Notes under the pieces: model-generated
Told to the model about the DNA's origin: nothing
The model's database searches: none
What the model saw: only the letters and a program-made list of their open reading frames with translations
Program-made: the position numbers and the translations under genes
Assembly: GCF_018873765.1 (NCBI RefSeq)
Contig: NC_057918.1
Span: 12,098,862-12,162,861, forward strand
Length of the DNA: 64,000 nucleotides
Direction of reading: 5' to 3'
From: Telopea speciosissima
Lineage: Eukaryota; Streptophyta; Magnoliopsida; Proteales; Proteaceae
Shown: positions 1-64,000 of the stretch, in pieces
Layout: every line of letters begins with the position of its first letter
Numbering within the stretch: position 1 is the first letter of the stretch

Positions 1-871
1 TAGAGTTCTGGAGCATAGAGTCCCCACACCAGGCCCTACACTCAACCCTGGTTTGGAGATCAGGCTCCCTCTGGTTCGCAAGATCCACCAAGACTTTCTA
101 TTTTGGTGTCACCACTGCAACTCTCAACTCAACCATCAGAATTGCACAAGATTTACAGCATAGGTGCACCTCCGTAGGACCTCTACTCGATCCAATTGTG
201 GGTCCAAGTTGCTGCTTGGTTTGGTTTCTACACCTAACTCCCCTACTTTCCATTTTGGTGAATTTTCTCTTTGGCTGTCTCTAGCCATCCGAATTGGCTC
301 AAACTTTGGGAGTCACTTGTGCAGGCCCAGACTTGAATTCGACCCTAATATTAGCCCCTTCTACTGGCTGAAACCTGTGTTCCAGCAAATACCCCTATTC
401 TGAACCTGTGTTGGTCCATGCCCTTCTACTTGGGTTTGTTAATTGGTTAATGTGGGTTTACTCGGGACTCATTCTGAGCTAATTTAGTCTTTACATTAGT
501 CTCAGCCTTGCAGGTCATAGTAACAACTCAAGTTGGAGTTCAGATGCCGCCTATGAATTTGGTTTCGTCTAGGTTAATTGGTGTAGCCTATACATGGCTT
601 ACCCATTGATTATTATTTGGTTTCATCCAGGTTGGTGTTATCCTTGACTTATTGTCCTGCCCAAGGATCAAGATCTCGGTTCAGACATAGTTTTGGTCAG
701 GCCTGAAAACGAGACGTGCTGATGCAGATAAGTCACATAATGGGTTTATTTTATTGAAAATAAGCTTTTGGTGGGGTTATGTATATATTGGGCCTTTGAT
801 TCTATGTATTTTCTTTGTAATGGGCCACTTTAATGAGCCTAAAATGTGGGTACAAAGAAGGCATACGGGAT
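1..871. other. unassigned flank, probably old retroelement sequence
   Basis: No convincing gene is seen. The open frames are short and resemble no family I recognise. The sequence from about 720 to 871 ends abruptly where the LTR element begins, and its T-rich, low-complexity style resembles long terminal repeat DNA of another retrotransposon, but no matching second copy lies in the window. This is inference from style only. Confidence 0.3.
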
Positions 872-1090
872 TGTTGGAATATGTATTCCAGAATACCGTG
901 GGGGTATTCTGGTCCTTTTGGGGTAGTCTTTATGTTATTAAGTGTAAGTCGGCTATATGGGTTTTAGTGCCACATCGCCTATTTTAGTCTCTTGTAACTT
1001 TCCCCTCTATTATAAATAGAGGGGCTTACCTATCAATTAATACAAGCAATTATTCTCTCATTCTCTCTTTTCTAGCCCACGATTCTACCA
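872..1090 (+). repeat. 5' LTR of the copia-type element
   Basis: This 219-bp LTR is bounded by TG...CA, has a TATAAATA box at 1011-1018 and a CT-rich 3' part. Its first 62 bases recur at 3897-3959 with a few substitutions (for example GAATACCGTG followed by GGGGTATTC against AGGGTATTC). The differences between the two copies indicate an old insertion. Confidence 0.7.
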
Positions 1091-1538
1091 ACTTGGTATT
1101 AGAGCTAGTCTGATCTAAGTTAGAAAAAGAGAAGAAAACCCTCATCCATCTCTTCAATCGACTTCTCCCTTCTTCTCCCTTTCTCGGCTTCTCCTTCTTC
1201 TGTTCTTCTTCCTCTCAACCTGTAAAGGGACAGCACTAATGAGGTAAACACAGCATATCAATGATTTAGTTGCTTCCCCCCTCCCTTTCTACCTTTTTTT
1301 ATTAAAAAAATTCTGTTCGAAATCTGATGGAGCCATACCTGCGATATTGGAGCTGTCTAGAATTTTTGGAGATCTGATTTCTACCCAATGAAGATTGATC
1401 CTCCATTGTTGGAGCCCCCTATGCAGCCTTTTCCAGCACTCTTCTACCCTATTCCATAGTCTTCCTTCCCTTTCTTTCTTTCTCTCCATCTTTTATTAAC
1501 TTTTCCAGCCTCCATACCCAAATCGATCTCAACTTGTC

Positions 1539-2275
1539 AGGGTTTTGACCCTTTTTCAAAACCCTGACTCCAATCGATTTTGGGGTTTCCCTTTTCAGAT
1601 GCAGCTAATTTTTTAGGGGTGATTCCCTACTACTACAAGCCTTAATGGACCTAAGTTTGGACATTTTCTGATGGCTGGATTTGTTCTTACAGCAAAACCT
1701 TCTCAACCTGCTATTTTTGGGTACTTGTTAAAACCTTGACTCAAATCGACATAAAGGTTACATGTTTCAATTTTTGCTGATTTTTGGAGGGCTGATTACT
1801 CCAACTACAAGGATCACTCGACCTCATTCTTAGCCTCTTTCCAAGTGTTTGAAGACCCCTAACCCCAATCGATCCTCCTTTTCAGGGTTTTACAAAACCC
1901 TGACACATCGATTTTAGGGTTAGGGTTGATTGTAACTGTTGGAGTTTTTTGGAGGTGTTTCTACCATCAAGAGGGACATTCTACTTCAACGATTTATGGC
2001 TTGAAGAAGTTATATTACACAAGATAACTGCTGCCCTAGTTTTCTTGCAATTTTTTGTGTTTCTCCCACTTGAAGATCAAGTCTCAATCACCAAGGAGAT
2101 TGGTTATTCGAACTGGAGATCCATTCCCGCAGTTGTGGTCAGCATCTATTACCAGAAGACATCACCTTTGACAAGTCATCATCATTTTTGTTGAAGCCCC
2201 CTTCCCTACAATCGATCTTCACTTTCAGGGTTTTTTTACAAAACCCTGACTATAATCGATCTAAGGGTTAGGACA
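1539..2275 (+). repeat. about 170-bp spaced imperfect repeats inside the LTR element
   Basis: A module containing AAAACCCTGAC, then ATCGAT and AGGGTT or a close variant, recurs near 1560, 1735, 1897 and 2243. That is a spacing of roughly 170 bp, with one unit decayed or lost near 2075. A second shared block (GCTGATTTTT followed by GGAG and a CTACAAG or ATCAAAG stretch) follows each copy by 30-40 bases. It was aligned by eye. Confidence 0.5.
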
Positions 2276-3959
2276 GTCCACTCTTGCTGATTTTTTTAGG
2301 AGAGTTTTATAACCATCAAAGGAATATTCAACCCATATTTCAGCAACATTCATCAGTTCTTTTTGGCAAAAATTCAGGTTCATTCTTATGGCTCGGTTTC
2401 TCCAATTATCAACCTATTTTTTTTACTTGTTCCTATGTGGCCGGGTGTTTCAACTACCTATGGATCTTTCGGGTTCTTTATCTTATATTTGCTGGTTCTA
2501 TTGAGCTTTACTACATATATTGCTGGTTTTATTGATTGGCTTCTGTAAGCATGACTGGTTGACATGTTACTGCTGCCTTTATGTGGACTACTGTTGCCCT
2601 ATTATTGAGACTGAGTATCCTACTATTGGAGATCAAATTTCTTTCATTATTGAAGACTCGTATCTACTACCCTGGAGATCAGCTTATTTGGGATGACAAC
2701 AGTGTGTTCCAAGGTTATTGGTTGCAACTACAAACCTATTCAGTTATGTGAAGCTTTTCTGGTTCATATCCGGCTCCCTTTGAGAGCTTGATCCTAGCAT
2801 TGTTCACAAATTCAGATCTGATCCAAGTTTTTTGTTGAAGCTTCTTACATCCATTGCTGTCCAAATATCTTCGTCAGTTCTATTTAGCATGTGGGAGTTT
2901 ATAGTTTGGAATTTTGCACACTAGTACTTCCTTGTGTGAAAATTGATCAAGTTTTTACAGAATGGTACCTTCTCAAATTAGACCTGCTTTTTTTAATTCA
3001 GATTTGATCATTGGAGATTGGTGTTTTGGAATTAGTTTGATCGATTGAAAGAAGGTTGTAAATTACTGTGTTGCTTTGTCCATGGTTCATTATCCCACTG
3101 CTTCTTTTCACTTCACCACCTCTCAAACCATACCTTTGGCATATACTCATAACCACCTTGGAAATTTATGTATTCTCTAAATTGCCATTTCTTCTCTTTC
3201 CATTACCCTTGGCACCTTTTGGAAGATTTTGGAATATTATGTTTTTGCTCTATCACTTACATCATTTCTGTTATATCCACGTGTACTACACGTGAGGGAG
3301 GGATTATGTACAGTATACTGCAACCATTGCAGAAAGCAGAACTTGCAGGAACACTTGGGGCAAAACATAGAAGATCAGAGTTTTCACCATTGCCAATGGG
3401 TATCTACTTTGTTATTGGGGTGAGTTTGCCATAAGGAGGAGATTGGTATTAAAGTATTGACGATGTTTGGTGATTGCCTGCCTATATGAGGTTGTACAGT
3501 TGAATTGATTTTTTCCGTTGCTTGATTCATCTACTCGCTACCCTAGTTACTTATCTTCAAGATTATCATTCAGAGATTCATCACTGGACAGCAATAGAAG
3601 ATTGGTAAAAGCTGGCTTTTTTGGAAGACATTCCAGTCCCGGTTTGCTGATCAAGTCTGCCCAAGTTTTGAAGATCTATTTTTTCAAGTTCTTGAAGGTT
3701 TATTTGGGAGCTACATTCGTCTTGAAGCTGGATTCTGCTACAACTTATTTTTTCCCGTTTTGTTCAAGTTGGGCATTAGTACCTTGTATGCGCCAACTTG
3801 AGGGGAAGTGTTAGCATTATTATGGAGTTTTTTTTTATTTAGTTCAAGCTAAATTTTCTTTCTTTAATTCTTTGTATAATCCAGCTTGAGGGGGAGTATT
3901 GGAATATATACTTCAGAATACCGTGAGGGTATTCTGGTCCTTTTGGGGTAGTCTTTATA

Positions 3960-4705
3960 CTTCACTGCTCCTAAATAATGACACAGATTATGCAAGGCGA
4001 TTATAAGAACTCTACTGCATATATATTTATGAGTTAACTCTTATAACAAGACTAGACTAAAGCCTATTCAGTCACATCAAACAATAATGGAGGTCATGAT
4101 GTAAGACAACTATGGATATATCAGCTCAAGTCTATAGATTGTAGGCTCAAATTTGTCCAAATTATATCTAACAGCCACCACAAATCATATATCAATTCGG
4201 AAGGAAAACATGCCTCAATCAATAATGCAACAAAAGTCAATTAGAGCTAAACAAGCAGGTATGTAATACAATAAAGCCAGCAAACTTTACAATCACCAAA
4301 TATGGCATGTCTAAATTCTTAGGGTAAACCAATCAATTGGTGTGCTAAAGCTTCTTTCAAAACTATGAAAGAAAAATGAAATCTCTCATGAGAAATTCTC
4401 AAGTTTTGGTTAAAAACTGAGAGAAATAAACCGTCCACCTTGTAGCAAACCAGCCTCAATGAAGATTTAAAAAGTTGTGCAGCATTCGAGTCAAGGGTTC
4501 AAGGCTTTTGAGAGAGAGCGAGGTAAAACAACTAAACCCAACCTTGTTGCAAGTGTTCCATGATTAAGCTTCGTGCATACCATAAGTCTGATACTCTTAA
4601 GACATACATCTTGATCAATACAAGATGATAAAACTGTCTGTTTCAGAAAAATATATATACTACTTTATTAAGGTTACCGGGGTTCCTACAATTCTGCTTG
4701 GTATG
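3960..4705. other. intergenic spacer, nothing recognised
   Basis: This is AT-rich sequence without a convincing reading frame, splice pattern or repeat structure. Confidence 0.5.
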
Positions 4706-4711
4706 TGAAGA

Positions 4712-4836
4712 CCATAGTTATCAAGGCGTCGCCCATGGCGTCCAGGCTCATTGGGCGCCTTGCCACCATGGCGGTGTCGCCTTGTTTTTTGAACCTCTTA
4801 AACGCCATGGTCGCCTTCCCGCCTTGATAACTATGG
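4712..4836. mobile_element. 125-bp MITE with CCATAGTTATCAAGGCG termini
   Basis: The inverted termini are CCATAGTTATCAAGGCG (4712-4728) and its exact complement (4820-4836). They are flanked by a 6-bp direct repeat, TGAAGA (4706-4711 and 4837-4842). The interior is GC-rich and itself partly palindromic around GCCATGG. It is non-autonomous. The duplication may be longer if the true element ends lie a few bases away. Confidence 0.75.
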
Positions 4837-4842
4837 TGAAGA

Positions 4843-7050
4843 TAGCCTTTTTTTTTCAAATTTTGAAAAGAACCATCATATAAAAGAGAAAAAATACCTC
4901 TTTAATTAAAAAAAAAAATTTGTGACATTCTAATTCCTCAAGTACTTGAGGCTTCGCCAGTTAGTTATATTCATCCCACTTCCTTATCCATGTGCACTTC
5001 CACCCTTCCGATTTACAATGAAACCTCTCTCCCCCACCCCCTCACTCGCTAATTCTTTTCTTTTTTCTGAAACTCATTCCCCAATTCTTGTTCCATTCTT
5101 TTCTTTCTTTTGTCATGTGCAACACTACACGTACACATTAGTGATTTTTGAGAAATTGAAAGTGAAAGCCATTGGGCATTAATGACTCAAAGTCACCCTC
5201 ACCCTTTAGGGCCTTTGAAAATTGGTTTGGACTTGTTAACCTGACATAATATGTGAGAGACGCCACTAACATTTCCAATATATAAAAACATGGCATACAC
5301 CATCTTTTGGCTTCGACCCCACAAAATGGGAGATGACTGACAACTAATTGACTATGTGACTCACATTTATATGAGGTTAATATTTTCATCTTGGTGTAGG
5401 TGGTCCTCAGTTTTACCAAGAGAGGAGGGGGAAATGAAATAAAACATTAGAAATTGTTTTTTCAAGGGGGCAACTTTCGCCATTTGACTGATTAGAAGAG
5501 TTGGGTCTCCCATGTTGGACCCAACTTTAGCTTTTAACGGACATCTTATCTTTTTGTCTAATTCTTTTTTCGTCGAGAATGCGAAATTGACCTAGAATGC
5601 ATTCCAACAATGTATACCAAACACAGCCTAAAAAGTGGTGGTATTTTGATAGTTGACATGCTGGCACCCATTAAGGATATCAACCCCATCATATCAGTGA
5701 ATTCTTTTCTTTCACCCAAGTCTCAATTGTACCCATATATGCTTCCTTGTCAAGTTCAATAAGAAAATGACAAATGGAGAAAAAATATAAAACAAAATTT
5801 AATAAATATATGGCCTAAGGGAAACAACAAAAAAGAAAAGGGAAAAAAAAGTGATGAAGAGATTATGGATCTCTTTTTTCCCCATTCACAGAGAAAGAAG
5901 GATGAAATGAATGAGGCAAAAAAAAAGTTCAGACTGCAAGCCCAAACCAGTTAGATGATGGCATTTGAAAATGTAAGTACTGATCATTTCTTCATTAAAT
6001 GGTTTTACTAGCATGAATTAATGATGGCACCGGACAACATCAGTAAACCTCTCACATAATTTCAGGACATAAGAAAACAGGAAAAGGAAAAGCAAAACAA
6101 AAGGCCAAACGCTTCATCAATTTGAGGTTCCGTAAATTCCATGATGAATTATGACAAATGACCGCTAAATATAAAATAAATTTTATGAATAATACCAATT
6201 TCCAAGAGAAAAAAAAAATTTGAAGAATAATCGGAGCCCAAGTGTTCACGGAAATTGTTTACCAGTGTTGATTCATGATTTCACTTTCATAACTATTAAA
6301 TTTCAATTTTTCTATACTGAACCAGCTGCCATGTTTCATTGACAATCCCAAAGCTTGTCTTAAACCCTACACTTAGCTTATTCAATTACAAAAAATCAAT
6401 CATGATTGACAAAAAGGAAGGAAAACAGGAATCACACATGGGTTCTCTGTGTGAGAGAGAGAGAGAGAGAGAGGGAGAGAAAGAGATATGCACCTTGACG
6501 AAGAAATTTCAAACTTCACCGAAGCAAAAAAAATTCCCCTGCACCTCCTCAAAGAACTTAGACCGTGCCTCTGCTGGTAGCGTAACTCAACATTGAAGCA
6601 GTAGATGAGATTTGGTGAGTGGAGAAGGAATTTCTTGGTTAAGAAAACGGGCCCGTATGAGTTGGCCTTATAGCTTAATTCTAGAGGATAAGTTGGAGAT
6701 ATTTTGATGAGTTGTGGAGAGCAGAGTGGGAATTTCTTAGTTACGAAGGAAACAGGCGAGTATGAGGTGGCCTCATAACTCCCGACTAACTGAAATATTG
6801 GAAGGTGACGGCTCCATATCCACTGAACATGATCTATGGCTAAGAAATCGGTTACAGAGACTGATATGTAAAGACATTAAAACTAGAGAATAAGTAGGAG
6901 AAGATCTTTCAAAGAGTTGCGGAGATTTACAGTGATTACAAGGGAAGAGCAAATAGAGATACAGAGATGTCGACACTGGACACTGTGGAGTGGGGAGAAA
7001 GAGAAGATTAGAGAGTTTTCTAAGCAATGTACGGAGTAGGGGATTGGTTT
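4843..7050. other. intergenic spacer with GA microsatellite and a local duplication
   Basis: No gene is supported. A GA run lies at about 6452-6480. An imperfect duplication is visible: the block with GGAATTTCTTGGTTA and GAGTTGGCCTTATA (about 6625-6675) recurs as GGAATTTCTTAGTTA and GAGGTGGCCTCATA (about 6725-6780). The short frames across this duplication look fortuitous. Confidence 0.4.
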
Positions 7051-7058
7051 TTGTCAAG

Positions 7059-7240
7059 ATCCAGATCCTCTACTGCCGAACTGCTCGGCAGGATCGTGCT
7101 GCTCATACACGGTGAGGCATGCAATGACCACCTTACCCCCACTCAGGCAAGATGTTTGGACAGGGGTAAAGCGATCATTACATCCCTCACCGTGTCTAGC
7201 AGCACGGTCCTACCGGGCGTCTCAGCCATAGAGGATCCAA
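7059..7240. mobile_element. hairpin MITE, family A copy 1
   Basis: The left part (AGATCCTCTACTGCC, then CGTGCTGCTCATACACGGTGAGG in two blocks) is mirrored on the right (CCCTCACCGTGT, TAGCAGCACG, then ATAGAGGATCC). The middle carries CAATGACCACCTTAC and GGTAAAGCGATCATTAC. The copy at about 26217-26399 has the same order of blocks, so this is a family. Ends are approximate. Confidence 0.5.
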
Positions 7241-7388
7241 ATTCTAAGAAAGAACGCTACCCGTTGTGCACCTAGTGTGGCTTCCACGCCTAGACACACG
7301 GTCCGCCTTGCCCATCTAGAAATGACCGTCTTGCCCCATGTAAAAGTCGAAATTCTAGGTGCCCAATGCAATTTCTGTGTCTAGGCAT

Positions 7389-8484
7389 TAAGGGTGTCAA
7401 ACGGAGCGGTTTTGATTATACGGTGCGGTTCAGGTTCGGTGCACATTTTGCAAGGTAGAAATCAAAACCGCACCGGATAAGAATCACCCAAAAATCAAAA
7501 TCGTTTTATATGTGGTGCGATTTTTGCGATTTCTATTTGGTTTTTATTATACGACTAACAACCGATTTACATGCGGTTTGTCATACCAGTTCACATCTGG
7601 TTTCAACTTTGTATCCTTTAATTCTATCATCCATTTCCTTGTTATGTGGGAGAAATTGTATATTTCATAAACAAATTAGAATATAATTAACAAATCAGAA
7701 TTTCACTAACAAAACCTTATAATTAATACTCAACCTTCCACCTTTGTACCCTTTAATTCAATTAACCCATTTCATAAACAAATCAGAATATAAGCAATCA
7801 ACATGGAACCCTATCAAAAATTAACACCAAGCATTAAATAAAAGATCTTGATCTTATTCAAAAGATGATTTCATAAGATTTCCAACACCACCAAAATCAA
7901 GCAAATAAAAGAAGTTCTAATCATCAAAATTATCCCCAAGGAAAAATGACTGAATAATCTAATATTCTATAATGTTATGCTTCCAAAGTCCCTTCTCAAT
8001 CCAACAGTCCATAATTAACCATAGACATTCTACAAAGATGCATCCACGCCACTTTAATTTGCATTCTTTAGCTTCTTCTAATAGTTCCAACGCAACAAAG
8101 ATGAGCTTAGATGTTCCCGTCTCCACCCATTAGAATTTTTTGCTCCAGAGATTCCAACACCTCCCTGTTATGCAAAGTCAATGTAAATTTTTCTTGTTAA
8201 TTTCTTAAGTATAATAAAAGATAAATGAAGAAATCGTAAGTTGATACCTATACTGAACAAGCTAACCCTCCACGGGTATTATACATTAGTTATGGACTCT
8301 TAGATTCTATCTGGTTCTATTCGGTTCAAAATTGATGGTTAACCAACGGTTATCCGATTTTGAACCGAATCGAACCGAACCAAACCAAATAGAGAACATG
8401 TGAAATCAGAATTGCACCATTTTTTTGCGGTCTGATTCAGTTAGATCGTAAACGGTCGGTTTCGGTTTCATTTTGACACCCTTA
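7389..8484. mobile_element. 1.1 kb non-autonomous hAT-like element
   Basis: The termini TAAGGGTGTCAAA (7389) and TTTTGACACCCTTA (to 8484) are inverted. They are flanked by a perfect 8-bp target duplication, CTAGGCAT (7381-7388 and 8485-8492), the size typical of hAT superfamily insertions. Subterminal regions are rich in CGGTTT/AACCG motifs. No transposase frame is visible, so it is non-autonomous. The surrounding GC-richer sequence (about 7245-7380 and 8493-8715) looks like one older element split by this insertion. Confidence 0.85.
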
Positions 8485-8761
8485 CTAGGCATGGTCACCA
8501 TGCAAGGGGCACGACCGGGTAGCTTTCTTTTCCCCAATTTGATATTATACAATAGGGATAAAAAACACTACCTTGGCGTGTGTTGTCCCTGCGTCCAAAC
8601 GCAGGGGCACAAAATGACTATCATGCCCCCTTCAATTTTTGCCTTTCCATGGGAGCACGATGGTCATTTCGCACACCCCTGTATCTAGGCGCAAGGATGG
8701 TGCACTACACGCAATATCCTGATAGAGTTAGTTTTTATTTACAAAAATAAAAAGAGAATAT

Positions 8762-8762
<1 letters not shown>

Positions 8763-8801
<39 letters not shown>

Positions 8802-8802
8802 C
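8763..8802. repeat. long poly-T tract
   Basis: An uninterrupted run of about 40 T is followed by CTTTTGGGATAAAC and TTATTAATAAAAT. This arrangement resembles the 3' end of a minus-strand retroposon (poly-A tail preceded by a short AT-rich end), but no coding remnant follows. Confidence 0.6.
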
Positions 8803-9128
8803 TTTTGGGATAAACTTCGAACCTTTATTAATAAAATGAGAAGATACAAAACAACGCCGAAGAATCAGAATTGAATTGGATTTTCAATTTGATAAAAATT
8901 AATTTCCATATTCTAGAATGCTTAACTTGAAGTGTTTGAGATATTTTAGAACTCATTAAACACCTTAAAAATCCATTTTGAAAGAGAAACACTTTCAAAA
9001 TTAAATTTGAAATGATATGTTAGAGAGAGCTCTAGCTAAAATGATGATCTTAGCTCTGCCCTATTGATGTGGCCACATCTTCAAAACCTCAAGTGGGTAC
9101 TAATGTTAAAGCTTCCTAATTTTATTTT

Positions 9129-9278
9129 GGGAAGTAGTTCTCTGTCCGGGAGTGTGGCCTACGCCAGCACTCTCATGTGTCTATCTCTCTCCTCCTCAAA
9201 ACAAGGGGACAAATGTGTCTTTTTATATGGGGAGGAGAGAGATAGTATGCCACACTCCCGGATAGAGAACTTTCTCCC
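9129..9278. mobile_element. 150-bp hairpin MITE
   Basis: The left arm GGGAAGTAGTTCTCTGTCCG followed by GGAGTGTGGC is mirrored by GCCACACTCCCGGATAGAGA followed by ACTTTCTCCC. Inside, ATCTCTCTCCTCCTC is matched by GAGGAGAGAGAT. The whole unit folds into one hairpin. The termini also resemble the element at about 51370-51540. No clear target duplication was seen. Confidence 0.55.
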
Positions 9279-9282
9279 TTTT

Positions 9283-10250
9283 TTATTTTCAATTTAAACA
9301 TGTGTAAGTGCATTTCTGTTTTAATTTGTCATAAGAGAGTGGTGCCAAGAAAAAGCTCTAGCTATAAAGCAGGGAAGGTCCACTTAAATTTATTGAAAAC
9401 TAGTATGAAGCCACCCATTTTCATGGATATAACCAAGACTCAAAAGGTGAGAAAACCATGAAAACAAATTTCCCAACAAAAAAAAAAGTACAAAGAGGGA
9501 GGAAGTTACAAATCAAATGGAGTAGCCAGGTAAGAAGAAAATATTGAAAAATTCAAGACTATGAAAACAATATGAATGGATGTAAGCACACACATAGGAA
9601 GCTACATGATTAAATTAAGCTTGAAATTTGCACATGGCCAATCCATACCACTACTTGATTATCTGTAAAGTTGAAAATGTCACACTACTTTCTTTATGGC
9701 AAAAAATTGTGTCAATCTAAAAATACCTTCTAGAGCTACCATTCAAGAAACTCTTTTGAAAAGGAGGGAAAGAAAAAGGTGAAGGGGTCAAGGCCAAGAT
9801 GCATGTCAATTATGTATCATAAACGGCAATCAAATTGGTGGCATATGGAGTGTATGAAATTTGGGAGAGGCTTTCTCACAATATATGAGTGCTAATTTGG
9901 GTGTATGAGAGTTTAGGTTACAAATAATAAATAAGGGGTTTAGAGGAGAGAGAGGGGTATAGGGCCCTCACTTTCTGTGGGATGACTTGCAAAAGAATCC
10001 GCACACAAATGACATGAGGACCTTTTGCACATAACAGAAGCAGACAAATATAGAAATAGTAAGAAGAATAAACAAGAATATAACAAGAGAAGGGTAACAC
10101 AGATACGAAAAAAGAAGAAGCATTCGGAGAAATTTATGAATAAGATTTCTATTATTCGGATAATATAGCTATAGAGTAACAGAAAACTAGATAGCAAGGA
10201 AGACAATTGAATAATTACCAAAAAAAAAAAAAGCACAACAATAAGAGTGT
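9283..10250. other. intergenic spacer
   Basis: This is AT-rich DNA without recognisable genes. The open frames near 9918-10236 on the minus strand are hydrophobic low-complexity translations of A-rich DNA and are not supported as genes. Confidence 0.4.
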
Positions 10251-10255
10251 ATTAC

Positions 10256-10672
10256 CTGAGCAGGTTGCGATGGTTGTCCTCTATGCCAATCCCTCTCTTC
10301 ACACTCTTTAGTCCTTACCAGCTCGAATAAAGCGATGAATGTGAGAAGATTCACACACCTAGGCTTTAATATTGTCCGCTAAATTCTTGAGGTTGGGAGA
10401 TTGTGAAAGAAGGTCAAAAGAAAATTGGTGAAACGTCTCGAACTCAGCATCAGGATAATTAGAAACTTCAACAAAGTATCTTTTTGTGTTTCTTACCTTG
10501 AAGCAGTGGAGAGGAGGCATGACGGTGATCAGAATCATCATGAGAAAGTTTTGAGTCGTCCTTGGCAGTTTCCACCTTAATGGTCTCTTCCAGTCCAATA
10601 GAATTAGACTCAGTTTTGATCGGAATGCTGCAATTAAATACCTGCTTCGAAGAATCAAAACCTCTTACATCT
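10256..10672 (-). pseudogene. possible two-exon gene fragment, family unknown
   Basis: Two minus-strand stretches look exon-like. The upstream one (about 10672-10497) reads as a polar peptide containing FNCSIPIKTESNSIGLEE and DDSDHRHASS and ends at a good donor, CAAG|GTAAGA. The downstream one (about 10325-10256) contains RTKECEERDWHRGQPSQP and ends at CTCAG|GTAATA. Codon-like composition and donors suggest real exons. However, I find no acceptor that joins them in frame and no start or end, so this could be a broken copy, a transposon-captured fragment, or a gene I have not solved. I do not recognise the family. Confidence 0.25.
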
Positions 10673-10699
10673 CTAATATCTTACATTCTCTCTCCTTTC

Positions 10700-11590
10700 T
10701 GACATATGAACTTTCATGTAGAATAACAATGCAAAACATCTCTCTGAATCCTAATAGTTGGGGAAAAAACATAGAATAATAATGTGTATGTGAAACCATA
10801 AATGATGAGTGTTACTGTCTTGTCAATTTGTCATTGGTTAGCTACTTCTTGAAAAGTTTTATTGTTTAAACATTTTTTTTTTTTATGTGCAAGAATATGC
10901 ACGCCACATCTCTCGAAGGAAGTACCATCCAAATGGGTCCATGTTTTCAAAGTAGGTGATAAAAATTACAAAAAAAATAAAAAAATGGACAAGAGATTGT
11001 TGTGTGATTGTGTGATTCTTGCATCAATATGGAAGCCAAAGAGAATGCATGATAGGGCATCAACATAGATGTGATTTATGTTTTAAGGGCGATGGAGCGG
11101 TAATTTCATGCACTCATAGGTCAAGGTGGATGAACCACAGTGACTTGTTAGTGTTCTTTTTCCCAAAGAATTTATGTGCAAGAAAAATTGCATTCTAGCA
11201 TCTGCTTATTATTTTCCAAAAAAAAAATTTATGATTTGAATTTCGAAAAAAGGACTTTGTCCGATAATCCTTAAGCTAGATACATGATAGGGTGAAATGA
11301 TTTGCCCACCCCATAAAAGATAAAAATCTCATCCTCTTGATGCTTTCTCACACATTTTCATTGGGGTCATGTTGGTGCAGGGGCCACGCTTCGGATAGAA
11401 AACTCATCCCCTTGCAATTTTTATCTCTAACTATGACATCATGTGTAATTTACATGGAGATCCTCTCGTCGTCTGCTCACCACGTGTAAGTAGGCTGAGG
11501 AAAGCCACTTAGATGGAGATTCTTATGGAGATGAGAGACACGAAGCCTTTATACGACTGCAGATGAACGACAGGGTTGGGTTGGAGACCT
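10700..11590. other. intergenic spacer, nothing firm
   Basis: No gene is supported. Around 11290-11410 there are fragments (for example TCATGTTGGTGCAGGGGCC and GGATAGAAAACTC) that resemble the hairpin MITE ends found elsewhere in the window, but I could not define an element. Confidence 0.35.
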
Positions 11591-13075
11591 CTTTTTTTTT
11601 TTTTTTTTTATGATAAAGAGAAATATATTAAAAACTAACTAATCGAAAAATATACAGATTTTTTAGTCTGAGGATGCCTAGCTAGATTAAAGGCTATAAC
11701 TATACAAAAGTTGTCTCCCTGTCTGTTATAGCATATATCTTGGGATATATTAGATATATAAATTAAGTCTTTTATAAGATGCCAAGGCCAACGAGATTTG
11801 GTTGGAGATGGAAGAACATCAGTGATCTGTTGGTTAGAGCACCACACTTCTTTTATCTTCAACCCCATACTAGCAGCATGGTCGAAGCATGATCGGATGC
11901 TCATTAGTTCTGGTTCCATATGAGTAGTAGTAGTTATATGCCTAGCAGCAAAACATCTAAACTTTCCATCTAACAATAAGATATAGGACCATCTTGCCAA
12001 AGTTAGTCCAGGTGTATGGTATCCTGCACAGATTAAAACAGGAAAGTTAAGTTTTGGTAATGAAGAGAAGGCATCAAAAGATGGACTTAAGAAAACCTCT
12101 TCAGAACTACAATATGCATTATGGGACGAAATTAACGGTGGAGATATTTTCAAATCAGCTAATCACTGTTTAACCTGTTTCAACACCCAAATTGGATCAG
12201 GCTTTATGACCCAATGACTACCTTGTTCCTGATTGTCCAAATAAAGTAACAAGTAATAATAAAAACACTAAAAAACCAAATCAGAGATTGTTTATCTAAA
12301 GTACGGTTGAAAAGGATTGCCAAGCAAAAATCTTTTAGGGATGGATGATCCAAAAACTTAGTTCACAACCCCAAAAGTCCAACTACCCAAATATGTTTAA
12401 CCCAATCGCAAGATAGGAATAAGTGCCATAAGGATTCAACATAATTCCCACAGAGAGCACAGGAGGGGTCAATTTGAAGCCATTTGGACAGAGTAGCCTT
12501 GATTGAAAGACCAGCATCTTGCACCCGCCAGAAGAAGATTTTAAATTTGGGGTGAATCTTAAGCTTCCAAAAGAATTTCCACCAAGAGGCGATAAAAAGT
12601 TATTATTGTTAACAGAAACAGAAATTAGCTCCTTAGCAATCAGTTTAGTGCTAAAAATTTCATTTTTGGCCCTAGTACACCACCAACTGTCCTCAGAAGT
12701 AGATGGAATCACCTGTTGAATGTGAGATGAGATGTGCAAAGGTAGTAAATCGTTTAGTAAATTAGATTCCATCTAGATCCCATGGTAAAAAAATCAACTT
12801 TTCTAATTCGATTAGAAGGATTAATGGAGTTCAACGGATAGTTTATCAGACTACCAGACTGAGAAAGGATCCAATGGTCAGTTCAACAAAAAGTATATTT
12901 GTCATTACCTATTTTTCGGACCACGATTTTCTCTAGGAATGGAATGATATGAAAGATACTATTCCAAGTCCAAGAGTCTTTTTTCGCACGAATTTTGGGA
13001 TCAAAGAATGAGAGTTTATGAAAGTATCTAGCTTTTAGAACACGAGACCATAAAGAAAAACAATAAGTGATAAGT
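11591..13075 (-). mobile_element. 5'-truncated LINE (L1-like) remnant: zf-RVT and RNase H part
   Basis: Read on the minus strand, the order is as follows. About 13060-12900 encodes VLKARYF, SFFDPKIRAKKDSWTWNSI and RKIGND, the linker typical of plant L1 ORF2. About 12772-12383 encodes SEDSWWCTRAKNEIFSTK and the zinc-knuckle region with frameshifts. 12153-11635 is a longer frame with RNase H-like character (LARWSYILLLDG, EPELMSIRSCFDHA). A 20-T run at about 11590-11609 marks the poly-A tail. The same protein order recurs in the element at 54840-53256, including SWTWNSI, DSWWCT and LARWTYCVLLDG, so both belong to one family. Stops and frameshifts make it inactive. No target duplication was found. 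Confidence 0.75.
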
Positions 13076-13898
13076 TGAACCCGCTTTCAAACATTCGGAC
13101 CCGCTTTTAAATGGAAGATGATGTGGCATTAGGTCTCATTTGTGTGTACCCAAGCTAGGCAGAGATTTCCTTCCTGGATCCACCGTCCGCGTGTCATGAA
13201 TATTCACAAAGCCTACGTGGACTTTATCTACGGCGACAGGAAACTCGGTAAAAAAATCGATGAGAGCTTTTTCTTTCACACGGGCGAGTAAATATTAGGC
13301 TATTAGAGCATTAGAGGTGACTCATTTGGGTATTTTAACCAATAGAAAAAGACTCATTTGGGTATTAACAATTAATAATGCGTGTAACTAGTAATTCCTT
13401 AAAAAAGAACAACCTTTGAATATCATCAAATAAGGGAGTGATCCCCTCACCCCTGGACTGGTCCATTATGATATACAAGTGTCGCATAAATATCTACCAC
13501 CAAGAGAAGATTAGATGGATTTCTTAAGTGGTAAAATTATGTTTTGAAAATTAAATACAATAATAGATTCTATAAAAAAAAAATGAACGGTTGCAAATAT
13601 AAGAAAAATATAGGAAATATGTACGATAACATATAATTGAAATTATATTCGAAATTTTACTTTTGCAAGGCACAACCAGATGCACAATCTCTCTTTAGCC
13701 TTGCCTCTTTGAGTGCTTTATCTAGGAAAACTATTTTCCTCGGGTACTAACTTGTTTGACAAAATAAAAATTCTTAAAGTACTGTTTATTTGCGTTTGAG
13801 TATTGGGGTAGAATTTTTATCAAAAAAATAAATAAATATTGATGTACGATAATTAGGAGAGTGAGTTCTAAGTGTAGTGGGGGTGGGATAATGGGTTT

Positions 13899-14037
13899 GG
13901 ATCCACTCCCCACGTGGGGACGGGTGAGGATAGATCTCACACTCTCCATGGGGTATGGGTGAGATCCCCCTCTAATATACAAGACTCAAATCTCATGGAG
14001 GGTGTGAGATTTATCCCTACATGGGGAGCTGATCCGG
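13899..14037. mobile_element. 139-bp hairpin MITE
   Basis: The left arm GGATCCACTCCCCACGTGGG continues with GACGGGTGAGGATAGATCTCA and CACTCTCCAT. It is mirrored by CATGGAGGGTGTGAGATTTA, TCCCTACATGGGGAG and CTGATCC on the right. The rest of 13076-14900 is AT-rich with no gene seen. Confidence 0.5.
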
Positions 14038-15140
14038 ACTTTGGGATAATAGGAAAGGGAAAGTAAAGGAAATGATGGGATATCTCATACCATATTGTTT
14101 ATGTCATGAGAAAGGAAAATTCTCTATTACTCCCTTACACCTACCTACCTTACATTTGCCCAAATTCTCACACTCGAATTTCATTTTATGATTCCTCCAA
14201 AAAAAAAAAAAAAATTTTTCTACTTCTTTTTCCCTGGTACTTTAAAATACCCAAAGTACCCTTCCTTATCCCGTGTTAATCGACTGATCCCCTTCTTTTT
14301 TAAAATAAAAAAATAAATTCAATTCCTAATCTGTCATTATAATTCATTCCCATAAAATTATGCATTATATATGTATGCAAGATAAGGGTCATAGATTAAG
14401 TATCATAATTTACTTCTAATATATACCAGTGATTTGATATATTATAGCTGTATATTAACAAAAAAAAATTTATATATAAAACCCTAAAAGGGTTCTTCTA
14501 GGAGTCACTATGCCTAGTGAAGTATAACACATCTCTATTTGTCACTTGATAGTACATGTGTTAGTCCATAAATAGAGGAAATCACATACATCTCAATGGC
14601 CAAATTTTAGCCCAAAGTAAGCAAAGAAAGTTGCTCAAACTCTGATTCAATCTTTTACTAAAATTATCCAAATGCCATCAAATGGAGATGAAATTTAAAA
14701 TAAAAAATGGTATATTTTATAATTTTAGCTACCTCCTCTACTCATTTTAAGCTGAAATTGTACCAAAGAGATGCTTGTCTAGTCCTCAATCACATGGACT
14801 AATCCATATACTGTCATTTGGAAAACAGTGAAGCGTTTTACTTTACTAGGCGTAGTGACAGGGAAGAAAACCCTAAAATTAACATGAAAATGGTAAAAAC
14901 TAGGGGTGCAAATGGGTCAGATGGTCCGGGTTTTTTAAAACCCCAGCCCAACCCTGAATCACCTTAGCTTAACCCAAGCCCAGACCTGGCCCCTAGCATC
15001 AACCCAACCCAACCTCGCCTCGATTGATCCAGAATGGGTCGGTTGGTCCTGATTGACCTTGGCACCCCTATTTTTGTCCTTTTAGGGCTAAGTAAGGCTA
15101 AGCTTCTCCTATTTTTTTTTTAATTGTATATATGATATCA

Positions 15141-15293
15141 GGGAGAGGGTTCTCTTAGCAAGCACCATAGAGAAGCGCGTTGAAACAATCTGGTACATTG
15201 GAGGATAGTGATGTCATTTCACATGAGAAAAGAGAGGGAGAGATATAGAAGTGCTAACACACCCTAGCGCAGCAACTTTGAGAACCTCTTCCC
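15141..15293. mobile_element. small repeat, family B copy 1
   Basis: The block GAGAGGGTTCTCTTAGCAAG through GTACATTGGAGGATAG, TGTCATTTCACATGA and a terminal GAGAACCTCTTCCC matches 25209-25368 in the same order and orientation (GAGAGGGTTCTATGAGCAAG, GTACATTGGAGGGTTG, TGTCATTTCATATGA, GAGAATTTTTTCCC). The ends are loosely inverted. Confidence 0.5.
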
Positions 15294-15628
15294 ATGATAT
15301 TATTATGTATAATTTGTATATTATATATTTATATTAGATGCACCTTGTTATCACCACGGTGGTTAAGTAAGTTAGTAAGATGCGGTAACCATTTTTTGAT
15401 TGCCACTACTCTTATTCTAAAAAATTATTTTAAGTCATTGATAAAAACTTATTTTCAAAAATAATTTGAAAGTCATTTATCATTATGTACTTATTAAAAG
15501 ATTTCACTATCCATATGAAATGATATAATTTACCTTCATTGAAAAAAGACGTGTTATACTAAAAAGAAAAAGAAAAGAAAATAAGATTACTTCTTTTTCA
15601 CCTACTTTGGTTCCAACAAGATTTTCCC

Positions 15629-15653
15629 CATATATATATATATATATATATAC
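15629..15653. repeat. (AT)n microsatellite
   Basis: A run of about 12 AT units follows CCCC. Confidence 0.9.
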
Positions 15654-15829
15654 AAGGTCAAGTTAGACAGAACTCAACCCAAACTAAGCTCAATCCTACT
15701 TCGTTACTCAAACTCGAAAATCTCAACCCTGACCCAACCCATAGGCTGGAAAGCCCATCCCAGGCCCTGTTGGGCTCATGATGGGCCTTGGGTTCGCCAA
15801 GCCAAATTTGCACCTCTAATTAAAACAGG

Positions 15830-16513
15830 ACCATACCTAGCTGAATATACATGACCAGGCCTGAGCTGAGATGTTCTAGTCCAACCTTGAGTTGTTCTAG
15901 CCCTAGAATCTAGACTGAAGAAGGATAAATATCCAATAAGGATAACTCGTTTGTTTGTGCCTTTGTGGGCCATCCTGTGTTTCCTACGACAAGGCACTTA
16001 GCTAGCCACAACTACTACGCAAACTAAAAAGAGAAGTGGGGAATAGAGTTAAAAATAGTTTATAGTAAGGGAGAGAGAGAAAGACGAGGAGGGCGAGTAG
16101 AAGAAGAGGAGAGGCGATTAATCGGGAGGGGATATGCTGACTGGGACTAAGAGTGCATCCGGACACCCACCTTCTTTGCAATGGGAATCATAACCAACGA
16201 CGGTCGCAACGCCACATGAACTTGTGGCTGAGAATTCGTCTTCTTACTGACGTGGCATCCACAGGCTTCATTAAACTGAGCCAAACCGAAGAAACATTGA
16301 CGACGTCGACGACTACTCTCGCACACCACGCCATCCCTCAGTCAGTTCAGATCCCCCCGCCCCTCAAAACCAAACAAAGACTCCCAACACCCCTTCATCT
16401 GCTGACCAACTCCCCCCCCCCCCCCTCCACCCCCTTCTTCGGCTCTTGCCGCCTGGACTTCTCAATCTCTCTCTGCTTCCTCGACTCTTTTCGTTCGTGG
16501 CGAGAGAACTGAA
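15830..16513 (+). promoter_or_regulatory. CDF gene upstream region and probable 5' leader with a long upstream ORF
   Basis: The stretch from about 16060 is GA- then C-rich, as plant leaders often are. An open frame starting with ATG at 16153 runs 119 codons and stops at 16510-16512, one base before the CDF start codon at 16514. It resembles no protein and includes a poly-C run (about 16411-16424) that makes PPPP. If transcription starts upstream of 16153 it would be an inhibitory upstream ORF. If transcription starts inside it, it is irrelevant. No clear TATA box was identified. Confidence 0.35.
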
Positions 16514-19169
16514 ATGTCGGAAGCTAAAGACCCGGCGATTAAACTGTTTGGAAAAACAATCCCTCTCACTACCAACGAAGATACTCTAGCTGCAGTTTCC
16601 TGTGTTTCAGGCTCTGCTACTGATGCTATTCCTGTTACTTTCCCTGTTGCACAGGATCACAATATCGACCTCGATCTCGATCTTCCTTCGACCACTTCTT
16701 CTGATGACAGCAACAAGTCCAACAAAGTGGAAGAAGATCAACAACCACAGCAAGAAGAAGAAGAAGAAGAGAAGTTATTGAGAGTACAAATTACAAAGTA
16801 TTTGAATTGAAAGTGTTATAGTACAGTTTGACTTACTCTCTTGCAAATCAAGAACCCCTTTCTCTGAGGACTAAGATCAATACTAGTTTCATCTTATTTT
16901 CTCGGGGTTTCTTTTCTTTCTTTTCGAGTTTTGCTGATGGGTGTGTTTTGTGAGGTATTCCGAGCTTTGTTTAGGATTTTCGGCTATTGAGTTTATAGCT
17001 GAAGGTTACATTTTGACATCTATCTCTGTTTTATATTCTAGGTTCCCGTATGTTGTTTTTGTTTTCGATTGCTTCTTTTCCAGGCTTTTATACTTCTCTA
17101 TGCTTAAAATGAGTAATCTGCTTCACTCAAAGAAAATATACGCTCGTAATCTGGGTTTGTGACTTCGTTCTATTTTGGGTTTCCGATTTTCTTATCCGCT
17201 TAATTCTTTTTGTGTGAGACAAGCTCTTATTTACAACTGTTAACTCTTCAAATTTCACTGGCTGTCCAGTTGGATTGACGAATTCTGTATTAGTTCAGTG
17301 ACTCGAGAAATTCTGGAGATATCTGGGGTTAACTACCTCTGAAAAACTCTGTTCAATTGTCAAATTTCGAGTTTTGATTCAGCTTTCTCCTCTTATTGAC
17401 TGTCTTAAATATTGTTCAAGAATCGTTTGTTTTATGTGTTTTCCAATTTTAACAGCAAATCATAGGGTGTCACGATAGGATGATTTTGGATAAGAAGAAC
17501 TTTTCTTCTAAAATCAGCAACTATACAACAGCACCCAGTTTTAATTCGGTTGAATATTTCTATTATTAAAGAAAATAATGTAAAGTCTTGCCTTTTCCTC
17601 TATGTTTTCCTCTTACATTACTACTAGTGAAGCTGATTCCAGCTTTAAAGTAGTATGATGATCTAGTGGGAAGTCTTCAGATAAGCCCTTGTTGCATATA
17701 AAGCAACAGAAAAACATATTAAATTGATTATTAAGGAAGATAGTAGATTCGTGCATAAATTTGAAGTGGATTATCTTCTCCTGCATTGGTTTCCTTCTGT
17801 TATTACTAAAGCCATGCCTGTTATTATTCCTGTTTCTTACTCAAAATATGGTTTGGGATATCAGGATACATTGGGAGATAAACCCACTGAAAATAAAGAT
17901 GATGGTGCACCTCCTCCAAGTTCAGACGAATCGACAAATCCAGCTACATTGTCAGGGACTGATAAGAACCCTAAAACACCCTCTGTTGACAAAGAAACTG
18001 CAATGCCAAATGCTTCCAAGACTGAAGAAGAACAGGGTGAGACAAACAATTCACAAGATAAAACTCTGAAGAAGCCAGACAAGATCCTTCCATGCCCCCG
18101 CTGTAATAGCATGGACACCAAGTTCTGTTACTATAACAATTACAATGTCAACCAGCCCAGGCATTTCTGCAAGAACTGCCAGAGATACTGGACAGCTGGT
18201 GGGACCATGAGAAATGTGCCTGTGGGTGCTGGCCGTCGCAAGAGCAAGAGCTCTGCTTCACATTACCGGCACATTACTGTCCCCGAGGCCCTCCAAACGA
18301 CTCCATCAGATACACCAGATGGAATTCACCATGCATTGAAACCCAATGCCACCGTACTCACTTTTGGCTCTGACACGCCACTTTGTGAATCGATGGCTTC
18401 TGTGTTGAACCTTGCAGAGAAAACAATGAGGAATTGCACAAGTAATGGATTTCATAGACCTGCAGAACAAAGAATTTCAGTTTCTTGTGGAGGGGGAGAA
18501 AATGGCGATGACTACTCCAGTGGATCTTCTGTCACAGCTTCCAACTCTACAGTGGAGGGAAACAAGGTCGGTTTGCAAGATGTAATGATGCGGAATTGTC
18601 ATAGTTTTCCTCCTCGGATACCATTCTTTCCAGGGGCTCCCTGGTCATATCCATGGAACTCAACTCATCAATGGGGTACTGCGGTGCCCCCGCCTGCTTT
18701 CTGCCCTCCAAGCTTTCCTGTATCATTCTACCCCACACCAACCTATTGGGGTTGTGCTGTCCCAGGCACCTGGAACGTCCCTTGGCTCCCCCCACCATCT
18801 TCTTCTCCAAGTCCTGGGGCTCCAGTCTCTGGTCCTAACTCGCCTACCTTGGGAAAGCATTCAAGAGATGGTTATATGCTTAAACCAAGTAATTCAGAGC
18901 AAGAAGATCCAGTAAAACAGGGTGATTCAGAGAGATGCCTTTGGATTCCAAAGACATTGAGGATTGATGATCCCGGGGAAGCTGCCAGGAGCTCCATATG
19001 GGCTACCTTGGGAATTAAGAATGACAAGGCGGATTCAAGTGGAGGAGGGCTCTTCAAGGCCTTCCAGTCAAAGGGCGATGAAAAGAATCACATGGCTGAA
19101 ACCTCTCATGTACTGCAAGCCAATCCTGCAGCATTGTCTCGGTCACTCAACTTCCATGAGAGCTCGTAA
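16514..19169 (+). CDS. CDF: cycling Dof factor (CDF-type Dof zinc-finger transcription factor), join(16514..16783,17865..19169)
   Basis: This is a nuclear DNA-binding protein of 524 residues. CDF proteins bind AAAG sites and repress genes such as CONSTANS and FT until the FKF1-GIGANTEA complex destroys them. Exon 1 encodes the conserved N-terminal [14 protein letters not shown] motif, which in the family recruits TOPLESS co-repressors, then an acidic tail; it ends in phase 0 at AGA|GTACAA. Exon 2 begins after TATCAG|GATACA in phase 0. The Dof finger spans about residues 165-219, with C167, C170, C192 and C195 as zinc ligands and the [15 protein letters not shown] signature. The C terminus has the CDF hallmark [14 protein letters not shown] (from residue 450), followed by [10 protein letters not shown], the region that contacts GI/FKF1. 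Length and two-exon layout match CDF1-3 type genes. The intron is 1,081 bp. Reading through it gives a 98-residue product lacking the Dof finger. The exact orthologue (CDF1, 2, 3 or 5) cannot be fixed by eye. Confidence 0.95.
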
Positions 19170-19790
19170 TGGTGTGAATGAAAATTCTGCTGTTGTAAAG
19201 ATGTTTTCACTGAGATGGTGAGGCACGAGGGTTCCAACTCGCTGAGATAATTTTGCACCACATACCTTTGCAATGAGCCATGTTGCTCCGGCTTCGTAGA
19301 AGAAATTGGCAGAGCAATGCAATTGAGACAGAAAGCCAGAGAAGGATCATTCTGGTTTCCCCAGAAAGGAGCTATCCTGGAATAGCTCAAAAGCAAATGA
19401 TTTGATCTTTCTTCTTTTTCTTTCTCTCTCTCTTTATTATTTTTCTTGTTTGTTATTTATGAAAGTATGAGTAGGATCTTCTCTTTCCACATTGATGGTT
19501 GTTTAGGTGGTGTAGTATCTACATGTATATATCCAGCTGCTATGATGATATAGTTAGATAGAGCAGAGGAAAGGAGTAAGAGACCTAGATGTACCAAGTT
19601 CTCTGATGTACTAAATTAGTTTGCTAATCCAATGAAGAAGTTCTTCATTCTCATGTTTGAGCCTTGTATGAGTTTCCATTAAGCTCTTTTTGCTAGAAAT
19701 GCTATTACCTCTTTGTGTAGATTGATACAACAAATTCTCCGTTTCTGAATGAATGAATGTTTTTCAATTTACCTTCTTTCATTCCATATA
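19170..19790 (+). other. probable 3' UTR and terminator region of the CDF gene
   Basis: The sequence after the stop is mixed, then T-rich. AATGAATGAATG and AATAATATT-like AT signals occur but no single polyadenylation signal stands out. Nothing else is coded here. Confidence 0.35.
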
Positions 19791-19799
19791 TTACAAACA

Positions 19800-22290
19800 A
19801 TGAGCCTTGTTCTGATGCTGCATGGTGTCAACTTATGATCAACCGTGCATTGAGATGCTTCGTTCCGGCGACGTCAACTGTAGCACACCTTGGAGCTTAA
19901 GATCCCATGGAGATAGGTAGACATAGCAGATTTAGAACTTAACAAAATCAAGTGAAACAGATTGAATTCTATATTTGGTTGCAAATATCAGAAAATTCAT
20001 TCTGTATATGTTTGGATGAGGGTGAGATCGTAGAAGCCATGTCTAACAGCTTTGCTTAAAATAATATTCTTGGGGGGGGGGGGGGATATGTTAAGAAAAC
20101 AATGCCCAGAATGGTAATTTGCAGAAGAAAAACGAAAATAGAGAGAGCACACACAACGCACAACATAGAGATTTACGTGGTTCACCTCCAAGATGGAAGC
20201 TACGTCCACGGCTGAGCAATAGAACATGCTTCACTATCTTGTCTGGAAATGTTACAAACCCTCATGATCCTATCTCAAAGAGATAAGAACAATATATAAG
20301 AAAACTGTAACCCCAGAAAGTATACAAATGCCCTTAGCCCAAAAAAAATGCCAAAAAACCTCAATCGGACTAAAACATAACACATGGTTCAAAAGTATTC
20401 ATTTCGAAGATATCGACGAGCCCAACACAATTTCATCTTTTGGCATGGAGCCCCGCCATTTTACAGTATTCCGAGATCATTTTGAGGTCAAAACGATCCT
20501 TCAAAGGTCTCAACCGCACTTTCTAGACCAAATCAGGCTTCACCAACAACAGGATAGTGGGGTGTTGAAATGGAGATTGAGACTGAGCATATAATAAAGA
20601 GAAACAAATGTTTTTGTAGGCCTATCTCTGTTGGCGGGCTTGAATTCCTATCACAAAAAGCCAAGCGTCTTTCTTTTTCAAGACCTGAGAATCCAAACAA
20701 CTAGTACCAAAAGCTAGAAAAGCTAATGATAAAGTATTCCTTTTTTTTTTTTTATTATTATATTCTCTATTTTCTTTTTTTATTTTTCTCTCCTTTTTTT
20801 TTTTCCAGTTGGGTTGAATAACAAATCAGAAACTTTTCTCTCGCTTCTTCTTTCTGGTAAAAAGAATAAGAATCAGAAAGTTTATAGATGAAAAGTTACT
20901 TTATTATAACACTAGCTAATGGTCAACACTTTTCATTTATTTTTTCTTCCTTAGTGGGGGTGGGGGGTGATGGTGGAGCTTTTCTAAGCCAAATGGACAC
21001 CCATTAACACTGTTTGGAGCTTAATCAAAGATTGTACAATGGAAAGATCATCAATCTTTAGTGACAAACACACCAAGTTTACTTTATTCTACATTAAAAG
21101 AATGGGTGCTTTGTGTAAACTGTAGTAGTGTGATGAAATCTGTTTGAAGACTTTGTATTCTGGAAATGAAAAGAAGTATATGATCTCTAGGTTGAAATCT
21201 GGTGAAACACTCAAGATATTTTGTGGTATATTATGGACAATGAGAGAGACCACATTAATTGTAGGAAGATGAGTTATTAGGGGACCCAACGCATGTGAGG
21301 CCATGAAACCTTTTGGTTTCCCCTGTTGCTTTCTTTCTTTATTTTTGTTCTTTTCCTTTCATATGGAGGCAAGTATGCTAACTTGACTTCCCACTTCAAC
21401 ATAATCTGATTCTTCAATTTTGCGAAGTCATTTTAAAATCTCAGTTTGTTCATTACAAGAGCCACCAGCCTTGTAAAGATGAAACCCTATTCATGATGCA
21501 GAAAACACGACAAAAATAGAAAGAAGAAACAATCACGTAACCAAAATACGACCAGGAATTATGTGGTTCGGCTACATGCATATGTCCACGGAAAGATGAA
21601 AACAGTTTTTATTAACAATGGAGAATGAGTTACACATTTTTTGCGCTTTTCTGTGTTTACAAAGAATTCCTAATAACTCTAATAATCTTCATCGCAATGA
21701 TCAATAAAATCTATTCACGATACTTTGACAGCGACTTTATATGTTTGGAACTTCCATAAAATGTAATTTGCCCAAATCATGTGGTTCATGTTTTCCCCCA
21801 ACGGTACTGTATGGTAGTAACAAGCCATTACTATAGAGATGGGTTGTCCTTTGAACAATCATTTCATATTTTCATGTTTCTCCTTCTAAGGCAAAAGTTT
21901 TTTATGCACTGTAGTGGTGCCGGTGCATATGCATGGTCGGCATTAAATATCGTCAAATGGACATAAATTCTCATCCAAAATGACCATAACACCTCTGCCC
22001 CCTTCTTGATGAATCAAAACACAGAATCTTCCATGCATGAAGAATCCCTTCCCCTTCTCTAATTTACAGGTTTGGACACTGTCACCACATGCACCTTGTA
22101 AAAGAAGAAGCAAGATAATGTTCCAACCAAATTACTCAGATCAGACAGTCCACCTTTCTACAATCTCCACTTCTAAGTTCCAAGTGATGGGCAAACCACT
22201 AAAACTTATATGGGTCCTACCATGGGCAAGCTAGAGAGGATCTTTTTGGGCTAAACAAATTGGTAAACCAAACCAAACCCATTGCTACCC
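19800..22290. other. intergenic spacer with LTR-like or TRIM-like fragments
   Basis: No gene is supported. Around 20100-20220 and 21510-21620 there are two related stretches containing GATTTACGTGGTTCACC and AATTATGTGGTTCGGC followed by a TCCACGG motif, in the same orientation. This motif is common near the ends of plant LTR or TRIM elements, so both are likely element fragments. The frame at 20328-20594 lies in this material and is not recognised. A poly-G tract lies at about 20072-20085. Confidence 0.4.
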
Positions 22291-22297
22291 CTGGTAT

Positions 22298-22555
22298 TAG
22301 GGATGTAAAGGGATTGGATTCGGCTCGGATAGTGCTATATCAGCATCCGCATCCGATTAGCTTTCGGACGGATTCGGATAGTGCTAAACGGATACGGATC
22401 GAATATTTTATCCGTTTACATGTAAATATAGCTTTTCGGATAGCTGTAGCCTATCCGTATCCGTATCCGTTTAGCTTTCGGATGGATTCGGATACTGCTA
22501 AACGGATACGAACACAGATATGAAAACGGATTTCGGCTATTCATTTACATCCTTA
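22298..22555. mobile_element. 258-bp hAT-like MITE, TAGGGATGTAAA family copy 1
   Basis: The termini TAGGGATGTAAA and TTTACATCCTTA are flanked by a perfect 8-bp duplication CCTGGTAT (22290-22297 and 22556-22563). The interior is filled with GGATACGGAT / ATCCGTATCC motifs in both orientations. Related copies lie at 39466-39716 and 59371-59707. Confidence 0.85.
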
Positions 22556-22563
22556 CCTGGTAT

Positions 22564-24590
22564 TAGTCTCCTTCAAGGCTTCAATGCCGTCTTATTAGGG
22601 TTTTCGTGGTCCAGGTTTGAATTGGTCTAATTTAGTCCCAACTTGATTAACAAATTCTAGGACAGCCTAGATTCTTGTATGAATAAGGAAAATTTTGAGT
22701 TTTTTTTAGAAAAAAAAGATTCTCTAGGCTGTAAGAGGGAATCTCTTCACTCTTCATCAAGTTGTACCATGTGGAAGGATGATATAATAAAACCTAAATT
22801 GAGTAAAAAATCCCCCCTTGTATTTTCAGCTATTCAATATTTTTATTTTTTTTCTATTTTTTTTTTGGGGGTGGGGGGGGGGGGGAATTTCAAAACTTTA
22901 TCTTGCCATTTGGACAGAAGTTTAACATGAAATGGGGACATTAGGGTCTATTAAAATTCTAGCACCATATAATATAACTTGTCAAATCGAAAAAAAATAT
23001 TTGTGTCAACCCTAGATTCTACATTGTATATGTTGTCTATCTTTTTGTAATAAATTTGGCTCTTCCTTGGTTGATGTATGAATTATGAACTATTTACTAC
23101 CTAAATCAAAATATGGTAATTGGCAAAATAGTAAAAGCCCTTATTGATAAATTGCTTGGTAGACACAATGTTAGGAGCTTGAGGATCATGGATAAATAAA
23201 CTTAGATTATATGATATATTCTCTTTTGGGTGCACGTTCTCTGTCTGAGAGCGCATTTGGGCATATATTGCACCCATACACATGGGGTGAGATTTTGGGC
23301 ATTTAGGGCTGGGGGAGCAGGCCGATCATTTCACCCACTCCCATGATTTTGGGCGCACCCTGCACCCCTGGTGCAAAGAACTTTATCCTTCTCCTTTTTA
23401 CCTTTTTTTTTTTTTTTCCTTTGGAGGTGGGTGGGGAGAGGAGTCAGGATAGCAACTCAATTGTCACAGTGTGTGGACCTAAGTTGTAAAATAGTAAGAG
23501 GACACTAGGTATTTTTCTTGTATTTTTAATAATAAAACTAGAATTCATGTTTTTTTTTTCTTTTCGGAAAAGGAACGTTACTTGGTCGCGTGGCTAGCGT
23601 CTAAACACAGTTCCACCCTGCCCCCATGGAAAGACGAAAATTTCGCCCTAGTCGATGCTTCCACATGCACTCCCATTGATCATTATGCAAGTATAGGCTC
23701 TAAAAGCCCAGACAGCATTCTCTCGGCCAAATTTTTTTTATATTAAGGCAGTTGTTCTTTGATAGATGGTTTAAAAAGGCAGTCATAATGATTCTTGTAT
23801 GAGATAAAAAAAATATATATTTAAGAAACTTCGTCAACTTGGGGGAATAACAAATATTTATTTTCATCGAAATAATAAGTTTAGACCATCATATCCCATC
23901 TTTAGTTAATAGACCTCGAAAAAACAAAAAAAACTTTTGTCTTTTATATGTATTTATTATTTTATTTTAACATAGTCTAAGTCTATTTTGAACTAAAACT
24001 CAACATACAAGAAAAGAATGCAGTGGATCCCACTTGACTTGCTACATTGCAGATAACGTATCTAATTAATATAAAATGAGGTACCTATTAATCATATTAA
24101 AATACATTAAGTGAGAAGCATTTTTTTGTCTTCAGGAAACTAAATTTAAGTGAAAACCATTATTTCTCCTCCCTCTTTGTTCTTTTGTTTTTGGAAAGAA
24201 AAAACATAACAAGGTCGGCTACAAAGTCATAAATAGGCGTATTGATCTCACACCTCGCCTCTTCAGCCTCGCTTTCTCAGCTAAAAATCGCGTATTAACT
24301 ACCATAGAATTACCAAAAAAATAATTAAATTTAGTAAAATTATTATTTACCATATCGAACATATTTACCCGTGAACCTCATTTAAAAATGAAATTTTGAC
24401 CATTTTACCTCTTATTCGTACCATGACAAATGATGATAGAATGATCCGAATGCATTAGCTCAAGAGTATCTAACCTAGATTAAGTAGGTAGTTTGAAAAA
24501 GCATTTGGTTCCTATGAATCCAGATAAAGTAGGCAGTAACAACAATCAACCCATAAACCAAGCTCAATTTGAGAAAGATCTGTACAGTTG
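22564..24590. other. intergenic spacer with MITE-like fragments
   Basis: No gene is seen. There are T and G homopolymers at 22850-22885. The stretch 23580-23735 (TCTAAACACAG, GAAAATTTCGCCC, TGCACTCCCATTGATC, AAAAGCCCAGACAGCATTCT) resembles 29500-29650 (TGCACTCTCATTGGTC, AGAAGCCCAGACAACATTCT) and marks another repeat family whose ends I could not define. Confidence 0.4.
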
Positions 24591-24599
24591 AAAAAAGAG

Positions 24600-24840
24600 G
24601 AACACATTTCCGTCAATGTATCCCCAAGTCAAGATTTAATTCTCGAGCCAAAGATTCTTTCAGCCCATAGACCTTTAAAGAAATCATAAGAAAGAAAGAG
24701 ATGCCAACTAGTTTCTGGATTTTGACTACAAAAAATACATAAATCCTCATTTTTTGTCCATTCAAAAAATTACAACTTGGTAGGTAATCCATCCACAAAT
24801 AATCTTCACATAAAAATATTAAATTTTTGATACAAAATTA
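24600..24840 (-). mobile_element. short LINE remnant (zf-RVT zinc knuckle)
   Basis: On the minus strand, with one frameshift, the peptide reads NEDLCIFCSQNPETSWHLFL followed by SYDFFKGLWAERI. This is the CxxC...ET..HLF...W pattern of the zf-RVT domain that follows plant LINE reverse transcriptase. Only this fragment is left, and the last cysteine appears replaced by Y. Confidence 0.6.
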
Positions 24841-25208
24841 ATTTCAAAATATATATATTTTTTTTTAACTTTATACAATAGGGGAACATTGCACTCATTA
24901 TTCACCCTAAAGTCCTTCCTCTTTGTTTTGATGCAAGATCGGGTCTTGACTTATCCTTATCTCTACCGATTGTAATTAGATTCCTCAAAAACTTTTATCA
25001 TTAATAATATGGGAAAAAAGTTCTCCGAACCGCTACAGTAGGATACATTTACACTTCTGTGTCTATCTCTTTCCATCTCACATGAAATGACCTCGTTGCT
25101 CTTGTATGTATAATATTATTTTGTTGTACTTCAATGGTACACTCTCTTATGCTGTTTCCTTAAAGAATCCTCTCTATAATAATATTTAGCATTTTTAAAA
25201 CAAGATAC

Positions 25209-25368
25209 AGAGAGGGTTCTATGAGCAAGTGGCATAGAAAAACACACCAATGATGTGCGATAAAATGGTTTTGTACATTGGAGGGTTGCAATGTCATTTC
25301 ATATGAAAAGAGAGATTGCTATAGAGGTGCTAGTGTACTCACCCCAATGGCTTAGAGAATTTTTTCCC
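25209..25368. mobile_element. small repeat, family B copy 2
   Basis: It matches 15141-15293 block by block in the same orientation: GAGAGGGTTCTATGAGCAAG, GTACATTGGAGGGTTG, ATGTCATTTCATATGA, CTATAGAGGTGCTAGTG, GAGAATTTTTTCCC. No target duplication was identified. Confidence 0.5.
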
Positions 25369-26216
25369 AAAAAAAATATTATGAGAAAAAAAAAATATAT
25401 CCCAAACCATGCCCTACACCAATGCTATCTCTCTCTTTCCCATGTGAAAAGAAATTTCTGCCCCTTGTTTTGGAGAAGAGAAAGATAAACATAAAGAGTG
25501 TTGGCGTAGGTTCAAGATAGAGAACCACTTCCCAAATATGGGGAGAGGAGGGAAACATTGTCTGATAGCATGGCTATTGCGCCTGAAGACAAGAGCACAT
25601 GAAATTACAATCATACCTCTTAAGAAATAAAAAATCTCATCTATGTTGATGCTCTCACGCTTAGTGTCATTGATCCCATGCTGGTGCAGAAACTTACACA
25701 ATCAAGCAGCGATTTCTTACCCCATTATTTATCCAAACAAAAGCATTAGCGTGTACTTTCAGTTTCTCTTTTATCAATAAAAAATAGAAAAAAAAAAAGT
25801 ACTTTCATGTTGTGCGATCTGCCTTGTCTTAGAGCATCTGTTTTGGAATTTCTTTATTCAATGGATTGATTTGATGGGTCTATTTTTGGTACATGTACAT
25901 ATAGTTCGTGGCACAAATTGTCCCACGTGCGCACTCTATAATCAGATCGTACCAGTCAGGATTAAGAAGAAGGACTAAGGACACAGCACTCAGGATTCAG
26001 TACTCAAGAGTTTTGTTTTGAGATATCAAATTTTCTAACTTGTTGCAGAGTACAGCTTTGAAAACTGATAAGAAGTGAAAAAACAAAAGTTGTAAATTTG
26101 TTCTCAGATAAGGACATCAATTATTACAACCCAACTTTAATACTTAAGTGGATGCTGTATAGACTAGGCGTAGCATAAGTGAGCATAGCAACCCTAGTTA
26201 GAGTTATCTCCATGCT

Positions 26217-26399
26217 CAGATCCTCTCCGGTGCGCTGCCCGTAGTGGTCCAAGCGGTGCATAAACAAGGTGTGCTGCAATGATTGTCTTATCGCTAGTCA
26301 GGCAAAGTGCCCGAGCAGGGTTAAGGTGGTCATTGCATTGTATCCTATTTACGCGCTGTTTAAGCCACTATGGGCAGTACGCCATAGATAATCTGGATC
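26217..26399. mobile_element. hairpin MITE, family A copy 2
   Basis: The left arm CAGATCCTCTCCGG, TGCGCTGCCCGTAGTGG is mirrored by CCACTATGGGCAGTACGCC, ATAGATAATCTGG. The middle, with AGTCAGGCAAAGTGCCC and GGTGGTCATTGCA, corresponds to the same blocks in the copy at 7059-7240. Confidence 0.5.
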
Positions 26400-28116
26400 C
26401 CACTTTCTTTGTCATACCATTGGTAAATCAATTAGGCTTTGTTTGGTAATATGTAAAGAAATATTTTCAGTTAAGCCATGTTTGAAAATACTTTAAGAAA
26501 TATTTTCAGTGTTGCTCGTTTTTCTGTTCTCTTGGAGTGAATTTGTCAAATACCAAAAATGTAGAAGGGTAATTATAATAGCCACGAGATTTAAAAAATA
26601 ATAATAACAATAATTACAAGACAAATAGGTCTAAATTTTGTTTTATATCTACTTAATTTTTATTTTAAAAATTTTAACTTTCTAAAATACCTCGACGTCA
26701 CTTCTATCCAAGCTCTCAAGAACCGCTTTTTCCCACCTCTATTCACACCTTAGCGGCATACAATATGATGAGATACCATTTGCTTAGTTTTAGAAGATCC
26801 TATTAACAAAGGCTTTGTAAGGATTTGAAACCAAATCCAGAAAGTAACAAATAAGCACTAGCACGAAAGGAAGAAGCAGGGAAGACACTCTTGTTGGACA
26901 ATATAGGATAGCAAAAGCCCATTTAGAGCATTTGCGTTGGAACCTTCTCATACAAAGAAGACCTTTAACTTGTAACATAGAGAGGTAGAATGAAGGGAAT
27001 ATCTTATTGAGACAATCGTATTTGTTTTGAACTTTTGGTAGCTAGATACACTTTTCAAGCACTTAAACTCGATCAAACTCCATCTAGACAAATAAAAGCA
27101 GGGCAACAAGCAATGACACGATATGCAAATCGTAGTAGAAAAATATGAGTACGTATATTTCCAGACAAACACATTACAATAAGACTTACATAAACACATA
27201 CGGGTTCGGCGAGATCAACCAAGGCTAAATCGATCCTATATATTCAACCCCAACCACCCCCTCCCCCTTTCCTCGTTGGGAGAAAGGGGAGGTTAGAAGA
27301 TTCTACAATTTGATGAACCTTTGGTGTTTCCATGAAACTAATACAATTGGCCAAACTTAATACCTCACAGCCTGAACTCTCTCTCTCTCTCTCTCTCTCC
27401 CCCACCTTCTCAATTTTCTTCAACGAAATGGGATTGGGCCCAACCCTCAAAGGATGATGGTTGCTTTGTATTTTGTAAACCAGGGTCATCTGTGGTGGGT
27501 CAAGCCCATTCAAATTGGATCATAAGCCCAACTTAGGGATCGTACTCGTTTTCCAATATAGATTTAGTGGGTAGGTCATAGGTGTAGCCTCCTCTTTCCC
27601 TTTTGAATTAATTTTGCTCTTCAGCTCACAATGGTTTGTGATATGTCTCAGGTCATAAAACTATATCATTACTAAACAGATCAATTTTGCTGCATAACAA
27701 TTTATCAAATGACCCATTGGAGGAGACAAAATTATCTGGGAAAAGTGTTCATTCACTTGTGAGATCTCTTCACTCACCACTAAGATTTCATCGTTACTCC
27801 CAACCCCTATTAATGAAACCCCAAACACCCTTTTCATTATTCTAGGAGTCCCATCCAAACGTTAAGCATTAGAACCCATGAGTGAAGAGATTCTCTCTCT
27901 CTCTCTTCATGTGGGTGAAAAGAAAATAATGGCCATGATGATAGAAATGTAAATTTTGTCAAAACCAAAGCTGCATAAGCATGTCGTCCCCTAAATATTC
28001 AATAAACATTTTTCTTCTATTGTATGTTTACCAAAGTATTTGTTTGATTAATATAGAAATTTAGACTTTTTAAGAGAAAGTTTTCCTCTACCCAAGGAGT
28101 AGGTCAGTAGGGTGGT

Positions 28117-28137
28117 ATATATATATATATATATATG
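28117..28137. repeat. (TA)n microsatellite
   Basis: A pure run of about 10 TA units. Confidence 0.9.
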
Positions 28138-29872
28138 AATACTTGCCTACATGATAGCGAGGTGCATTTATGGTATCGACTATCTCGCTTAAGATTTGAT
28201 GAATTATTAATTTTGACTTCATTTCTATACGTACTTTCATTGACTATATGTACATAATTGAAGAATGCTAGCACAATGAACAAGTCACTTCTACGAAGTG
28301 AACTTCTATCTATATGAAGATAGAAAAATTTAGATTTTTTTTATATGAGAGCAGGCAACTGTTAGGCTGTGTGGTCCCTCCATCGACATAGGGAGTGAAT
28401 GCGTGCAAAAACATCCAATAAAGATGGGATTTTTTCATTTCACAAGAGACAGGACAGTCATTTCATACCTGGTTTTTTATATTCATATTTTTAAAAGCTA
28501 TGTATCAGCTTACATACAGAACAGACAGATTTGAAAATGGACCCACCACTACTCCATTCTTACTACTTAGTGCTACCAGCATTTCTCAATATTATTATTA
28601 TTTAAAAAGAAAAAGTTATGGTCATCAACACCGTCATCGTCTATACTATAAGAAGCAATGGAAATGCAAATTTAGTAGTACTTCTTAAGAAAATCTAAAG
28701 ATAGATTAGATATTTTCTCTCTCTATTTTGTCTTAACAAAGTAATTAAGCACTTCATAAATAAATACTATTGGTTATACAGCACATGCAGTACAGTGCAA
28801 GTGTGCAAGTGATCGATCATCCAATCTTTTTGGGTCACTCAAAAGCTGCAATTTCAGATCTTGTGGATGGGGTTTGCTTATCCATCATTCCATACCCATC
28901 CCCAGTTGAATGCTAAATGTATATATTATGAGTTAAAGAGTTAGAAAATCGAGGGAGTTTTTATAGATTAGTGGTTGGTTGGTGTGTGAAAGTAGATCAA
29001 GTCATATAATGGAGATTAATTGATGGCTTTGGCTTTGTTAAATAACATTATAGTTGACAGCTCTCTTTCATATTTTATAACGTTTTAGACTAACTACTAA
29101 CTAATGGAAACTTTACTTAGGAACGAGAACTGGTAAGAATCGGGATCCAACAAAACCTGGACTAGTTTTTATTCTCTTTTTTTTTTTTAATTTTTTTTAA
29201 AATTTTTATTCTATCCGATAATGGATCGATTTACATTTCTTCTTGGGTTTAACATTTATTATCTCCAACTGATTTGGGCTTTTTTAGATTGCATCATACC
29301 TCAGTTTCATCAAAAGAATAAACATGAATCAATTAAAAACGAAGTTGTCAAGATTAATAGTTATCTTTGCTTACAGCTTTTAATTAAACTGGAATCCAGG
29401 TAGGAGGTAGTCGTGTAGTATGGTTTAAAGAACAACTCAAGTGGGTTTATATGTCAGAATTATGAGTTGATCCAAGGCAAGAATAAAAAATGAAAAGAAA
29501 AACGATACTTGTTCCTGTGATTAGATATAGAACCGTCCTGTCCCTCATAAAAAGATGGAAATCTTTCTCAAGTCTACGTTTGTGCGTGCACTCTCATTGG
29601 TCAAGGCACATGTGCAGACTCTAGAAGCCCAGACAACATTCTATCACCGAAAAAAGAGATCACACATTGTATTTCAAGTTCTAACTTCGAAGAGCTGACT
29701 TACTAATAAGAATATGGTAGTTAATGAGGATTGGGGTTATTTGATTATACAAAGGCATTTAATCAAGCAGATGATTGACATTAGAAAAAAGCCGTTTTGT
29801 AGAACCAAAGAAGAGCGGTTTTTGGACTCACATGATTTGTATTCTTAAGATACCCACCTCTCTCTCTACTCG

Positions 29873-29880
29873 TATAAATA
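29873..29880 (+). promoter_or_regulatory. TATA box of the PSY-like peptide gene
   Basis: TATAAATA lies 50 bases before the start codon at 29930, so a transcript starting about 30 bases downstream would have a leader of roughly 20-25 bases. Confidence 0.6.
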
Positions 29881-29929
29881 CGGAATAAAGCCCCGAAAGA
29901 GCAGATCCGAAGCCAAAAATTAAGAAACG

Positions 29930-30383
29930 ATGGGTCGCTCCTACTGTCACTCTGTTGCGCTAATTATCATAACTGTTCTGGCTCTCTTACACTCTCAAGG
30001 TTTTCAATTAGTTTCATATCAAACCTATTGGGTTTGTTGTTTCTAGTTTCTTAAATTTATGCCTAATACTTTCCAGTCGTTTCACTATTTGCAGGAACCG
30101 GGAGAAAAGTAAGGTTTTTGGAGAAAGAATCTCTTCTACTAAACCAGGTGGGTTTGTTTAATTGTTTTTGCCCTCTCTTTTATTTCCTCTTTTCAAGTCT
30201 GTTTAATGTGCATAATATCTGAACTTGTGATTATCTTTAAATTTTCTTCTTGGGTGTTATCAATTTCAGGGAAGGGCGATGATAGAAGTGATGGATTACT
30301 CGGAACCAAAGGCGAACACAAACCCAAGAAATGGATATCTGACTATCCCTCCTTCCCCTGCTCCTCCACAAGGTTCTGGTTAA
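29930..30383 (+). CDS. small secreted peptide precursor, PSY-like, join(29930..29999,30095..30147,30270..30383)
   Basis: This is a 78-residue precursor built from three short exons. Exon 1 (ATGGGTCGC...CAAG|GTTTTC) encodes a signal peptide: MGRSYC then a hydrophobic ALIIITVLALL. Exon 2 (GCAG|GAACC...CCAG|GTGGG) encodes a basic stretch, TGRKVRFLEKESLLLNQ. Exon 3 (TTTCAG|GGAAGG) encodes EVMDYSEPKANTNPRNGY and a proline-rich tail ending PAPPQGSG. The D50-Y51-x-x-P54-x-A56-N57 core matches the plant PSY family (DYxxPxAN), in which the tyrosine is sulfated by TPST and the peptide signals growth through leucine-rich repeat receptor kinases. The usual histidine three residues after the asparagine is R61 or absent here, so it may be a divergent member or a related uncharacterised family. 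Frames join without stops (70+53+114 nt = 79 codons). Confidence 0.75.
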
Positions 30384-32364
30384 TTTGAGGCAAAAATAAA
30401 GATAGTCTTTCAGTGCCTTCCATTAATATATCTGAACATGTTACTTGTTATATTTCATCACTGTTTGGTCACTTGTTTTAATTTTGGTTTTGTCCTGGAT
30501 GTGATTTTATGTATCACCATTGCTGAATTTAACCCTGGAATCCCCAGAGAGGTCTTTTCTTGTTTCAACTTTTAGTTCCTATTTGGAATTTGAAGCAGAT
30601 TCGTAGTGGCCCATTTTCACTTTTTTGACTTGGTATATACTTTGTGGGTGGAAGCCGGTCTGACCCTGCCCAACCAGGATTTTAAACCGCAGAATTAGAG
30701 ATGGAATTGGTTCGTGTCTATTGGGATCAGAATTGACCGAAACCAGTCCCCAACATCCCTAGAATTGATCCTCAAATCCAAAACAAAACAGGAAGTTTCT
30801 AAGATTTATGGGTCTGAATCGGCCGTGTCAGATCAGTCAAAATCAAGATCGATCACAGCCGATTCCAATCCAAACCAACTAACTCACTTATTCGAGTAAC
30901 CCATGTGCCCAATCCATATCCTTTTTTGAGACAAATGGAAAATGGAAACAGGCTACATGGGCATTGACTTCATGAACTTCCAACAGTGACAGGTCCAATG
31001 GCCAAAATTAAGGGGTCATTTGGTTAGAGGTGAAGTGGGTTAAAGTTCACTTCCAACCAAATATCCTATGGGAAGTAATTTTTCCATTTCAGTTTAGCTT
31101 CCTTTGCCTCACTTTCTAATCAAACAGGACTTTCATTATCTCTCTGGGTTTGCTCTCACACGCTTAATCTCCAAATATTATGAACTCTTTGTAATATCTC
31201 CCTGGTTTGCACTCCACTCTGTAAGCTGCACACAGTATGAACTCTTTCTCCCATTGCGAATCAAAAAATCAAAACTTCCCACAAGAAGTACTAACGTGAA
31301 ACCATGGTGTTAAAAATCGGAATCAACTGATTTGAATCAAAATCCACTGTACCCAATCCGTAGTTTTTTTAATTTTGAAAAAAGAATTCTGATTGTTTCA
31401 AATTGGAATCAGATCTGAATCAATGGAGAACAATCCAGTGCCTGGTTCTAAGTCTTAAACCATGTGTTGAATACTTGGGGAAAAATTCTCTGTATACGCT
31501 AGAGAAAGTCATCCCATGGTAACGATGGGTACGAATGAAGGAAGATCTCCTTCACCGTGGGTGAAGAGAACTACCATTACACCAAAACCTATCTGTTTGC
31601 ACTCAACGAATCTCTTCAGAAGAGACAATGGCAGCCATGGTTTAATGAATCCAAGGATATGGGAGAGTGCACAATAGTGGTTGGGAATACTGAAAACATG
31701 CATGAACATACATTGGGATGTATGTCTATACATGGGAAAGAATTGGAATGAATTACTCTGAAATTTGACACTCGACTAATCCATACCATGACTTCTCTAT
31801 CCAATTGTGAAACAAGCAACAAATCCATACCATGACTTCTCTATCCAATTGTCAAAATGTCAACATCATCTATCCACATAGCTAAATGGGAAAGGTTCCC
31901 ATGACAGGCATGTAAGTAACCATTTTCCCATGCTGTTATATTAATAAAGAAAATAAAGCTGTGTATGTATGCATGGCTGAGTGTATGTACGAAAAGGGAG
32001 AGATGGTCACATGGAAGATATAACTATTGAATGTGCTATATACATTCCTGCAAGTAATATTTTCGTGAATACGAGTAGTTGGAGGTGTCCTCTGACTTAC
32101 AGAAACCCAAAGGTGGTTAAAAATCAAATAGTTATGACTGTTGGTCAGAATAAAAAATTCCTTCAGGGTACCACATTTTGCTATGCAGTTCATAAGCCAT
32201 ACAGCATCTTAGCATCATATCAGCTTTTATTAAGCTCAAAGCCTCACCTTAATCTAATGAAAGCTGACCCAGTTCACCAAGTTGCTTAACAGATTAGGAT
32301 CTGGAATCTTGGATCATCATTTGATACAAAAAAGATTGAGCATGATGATGCTGTCTCTCCTTGG
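30384..32364. other. spacer between the peptide gene and the HNH gene
   Basis: There is no additional gene. 30690-30890 and 31315-31450 contain decayed repeat sequence with GAATCGGC, TCAGATC and GATTCCAATCC motifs, the same style as the GGTATCGG-rich MITEs elsewhere. A 33-base direct repeat, starting ATCCATACCATGACTTC, occurs twice near 31779 and 31825. Frames near 31981-32289 resemble nothing known and may lie in the 3' region of the HNH gene. Confidence 0.4.
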
Positions 32365-35300
32365 TCATTGGATGCTACAACCTCCTGAATCTTGACCACG
32401 ACGAACATTGCCATACGCAGATAGTTCAAGAAGATCCATGTCCCGACCTGTATTCCAAAGCCAAACAGCGATGATCAAGACAAGACTACTGACTACAAAT
32501 TAATGGGTTAATGGAATTTTTTTCTAGCAACAATGTTCAAAATCAAATGGGATGGGAAAGCTTTCTTTGATTTTGAATGTTCTGAGAGTTTCACCAGGTA
32601 AAAAAAACACACAATAAAAAAAAAAAGAAAAAGAGTGTTTCAGAGTACCAGATACACGACAGTAAGAACTCTTCTGTATGAGATCAGCTCTGGATATCTC
32701 AGTTTTATTCCCCTTGGATCGGTTAACTGAAGCCTGTTCCACAAAGAGTTGTGAACCAGTTTGTTTAGCAGAGGCATGATAGCCATCATCCGAAAGACAT
32801 TGTTATGAGACCATATGTATTGATAATGAACCAACCAACGCGCCTTTATGTACTCAATTTAACTGAGTAATACTGACATCAGCAACCACTTAAGGTTCAA
32901 TAGTGTTATCGAGAGATAAAAATGTATCCAGAAGGCAGTTCAGGTATTGTAAAAATGCATCTGCTTGAAGACAAGAAAAAGAAGATAGCAAGACCTACCT
33001 TCATAAACTACAAGTAGAAAAAGCTCAATAGCATCTCACCTAGAGCAACTAGCCAGAGAGTATAAGTCCAGCATTGACTCAATATTCAGTCATTTACAGT
33101 CGGTCTAACTTGTTGATATGACAGACACATGCAAAGCAATCGAAGTTTTCCCATGAAAGGATCTCAACTCAAAAATCTCCTGGACAGACATATAGATGGT
33201 TCAAACCCACCAAATAATTGCAATCATTGAAAAATGATGAAAGAGAGGCGTGGAGCAATTGCTAGGGTCATCTGATAAGAATCTATTTTAGGAGGAGCCA
33301 AAACAGTATTTGTTATGATCATATTGGATTGTTCAATGTCCATTATAGAGGCAGCATTCAACATCTAAACGGATGTATACTGGCTAACTGCACACTGTGT
33401 TACAAAACCATTGCCCTTGCTGCAAGTTGTTATTGGGTAGACATCAGATGATCAGAATCTTAATGAAAGACTCAGATTTTTACGTACAAATTTTTTTTAT
33501 GTGAATAAATACAAAAAGTATTGTTGAAGAAGGGCATAATGGTAGCCATTGGGTAAATATGCAGAGGCATTCGCACAAGTGGAGGGTTCCCATCACTGAG
33601 ACCCTCTAGCTCTTCCAACAAAAGAAAAAAAAAGAGATGTTTAAGCTCAATTATCAATGCCATTAAATGAAGCAACCATTCAATACAAGTTTGAGACGAA
33701 AAGAAGCTGTGTTTTACAAGTAATAGTTCTACTATACCATAGTCAAATTAGTAGGCGATAAATCATCCTTCATAATGTCAGAAGCAAAACTTCATGTAGC
33801 AACAAAAAAGAAAAGTGAAATGTTCATCTAGAAACTGAGATAAAAGTTCAAAGCATTAGTAATTAAATTGCAAAAGAAAATTCCCAGATGCTACAGCCTA
33901 CAAGTCAAGATTTCATACAAACCTGTAAAACCTGGCAATTCTCCAAAGTGCTCTTGCCCCCCTGAAATGGGAAAATTAGAGAAATACCCTCAATCAGCCA
34001 TTCGAACAATGGCTTGAAATGATCAAGATTACTAAAGCACTCAATTTAAGGAGGAAAGAGAATGCAAGTGGCAGGTTGGTAGGTAACTATTAATTATGGT
34101 GGCCAACTAGACCAATCATATCGTCTTTAAAAATAAACTAGAAGTAGACTTATTTAATAGGGCTCCCTACTGTATCATATATAGGAAAATAAAACTCAAA
34201 CATAAGCAGGAAAAAGCAGAAGCAAAAGTAATCCTTGTACATGGTTTAGTTATGGGAAAATTGTAAGGGCAAAGGTCACTTGTCTTGACAGCAACACATC
34301 AAAAGTAGAGTTTGAATAAAGTATCCAATCCCAAAGTCACTACTTGAGGCACATTAATACATTAAAGAGAAAATTACTTGGACACCCCCTAGACTATGGC
34401 CATTTTGCTTACTATTCCCAACTTTTCAAACAATTACCTGACACCCACTGAAACCTGACGGTGTTAGTTTGCTGTTAGTGGTCGAATGGAAAAGTCCATT
34501 TTACCCTTATCACATATTCAATAGAAAACAGTGAAATTGACAGATTTACCCTCCTTCTCCTCCTCCTTCTTCCTGCAACCCCCCTTCTCCTCCTCCTTCT
34601 CCTTCTTCTTCCTGCAACCCCCCTTCTCCTCCTCCTCCTCCTCCTTCTTCTTATAGCAAGCAAAGCATTTAATTGATGGCTTTTAAGCGGAGAGATTTAG
34701 GTTTTTTTCAACTTTTTGCCTCTTTGCATGAATGTGACGGGTTAGCGCCATTGCAGGAGTCTTGTTGTTTACTCTGAAACTAAGCTACTGTTCTCCTTCT
34801 TGCTCTGTACTAAGAGCCCAGAAGAAAAACAGAACAGAAAAGAAATGAAAAGTTTTTCATACTCTGATCTTCACGGATTACTTTCAGAAGGCAAAGAACT
34901 AAATAAATAACTGGGAAGCAGAGAAGCTTGGATAACAATTGAAATTGATACAAAACAACAATTTATTCTCTTCCTTCAGTACCCATTAAAAAAAAATATA
35001 GAGTACGAAGGTCATCATCAACATCATACATTCATAAATCTATATTAACAACTCAACATAATCACAATCATAAAACCCACCAATCTCAGACCCAATTACT
35101 CTATAAATATACTTTCCTTGATGATAGATACAACTTTTCAACCCAAAAAAAAAGAGGAAAGATGATGGATACAACTTGGTTAATCCCAATTCCCAAGTCC
35201 ATTTCTTTGATTTGCAGAAAAATCAATGAAGAACAGAATCACCAAATTGAAACAATGGGGTGGGTTCTCTTAAAAGAAAGAGGAATTCAAAGTGCAGAAA

Positions 35301-38143
35301 GAAGAAGAAGAGGAAGACGAAAATCAGAAATTTGTCTTCCTAAATGGAATCATCCTAATGAGGGTTTAAATCTGAAATCCTATTTTGTACTTGAATCAGC
35401 CATGAAAGAGATTTATTAGGGTTTAAATCTGAAATCGATTAAGGGTTTTGGGTTATTTTGATTTGAAATTTGTTTAAGAAAAAAGAATTTTTTCTGAAAT
35501 CGATTAGGGTTTGAATCTGAAATTGGGTTGTAGGAAGAAGGAGGAAGAGGGTAAAAGGGTCACTTCACTACCCTTTAAGGGTAGTTTAGGCATTACAAAA
35601 AATTTAACTGATGACATCATCACTAAACTAACGGACAGGACCTACTTGAAAGAAATAGTAAAATGCAGGGGGTGTTCAAGTAATTGTTTGAAAAGTTGGG
35701 GATAGTAAGCAAAATGGCCATAGTCTAGGTGGTGTCCAAGTAATTTTCTCCACATTAAAACACAAAGTATATGATAAATGGGCAGTACTAGTTTGCTTAC
35801 TGATGAGGAACCTACAATAAGACCAGTGATCAAAGAGTTATCAAAACAGCAAGAAAGAAAAAAGCCCAAGGGAGGGGGGGGGGGGAACCTATGGCTGACA
35901 TACCCGGGAAGAGCAAAAGATTTCCGAAAGACCAAACCTTGAGGATTCTATACTAATAAGCATCAAATAAAAGTTAGCCTGATCTCTCCAACATGCTCCC
36001 TATTAAATAAAGAAACAACTAATCCAAAAAAGTCTAATGAAGTGATCCTTTCTTATTTGGATGAAATACAAAACTATGCTTTCTCGATTCTCTTCCCAAA
36101 AACAAGCATCAAAGCACAGACAACTTCACAGATACAAAAAGAAAATCCCAACATCACCATTCACAAAAGCACTGTTAATTCTGCACCATATAATCAAGGA
36201 TAAATTATGAAATGAGCACCTTCCTGAAGAAACAACAGAAAAATATTCCCATTTCTCCCCCCCCCCGCCCAAAAGAATTATCGAAGACCAAATAAAAGCA
36301 ACTGATCTTATAAGTACCTTAAATTTGATAAAGGCAACAAAACCACAAGGGCAATCACTGCCCATCCTGAGTGAGAAAATTATATAATCAGTTGTATCAC
36401 CAAGAAACACTCATGAGGTTGGACAAAGACGAGAACAAGAATAATGGACCAACTAAAGGAGGCAATAGCACTCATACAGAGCAAATGACGGACAGTGAGG
36501 ATCCCACCAATTATCTATAAAGCAATGAGGATGACTACTATGGGATCACATTCTCCTTAGCAAGTTCTTTTTTAAAGAAAAAAATGAACACACACCACAA
36601 TCACCATGCACACACAAACACCACACCATCACTTGGCACTGCAAATCATAGTTGTTACGGCATCTAGGCAACACAAGGCATTGGAGGGGGTCTAGATGCA
36701 AGGAGTCACCACCAAGGTGTCCAAGGCGTCCAAGGAATTGTTTCACTTGAGCTCAAGCTTGACAAGAGAGAACTACAAGTGAGAAGCTCCGTCTTGAGAG
36801 AATTTTGTAAATAAAGTGTGAGATGAAAAAGAGTGTGATCACAAACCTTTCTCTATCCTTCTCTCCTTCCTCCTATTCTCAAGTCTTCTTGTAATACCTT
36901 CAAAGGTGTCTCACACCACAACCTCATAATCAAACAAAGGAGTTTTCCTTTCATAGTTTAAATTTCATTTACCATGTCTTCCTCATCTTGGTTAACCAGC
37001 AGAACACCATGTTGGTCCAGACCGTGGATTTGAACTCTAATTTTACAAAACACCGCCATGGCTATGCCAAGTGGATCTAAATTCTGGGATCATACTAACT
37101 TCATCTAACCCCATCTAACTTTTAACAAGTTTTTACTTTATTTACAATTTTTGTTTTGTTTCCTACATTTGCAATTACAATCTTCTTTTTTATTTGTCAA
37201 TTGTATTTCATCCTCGGAGCTTTATGGTATCAGAGCCATGTAAATGTGAACAACTTGAATACTTAAATAGAAAGGAAAACCGTTGAATAGCACACCCGAA
37301 TCGTAAAGGAAACCAGCTGAACACAGCTCATCCCCTTATCAAATTCATATGGGAACAACTGGGACCTCAACTGTAACAAGTGAACTGTCACTACCCATTC
37401 TACCTTTGCAATTTATCGCAATGATATTCGCTTGTTTCGTGGAAGACCCGAAATTATCCACTATAGCACTAAAATGGTAAGTCAATTTCATCCTTCCAAT
37501 CAAAATGCAACTAGAAAGAGTAACATAGCTAACATATCATGTCTCTTCCTGAAGTAAACAGTAATTATATATACCCCATTTCAAAAAAAGCTTACAAAGT
37601 CCAACAACATAAACTACTGAATTACGAAATGAACGAAAGTGAGCCAATCGATTCTGGAACAAAGCAAACTAGTTCGCAGAGCTCTTCAAAAAGACACAAA
37701 CAGATAGAAAAAAGGAATTTAAATATAAACGATCATACCTTGGAATAGGGAACAATGTGATCATAATCATGGCAGAGACAACCAGGGCATCCAACTAACT
37801 TCCGAAAGACGACATTGCCGAGCGCGTCCCGCCTCCAACGATCGGGATCCCGGCCTTTGAGCTTCTCCGCCTTCTCCCAGCACTGCAGCTTGACATTGTA
37901 AGGGAAGCTTCTTGGATTGGGATTAGGGTTGGTATTGTCATCAGGTGAGATTCGGAGACCTGCGAAGCCATCAATGTCTTCGCACACAAAATCAGTGTCA
38001 AGAAGGGACGCGGTAGGGGAACGAGAACCCCTAGAAAAGCGAGACCCACTAGGTGGCCTTGGCTCGAACCCAAACGAATCGACCGTCCGGTCCCTGCTTG
38101 GAGATGAAGCACTTCTCTTTCTCCCTTCCTTTCTGGGCTTCAT
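32365..38143 (-). CDS. HNH-domain protein, complement(join(32365..32447,32649..32733,33923..33961,37739..38143))
   Basis: This 203-residue plant protein has an HNH nuclease-type fold; its cellular role is not established to my knowledge. Exon 1 (135 codons) has a Ser/Arg-rich disordered N terminus, then CWEKAEKLKGRDPDRWRRD and the metal-binding start of the fold: C119-PG-C122, then CHDYDHIVPYSK with H125, D128 and H129. The donor is CCAAG|GTATGA. Exon 2 is only 39 nt (GGKSTLENCQVLQ, with N143). Exon 3 carries ASVNRSKGNK (N152) and SRADLIQKSSYCRVS. Exon 4 carries RDMDLLELSAYGNVRRG and stops at TGA. All junctions are GT-AG and the phases are consistent (612 nt). The start was set at the ATG at 38143 because MKPRKEG opens the basic region; the in-frame ATG at 38236 would add 31 residues of UTR-like sequence. 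Intron 1 is 3,777 bp and hosts a MULE. Confidence 0.88.
34367..35750. mobile_element. 1,384-bp Mutator-like element (MULE) in HNH intron 1
   Basis: Terminal inverted repeats of about 80 bp (left starts GAGAAAATTACTTGGACACC, right ends with the complement) differ at only a few positions. They are flanked by 9-bp sequences TACATTAAA (34358-34366) and CACATTAAA (35751-35759), which match at 8 of 9. Nine-base duplications with long TIRs are the MULE signature. There is no transposase. The interior holds CTC/CTT repeats (34550-34650) and GA-rich sequence. The frame at 35162-35419 resembles nothing known, so I do not call a gene capture. Confidence 0.85.
34550..34655. repeat. CTCCTC/CTTCTT low-complexity tract with internal duplication
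   Basis: The unit TTCTTCCTGCAACCCCCCTT followed by CTCCTCCTCCTTCT is repeated twice (about 34567 and 34607), inside the MULE. The long arginine-rich minus-strand frame here is an artefact of this tract. Confidence 0.85.
36240..36740. other. HNH intron 1, distal part: repeats only
   Basis: Intronic DNA has a poly-C run (36257-36266) and a degenerate stretch at about 36650-36735 with GGCATCTAGGCAAC and CCAAGGCGTCCAAGG, reminiscent of decayed MITEs carrying CCATAGTTATCAAGGCG ends. No exon of the HNH gene is needed here, because exons 1 and 2 join in phase. Confidence 0.4.
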
Positions 38144-38310
38144 TTCCAATTTCTGGGAGTTATGCGTTAGCCTTTCCTTTTTATTTATTTTATTGGAAGA
38201 AAGAAAATTCAGCACGCGCTCAGCCTTTACTAACATAAGTAGCTAATTTGTCATGTAGGACTGACTTTACCCCAAAAAAACAAAAAAAAATATATATATA
38301 TTGTATGCGA

Positions 38311-38485
38311 AGAAGGCGGACCTTGATGCTACAGTAAGGTGTTTCCATTGTGACTAAGAGGTTTCGGATTCGAGTTAGGAAATAATCTTTTTGTGAAAGT
38401 AGTGTTAAAGTTGCAGTCATTATGACCATTCCTAGACCTTGTAGAGGCGGGAGGGAGCCTTGTGCATTAGATATGTCCTTTTTTT
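38311..38485 (+). mobile_element. Au-type SINE, degenerate
   Basis: A tRNA-like 5' part with a B-box-like GGTTTCGGATTCGAG (about 38360) is followed by the diagnostic 3' body: CATTCCTAGACC, then GGCGGGAGGGAGCCTTGTGC, then ATTAGATATGTCC and a T run. This is the arrangement of the angiosperm Au SINE family, which ends in T rather than A. It lies just upstream of the HNH gene start. No target duplication was resolved. Confidence 0.65.
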
Positions 38486-38619
38486 AAAAGATGATTGAGA
38501 AATTTAGATAATTATTTTTAAAGATGATTAAAAATTTTTGATAATTAGATGCTTAGAAATAATATGGATTGATAATTTTTATTTTATTTTTTTGCAAACA
38601 CCTTTGTACAGGGGATAAC

Positions 38620-39300
38620 GTTTAACTCATCAGGCAATGATAAGATTTGTTTCGAAGATGAATGAAATTTTGTTGAATTGCCTTAAACATCTTGGCAATT
38701 GTAAGAGGTTGTGAGGAAAAGAGAAATAGAGTAGACAAACACATTTCCTGACCTATATTCATGTTGTAAAAGGAAAACCTCAAAAATGGTCTAAAAAAAC
38801 TTAATATCGTGAACAATTATAGATATTGTAGATGGAGGTTGGATTAAACAGTAGTCATAGAGGCATCCAATCAGGACCTGAGAATCGAAATGGATGATGA
38901 CATGCAAGAAGGGAAAATTGGCGAGCCGTCTTGAAGGCCAAGGCTTCCCCAACAACAGCAAAACTTGGGAATATAGAAATGTGGTGATGAAGAGAAGCTT
39001 TCGGGGTTAGCATTTAGTGCAAGACAACCAAGACAACCAAGCTTTTGGTCTCACAGACAGAGTTGCATCAGTATAAATGATGATCGATAGACTAGGGGGC
39101 AACCGCAAAGGAGGAGGAGGAGCTAGAAATATGATCAAGAGCCTCTATCTCATAACATCAGTAGCATTCAAACAAACCTTTCAAAGAAAAACTTGGACCT
39201 TTGGTTGGATTTTGACATTCCACATGATCTTCCGCCGCACCTCCTTGGGAATAGAGTTTGCTTTGATAACATACTAGGATTAGGGGCAACCGAAGCAACA
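38620..39300 (-). mobile_element. decayed LINE remnant (zf-RVT to RNase H)
   Basis: Read on the minus strand across several frameshifts, about 39230-39140 gives VKIQPKVQVFL then KVCLNA, like the PKVKxFLWKxCxNA motif that opens zf-RVT. Further on come YTDATLS, GEALAFKTA and ANFPFLHVIIHFDSQVLIG, like the RNase H domain of plant LINEs. It is heavily mutated, so family assignment rests on motif order only. Confidence 0.45.
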
Positions 39301-39465
39301 AGCCATAAATGGAAGGGCTACAAATGTCAGACTTCACTAAAAAAATGCCTTTGGGGTAGGGGCTCTAAACAAAGCCAATCTTGGCAACCGTCAGAGCTCA
39401 GGGGGGGCTCTTCATTTTCAAGCCAATTAATCATCTTTTTTTTTACAAATGGTTTGACCTACGGT

Positions 39466-39716
39466 TAGGGATGCAAATGAATAGTCAAAATCCGTTTCTG
39501 TTTTCGTGTTCGTATCGGTTTAACACTATCTGAATCCGTTCGAAAGTTTAAAGGATACGGATATGGATAGCTATCCGAAAAACTATATTTACATGTAAAC
39601 GAATAAAATATCCGATCCGTATCCGTTTAATACTATTCAAATCCGTCCGAAAACTAATCGGATGCGGATGCGAATATAACACTATCCATGCCGAATCCAA
39701 TCCGTTTACATCCCTA
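39466..39716. mobile_element. 251-bp hAT-like MITE, TAGGGATGTAAA family copy 2 (reverse orientation)
   Basis: The ends are TAGGGATGCAAATG and TTTACATCCCTA, with flanking 8-mers CCTACGGT and CCCACGGT (7 of 8 identical). The interior aligns with the reverse complement of the copy at 22298-22555, including the shared TTTACATGTAAA palindrome core. It interrupts sequence next to the LINE remnant. Confidence 0.8.
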
Positions 39717-39724
39717 CCCACGGT

Positions 39725-42430
39725 TCATGATTGGTGTTACAGTGTTATGCCATAAATGGAAAGGCTACAAATGGCAGAATATTCAAAGGTTTCTCTCCTT
39801 ACCCAAGTTCGGTTATCAACTCTGTCCAACCACACTTCGAATTCAGTTATTTTTTTTTCTGAGTTGTTGAGGAGAAACCCCACTTCCACTTGGCTGATAT
39901 AAGGTGGATGGGGCCACAAGTAATCAAAATTTAAGAACTCGAAATAAAAAATGAGATTGGTTTCCATCGATTTCGATTCAAATCGGCCCAGAATTGATTG
40001 GAATCCAAAGAAATTTTGAATTAAAAAGAAGTAAAGATTTCTCCTTACTGAATTAAATGGGTGAATTGGATAGAGTCATGTTTTTATATATGACTTATAG
40101 ACCTTAATCTAAGTAGCGACATCAAATTACTTCTTGCCATGAGGATAAGATTTCCTTTGAAATGATGGTAAAAAAAATCATTGTACTCATACCGACATGT
40201 ATCATTTTTTGTCTAATGTGTGAAGTTGAGATTTTGACATCGGGTGTGTCGTCTGATCAATCATCAACATTAATCATAAATAAAGTGATCAATGACATGA
40301 CTCAACCCCACCATGATTCTATATTATTGAAGTTTTGTTGTTGCAGATCACCAGTGTTTGTGATTGTTCCATTTCAAGTAGTTAGGTCACCAAGATAAGT
40401 CCTATTTCTCTATTTATTGGTGCTATTATACTACAATATTCAACAAAATGGTTCTTCCTCATATGCAATGCCACAAATAACTTTTCTAATTATATTGATG
40501 ATTTAACATGTGAAGTCTAATAACTCTCACAAATGTCATATAAAGTAAAAGTTTTGGACTTAAATTGTGATAAACTGAAATCCAAATCAAAACCAGCCCA
40601 AAGAAACCATCTATAACCATTCATTAGCATAACTTAGTAGGTAAAGTAGGATTGGAGGAAGATTTTCAATTTATAATTTGCCGTCTATCTATCAAAGACA
40701 AGCATTGGTCATCCCTCATTTATTTTGCGTTATCTTTGCATGCTATGTACTCCCATTTCGTGAGAGTTGAGGAAATAAGGCCGTGTGGGAGGGGACTTCT
40801 TAATGAGTCCGGCTCAAGTCCTCGAGCCCTCTGGATTCCATGTGGGTGGTGCTCAGGTCACAAGAAGTGTCCTCGCACGAGGACCTGGGCCACACTCCTT
40901 AATAGAGACATGGGTTGCAATTGTGAGCCATCATATTAACATGGTATTCTTTCCGAAAAGAGGAGAGAGAGCATGAGAAGACATGGTTATGTTTTAAATC
41001 CTTTGGGAGTGGGGGAAGAAATTTTTTTTTTAATTGCATATTTTATTTTAGTTGACCTTTTTGATCCATTATATGCCAACTCCTTTTGGTTTCCAAGGCA
41101 AGAGATGGGACGAAGAAAGAGTAGTGTGTTAGAATTAAATAAAATGAAGGGGTTACCCATGCCCCCACCCCCCCCCCCCACAATAATATCATGATTCATG
41201 AAACATAGGCAGCTTGAGGAGCAACTTTGTACCCAAAAAATATATATTAATCAAGCTACTTGCTTGGGCTAAAGCTCTATGGTTAAATTTGATTGGAATA
41301 GTTATTTATGCTAATGTCATGGTTGTAGAATTTATTATGCACCTGAGCATACCAAATCTATTTCTCGACGAATCAATCTTGTTGATTAGTTATCAAACAT
41401 GGCCCATAAATTGTGTTTAGAAAAAAAAAATTATGAGAAATATGATATAAAGTAGATAGAAATCATACCAAAGAGAGCCTCAGCGTTTCGGGAACAAATG
41501 AATAAAGTGTGGGGTGAGTTAGCCCCATGCGCACCACAGGTGATCTATTCAATTCACCCGTCTTTGGCCTCCTTGGACCACAAGTCCCAATCTAGAGCCC
41601 AGAGTATCGAGGATCGGTCCTGGCCGATTCTGACCCAGATTGAAATTGATTTGGAGATAGAATTGACTAAAATGTGCACTAATCTTAGAAATCCGTTATA
41701 TTTTTTTTGCTAGAAGGTCAGCAAGTATGTATTAATTGAAGGAAAAAAGTACAAGAGATTACTCAAGCATAGGTACTGATACAATAGGCCCTAGCCTCAC
41801 AAATCGTTAACTGAAGTGATAGTATGGTCTGCCCAAAGCTTCCCAACTAATTGATATCAATTCTTAAAACACTCATCCGCACCCAGAAAGGATATGCGGC
41901 TCTCCTCTAGCCGTGGCGGGAGATGGAGGATCTAGCCCACCAAAAACAGGGGTGTTTGGGTCATTTCACAGGCTGGCCCTCCCCCCCCCCCCCCTTTGCT
42001 GGCTCAAAGTTAGGAGTATTGGGGAAGTTAGGACTTAGGAGTATTGGGGTTGGGGCTTCTTCCCCTTCCAGGAGACTTCTTGGTGGTGTGGTACGGAATA
42101 TGCTGCTATTTCTTTGTCTCATCTTCTTGGTTTCGAGGGAAATTTGTTAGAAAGCTTGACTCTTTATTAGCCCAACAGACCAGGGTCCCCTGTAACGCCA
42201 TTTCCTCGCAACATCGACGACTTCACCTGTCTCCTCGCCTAATCTCACCGCACCATTATTGAAAAAGACGGAAATGTTCCCTTCCCTCTCTGTCTCTCTC
42301 TTTCTCCAGTCTCCACATACCCAATTCCACAGTCGTTGGAGTAGAGAATCATCTTTCCGATGGAAACTTTGAACATTGACCCACCACATCTCTCATCCTC
42401 AGATGCTTTCTAAGTTCCAACACGCTTTCA
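39725..42430. other. intergenic spacer before the CML gene
   Basis: No gene is supported. A short imperfect repeat of CATAAATGGAA followed by GGCTACAAATG occurs at about 39303 and 39752 on either side of the MITE. 40775-40900 is a GC-richer, partly self-complementary block (GCCGTGTGGGAGGGGAC, CAAGTCCTCGAGCCC and CGAGGACCTGGGCCACACTCC) that may be another MITE. Homopolymers lie at 41166 and 41983. Confidence 0.35.
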
Positions 42431-42438
42431 TTCTCATG

Positions 42439-42445
42439 TATAAAA
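42439..42445 (+). promoter_or_regulatory. TATA box of the CML gene
   Basis: TATAAAA lies 134 bases before the start codon at 42573, followed by a CT-rich leader, a normal plant promoter layout. Confidence 0.6.
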
Positions 42446-42572
42446 CCCAACTCCCCCTTCCCTCCTCTTACGCACATCGTCATTCAAGAACTACCTTTCA
42501 TTAGTAATAAAATCTGTTTCCTCTCCAATTCTTCTTCACCCCTTTTGTCTCAGCAACCAATATTACCTTACA

Positions 42573-43166
42573 ATGGAGAGGATTGTAACATTTCCCGTCT
42601 CTCCTTTCTATTTAGTTGGTTTTGTAGGGTTCCCTATATTTCAAACAATTCTCAATTCGGGGATCAGAATTCTCCAGTTTTACTCTGGTTTTTTTCAGTC
42701 ACTCCTCCAATCCCGAAACGACTTTGTATTTGGTGATGATTTGAATGTTCAACCTGAGAGGAAAAGCCTGAATCCTGAACGTTTGAACAAACAATTAAGC
42801 TTGGATGAGAAGGTAGATGATGGAAAGCTGTGCCGAGGAGTAGAGATGGTGATGGAGAAGTTGGGCATTTCTTGTGATCCAGATGGCGAGAAGCTTCAGG
42901 AGAGATTGGGTTTGGATGGGCTTTCGCTCCTGTTCGAGGAAAAAGAACCGACCTCCGAGGAGTTGAAGGAAGCTTTTGAGGTGTTCGATGAGAACAGAGA
43001 TGGGTATATAGATGCAGAGGAGCTACGGAGAGTTCTCTGCGATCTGGGCTTCATGGAAGGATTGGAGTTGGAGGAGTGCAAGAGGATGATTGCATCATTT
43101 GACACCAATGGAGACGGACGGATTGATTTCACTGAATTTGCGAAAATTATGGAGATTAGCTTTTGA
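42573..43166 (+). CDS. EF-hand calcium-binding protein, CML45/46-like
   Basis: This intronless gene encodes 197 residues, a calmodulin-like calcium sensor. The N terminus (about residues 1-48) is hydrophobic, with PFYLVGFVGFPIFQTILNSG, and could act as a membrane anchor or signal anchor, as in the CML45/46/47 group. A charged linker follows. Two canonical EF-hand loops lie in the C-terminal half: D139-ENRDGYIDAE-E150 and D177-TNGDGRIDFT-E188, both with all calcium-coordinating positions intact. The protein ends FAKIMEISF. The group typically has degenerate N-terminal hands, and here only the C-terminal pair is recognisable. The start is the first ATG after the TATA box in this frame. Partner proteins cannot be predicted. 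Confidence 0.92.
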   Translation: MERIVTFPVSPFYLVGFVGFPIFQTILNSGIRILQFYSGFFQSLLQSRNDFVFGDDLNVQPERKSLNPERLNKQLSLDEKVDDGKLCRGVEMVMEKLGISCDPDGEKLQERLGLDGLSLLFEEKEPTSEELKEAFEVFDENRDGYIDAEELRRVLCDLGFMEGLELEECKRMIASFDTNGDGRIDFTEFAKIMEISF

Positions 43167-43784
43167 TGAATTTGTTCTTTCTTCTTTTGTACAGTATTGT
43201 TTCAGAGGGAGATTTTAGATTCAATTGAATCGAAACAAATAATTGTTGGCTTACATCTTTTGTTCATTTAATACAAATAATCAATTATGGTGGATTGAGT
43301 TTTAACTGTGTGTGTGTGTATTTGAGTTTGAAGTTCAGAGTTCCGAAGGCCCTCTCATCAAGACTTCAAGAGATCCCAGAGGTTCCACTAACAATAAAAG
43401 AACACATTTAAGGGAAAAAAAATAGTCCTGTAAGCACAAAGGATCCTCTACCCAACACAGTCAACTGAGCTATAATGCAGCAACTTTTTGAGGCTAAGGA
43501 TGTGAACAAATCAATTAAATATCAGTTAGTTTTTCTTCACCATAGCTGAGGAGATGGTGATTTGATGTTATGATCTGGGAAGAGAAACTGGATCCAACAA
43601 CATTTTACCAGGACCATGTGGATATGCAATCAGTTTCTAGTGGCAATTGTTCTTTTAATGACTGGCCCAAGCAGTTGCAGTCCAAACAATCTGACGGCCT
43701 AGTTTTTTCCCACAAATTTTTTTTTTTTTTTTGAGGAAACCGTCAAATGTTGGGCCCTTCGAAACTATGGTCTGAATCTGAATC

Positions 43785-44001
43785 ATGGTTCGTAATCTCG
43801 GTATTAGTGTATTGCGGTATTAGTGTATTGGATTGGTCTCGGGATCACCAAGAATTGGATCGATTTGAATGCGCCTTTACACCTGCTTTTTAATTTAAAA
43901 AAAAATCAATTTTATTATCTTTTTACCCTTGGCCGTACAAGTGGATCAGTACCAGATTGGGATTAGTCTCAGCCGATATCGATATGAGATTTACGAACCA
44001 T
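43785..44001. mobile_element. 217-bp MITE with ATGGTTCGTAA ends
   Basis: The ends ATGGTTCGTAATCTC and GAGATTTACGAACCAT are inverted with one inserted base. The interior carries GATCAGTACC and CGATATCGATATG. It resembles the element at 51075-51302 in its ATGGTT...AACCAT ends and GGTATC content. No perfect duplication is seen. Confidence 0.5.
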
Positions 44002-45413
44002 GGTTTGAATTGTCCAAGATCTCCTTGTCTGGCATTCCCTTCAAACACCACCAGATTGTTATTCACTTTTCCCCAACATCTTTTGGAGAAGTTTATGCTA
44101 GGGGTAGTAGTTTTATACTTTCAAGGATCTAGGGTTTCTCCATAGTGTAAAGCATCTTAAAATTATATATATAGGAAGTGATCTCGTAAGGAGGTATGTT
44201 TGAGGGTTTGTAATTTCTTCATTAGAATTTAGAATAGTTGAAGCTTTAGTTTATCGCTTTGACGTGAATATAGCTCCTCTTGGGCGAACCACTAAAATCA
44301 TTGTATTATGTGTGTGATTTATTTATTTATTTATTTATTATTATTTTTTACTATCATTATTCTACTGTGTTGTTAATTCCTAACATAGAATTTTGACATT
44401 CCTGTAAATTGGGATATTTTTTCTAAAGAGTCTATAATTGATTTTGGTAGTGAAATTTCATATATGGCTAATCGAGATGGTCCTCTATCTACCCATCTTT
44501 GTGGCAAAAAAATGATGAATTCGGTAGGAAAGCCTACTAAGAAATGCAGTGTAAAAAAAATTTTCGTATTCCTTGTGATTTTTAATTTCCCTTGCAACCA
44601 AACGGAGCCTAAGAATTCCACCTATTTTATTGTATTTTTTATGATATAATTTACTGCATTATTCCCTCATAAATGATGAAACATTAAGGACGTGGAAATG
44701 TGCCTTGGCTAGGACAAAATGGCCCTAATGTAAGATGGGCTGGGCCTGTTATTCAAATGTAAGAAATGAGTTAAATAACGGTGGCAATATTTGACACATA
44801 CACGCCAACCTGACGAGACTATTATAAGGTATTATTACCCTATAAAATCTGTGTTTAGGTTGGGTGGTTTTGGATTTATTTACAAAAATGGCAAAGGAAA
44901 TAGGTCATTTTCATATCAACTACCAACCCGAAAATAACAGTCATTTTGGGGTCATTTCATATCGACTCAAATACAAATCATTCAGTAATCATCCTTGTGT
45001 TATCTTTGGGCTATGATGCATCTTTGTTAGTTTTTTGTTTTTTTTAAATTCAACCTATCAAGGGCTCATAAGCCACTAGGTGGGCGCCCAAGGGGGTTGC
45101 TTGGAAATGGACACCCAAGATCAGCCCGAGGTGGGTGTGGTGGGGGGGGGGGGGGGTAGTGCGTGCCAACACCAAATGCTGATCAAAGGATTCGATCTGT
45201 AGAATCATCGAAAATCCCATATCGCATATCGTCTAAGGATGTGCCATGAAATGCGTATATATACTATGGCCACCATTACATGATATAACGCAATTTAAAA
45301 CTGTGAAGCCCACCTATCAAAACAGAAAATACTAAGCCATCGATGGGACCGAGTTCATGCATGGCACCTCATGATCAACTGATCAAAGCCCGAGTGTACT
45401 TCCACAAGACATG

Positions 45414-45417
<4 letters not shown>

Positions 45418-45452
<35 letters not shown>
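45418..45452. repeat. (AT)n microsatellite
   Basis: About 17 uninterrupted AT units. Confidence 0.95.
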
Positions 45453-45455
<3 letters not shown>

Positions 45456-46750
45456 AACAGCTCAGGTATTAACCGAAAAAATAAAAAATATATAAAATAT
45501 AAGTTTTGACTGTTTGAAAAATTATTCAGTTACAAGTGTAGTAGTAAAATTTCGTTATTTTAAATAGGATTTTATTACTTTAAAAATAAGTGTTGGAATG
45601 AGTATCTGTGGATATACCCCGATATGGACCCAATACCCAACACGATTGCTTCAGTTCGGGTGAGTATCAAGATTGGGCTTCATCGATAACCAAATCCCGA
45701 TCCGACCGCATCCCAAACCGATACCTCAAACCATGGTCGCTGCCCGAATGAAATCCATGATTTGGCCCACAGAATTGTTAGAATCATCATCCAATCTAAG
45801 CTGATCTCTCTAACCGTTCAATTGGTAAATCAAAATGCATAATTGATTAAAATCATCAATATGACTTTTTGAACCACTATTTTTTTACCAAAATAAATAA
45901 ACCACTGTATTTATGTTACGGTACACCCTAAGGAGTAAGGACTCATTCTTCTACCCAGACCGCTGTGTCCTTTCACCTCATCCTATAATTTCTCACTTTG
46001 GAATGTCTGGAACTTTTGTTGACATTATAGCAAGGCAACATTATTCGTTTCCCCCTCTCAAAGTCTAATCTTCACACACAAATAAGGGAAGTGCAGATCT
46101 CATGTGGATGTGGAGGTGGGTTTTTGTTCCCTTGGGTGTTTGAACAGTTTCCGTCATGAATGCGCATGGAGGAAAGTTGGAAAGTGTTTGTGTTCAGACC
46201 CGTGAGAGAACCCAAAAAAAAGACCAAACAAAAAAGGATGTTTTATTTGAAGTACCATTTGAATTATGCTGTTTTCCAGCTCCAGTTAGCCAGCACTTTC
46301 TCCTTCTCCACTCTTATTTCCTTGTTCTAATCACGCTCACGCTTTCTAGTCCTTTCCCACTTTGAAGGGGAAACCCTAACCCAGTAACCCATTATCTCAT
46401 AGAAGAGTAGAACTGTAAACCAAGAAAGATAGCAGTAATGGTACTTGTACTCAAAATTAAAATTTTCTTTTTCTTTCCTGTTTCTTCCTTGAAGGGGAAG
46501 AAGACTCACTCACAAATCACAAAAGGAGATTCGTGGGTCACAGGTCGGAACAAGGGGGAGATAACTTGAGAAATATTTATGATCATCTCACTGCCTGCCA
46601 CCAAAACTGTAACAACTAAACAACATCTCTTTACCCTTTTTTTACCTGTCCGGGTAGTGACAGCTCAGTTTCACTTGACACACTTTCAGTTTGAAACCTT
46701 CTCTGCTTTTAGCTTTAGAAACTAGTCTCTCCCTCCCCAGCTCTCCCTTT

Positions 46751-48751
46751 TCAAGTGGCTCCAACCCCAAGAAAATCTATGAATGGTGGTGCAACGCTGC
46801 TGCTCTCAAAATGGCTGGTTGCATTGTTCTCTGTGACGGATGCTGTTGATGCTTCAGCGACTGAAACTTGGGAAGCTGATGTCCTGGAACCTGAGAAACA
46901 ATATAGGTGATGATAGCTTGACTGTTTCATTGCCATCATCGTTGGATGTTGGGTATAGCACGAACCATTGTAGTTGGATTCCTCGCTTGGCCTATCACAA
47001 GACCTGTTCTGACTCAAGAACCCCGGCTTGTTTTGGATATTCGGACCTGCAGAACACCCAATCACAGCTCACACAGAGATGGAAGAAGTAGCTTTGGAAG
47101 ATTTAGTGACCCTTAATTGGTCCCATAAGTGAGGAAAAGGAACAGTTTCCCTACGACAAATCCTTGATTTGGAGACCCATCTTAAATTAGTTAAAGAAAA
47201 AGCGAAATCAGAGGGAGTGGACATTACAAACTATTGGACTTAATTACCGGCTCAAATCAAGTCTCCTAGCTGTGTAGATAAACCTCACCAACTGTACAGA
47301 TATTCTTTCTTTTTTCTTTCATTCTTATCCCTCAATCAATGGGATCTCCTACTCTATATATGTAATCAGTCATAGATAATACAATCATCCAATTCCTCGC
47401 TATCAACTGTTAGAACTTGTCCCACCAGGAAGGAAGAAAGAAGAAAAAAATAATAATAATAAAGAAGCAATCAGAACAGAACAGCACGGATACCCAAATG
47501 CACAGAAAACTAACAAACTATAGAAAAGGTAGGAACGGATCAAAAAGGACATACCGGAGAAGAAATCAAAAGGGACCTGCTCTGGTTGTGCAGAAAACCC
47601 ACTATGAGGGAGATTGTTGCTGGTGGAGGAATAACCATGATGAAACATATCCCTACCGTTTGAAAATGAATCCTCTCCACCACTGGTCAGATGGGGTAAA
47701 CCATTTGAGCCACCATCACCACCACCAATGAGAACTGCAAATGGGAAGGGATGAGAAGGGTTGGTGAAGGCACCATTGCAGAGATTGAGACAGTTGGAAT
47801 CTGATCTTGTAGCTGCATCTGCAGAGTAAAAGCTAACACCTTCCTCCAACCTTCTGTTAACACTTTGGCTCAACTTTCTTCTCCTATAAGCACTGGACTG
47901 CTCTCTGTATTTCCTGGCCATGATAACATGCCAATGGTTCTTGACAGCATTATCAGTTCTCCCAGGAAAGAGCCTAGCAATCATGGCCCATTTGTTTCCG
48001 TACAATCTATGAGCAGCCATTAGCCTATCCTCTTCTTCTTCACTGAAAGATCTTCTGTTGATCCTTGGATCCAACTGGTTAAACCATCTTAATCTACAAC
48101 TCTTACCTACAAAGCCAAAAAAAAAAAAAAATCAAAAGGAAACAATAGTTCTCAATCTTCTTCAAAGGAAACTAAAAGAAGGAAAAACATAAGAGTTAGT
48201 TCATTTGAGTAAAGAACTAATTTCTAATTTCTAATTTCTCCGATCTCTTGTTTCTTACCTGATCTTCCCTCCAACTTCTCTGCGATTAAGTTCCAGTTCT
48301 GAGGGCCATAAAGAGCAACAAGTTCCTTGAGTTTAGTGTCTTCAGCGGGCCTCCAATGCCCTCTGGCACAAAGCCTTGACTGCCCACTATCTATTTCCTT
48401 CCCATTCATTGAATTCACATTTGGGTTCTCCTCATTTAAATTGTTGTAGCTGTCTTCCATGGCGGCATTGTTTTCTACAAACCCATCGTTGGAATCTGAG
48501 CCCTTACAATGGCAACTATCTCTTGAAGAAGAACCAGCTGAAACTACTCCATACTTGGGACTGAGGGAGAGAGAACCCATATCAGCAAACACCCCCATTG
48601 AAGGAGGGGATGAGGAAGTAGAGGAATAATTGCTGAGCCAATTCCATGAGTTATCTGGTGCATAAATATTTGGGGTCAGCTCTCTGTTAATACCTTCTTT
48701 TTCTTGGTTACAGCTGCTGCTGCCACAGAACTGTTGCAAGGTCATGTTCAT
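46751..48751 (-). CDS. R2R3-MYB transcription factor, MYB52/54/56/105/117 (subgroup 21) type, complement(join(46751..47046,47555..48106,48259..48751))
   Basis: This 446-residue nuclear DNA-binding protein belongs to a subgroup whose members act in secondary wall formation, organ boundaries and seed size. Exon 1 holds a long Ser/Asn-rich N terminus and the first part of R2 (CARGHWRPAEDTKLKEL, W133, W153), with donor TCAG|GTAAGA. Exon 2 (acceptor TTGTAG|GTAAGAG) completes R2 (CRLRWFNQLDPR, W172) and carries all of R3 (F185 in place of the first Trp, W204, W223; GRTDNAVKNHWHVIMARK), then AYRRRKL. It ends TCTCCG|GTATGT. Exon 3 (CTGCAG|GTCCG) ends with FIDFLGVGAT, the C-terminal motif of this subgroup. 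Introns are 152 and 508 bp and the phases are consistent (1,341 nt). The start at 48751 (MNMTLQQF) was chosen over an upstream in-frame ATG at 48874 that would add 41 hydrophobic, UTR-like residues. The exact orthologue is undecided. Confidence 0.93.
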
Positions 48752-51065
48752 GGCCAGAGAAGAAAGAAACAAATTGGAAGAGGAGACGAGAAGGGGAGTT
48801 TGACAGAACCTCAGCTTGAAGATGAATAAAGGGTACAGGGTGTTGCAAAGGAAGGCAAAAGCTTGAAACAGCAAAAGTGTTCTAACAGAAACTCACACGT
48901 CTTCTCCTCTCTTAAGAATGAGAGTTCAGTGTGAATCACCATTCACCACCCTGACTGACCCTGACCTTTGTCTTAACTATTCTTTTTCTTCTTTAACAAA
49001 TCCACGTCACTTACTCGTGTGAATGTACCCCATTTCACGCGTGAGAGAATGACCTCCCCTCTCACAGTCTCCCTCTCTCACACCATGTCTCTTAGGGCTG
49101 TCTCTCTCCACCTTGACAGAAAAAAAAACACTACCGTGCTCTGTGTTAGCTTGGGGCCTGCACAGGCCAAGACACCTTTCTTTTCAAGGCCGAATATGAG
49201 GGCTTGACACAACAGCTCCTGCCAACGCTAGTAAATAGCACAACTCTCCATCCACATCAATCCCTCTTTAACTTGAGAAGGGCTAACCTGGGTTTCAGGT
49301 AACCACCTGAAGGAGACCCAGCAGCAAAGCCCATATTGTTAAGAGTGACATTTATCATATATTCTTCTTCTTGACTTATAATAAACCATCCAGATTAGCA
49401 TTTAATCTCAGGTCAGATCAGAACCCCACAAACCTTTCCATCTTCTTATTTACTTTGTCCTTTATTTTCTCTGCAGATGGTGCCAAATTCCACCTAAAGC
49501 TTCTTGTTCACTTCATTTGCTTCTGTATGCCCAAGTTCCAATTCAATATTTATTATTGCTTTTTATTGTTTTCTTGAAACTCAATTCCACCACCAAAATC
49601 CTGCCACCACATTTCCACTTTTTCTTTTGTTCTCAAATCGATTTTGCTCTTCTGTTTCCTACATCATAATTGTCTGTTACTCAATGCCTCTACCAAAATC
49701 AAAGCTGTAATGAACATCTGTGTGTATGACAGTGCACATAGAACTGGGGATTGCATGATATCAGGTAAGGATGTCTTTGGCCTGTTGGCTGTAGCTGCAC
49801 TCCAATTGAGTCATTTCACCGAACACTTTGCACACTTTAAAAAAAACTATTGCAAAATTTTCAGTTTTTTTGGGTGCTAAAATAAATTCAAATTTTCACC
49901 CACTGGTAAACCCAATGCCAGACGTTTCATTTTAATGACGTTACAGTCCTACTACAGGAATGTACATTATTTGCTGCAAAAGAGCAGAGCAACACTGTGG
50001 TCAATTACTTTGAAATGTGCTACTTGTGGAAAACAACCTAACTAAAAGGCTAAAAGGCCAAATAGATGGAAAACCATTACAGAGAATCCAAAAACAGGGT
50101 TGGACCTATTCCAGTTATATCAAAACTCCTCTGGAGTAAGGCAGGACCTTTCTTTAGACCATTGGTCCAAAGCAGGACCCACAGGTGGCATGTTGTGATG
50201 TGGATTAGTACAGTCTCCAATAGACCTCTTCTTAGACTGTACTTCCACAAGAGGGGTGCATGCATGCATGCATGTGCATTTCTGAACTATACATGCTGAT
50301 CATCAGATGATGAGAACCTTTGTGCTTTAAGAGGGTGATTTGATGTACTGGGTCATTTCCCTTTTCCTTTAAAACCATACTTAGGTAAACAAGTCAGATC
50401 TCTTTTTTACTTACTTTAATATCAAATTGTTGTTGTTTGGGGCTCTAATCATATCTGTCTTGTGATTGATCCAAGAAATCTCCAAAAGTGCCCATTTCAG
50501 TTGGGACCTTGTGGGGTTGTTGGGTTAGTACTAAGTCCAACAAATGGGACTTGGTGGGTCATGATCCTTCTGGTGGATCCATCTATGTCAAACAGGACTT
50601 CCCATTGATGGATAAGGTGAAAAGCAAAAGAAAAAGCCCTGTATTATACTAGTTTGAAACTATCTTTGAATATATGGAGCAATAACAAGTAATACAGAAA
50701 ATGAGATGGAAATATGGATTAGTTAGTTATGAAGTTTTGTTTAATTGGGGAAGCAAAGAGACATGTCCTAGTAAGTAACGACCCAATGTGCTATATTATA
50801 TAATATCATATCAGACAAAGGACGGTTGGTTATCCGGTCTCCAACTTTTAAAAAGCCACACGAAGAAGGGAAGGAAACAGGTAAAAAAAAAACCTGTGTT
50901 GTCAGCTGGTAACTAACTGCATGAGAGAATATATTGCTCCCATCAGGAAATCTTCACCTTTGGCCAAATCCAGCAAATTTGATCTTCTCCCTATTCTCTC
51001 ACGTGTTCCAATCGTACTACTATGACTGCCATATGCTTTAGGGTTGAGATCTCCAGCGGGTATGG
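48752..51065. other. MYB promoter region and intergenic spacer
   Basis: 48752-49250 is the likely promoter and leader of the divergent-facing MYB gene; no clear TATA box was singled out. The rest holds no supported gene; short frames such as that at 49644-49880 have no family resemblance. A GCATGCATGCATGCATG run lies at about 50258-50274. Confidence 0.4.
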
Positions 51066-51074
51066 AACTGAGGG

Positions 51075-51302
51075 CATGGTTTTAGTGTATAGTATTGGAT
51101 CGTGGGTATCGGTCACCTTTAAAATTGATATGATGTCGGCACGATCCATTGTATGGGACAAATTTACCTCAGATTTTTTTTTGACTAGTTTACCCTTTAT
51201 TTGTACCGTTTCACCGATATGGTATCAACCAGGTATTGGTATTGATCATCTTCAAAATCGTGCAGTATCAACTGTATCAAGCAATCCGATACCTCAAACC
51301 AT
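51075..51302. mobile_element. 228-bp MITE with perfect 9-bp target duplication
   Basis: The ends CATGGTTTTAG and CTCAAACCAT are inverted. They are flanked by a perfect AACTGAGGG duplication (51066-51074 and 51303-51311), a Mutator-like size. The interior is rich in GGTATCGG / CCGATACC motifs. Decayed relatives of this family appear to lie at 30690-30890, 31315-31450, 43785-44001, 45600-45740 and 56285-56390. Confidence 0.8.
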
Positions 51303-51369
51303 AACTGAGGGTAGGGCCGCAACCAACAAAATGTTGAGGTTGTAAAGATGAAACCACAAATATACGCTA

Positions 51370-51541
51370 AGGGAGAAAGTTCTCAACGGGGAGCGTGCAT
51401 CTTGCACCCAGACATAGAGTGGGGAGTGAAATGATCGCCCGACCCATGAAAGGCGATAATGTCCGTCTTGTTGATTCCACGGCACATGCTTCCATTGTCC
51501 CCTGCATGCACACAAGGCCACGCTCCCCCATGGAGAACTCT
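51370..51541. mobile_element. hairpin MITE
   Basis: The left part AGGGAGAAAGTTCTCAACGG followed by GGAGCGTG is mirrored by CACGCTCCCCCATGGAGAACTC. It is related in its ends to 9129-9278. It sits directly before the Pack-MULE. Confidence 0.45.
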
Positions 51542-52121
51542 TGCTCATATTTTTTTATGCAAAACCAAACAAAAAATATAGGGTAATTTACACATACCAC
51601 CCCTGAGGTTTGACGAAAGGATAATTTTACCTCCCAGTTTTGGAAAATTCTGCGTACCCCCCTGAGGTTTGCAAACGGTAACAAATAAGCCCATTCTGTC
51701 AGTTCATGACTAACAGTGTTAAAATTATGATATGAACTGACAGAATTGCCCTTGCAAAGAAAACCCAAAAAAAAAAAACCCTGCAACTCATCTTCCCCAA
51801 ATCGATTGGGGAAGATGAGTTGCAGGTATCCCTTTCTCTCTTTCTCTCTCTCTTGTCAAGTGTTAATGGATTCTTTTTTTCCCTTTTTGTCCCTGTTCCA
51901 AATCGATTGGGAAAGAGGGGAAATATTCTTCTTTTACAGGCCAAAGGTAGACAAAGAAGAAGCTCACAGATCCGACGATGTACAAAGGTTGTATGTCGTT
52001 CTTCGGCAGGAATCCGGCGAGAGGGCGGTGGAAGAGAAGCAATCTCCAGAATTTGGACATCGGTGGAAATCATTAGTATCTCGTTTTTTTTTTTGGAAGT
52101 GTTATCCATCTCCTCGTCCTC

Positions 52122-52443
52122 TGCAAATCACAAAATAGGGTTTTCATAAGTGTCTGAAACCTGCAACTTCACCATACACTATCATTATACACCGTCCTCA
52201 TCCTCAGCAGACCTCAGCAAATCACAGATAGGTTTTTTCATAGTGTCTGAAACTTCACCATCAATGTCCATTCCTAAGGAACTCTACCCTAGTCAAGATG
52301 ATCTGCTCTACGAAGAAGAGATACTAAGGAATCCGTTCAGCTTGAAACTATGGTGGAGGTATCTCATCGCTCGGAGCAAAGCGCCATTCAAGAAAAGAGT
52401 TGTGATTTACGAGAGAGCTCTCAAAGCTCTTCCTGGGAGGTAA
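52122..52443 (+). pseudogene. captured SYF1 5' fragment inside the Pack-MULE
   Basis: An ATG at 52264 opens 59 codons reading KELYPSQDDLLYEEEILRNP, then FSLKLWWRYLIARSKAPFKK and VVIYERALKALPG. This is the N-terminal HAT-repeat start of the pre-mRNA splicing factor SYF1/XAB2 family. It ends at a splice-donor-like GGGAG|GTAACT (52439/52440), suggesting that genomic DNA, with the first intron boundary, was captured. The preceding leader is duplicated: GCAAATCACA...CTGAAAC...CTTCACCA occurs at about 52122-52172 and again at about 52215-52262. It covers under a tenth of the full protein, so it is non-functional as SYF1. Confidence 0.85.
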
Positions 52444-52522
52444 CTCACATGTCATCCATGAATTTGGCAGCGACCATGACACTGGTGATGAGCAATCGAT
52501 GAACATTGAATGAATTGATGGG

Positions 52523-52644
52523 CAACGAGGGTTGCTTCGTGATGTGGTTACTTATACAGAGCATGCTCGTAGGAAGACTGTGACCGCCATGGATGTGGTT
52601 TATGCTCTTAAGAGGCAAGGCAGGACCTTTTATGGTGGGTTAGG
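52523..52644 (+). pseudogene. captured histone H4 3' fragment inside the Pack-MULE
   Basis: The frame reads [20 protein letters not shown] then [14 protein letters not shown], the C-terminal part of histone H4, which is among the most conserved proteins. There are at least two changes (V for A in DAVTY, F for L in RTLYG) and the GFGG end is lost. The N-terminal two thirds of H4 are missing. It lies about 80 bp after the SYF1 piece on the same strand, in a different frame. Confidence 0.88.
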
Positions 52645-53255
52645 GTTAGGGTTTTTTTTGCTATGTCTTCTCTCTTGGAATCGTCTATATGGATATTTTT
52701 TCTTCAATCAACTATAATCAAACCAAATTTGGTGTGGATAGGGTATGTGAGGACTCTTCCTGAAACCAAAACTGTTCATAAAATTCATTTTCATGGATCT
52801 GATAGGATTTGCGAATCGAATTAACAAGGAGAAGTGATGGTGCTCTGGCTTGATTATTGAATAGATTGTGATAATGAAAACGCAATTTTAATGAAAAGAA
52901 GAAGTTTCTTCTGTTTATCTGTTTTGATTATTTAATTTCAGAAACATCAGATCTGGAGGAGGAGACACCTACGTTTGCCCTTATTTTATTTGTGTTTTCT
53001 TCTGTTCTAGCAACTCATCTTCCCCAAACGATTTGGGGAAGATGAGTTGCAAGCTTTTTTTTTTGTTTTCTTATAAGGGCAATTTGGTCAGTTCACTTTA
53101 TATTTTTAACGTTGTTAGTTATGAACTGACGGAATGGGCTTATTTGTTACCGTTTGCAAACCTCAGGGGGTATGCAGAATTTTCCAAAACTGGGGGGTAA
53201 AATTATCCTTTTGTCAAACCTCAAGGGTGGTATGTGTAAATTACCCAAAAATATA

Positions 53256-54840
53256 TTACTTACTAACAGGGGTACAGCCAAGACTTAGACAGTTATTATC
53301 AGTCCTATACAGTTGGTAAGTTAGACCTTGTAAGTGTTCAGTAGCATCTAGGAAACTAAGCAAAAAAGGTAAGTAAGTTCGAGAAATAGAGAAGGATTGG
53401 AAAGTTAGAAGTTTGAGGAGAGTTGGGTTAGACACCCAAATATTGGTGACCAAGATATTGTGTTGTTGCACAGCTTCCCATCCAACACAAAGACCATACA
53501 CCTCCGCCTCTAGGGCCACCTTTGTAGTCAGCCAACTTGCACCTGTTAGGATACTCTGCCCATCTAGCAAAACACAATAAGTCCATCGAGCTAACTTAAG
53601 ATCTGGTTCAAAAATTCCTGCGATCACCAAACCAGATAAATTCAAGTTAAACCGTTGACTAAGACTAGGAGGTGACAATAATCGAGGAGAGAAGGTTTCA
53701 TCAGAAGCCCTGACAGGGGGTGAAATATCCATATCCGCTAACCAGCAGGAAACATTGTCAAGGACCAACATGGGGTCCGCAATACTATTACACATAATTA
53801 CCTTGTTTCTTACAAACCAAATAAAATAGAAAGTTAAAATAAAGACCGAAAAAAACCAACGCAGGGAAGCCTTATCCAAGTGTAGTGTGCCAAGTAAAGA
53901 GGTCACGAGAGCAAGGAGAGATGGAGCAGCTAGATGCTCAGTTCTCAATCCAAGGGGACTCGAAGCCTATATATGCTTAGTCCAATCACAAGATAAAAAG
54001 AGATGCCAGATGGACTCAACACAAGAACCGCAGAGAGCACATTGAGGCTCGATAACCATCCATTTCGATAGGGTGCCGCGTGTAGGGATCCCTGCATGTA
54101 AGACACGCCAAAAAAAGATTTTAAATCGTAGATGAATTTTCAATTTCAAAAAAAATTTCCACCACTTTGGAAAAATTAGAGTTTGTGGAAGAAGAATTTG
54201 TTAGAAAGTGGGCTGCCCGTTAGGTCGAGAAGGTCCCATTTGTTGAAAGGGTACACCACCACGAGTCCTCATCCCCAGTGATATGGATTTGAAGAATAGT
54301 ATGCACAACAGATGGTGGAAAATAGGCCCTCAATTTAGAAACATTCCATCTGTTGTTAATTATAAAATCACAAACAGAGCTGCAATTTAGAGAAGGGAGA
54401 AGTACCTGAGGCACAACCTGTCCTGTTTTCATTTGGACCCAAGGATCAAACCAACAAGACGTAGTATGGCCGTTACTAATCTTCCTAAAGACAATATTCC
54501 TTAAACCAGATAGGGCCTTTGCTATACTGTTCCAGGTCCAAGACCCTCTCTTCCTTTCAATCCTCGGGTCAAAAATCGAGGAGTGGGGAAAGTATCTGGC
54601 CTTCAAGATTTTGGCCCAGCAAGATGAGGGTTCATTGAGAAGTCTCCAACCCAACTTAAGAATTAACGCCTGGTTATGGAGGGAGGACTTGGAGAGGCCT
54701 AATATGTTAAATATAAGAGAAAGTTTTCTTTCACCCATATATGACGGTTCATCCATCATCCTAGGGTTCATAAATCCCTACGGGGTTTTAGTATGTTCTA
54801 AAAATAACCTCCTAATGTCTTCCTGTCCCACAGTGAATGG
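53256..54840 (-). mobile_element. 5'-truncated LINE (L1-like) remnant, second copy of the family
   Basis: On the minus strand, 54771-54220 encodes the post-RT linker (LILKLGWRLLNEPSSCWAKI, SWTWNSIAKALSGLRNIVFR, DEDSWWCTLSTNGTFST). 54149-53967 encodes the zinc knuckle (FFWRVLHAGIPTRGTLSKW, CALCGSCVESIWHLFLSCDW). 53948-53256 encodes the RNase H-like end (LARWTYCVLLDG, TTKVALEAEVYGLCVGWEAV). Frameshifts separate the blocks. It is better preserved than the copy at 11591-13075. Its 3' end abuts the Pack-MULE target duplication. Confidence 0.85.
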
Positions 54841-54851
54841 GATGCTTGGAA

Positions 54852-55009
54852 GGAAAATTATTGTCTCCATTTATCTGCCCCTCCATTTCCTCCATTTCAT
54901 CTAATAGGGGGGGGAGTGGACCCCACCCGGGCAGGGGGTAGGGTGGTCATTTCTCCCCCCTCCTATGAGATGAAATGGAGGGGCAAATAAATGGAGACGA
55001 TAAAGATCC
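54852..55009. mobile_element. 158-bp Mutator-like MITE
   Basis: The arms TTGTCTCCATTTATCTGCCC and the mirrored GGGGCAAATAAATGGAGACGA, with further GGGGGG/CCCCCC pairing inside, form a hairpin. It is flanked by a perfect 10-bp duplication ATGCTTGGAA (54842-54851 and 55010-55019). It is inserted at the upstream edge of the LINE remnant. Confidence 0.8.
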
Positions 55010-55019
55010 ATGCTTGGAA

Positions 55020-56280
55020 TGCATTATCGACCAATAATGCATTACAAATATGCATAATAAAAGCACCCTAAATGTATTTCCACAGCGATTTGGAATATTC
55101 TGTACATACAATTATAATACATATGGAAGAAGAATACCGCCTGGTGACGTAGAGCTTGCATCTAGATAGAGGAGTACGTGAAATTAATTACCATCCTATC
55201 GTATAAAATAAAAAATCTCATCTTTGTTAATACGCTTGTGCTAATGTAGGAGCCACACAGTCAGGCAGCAATCTCATGCCCAATACAGATATAGTAACTA
55301 GTGAGTAGTGGAGATAGCATGCTAGTTCATCCAAAGCAAGACAGATAGGTAGTTACAGGGGAGTCACATGATGTGAAGCTTATTAATGTGACATCTTTGA
55401 ATAACTGGGGACCAAAAAAAAGAACTATTAAAAAGATGAGGTAACATGGTTGGACTTCCCATTTGATGAGCTATTATGAGTGAAGGATATGATGCAACGT
55501 TTCCTGTAGAAATTGGAGTACTTTCATGAGTGGTTATATTGAACATGAAAGAATGGCTCATGCTTTGGGAATGACACACTAATAAGGAAAATATGAGATC
55601 TCAAAGGCAACCAACCAAGCCCTGCCCTCTATGGGCCACTTATGCACGGAAAATAAAAAGATAAAGCTTTTGCAGGTAAGGGGAGAAGGCAATAAGGTGA
55701 TGAAAATGGTCCACCATATAAAGAGTCAAGGACTGTTCCATAAGATTCTGTTGGGTTTGTTCCCCTTGGAACCACATGAAAAGGAAAGCATCCATCCTTG
55801 TGCTTTAATTCAAGGTTACTGTAGCTATTGCATACCCCACAGCTACCCCTAAAACAAGACAAACCCCAACACTTTGATAGAACTACTGTGGTACTGGGAG
55901 GCAAGAGTTACCATCAATAGGTGAATTGAATTGTGAGAGGACATCAAGCTTTGGACCTTTCTTTGGCTTTTACGATCTTTAAATTGATTTGTTTGGAAGC
56001 ACTACTTGAACAACCATGAAACCCCTTGCACCTCTTGTGGGGGACCTTTACCCTAAAACTACATAACCCTAAATACTGATTTTTTTAGCTAGGCATGAAA
56101 TGAACACCCATGAAAACAACTCTAATAATTTTATCAAAAAAAGAAAACAACTCTAATAAGGATGGGAATGATACTGATTTGATGTTTAGACAGTCACCAT
56201 ATAGTCCGAACATGCCCATCATGCCAAACAGTTGGGTCTGGTTTGAACCTGGGTTTTTTTTTTTCTTTTTGTAACAGTGT
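55020..56280. other. intergenic spacer, nothing recognised
   Basis: Several short frames exist on both strands (for example 55629-55904), but none resembles a known family and no splice-consistent gene was found. Confidence 0.4.
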
Positions 56281-56488
56281 GACCCATCCATGGTTTTAGT
56301 GCACGGTATCAGAATGGGTATCGATCAACAAAAAAATCGATACAATATCAGATCAATATCAGTAAGGATCGATCGTATCGAATAAATTCACCCCTGATCC
56401 TTCTTTAAAAATATATTGTTTAACCATTTTTCCCCATCCAACATGAGGTGAAACGGTTCACAACGCAAATTACTTTGGCAGGATCAAA

Positions 56489-57963
56489 GGATCCACATCC
56501 TCTACTTCCAATGCTTGTACTTCTATCCTACTTCTATGAGCTCCCAATGTGCCACTTGGCTTGACATACATCTAACGGTTGAGATTAAAAAAATTCAAAA
56601 TTTTTTGAAACCCGCATGCCATCCTTTTTGAACCACCTTAAACCTCAAAACAAACCCACCCACCGGTTCAAACTCACCCAACCCAAACCCATCAACACAT
56701 CTGAGAACCCAACGTCCCAACCTCTCCAACGAACAGACCTTCCCTTCTTCTTCTGTACTTCCACCAGAACTGCCAACGATGATACACCGGCTCAGATATT
56801 GGGTGTATACCCAGAAGCTTAAACTTAGATTTTTGAGGTTGACTTGAGGGGACCCAGCTTATTAAAAGTTGGAAGAAAAAGAAGAAGACCCCTTAGATTG
56901 AAAATAATACTTCTGGGTTTCTATCATGCGAACGAAATAGTTAAAGGGTTTGGAGAAATTAAGCTTTTATGGGTTTTGAAGTGAAGTTTGTGGGTTTGTG
57001 GTTGAAGGTTCTTAGTTGCAGAAACCATTAGAGAGGGAGAGGAAAATGGGGGGTTGTGGAAGAAATGGAGCAGTGAGATAGTATATAAGATCTAAGGTGC
57101 CTCCAAGAAGATTAACGATCCCCTTTTCATCTTTTCTTTTTATTTCTTTCCTCCTCTGCTTTCATATATAGAGAACCAGTTTTGGTGCCGAAAATTTCCA
57201 TTGAGAAAGTGGATTTTGTAGATTAAAGTTTTAACACGAATGGAAAATGGAAGATCTGTTTTCTGTGGCAGATCTGTTTTCTATGTAAATCTCTTTTCTT
57301 TTCTATTGGCATCAAGGAAAAAAGTGCAAGAACAACTTATAAATGGATCTCCTCATTAATGTCCCTCATTTCTGCAATTCTGCATATAAGCATGGGGTTC
57401 AACATTTGGTGAGTTATACGCTATTGTTGACAATTAAAAACTAGTTTTGGTTTTTTAGGAGCAATTGATCATGGAATTTGAGATGTAACAGCTTAGATTG
57501 AATCACAAAACAGATTCAGGTATTACTCCCCATTTACTGTCTCTCTCTCTCTAACATCGAACCCCTCTGAACATCTCGCTTACCGGGAACCCCTCTGACC
57601 ATCGAACCTCTCTGCCCTCTGAGCCGGTGTATCGTCGACAGTTCTGTTGGAAGTAGAGATTGGAAGTAGAGAAGAAGGGAGCGATGGTTTTGGACTTGGG
57701 AATTTTCTAAACGATCTGAAACCCTTAAGTAGATGAGAGGTTTGGGTTTAGTTTGAGTGAAATGGGTTTGGATTGATGAGTCGAACCGGTGGATGGGTTT
57801 GTTTTGGGGTCTAAAATGGTTCAAAAAGGATGTCATGAGGTTTTCAAAAAAATTTGAATTTTTTTAATCTCAACCATTAGATACATGTCAGGCCAAGTGA
57901 CACAGTAAAAACTCATGGAAGAAAGATGGAAATACAATCTTTGGAAGTAGAGGATGTGAATCC
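56489..57963. mobile_element. 1.48 kb MULE-like element with about 310-bp TIRs
   Basis: The left end GGATCCACATCCTCTACTTC and the right end (complement, with one base change) define long imperfect inverted repeats running to about 56800 and from about 57610. They share blocks such as ACCACCTTAAACC / GGTCTAAAATGGTTC, CCACCGGTTC and GATGATACACCGGCTCAGA / CTGAGCCGGTGTATCGTC. Flanks AGGATCAAA and AGGATGATG match at only 6 of 9, so the duplication is decayed. No transposase is seen. The central part carries a possible captured gene start. Confidence 0.75.
56924..57110 (-). pseudogene. possible captured gene start (transit-peptide-like ORF) in the MULE
   Basis: A minus-strand ATG at 57028 opens 34 codons reading MVSATKNLQPQTHKLHFKTH then KSLISPNPLTISFA before a stop at 56924. 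It is Ser/Thr/Lys-rich and lacks acidic residues, like a plastid or mitochondrial targeting peptide. A TATATAAG-like promoter box lies about 55 bases upstream (plus-strand 57079-57086). This layout is what a captured 5' gene end would look like. The donor gene is not recognised. Confidence 0.4.
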
Positions 57964-57974
57964 AGGATGATGGA

Positions 57975-58170
57975 TGATGGATGAAATCACAACCTGGTTA
58001 TGATAACTTTATTTTTTTTTTTATCAAAAATAATAAAGGGTAGATAACTATCCTTTTCAACAATTCAAACAGGAATACAAGATCGAGGCAGAAATGATTG
58101 AACCTATATACCTATCGAGTCACCTTCATTGAATGACTTGATGTACTTTTTCTTCTTTCTTTTTTTGGGG
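57975..58170. other. short spacer with poly-T and AT-rich sequence
   Basis: TTATTTTTTTTTTTATCAAA near 58010 resembles the 3' tails of the minus-strand LINEs (T run then ATnAAA), but no coding remnant follows. Confidence 0.4.
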
Positions 58171-58173
58171 GTG

Positions 58174-58985
58174 GGGATGTTTACAAATGCCCCCCTCAAA
58201 ATACCCATTTGTCCAAATACCCTTATACAACTTTTCTAATTGTAAACTCCCTCTTATTTTCAAAATAGTGTAGGACTTTGGTCCAATCCGTTAGTCTAGG
58301 GCGTTAGAGATTAGTTTCAGGGAATCTAATGACCAAAATGCCTTTATGATAAAAATCAACCAAAATTAAAAAATAAAGTGATTGAATTACCCTCATCTTC
58401 CCCAAATCTTTTGTTTATGTTTGAAACTGAAAATAAAAAAAAAACCCTAAACTCTATCCAAAAAACCAATAAGGAAAGCTCACCTGCAAAAGAAGCTGAA
58501 TCCATCTTACTCAGATGTGTTGGAATTGGACCCTCCAGTTTATTGTTTGCGACACTCACCAATCTCAAAACCCTAGATCTATCTAAAACACCAATAATTT
58601 AAGGTTGATGAATGTGGCAAACAATAAACTAGAGGGTCCGATTCCAACACATCTGGGCAAGATGGATTCAGCTTCTTTTGCAGGTGAGCTTTCCTTATTT
58701 TTTGAGAGTTTAGGATTTTTTCAGATTTTCAATTTTGAACCTAAATGATTTGGGGAAGATGAGGGCAATTTGGTCATTTTACTTATTAATTTTGGTTGGT
58801 TTTTATCATAAAGGTATTTTGGTCAATAGATTTCCTGAAACTAACCTCTAACGTCTCAGACTAACTAACGGATTGGACCAAAGTGCTACATTGTTTTGAA
58901 AGTAAAGAAAATTTGCAATTAAAAAAATTATAAGGAGATATTTCGACAAATAAGCATTTTTAAGGGATGCATTTGTAAAAAACCC
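58174..58985. mobile_element. foldback element (0.8 kb) with a captured LRR receptor-kinase fragment on both arms
   Basis: The left arm (58174-58566) and the right arm (58602-58985) are inverted copies of each other over their whole length, separated by about 35 bases. Shared landmarks in order are TTTACAAATGC, TTTGGTCCAATCCGTTAG, TTAGTTTCAGG, CTTTATGATAAAAA, CATCTTCCCCAAATC, GGAAAGCTCACCTGCAAAAG, CTGAATCCATCTT and TTTATTGTTTGC. The right arm on the plus strand and the left arm on the minus strand both encode VANNKLEGPIPTHL then KMDSASFAG, the last LRR before the ectodomain end of pollen-receptor-like kinases (subfamily III). The fragment ends at a donor-like GCAG|GTGAGC. No convincing target duplication was found. 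Confidence 0.85.
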
Positions 58986-59010
58986 TTTTTTTTTCATAAA
59001 AAGATCAACG

Positions 59011-59273
59011 TTCCCACAAAGTTTTTTTTTTTTTTTTTTTTTTTTTAAACTATCTTACTCAAAGGCCCATAGACCACCTACAAACTAAGGGGAAGGCTAA
59101 GACAAGCCCACAATCTACAATTAAGGGGGGAGGGGAGAGGGGGAGAAAGGTATTTTTTTTGGCACAATAATATGCAATCCAGGAGAATCGATCCCTTGAC
59201 CTCCTGGGGGGCATGCACCAACTTGCAACGTCACCAATCAACTGAGCTAGCAGTTGTTTGCTTCCCACAAAGT
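59011..59273 (-). mobile_element. tRNA-derived SINE with 12-bp target duplication
   Basis: On the minus strand the element starts near 59261 with a tRNA-like head. An A-box-like CTAGCTCAGTTGATTGG is followed about 40 bases later by a B-box-like GGGATCGATTCTCC, then a TC-rich body ending in about 25 A (plus-strand T run, 59022-59046). The flanks share TTCCCACAAAGT (from 59011, and 59262-59273), the target duplication. No protein is encoded, as expected. Confidence 0.75.
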
Positions 59274-59370
59274 CGGTTCACACGTATTAAACAAATAAAT
59301 GCATGTACACATGAATATATGCAATTTTAGGTTCTAAAAAACACGATTTGAGTATCATGCCTATTAATAG

Positions 59371-59707
59371 TAGAGATGTAAACAGGTACCAAATTCGGAT
59401 TTTTACTATCCGATACATCTCTAACTTGTGTAACCAAGACCTTTCTCTCCGAAACATGATTCACTCTCAGTCTATATCTGTTAATTGTTATAGTTTCATG
59501 ATTCTCATTTCTTTTGTCGTTAGAACTTATTGAATATTCAAAAACCTTCAAGATCATTTATTTAATTTTTTTTATTATTAGTTGGATATCTATTTGAATC
59601 GGATGCTTTTTTTTCTTTCGAATTATTCAAATATTTTTTCGAATATCTCTAAACGGATACGGATATGAACCCAAATTCGGATTTACGAATATTCGTTTAC
59701 ATCTCTA
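59371..59707. mobile_element. 337-bp hAT-like MITE, TAGGGATGTAAA family copy 3
   Basis: The ends TAGAGATGTAAAC and GTTTACATCTCTA are perfectly inverted. Flanking 8-mers ATTAATAG (59363-59370) and ATTAATTG (59708-59715) match at 7 of 8. AAATTCGGAT and GGATACGGATATG motifs near the ends tie it to copies 1 and 2, but its interior is different and longer. Confidence 0.75.
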
Positions 59708-59719
59708 ATTAATTGATGG

Positions 59720-62249
59720 GATCTCTCTCTTAATTCTCCCCCTAGTTTTTGTTGTATCATTTGCTTTTTGTCAAGTAGATCTTTTCGCCTTTCCATGGGG
59801 TGCAGCGATATTTTCGCTCGCTCGTATGTCTGGGTGCTGGGACAATCTCAGGTAGCCTTCTTTCTCCCTTTCTATATATCTTCCTCTTTGATGGATTGTT
59901 TTGTCCCTCCCACTGGGGTTTTATTGTTACCCTTTTTTTTTATTAGTTTTCTCTGTTAGGTCCTCTCCCTTGGGGAAGCCTTTGTAGCTGTTGAATTATA
60001 TTTCTTTTAATTTTTTATAAATAAATTTTTATTATTCACAAAAAAAAAATTCATCAGCAAGATCTACTTTGTGAACTACGGAGGATATGAATGTTTCACA
60101 CCAAACTCAACCGACATGAACAGGAGAAATCAGTTGATTTGATTCCAATTTGATGATTAGGGCCAATTTTAATTAATGCCATTTATATGCGCATTAAGTC
60201 CGATCAAATTTGATTGATTTGCGGGAAACGAAAACCTAAAATAATACCCCAAACAAATACTTAAACAACAATCACACAATGCCTACATTCACGATGAGAT
60301 AAGATCTACTTCATTATCAATGGATTGAAGGGTTACACTTACTTGTCCTCACACTTCTCTTAGATTGATTATAAAGAAAGGGTCCTCATTACAGATATAG
60401 TGACATTCTATATTGGTAATTTATCGAAATACCCATTTAGTCCTAAAAAAAGACATACCCCCAACATGATTGCCAGTCGATTTCAGAATCAACCTACAAA
60501 TGCAAGCAATGAAATACAAGATATCTTACAGGCGAAGGAATACAAATGATGGAATACAAGGCACCATATCTCTAACATGATTCTTAATCGATCTTGAAAA
60601 AGTTTCGAATTAAAATTAAATTGGAATCAATGGATGAGCTCGATATCATATTTGATACCGAGTTATTAAATCTAGGCCCTCTAACTTTTCCTTTCCCCAT
60701 CTTGAAAAAGTAATCGAAAATAAATTATGGGGAGAGAGTTGGGTATGTCGCAAATTTACAGTAAGCTAGCGACATACACCAATCACATATAAAAAGACAA
60801 AAGAGTTTTTTTCAACAGACAAGGAAAAAGGAAAACACATGCAAGACACCCTGACGGCGTACACAACCTTTTCTCATATAGACTGATTTTAGATCTACAA
60901 AAAATATATATATATACTTGGTAGGGTCAAGCCCTGGCCTCATATAGTAATTTGGGGAATAAAAATCTTTATGAAATCTTCAACAGTTCTCTGGAGCCTG
61001 GTAGTGACAAAACATAAAAGCCCACAGTAGTAGCACTCAATGGCCGAGGATGACATATTTTAACAACCTAAGACCCATAACTTAACGTTGAAGGTTAGAT
61101 AACCTACCAACCAAGATGAAGCTGCCTTCAATGCTCAGAATTTGTCTCCTTTATAAAACCCTAGGTAGATCTGCTTCCTTACAAATCCTAAGTCCCCAAC
61201 CCCAAAAAAATAAAAAAAATAAAAACCATCTTCCCATTCCCATGCATGGACATTCAATTATATATGCCATCCTCCCAACCACCCTTCAGGAGACATTGAA
61301 TGTAGCAGTCATTACCCAAAAGGAAAGGAAACAGTGAATTAGGCTATGAAAGAGAGAGAGAGAGAGAGAGAGAGAGCATCATGGGCCATGGAAGTTGCAA
61401 ACAGCAAATGCATCCATCCATCCATGATGATGATGATGATGATGATGGTTGGTATTGGTCACAGCCTCACAGGTGTATTCGCCACACCTTGAAAGATATT
61501 TGGTCTGAGCTAGGGTTTGGACAAAAATTAGGTGTTTTTTTTTGTATTGTCATGGGTGGGATCAGGGATGAGGATCAGATAAAGAAGTCTACAGTAGATA
61601 TTGTGAGATTCACAAGGTACTACTACACTGTACATGTATATATGTATACAACACCACACCTGGCACCTGCTGCTGCTGCTGCTGCATCTCTTTATTAATT
61701 ATAAAAATCAAAGGTGAAGTCACCAGGTATAGGTTAGTGTACAGAGTTCACAGACTACAAACAAACAGTAATAGAGAGAGAGAGAAAAAAATAGGAGAAG
61801 ATGAAGAAAAGATTTATGGCATGGGGTTATGCTGATTTCCATGATTATCCTAAAAAGGATACAGAGTTCCTATTCTCTACCATATAGCCAGTAAAGTTCT
61901 GGAGAAGATGACCTCATAGCTAGGTCTTAATTACCATAAATAGGAAATAAAAATAGAATTATCTTTTCTTTCCCATGATTTACAAGATGTAAACAAGACA
62001 TCCCAAAAGGAAAAGCAGAGTGGAGTGGAGTGCACTGCTTACTGTCTTTCTCTCTCTCTCTCTCTCTGTACATGGTAGTATAATTACAGAGCTGAGGCAG
62101 AGAGAGACCCCCAAGACATTGAAGTATTGATTGGTGTTACTTGTTACTTATTATTTATGGTATCTGTTTGAACTCACTTGTACGATTTAATGGAGAGATG
62201 AAAGAAGTTACATAACTGTACTACAGATGGGGGGTTTGACAGAAGAGAT

Positions 62250-62284
<35 letters not shown>

Positions 62285-64000
62285 TAAATGAAGGATGAAA
62301 GTGGCAGGACAGTTCTTGATTTTGTTGAGATTTCATCCCCCCCCCCCCCCCACCAACCCTTGCAATTTTGACTCAGGAAGAAGAGTCCCGGCTTTGCATT
62401 GGCAGAGGGAATTGTCTGCAATTTCTCTCTCTCCTTGTTTTACAGTTTACACAAAGCAGCACAGAGAGAGAACAGAGAAGACAAGGGGATATGATTTTGG
62501 GGAAGGGCCACGTGCATGGACCTTGTTGGTGTGCTGTTCTGAATAAACAAAACAGGTCCAACGGTTCTCCCCACCTATCTCATGCAGTACCGGTGTTTGT
62601 TTGTAGGTACCCCCAAGATTGATATATATCGATTAGGGTGAGTGGTAGCAGCACTTGATCGCTGCGAGCTGCTACGAATTATATATTAATCTCAACCGTC
62701 GATGTATTTATAGCATTGCTTTCCCACCATTAACCTATAACCGGCTGTTACGGTGAGGCTCTCTCTTTCTCGCAGAGGTGCGCTGTCAGAAGCAGAATGA
62801 AACTGGTGCTAGTTGAAGGCTCTGCCACATTCCTCCGCTGTTGCAATGAATGAAACCCTCTGCAATCCACCCTCCGCTACTGCAACTTCCCATCCGAAAG
62901 CAAAATATGGCATCAATTGGTGAAAAGAGAGAGAGAGAAGCGGGTGTGTATCATTCTCCCCTCCCACGTCATCGGAATTAACTCGTGAAAAGTAAAGATT
63001 AGGAAAAATTAGTTTGGTGAGGTTAGATTTGGATCGATCAGAGAGAAACTCTTCACTTCTCTCATTTTCTCTCTTTCTTTCAAGTTCCACCATGCTTCAC
63101 CTCTCTTTCTCTCTCGAAAATTCGGAAATTAGAAGTGATATTAAGAACTCAAACTCCATCGGAAATTTGGGTGTTTAATCCCAAAAGAATTCAATGGTTT
63201 CTTTCCAAAATTTTGGGGTTTAAACAGAAGGCCGATGGTAGTCATCGTCTCTCAATGTTGCCCATGTTGATGAAGATGATCGAGAAAGAACTCAGCACCA
63301 TGATATTCCCTTGTGTCTTCTCTTCTGTCTGCTCCACCTACCTTTGCAGACCCGCCTCTGCACACCATCTCCACTTCGCTTCTTCACATTCGATAGAAGA
63401 GGAGGTAACCCAACCGGTTATCATTGTAACAGAAAGAAATAGGTTAAAAGGTTTAGTAAAATAATCAACGATTAAGATTAGCTTTGAAGTACATCAATGG
63501 CTGTTATTAAATGTTGCGCTGTTAACACTATTTTAGAATGACGATGCTTGGGCGCATTAGGGCTAGGCTAGCACACTGCACAAGACAACAGTAATACAGT
63601 CTCAAATAAGATTCGAACGTCTTTTCTACGTACAGTAATGAAGCAGAGGATGATGATGATGATGCTCCTTAAGCCTTAAGAGTTATTAAGTCCATCATCA
63701 TTATTTATCGAAAAAAAAAAAAAAAAGTCTCCATGATCATCTCATTGCTCCGGTTGACCATTACTCATATTTCAGTCGACTTGACTTGATTTGATTTGAT
63801 TGATCAAAGAAATTGGAAACTTGCCTAACATAATTTTAGAATATCATGAGTTTCCATGTACCCGCCAAAAACAGTAGATAATAGAAAGATAACCTTCTTC
63901 AATTAAATTAAAGCTCTCTTGTTTTTAGGGGGTGCTGTTCTCTGTACGGCAGTGCAGGTTACGCCTAAACACATGGGGATAAGGTTGTAAATGAATAACT
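59720..64000. other. unassigned 4.3 kb with microsatellites; possible transcribed but non-coding DNA
   Basis: No gene could be established. Microsatellites include GA at 61345-61375, GAT at 61421-61445, GCT/TGC at 61670-61684, CT at 62050-62066, GA at 62252-62280 and poly-C at 62336-62351. 61000-62950 has the GA/CT-rich style of plant leaders and introns. A TATTTATAGC box at about 62704 precedes a short frame at 62796 (MKLVLVEGSATFLRCCNE). Minus-strand frame 62809-63093 and plus-strand frame 63135-63464 show no family resemblance. The microRNA families I could recall (156, 159, 160, 164, 166-172, 390, 393-399) were not found. Confidence 0.3.
62252..62282. repeat. (GA)n microsatellite
   Basis: A GA run of about 14 units is followed 55 bases later by a C homopolymer (62336-62351). 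Confidence 0.9.

Follow-up and report, generated by a model that had tools for sequence, protein, structure and literature searches.

Pack-MULEs are non-autonomous Mutator-like elements (MULEs) that carry gene fragments and have long TIRs and a target-site duplication (TSD) of 9-11 bp, as described in PMC3310237. In rice, a single Pack-MULE may hold material from several loci, and Pack-TYPE elements with several-locus material are already known (PMC8903248). In the FoSTeST model, multicopy forms arise through template switching followed by transposition, and the passages of PMC8277862 on this subject leave open whether template-switching models apply to Pack-MULEs. How plant MULEs gather several unlinked gene pieces is not a settled question.

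The element described here is very probably a Pack-MULE, i.e. a non-autonomous Mutator-like transposon in which a piece A, a sense fragment of SYF1, an antisense fragment of a cyclin gene, a sense fragment of histone H4 and a piece E lie between long TIRs (Table 1). It belongs to a multi-copy, mosaic Pack-MULE family with several separately inserted copies. The window, which is the whole 64,000-nt stretch of DNA that was analysed, corresponds to C3:12098862-12162861 of the host genome (823 Mb in 1287 contigs, 11 of them of 57-88 Mb), whose genes and repeats point to a flowering plant, and this genome was searched. A first-pass annotation had read the locus as a chimeric Pack-MULE joining a SYF1 start to an H4 end on the same strand, between long TIRs and a perfect 9-bp TSD; this is borne out, both gene matches being significant (Pfam, PDB) and both lying on the plus strand. 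Its count of two gene pieces was right as to SYF1 and H4 and missed the antisense cyclin, pieces A and E and the membership in a multi-copy family.

Table 1. Features of the element (window positions) and elements that share its pieces (genome positions)
Feature	Position	Strand	Description
Transposon	51581-53246		1666 bp; flanked by AAAAATATA on both sides
Left TSD	51572-51580		AAAAATATA; identical to 53247-53255
Left TIR	51581-51823	+	243 bp; starts GGGTAATTTACACATACCACC
Palindrome, inner edge of left TIR	51783-51823		21-bp arms, 100% complementary
Piece A	51910-52056		captured; common to other TIR elements; candidate non-TIR source C5:28221976
SYF1 piece	52084-52439	+	leader, ATG at 52264, 58 codons and two bases of the next; ends mid-exon
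Cyclin piece, presumably P/U-type	52440-52542	- (antisense)	exon end and 9 bp resembling an intron start
Histone H4 piece	~52540-52656	+	last C-terminal codons, stop region, start of 3' UTR
Piece E	52660-53009		captured; 94% to C6:62269295-62269646
Palindrome, inner edge of right TIR	53010-53050		~41 bp, near-perfect
Right TIR	53010-53246	-	pairs with left TIR
Right TSD	53247-53255		AAAAATATA; perfect 9-bp copy of the left one
SYF1-cyclin-H4 carrier (window)	51581-53246		TSD AAAAATATA
SYF1-cyclin-H4 carrier (C2:149 k)	C2:148873-150847		TSD TTTTTTATT
SYF1-cyclin-H4 carrier (C7:20 M)	C7:20063018-20064845		TSD TATTTTTTT
Cyclin (from 52476 on)-H4 carrier, without SYF1	C2:15.52 M		TSD TTAAAACAA
Cyclin (from 52476 on)-H4 carrier, without SYF1	C10:10.28 M		one end not found
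Cyclin (from 52476 on)-H4 carrier, without SYF1	C5:8.08 M		one end not found
Piece A and first part of SYF1 leader only	C1:76.93 M		TSD TTTTATTGC; interrupted by a Copia-type element
Piece A and first part of SYF1 leader only	C9:56.73 M		TSD 8/9
Piece A and first part of SYF1 leader only	C7:48.25 M		TSD 8/9

The ends of the element carry the marks of a MULE. The left TIR and the reverse complement of the right one are 89.7% identical over 243 aligned columns, the TIR length falling within the typical 100-500 bp, and the perfect TSD of the window copy lies inside the 9-11-bp range. When two 9-mers were drawn at random from the 2 x 1 kb flanks, an identical pair came up in 1 of 200,000 draws, the true chance of such a match being somewhat higher because AAAAATATA is pure A/T. 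The TIR family is large: of 2803 candidates the best 40 were scored, each of them aligning with the query almost from end to end, and the palindrome, detected as a reverse-strand self-match, is kept in each of these 40 copies, which are those most similar to the query. The terminal 21-mer has 294 forward and 287 reverse exact matches in the genome, compared with 0 + 0 for the same pattern read backwards, while the first 18 bases of the TIR had no match in the literature searched. MULE TIRs need not be identical when they insert, and TIR divergence was for this reason set aside as an insertion clock. The insertion had been called fairly recent in the first-pass annotation; the intact TSD is the one argument for this, and the captures themselves are not very recent, because the copies differ by ~5-7% in shared blocks.

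The interior is that of a Pack-MULE. It contains fragments of the host genes SYF1, cyclin and H4 and has no transposase match (none among 44 frames of at least 30 aa, inspected by eye, four of which were run against Pfam), and the parental genes lie elsewhere in the genome, outside such elements.

The surroundings within the window contain several other features. Two MYB-domain frames occupy 47403-48892 on the minus strand, the element lying ~2.7 kb upstream of them. To the right of the element, at 53256-54777 on the minus strand, two long frames have no Pfam match and resemble a non-LTR retrotransposon. A Dof zinc-finger frame (17685-19169) and an EF-hand, calmodulin-like frame (42444-43166) are found further away.

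Homology to SYF1 is strong over 52133-52439, with weaker similarity in the leader from ~52084. The frame 52150-52443 matches the Pfam family HAT_Syf1_CNRKL1_N (PF23233; E 6.8e-12, 45.9 bits against a cut-off of 27) and, in the PDB, the Syf1 chain 8xi2_I (E 1.8e-15). A genome search with 52140-52460 returned eight places including the window. Besides the window, the whole SYF1 piece is present in two elements (C2:149667 and C7:20064003), and three TIR elements, on C1, C9 and C7 (the 48 M copy), have its leader sequence only. The search for parental loci also succeeded: the nearest SYF1 locus, C10:8761284-8761596, is 92% identical to the captured piece, and a second locus on C2 is 89% identical, with a match that begins just before the ATG. 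Both bear long Syf1 frames. In the C10 locus (C10:8756000-8763999), a frame change is observed near residue 400 relative to the C2 locus, and the former may be a decaying duplicate or contain an assembly error.

These loci settle where the SYF1 piece ends. It had been proposed to stop at its first splice donor; in both loci the exon runs past the capture end (GGGAG/TTACAAG on C10, GGAAG/TTACAAG on C2, the slash marking that end) and neither has an intron there. A donor at 52440 is rejected, and the piece is seen to stop mid-exon because both SYF1 loci read through as exon. The donor-like GTAACTC is part of the adjoining cyclin piece. The SYF1 frame of the window copy is open from its ATG and meets a TAA at 52441-52443, i.e. 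it stops at the join.

What had been described as a spacer of ~80 bp before an H4 piece on the same strand is 103 bp of antisense cyclin, the shared strand of SYF1 and H4 being correct. The cyclin piece is identical to C6:55726125-55726228 in 103 of 104 aligned columns (99%), and the minus-strand frame 52445-52639 of the window reaches 29.3 bits with the Pfam model PF08613 (Cyclin; cut-off 21). At the C6 source, a cyclin exon on the minus strand (PF08613, E 4.3e-24) ends in ...VAAKFMDD and is followed by GTGAGTTAC, and a second frame ~0.7-0.9 kb further on matches the remainder of the model. A PDB search with the cyclin piece is weak, with one row, the Pho80 cyclin, at E 0.79; the P/U-type label is one that we take from the sequence and the Pho80-like family. 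The captured piece carries the 9 bp resembling an intron start (GTGAGTTAC, minus strand). An origin from spliced RNA is thereby disfavoured, and the piece was probably copied from DNA.

The H4 piece is recognized by the frame 52514-52717, which matches H4 chains in the PDB (best E 7.5e-16, 37 residues). The Pfam histone model is weak on the same frame (E 0.27), its top Pfam row being the histone fold CENP-T_C with 26.5 bits, just under the cut-off of 28.1. The nearest H4 is a whole gene on C7 (C7:12385136), 91.8% identical to 52540-52656, followed by loci on C3 (89.4%) and C5 (88.6%). The first-pass coordinates, 52264-52443 for SYF1 and 52523-52644 for H4, named the right genes and are corrected here to 52133-52439 (leader from ~52084) and ~52540-52656. 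In the window copy, a few bases immediately ahead of the H4 stop have been lost, and ~64 bp that follow the H4 piece in the C2:149 k copy are absent; by eye, the first part of this stretch resembles the 3' UTR of the H4 gene.

Pieces A and E gave no Pfam match in the frames tried (two nearby frames for E). No TIR end was found in the 3.3 kb of sequence analysed at the candidate source of A, nor in the 3.4 kb analysed at that of E (C6:62269295); the part of E at 52779-53009, together with the right TIR, is common to other TIR elements. Likely sources outside elements are present on C10 and C2 for SYF1, on C6, C2 and C11 for the cyclin and on C7, C3 and C5 for H4, and the 3-8.5-kb stretches around the source loci contain no TIR match above 45 bits.

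Nine elements, the window copy included, were compared. In seven both ends were located, and their TSD is perfect (9/9) in the window, C2:149 k, C7:20 M, C2:15.5 M and C1 copies and agrees at 8/9 in those on C9 and C7:48 M. The SYF1-cyclin junction occurs in 3 of 15 search rows (the window, C2:149971 and C7:20064311), all bounded by TIRs and with three different perfect TSDs (AAAAATATA, TTTTTTATT and TATTTTTTT), two of which are nearly pure T/A and constitute weaker evidence. None of the 15 rows is a TIR-free locus carrying the pieces in this order. The cyclin-H4 junction is present in six elements, and six elements have the beginning of the SYF1 piece (window, C2:149 k, C7:20 M, C1, C9 and C7:48 M).

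Similarity between copies is distributed in blocks. In the C7:20 M copy, the left part agrees with the C2:15.5 M type at 94.8% (800 columns), the SYF1-cyclin-H4 block with the window type at 93.1% (726 columns) and the right part with the C10 type at 93.7% (302 columns). Small changes in H4 are common to the C7:20 M, C10, C2:15.5 M and C5 copies, one of them concerning a 6-bp repeat unit that may be lost repeatedly. In the simplest order, SYF1, cyclin and H4 would already have been joined in a common ancestor, one branch would have lost SYF1 and 36 bp of the cyclin, and the window branch would have acquired different flanking modules through exchange or renewed capture. The reverse order, with SYF1 gained by exchange, is possible.

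Some copies have irregular structures. The C10:10.28 M and C5:8.08 M relatives each show a pair of equally oriented TIR ends, separated by 1.1 and 1.7 kb, respectively, an arrangement like that of tandem-TIR MULEs; no opposite end was found in the 5.5 and 6.0 kb analysed (up to 6 substitutions allowed). In C2:149 k, the first 21 bp of the left TIR are separated from the remainder by ~210 bp of different sequence, and in the C1 relative, whose TSD is perfect, a Copia-type retrotransposon nests within the element and splits it.

At their junction the cyclin and H4 sources share TTC (overlap 52540-52542); the SYF1-cyclin junction is blunt. Such junctions are what template switching in gap repair or replication could leave (PMC8277862), although two junctions are no proof. 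In the proposed mechanism, template switching while an element was being repaired or replicated would have brought in copies of the pieces. The chimera would then have been mobilized as one unit by a transposase from elsewhere, and the present partial versions would be the outcome of subsequent deletions and of exchange among copies.

As a working unit, the window copy is most likely a passive, decaying transposon copy. The likeliest effect on the host, if any, would occur at the RNA level, where transcription started at a TIR promoter and running through could yield antisense cyclin RNA or small RNAs, and a chimeric RNA or small RNA from the element is possible. It is rather unlikely that the element serves as a source of small or antisense RNA acting on the cyclin, SYF1 or H4 genes: its exact 21-mers (79 shared with the C6 cyclin, 107 with the C10 SYF1 and 37 with the C7 H4) and the orientation of the cyclin piece, antisense to any transcript starting at the left TIR, would suit this role, but any recent capture would share 21-mers. 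An extended version, in which same-ended elements would form a reshuffling system of cassettes that trade SYF1, cyclin, H4, A and E modules, and in which antisense cyclin and sense H4 would allow small RNAs from TIR-driven transcription to act back on cell-cycle genes, appears quite improbable; if it were true, the kind of genes captured, cell-cycle genes, would mirror the time and place at which template switching happens.

There is very little to recommend a new functional chimeric gene, with the SYF1 start and the H4 end in one transcript kept by selection. The SYF1 frame is open in the window copy from ATG 52264 to the TAA, and TIR promoters are said in PMC3310237 to drive inner regions of Pack-MULEs, but this frame ends at the join, so that no open frame crosses the joined pieces, and there is no SYF1 splice donor. 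A fusion protein kept by selection is unlikely: besides ending there, the frame is disrupted in two of the three copies, by a stop in C2:149 k and a 4-bp insertion in C7:20 M; in addition, the H4 frame of the C5 copy has suffered single-base losses.

The possibility that the element is another TIR transposon with a 9-bp target duplication and not a MULE is likewise given very low weight. It draws on the search for a linked transposase, in which 100 of the 581 TIR places (63 on C1 and 37 on C2 up to 55.2 Mb) were compared with the places of PF10551, a domain that is frequent in the host genome (150 scored of 827 candidates genome-wide). Among the places listed on C1 and C2, the closest TIR-PF10551 pair is 137 kb apart and no transposase-bearing partner was found. 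No MULE transposase was seen in two longer TIR-bounded intervals either: as autonomous elements, C1:79.36 M is rejected since it contains a DUF659 gene, which we take to be hAT-like, and C1:53.15 M as being devoid of a long frame. A third candidate, C1:76.93 M, is also discarded, its 6.5 kb being due to the nested Copia-type retrotransposon (RVT_2). Against a non-MULE stand the TIRs of 100-500 bp and the TSD of 9-11 bp, which are given as MULE marks in PMC3310237. That the pieces were joined at an ordinary locus by deletions and inversions, flanking TIRs being inserted later, is barely credible, with nothing specific in its favour, the SYF1-cyclin join found only within TIR elements (three insertions, three TSDs) and the nearest sources scattered on C10, C6 and C7.

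The Pack-MULE interpretation places the element among several known systems. Members of the CACTA superfamily, such as Pack-CACTA and Tgm-Express, have other ends and a shorter TSD than MULEs. Pack-CACTA (PMC8903248) and the soybean Tgm-Express (PMC1947982) are also TIR transposons with gene pieces from several loci. Animal Pack-TIRs, for which FoSTeST was proposed, are likewise TIR elements with captured sequence and show short microhomology at many junctions (PMC8277862); the present element differs in being from a plant and in having several sources, and for its joins we only infer a replication origin. The tomato PM-ZIBP, another multi-copy Pack-MULE family, likewise has a captured gene piece common to its copies and includes 13 copies with tandem TIRs, which the C10 and C5 relatives may resemble; in the account of PMC3310237 it has one gene piece, whereas here there are several and the copies differ in their modules. 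The Pack-MULEs of rice, maize, tomato and Arabidopsis described in the same source have the architecture of the window element, which in comparison contains at least three identified genes, one of them antisense, with partial sets carried by other elements of the same genome. The kind of element is thus already known, and this one, which is well preserved, is unusually easy to dissect and makes a good worked example: within a single genome the likely sources can be set beside three copies of the complete mosaic and six further elements with parts of it, and a comparison of the individual junctions allows the sequence of captures, losses and swaps to be reconstructed.
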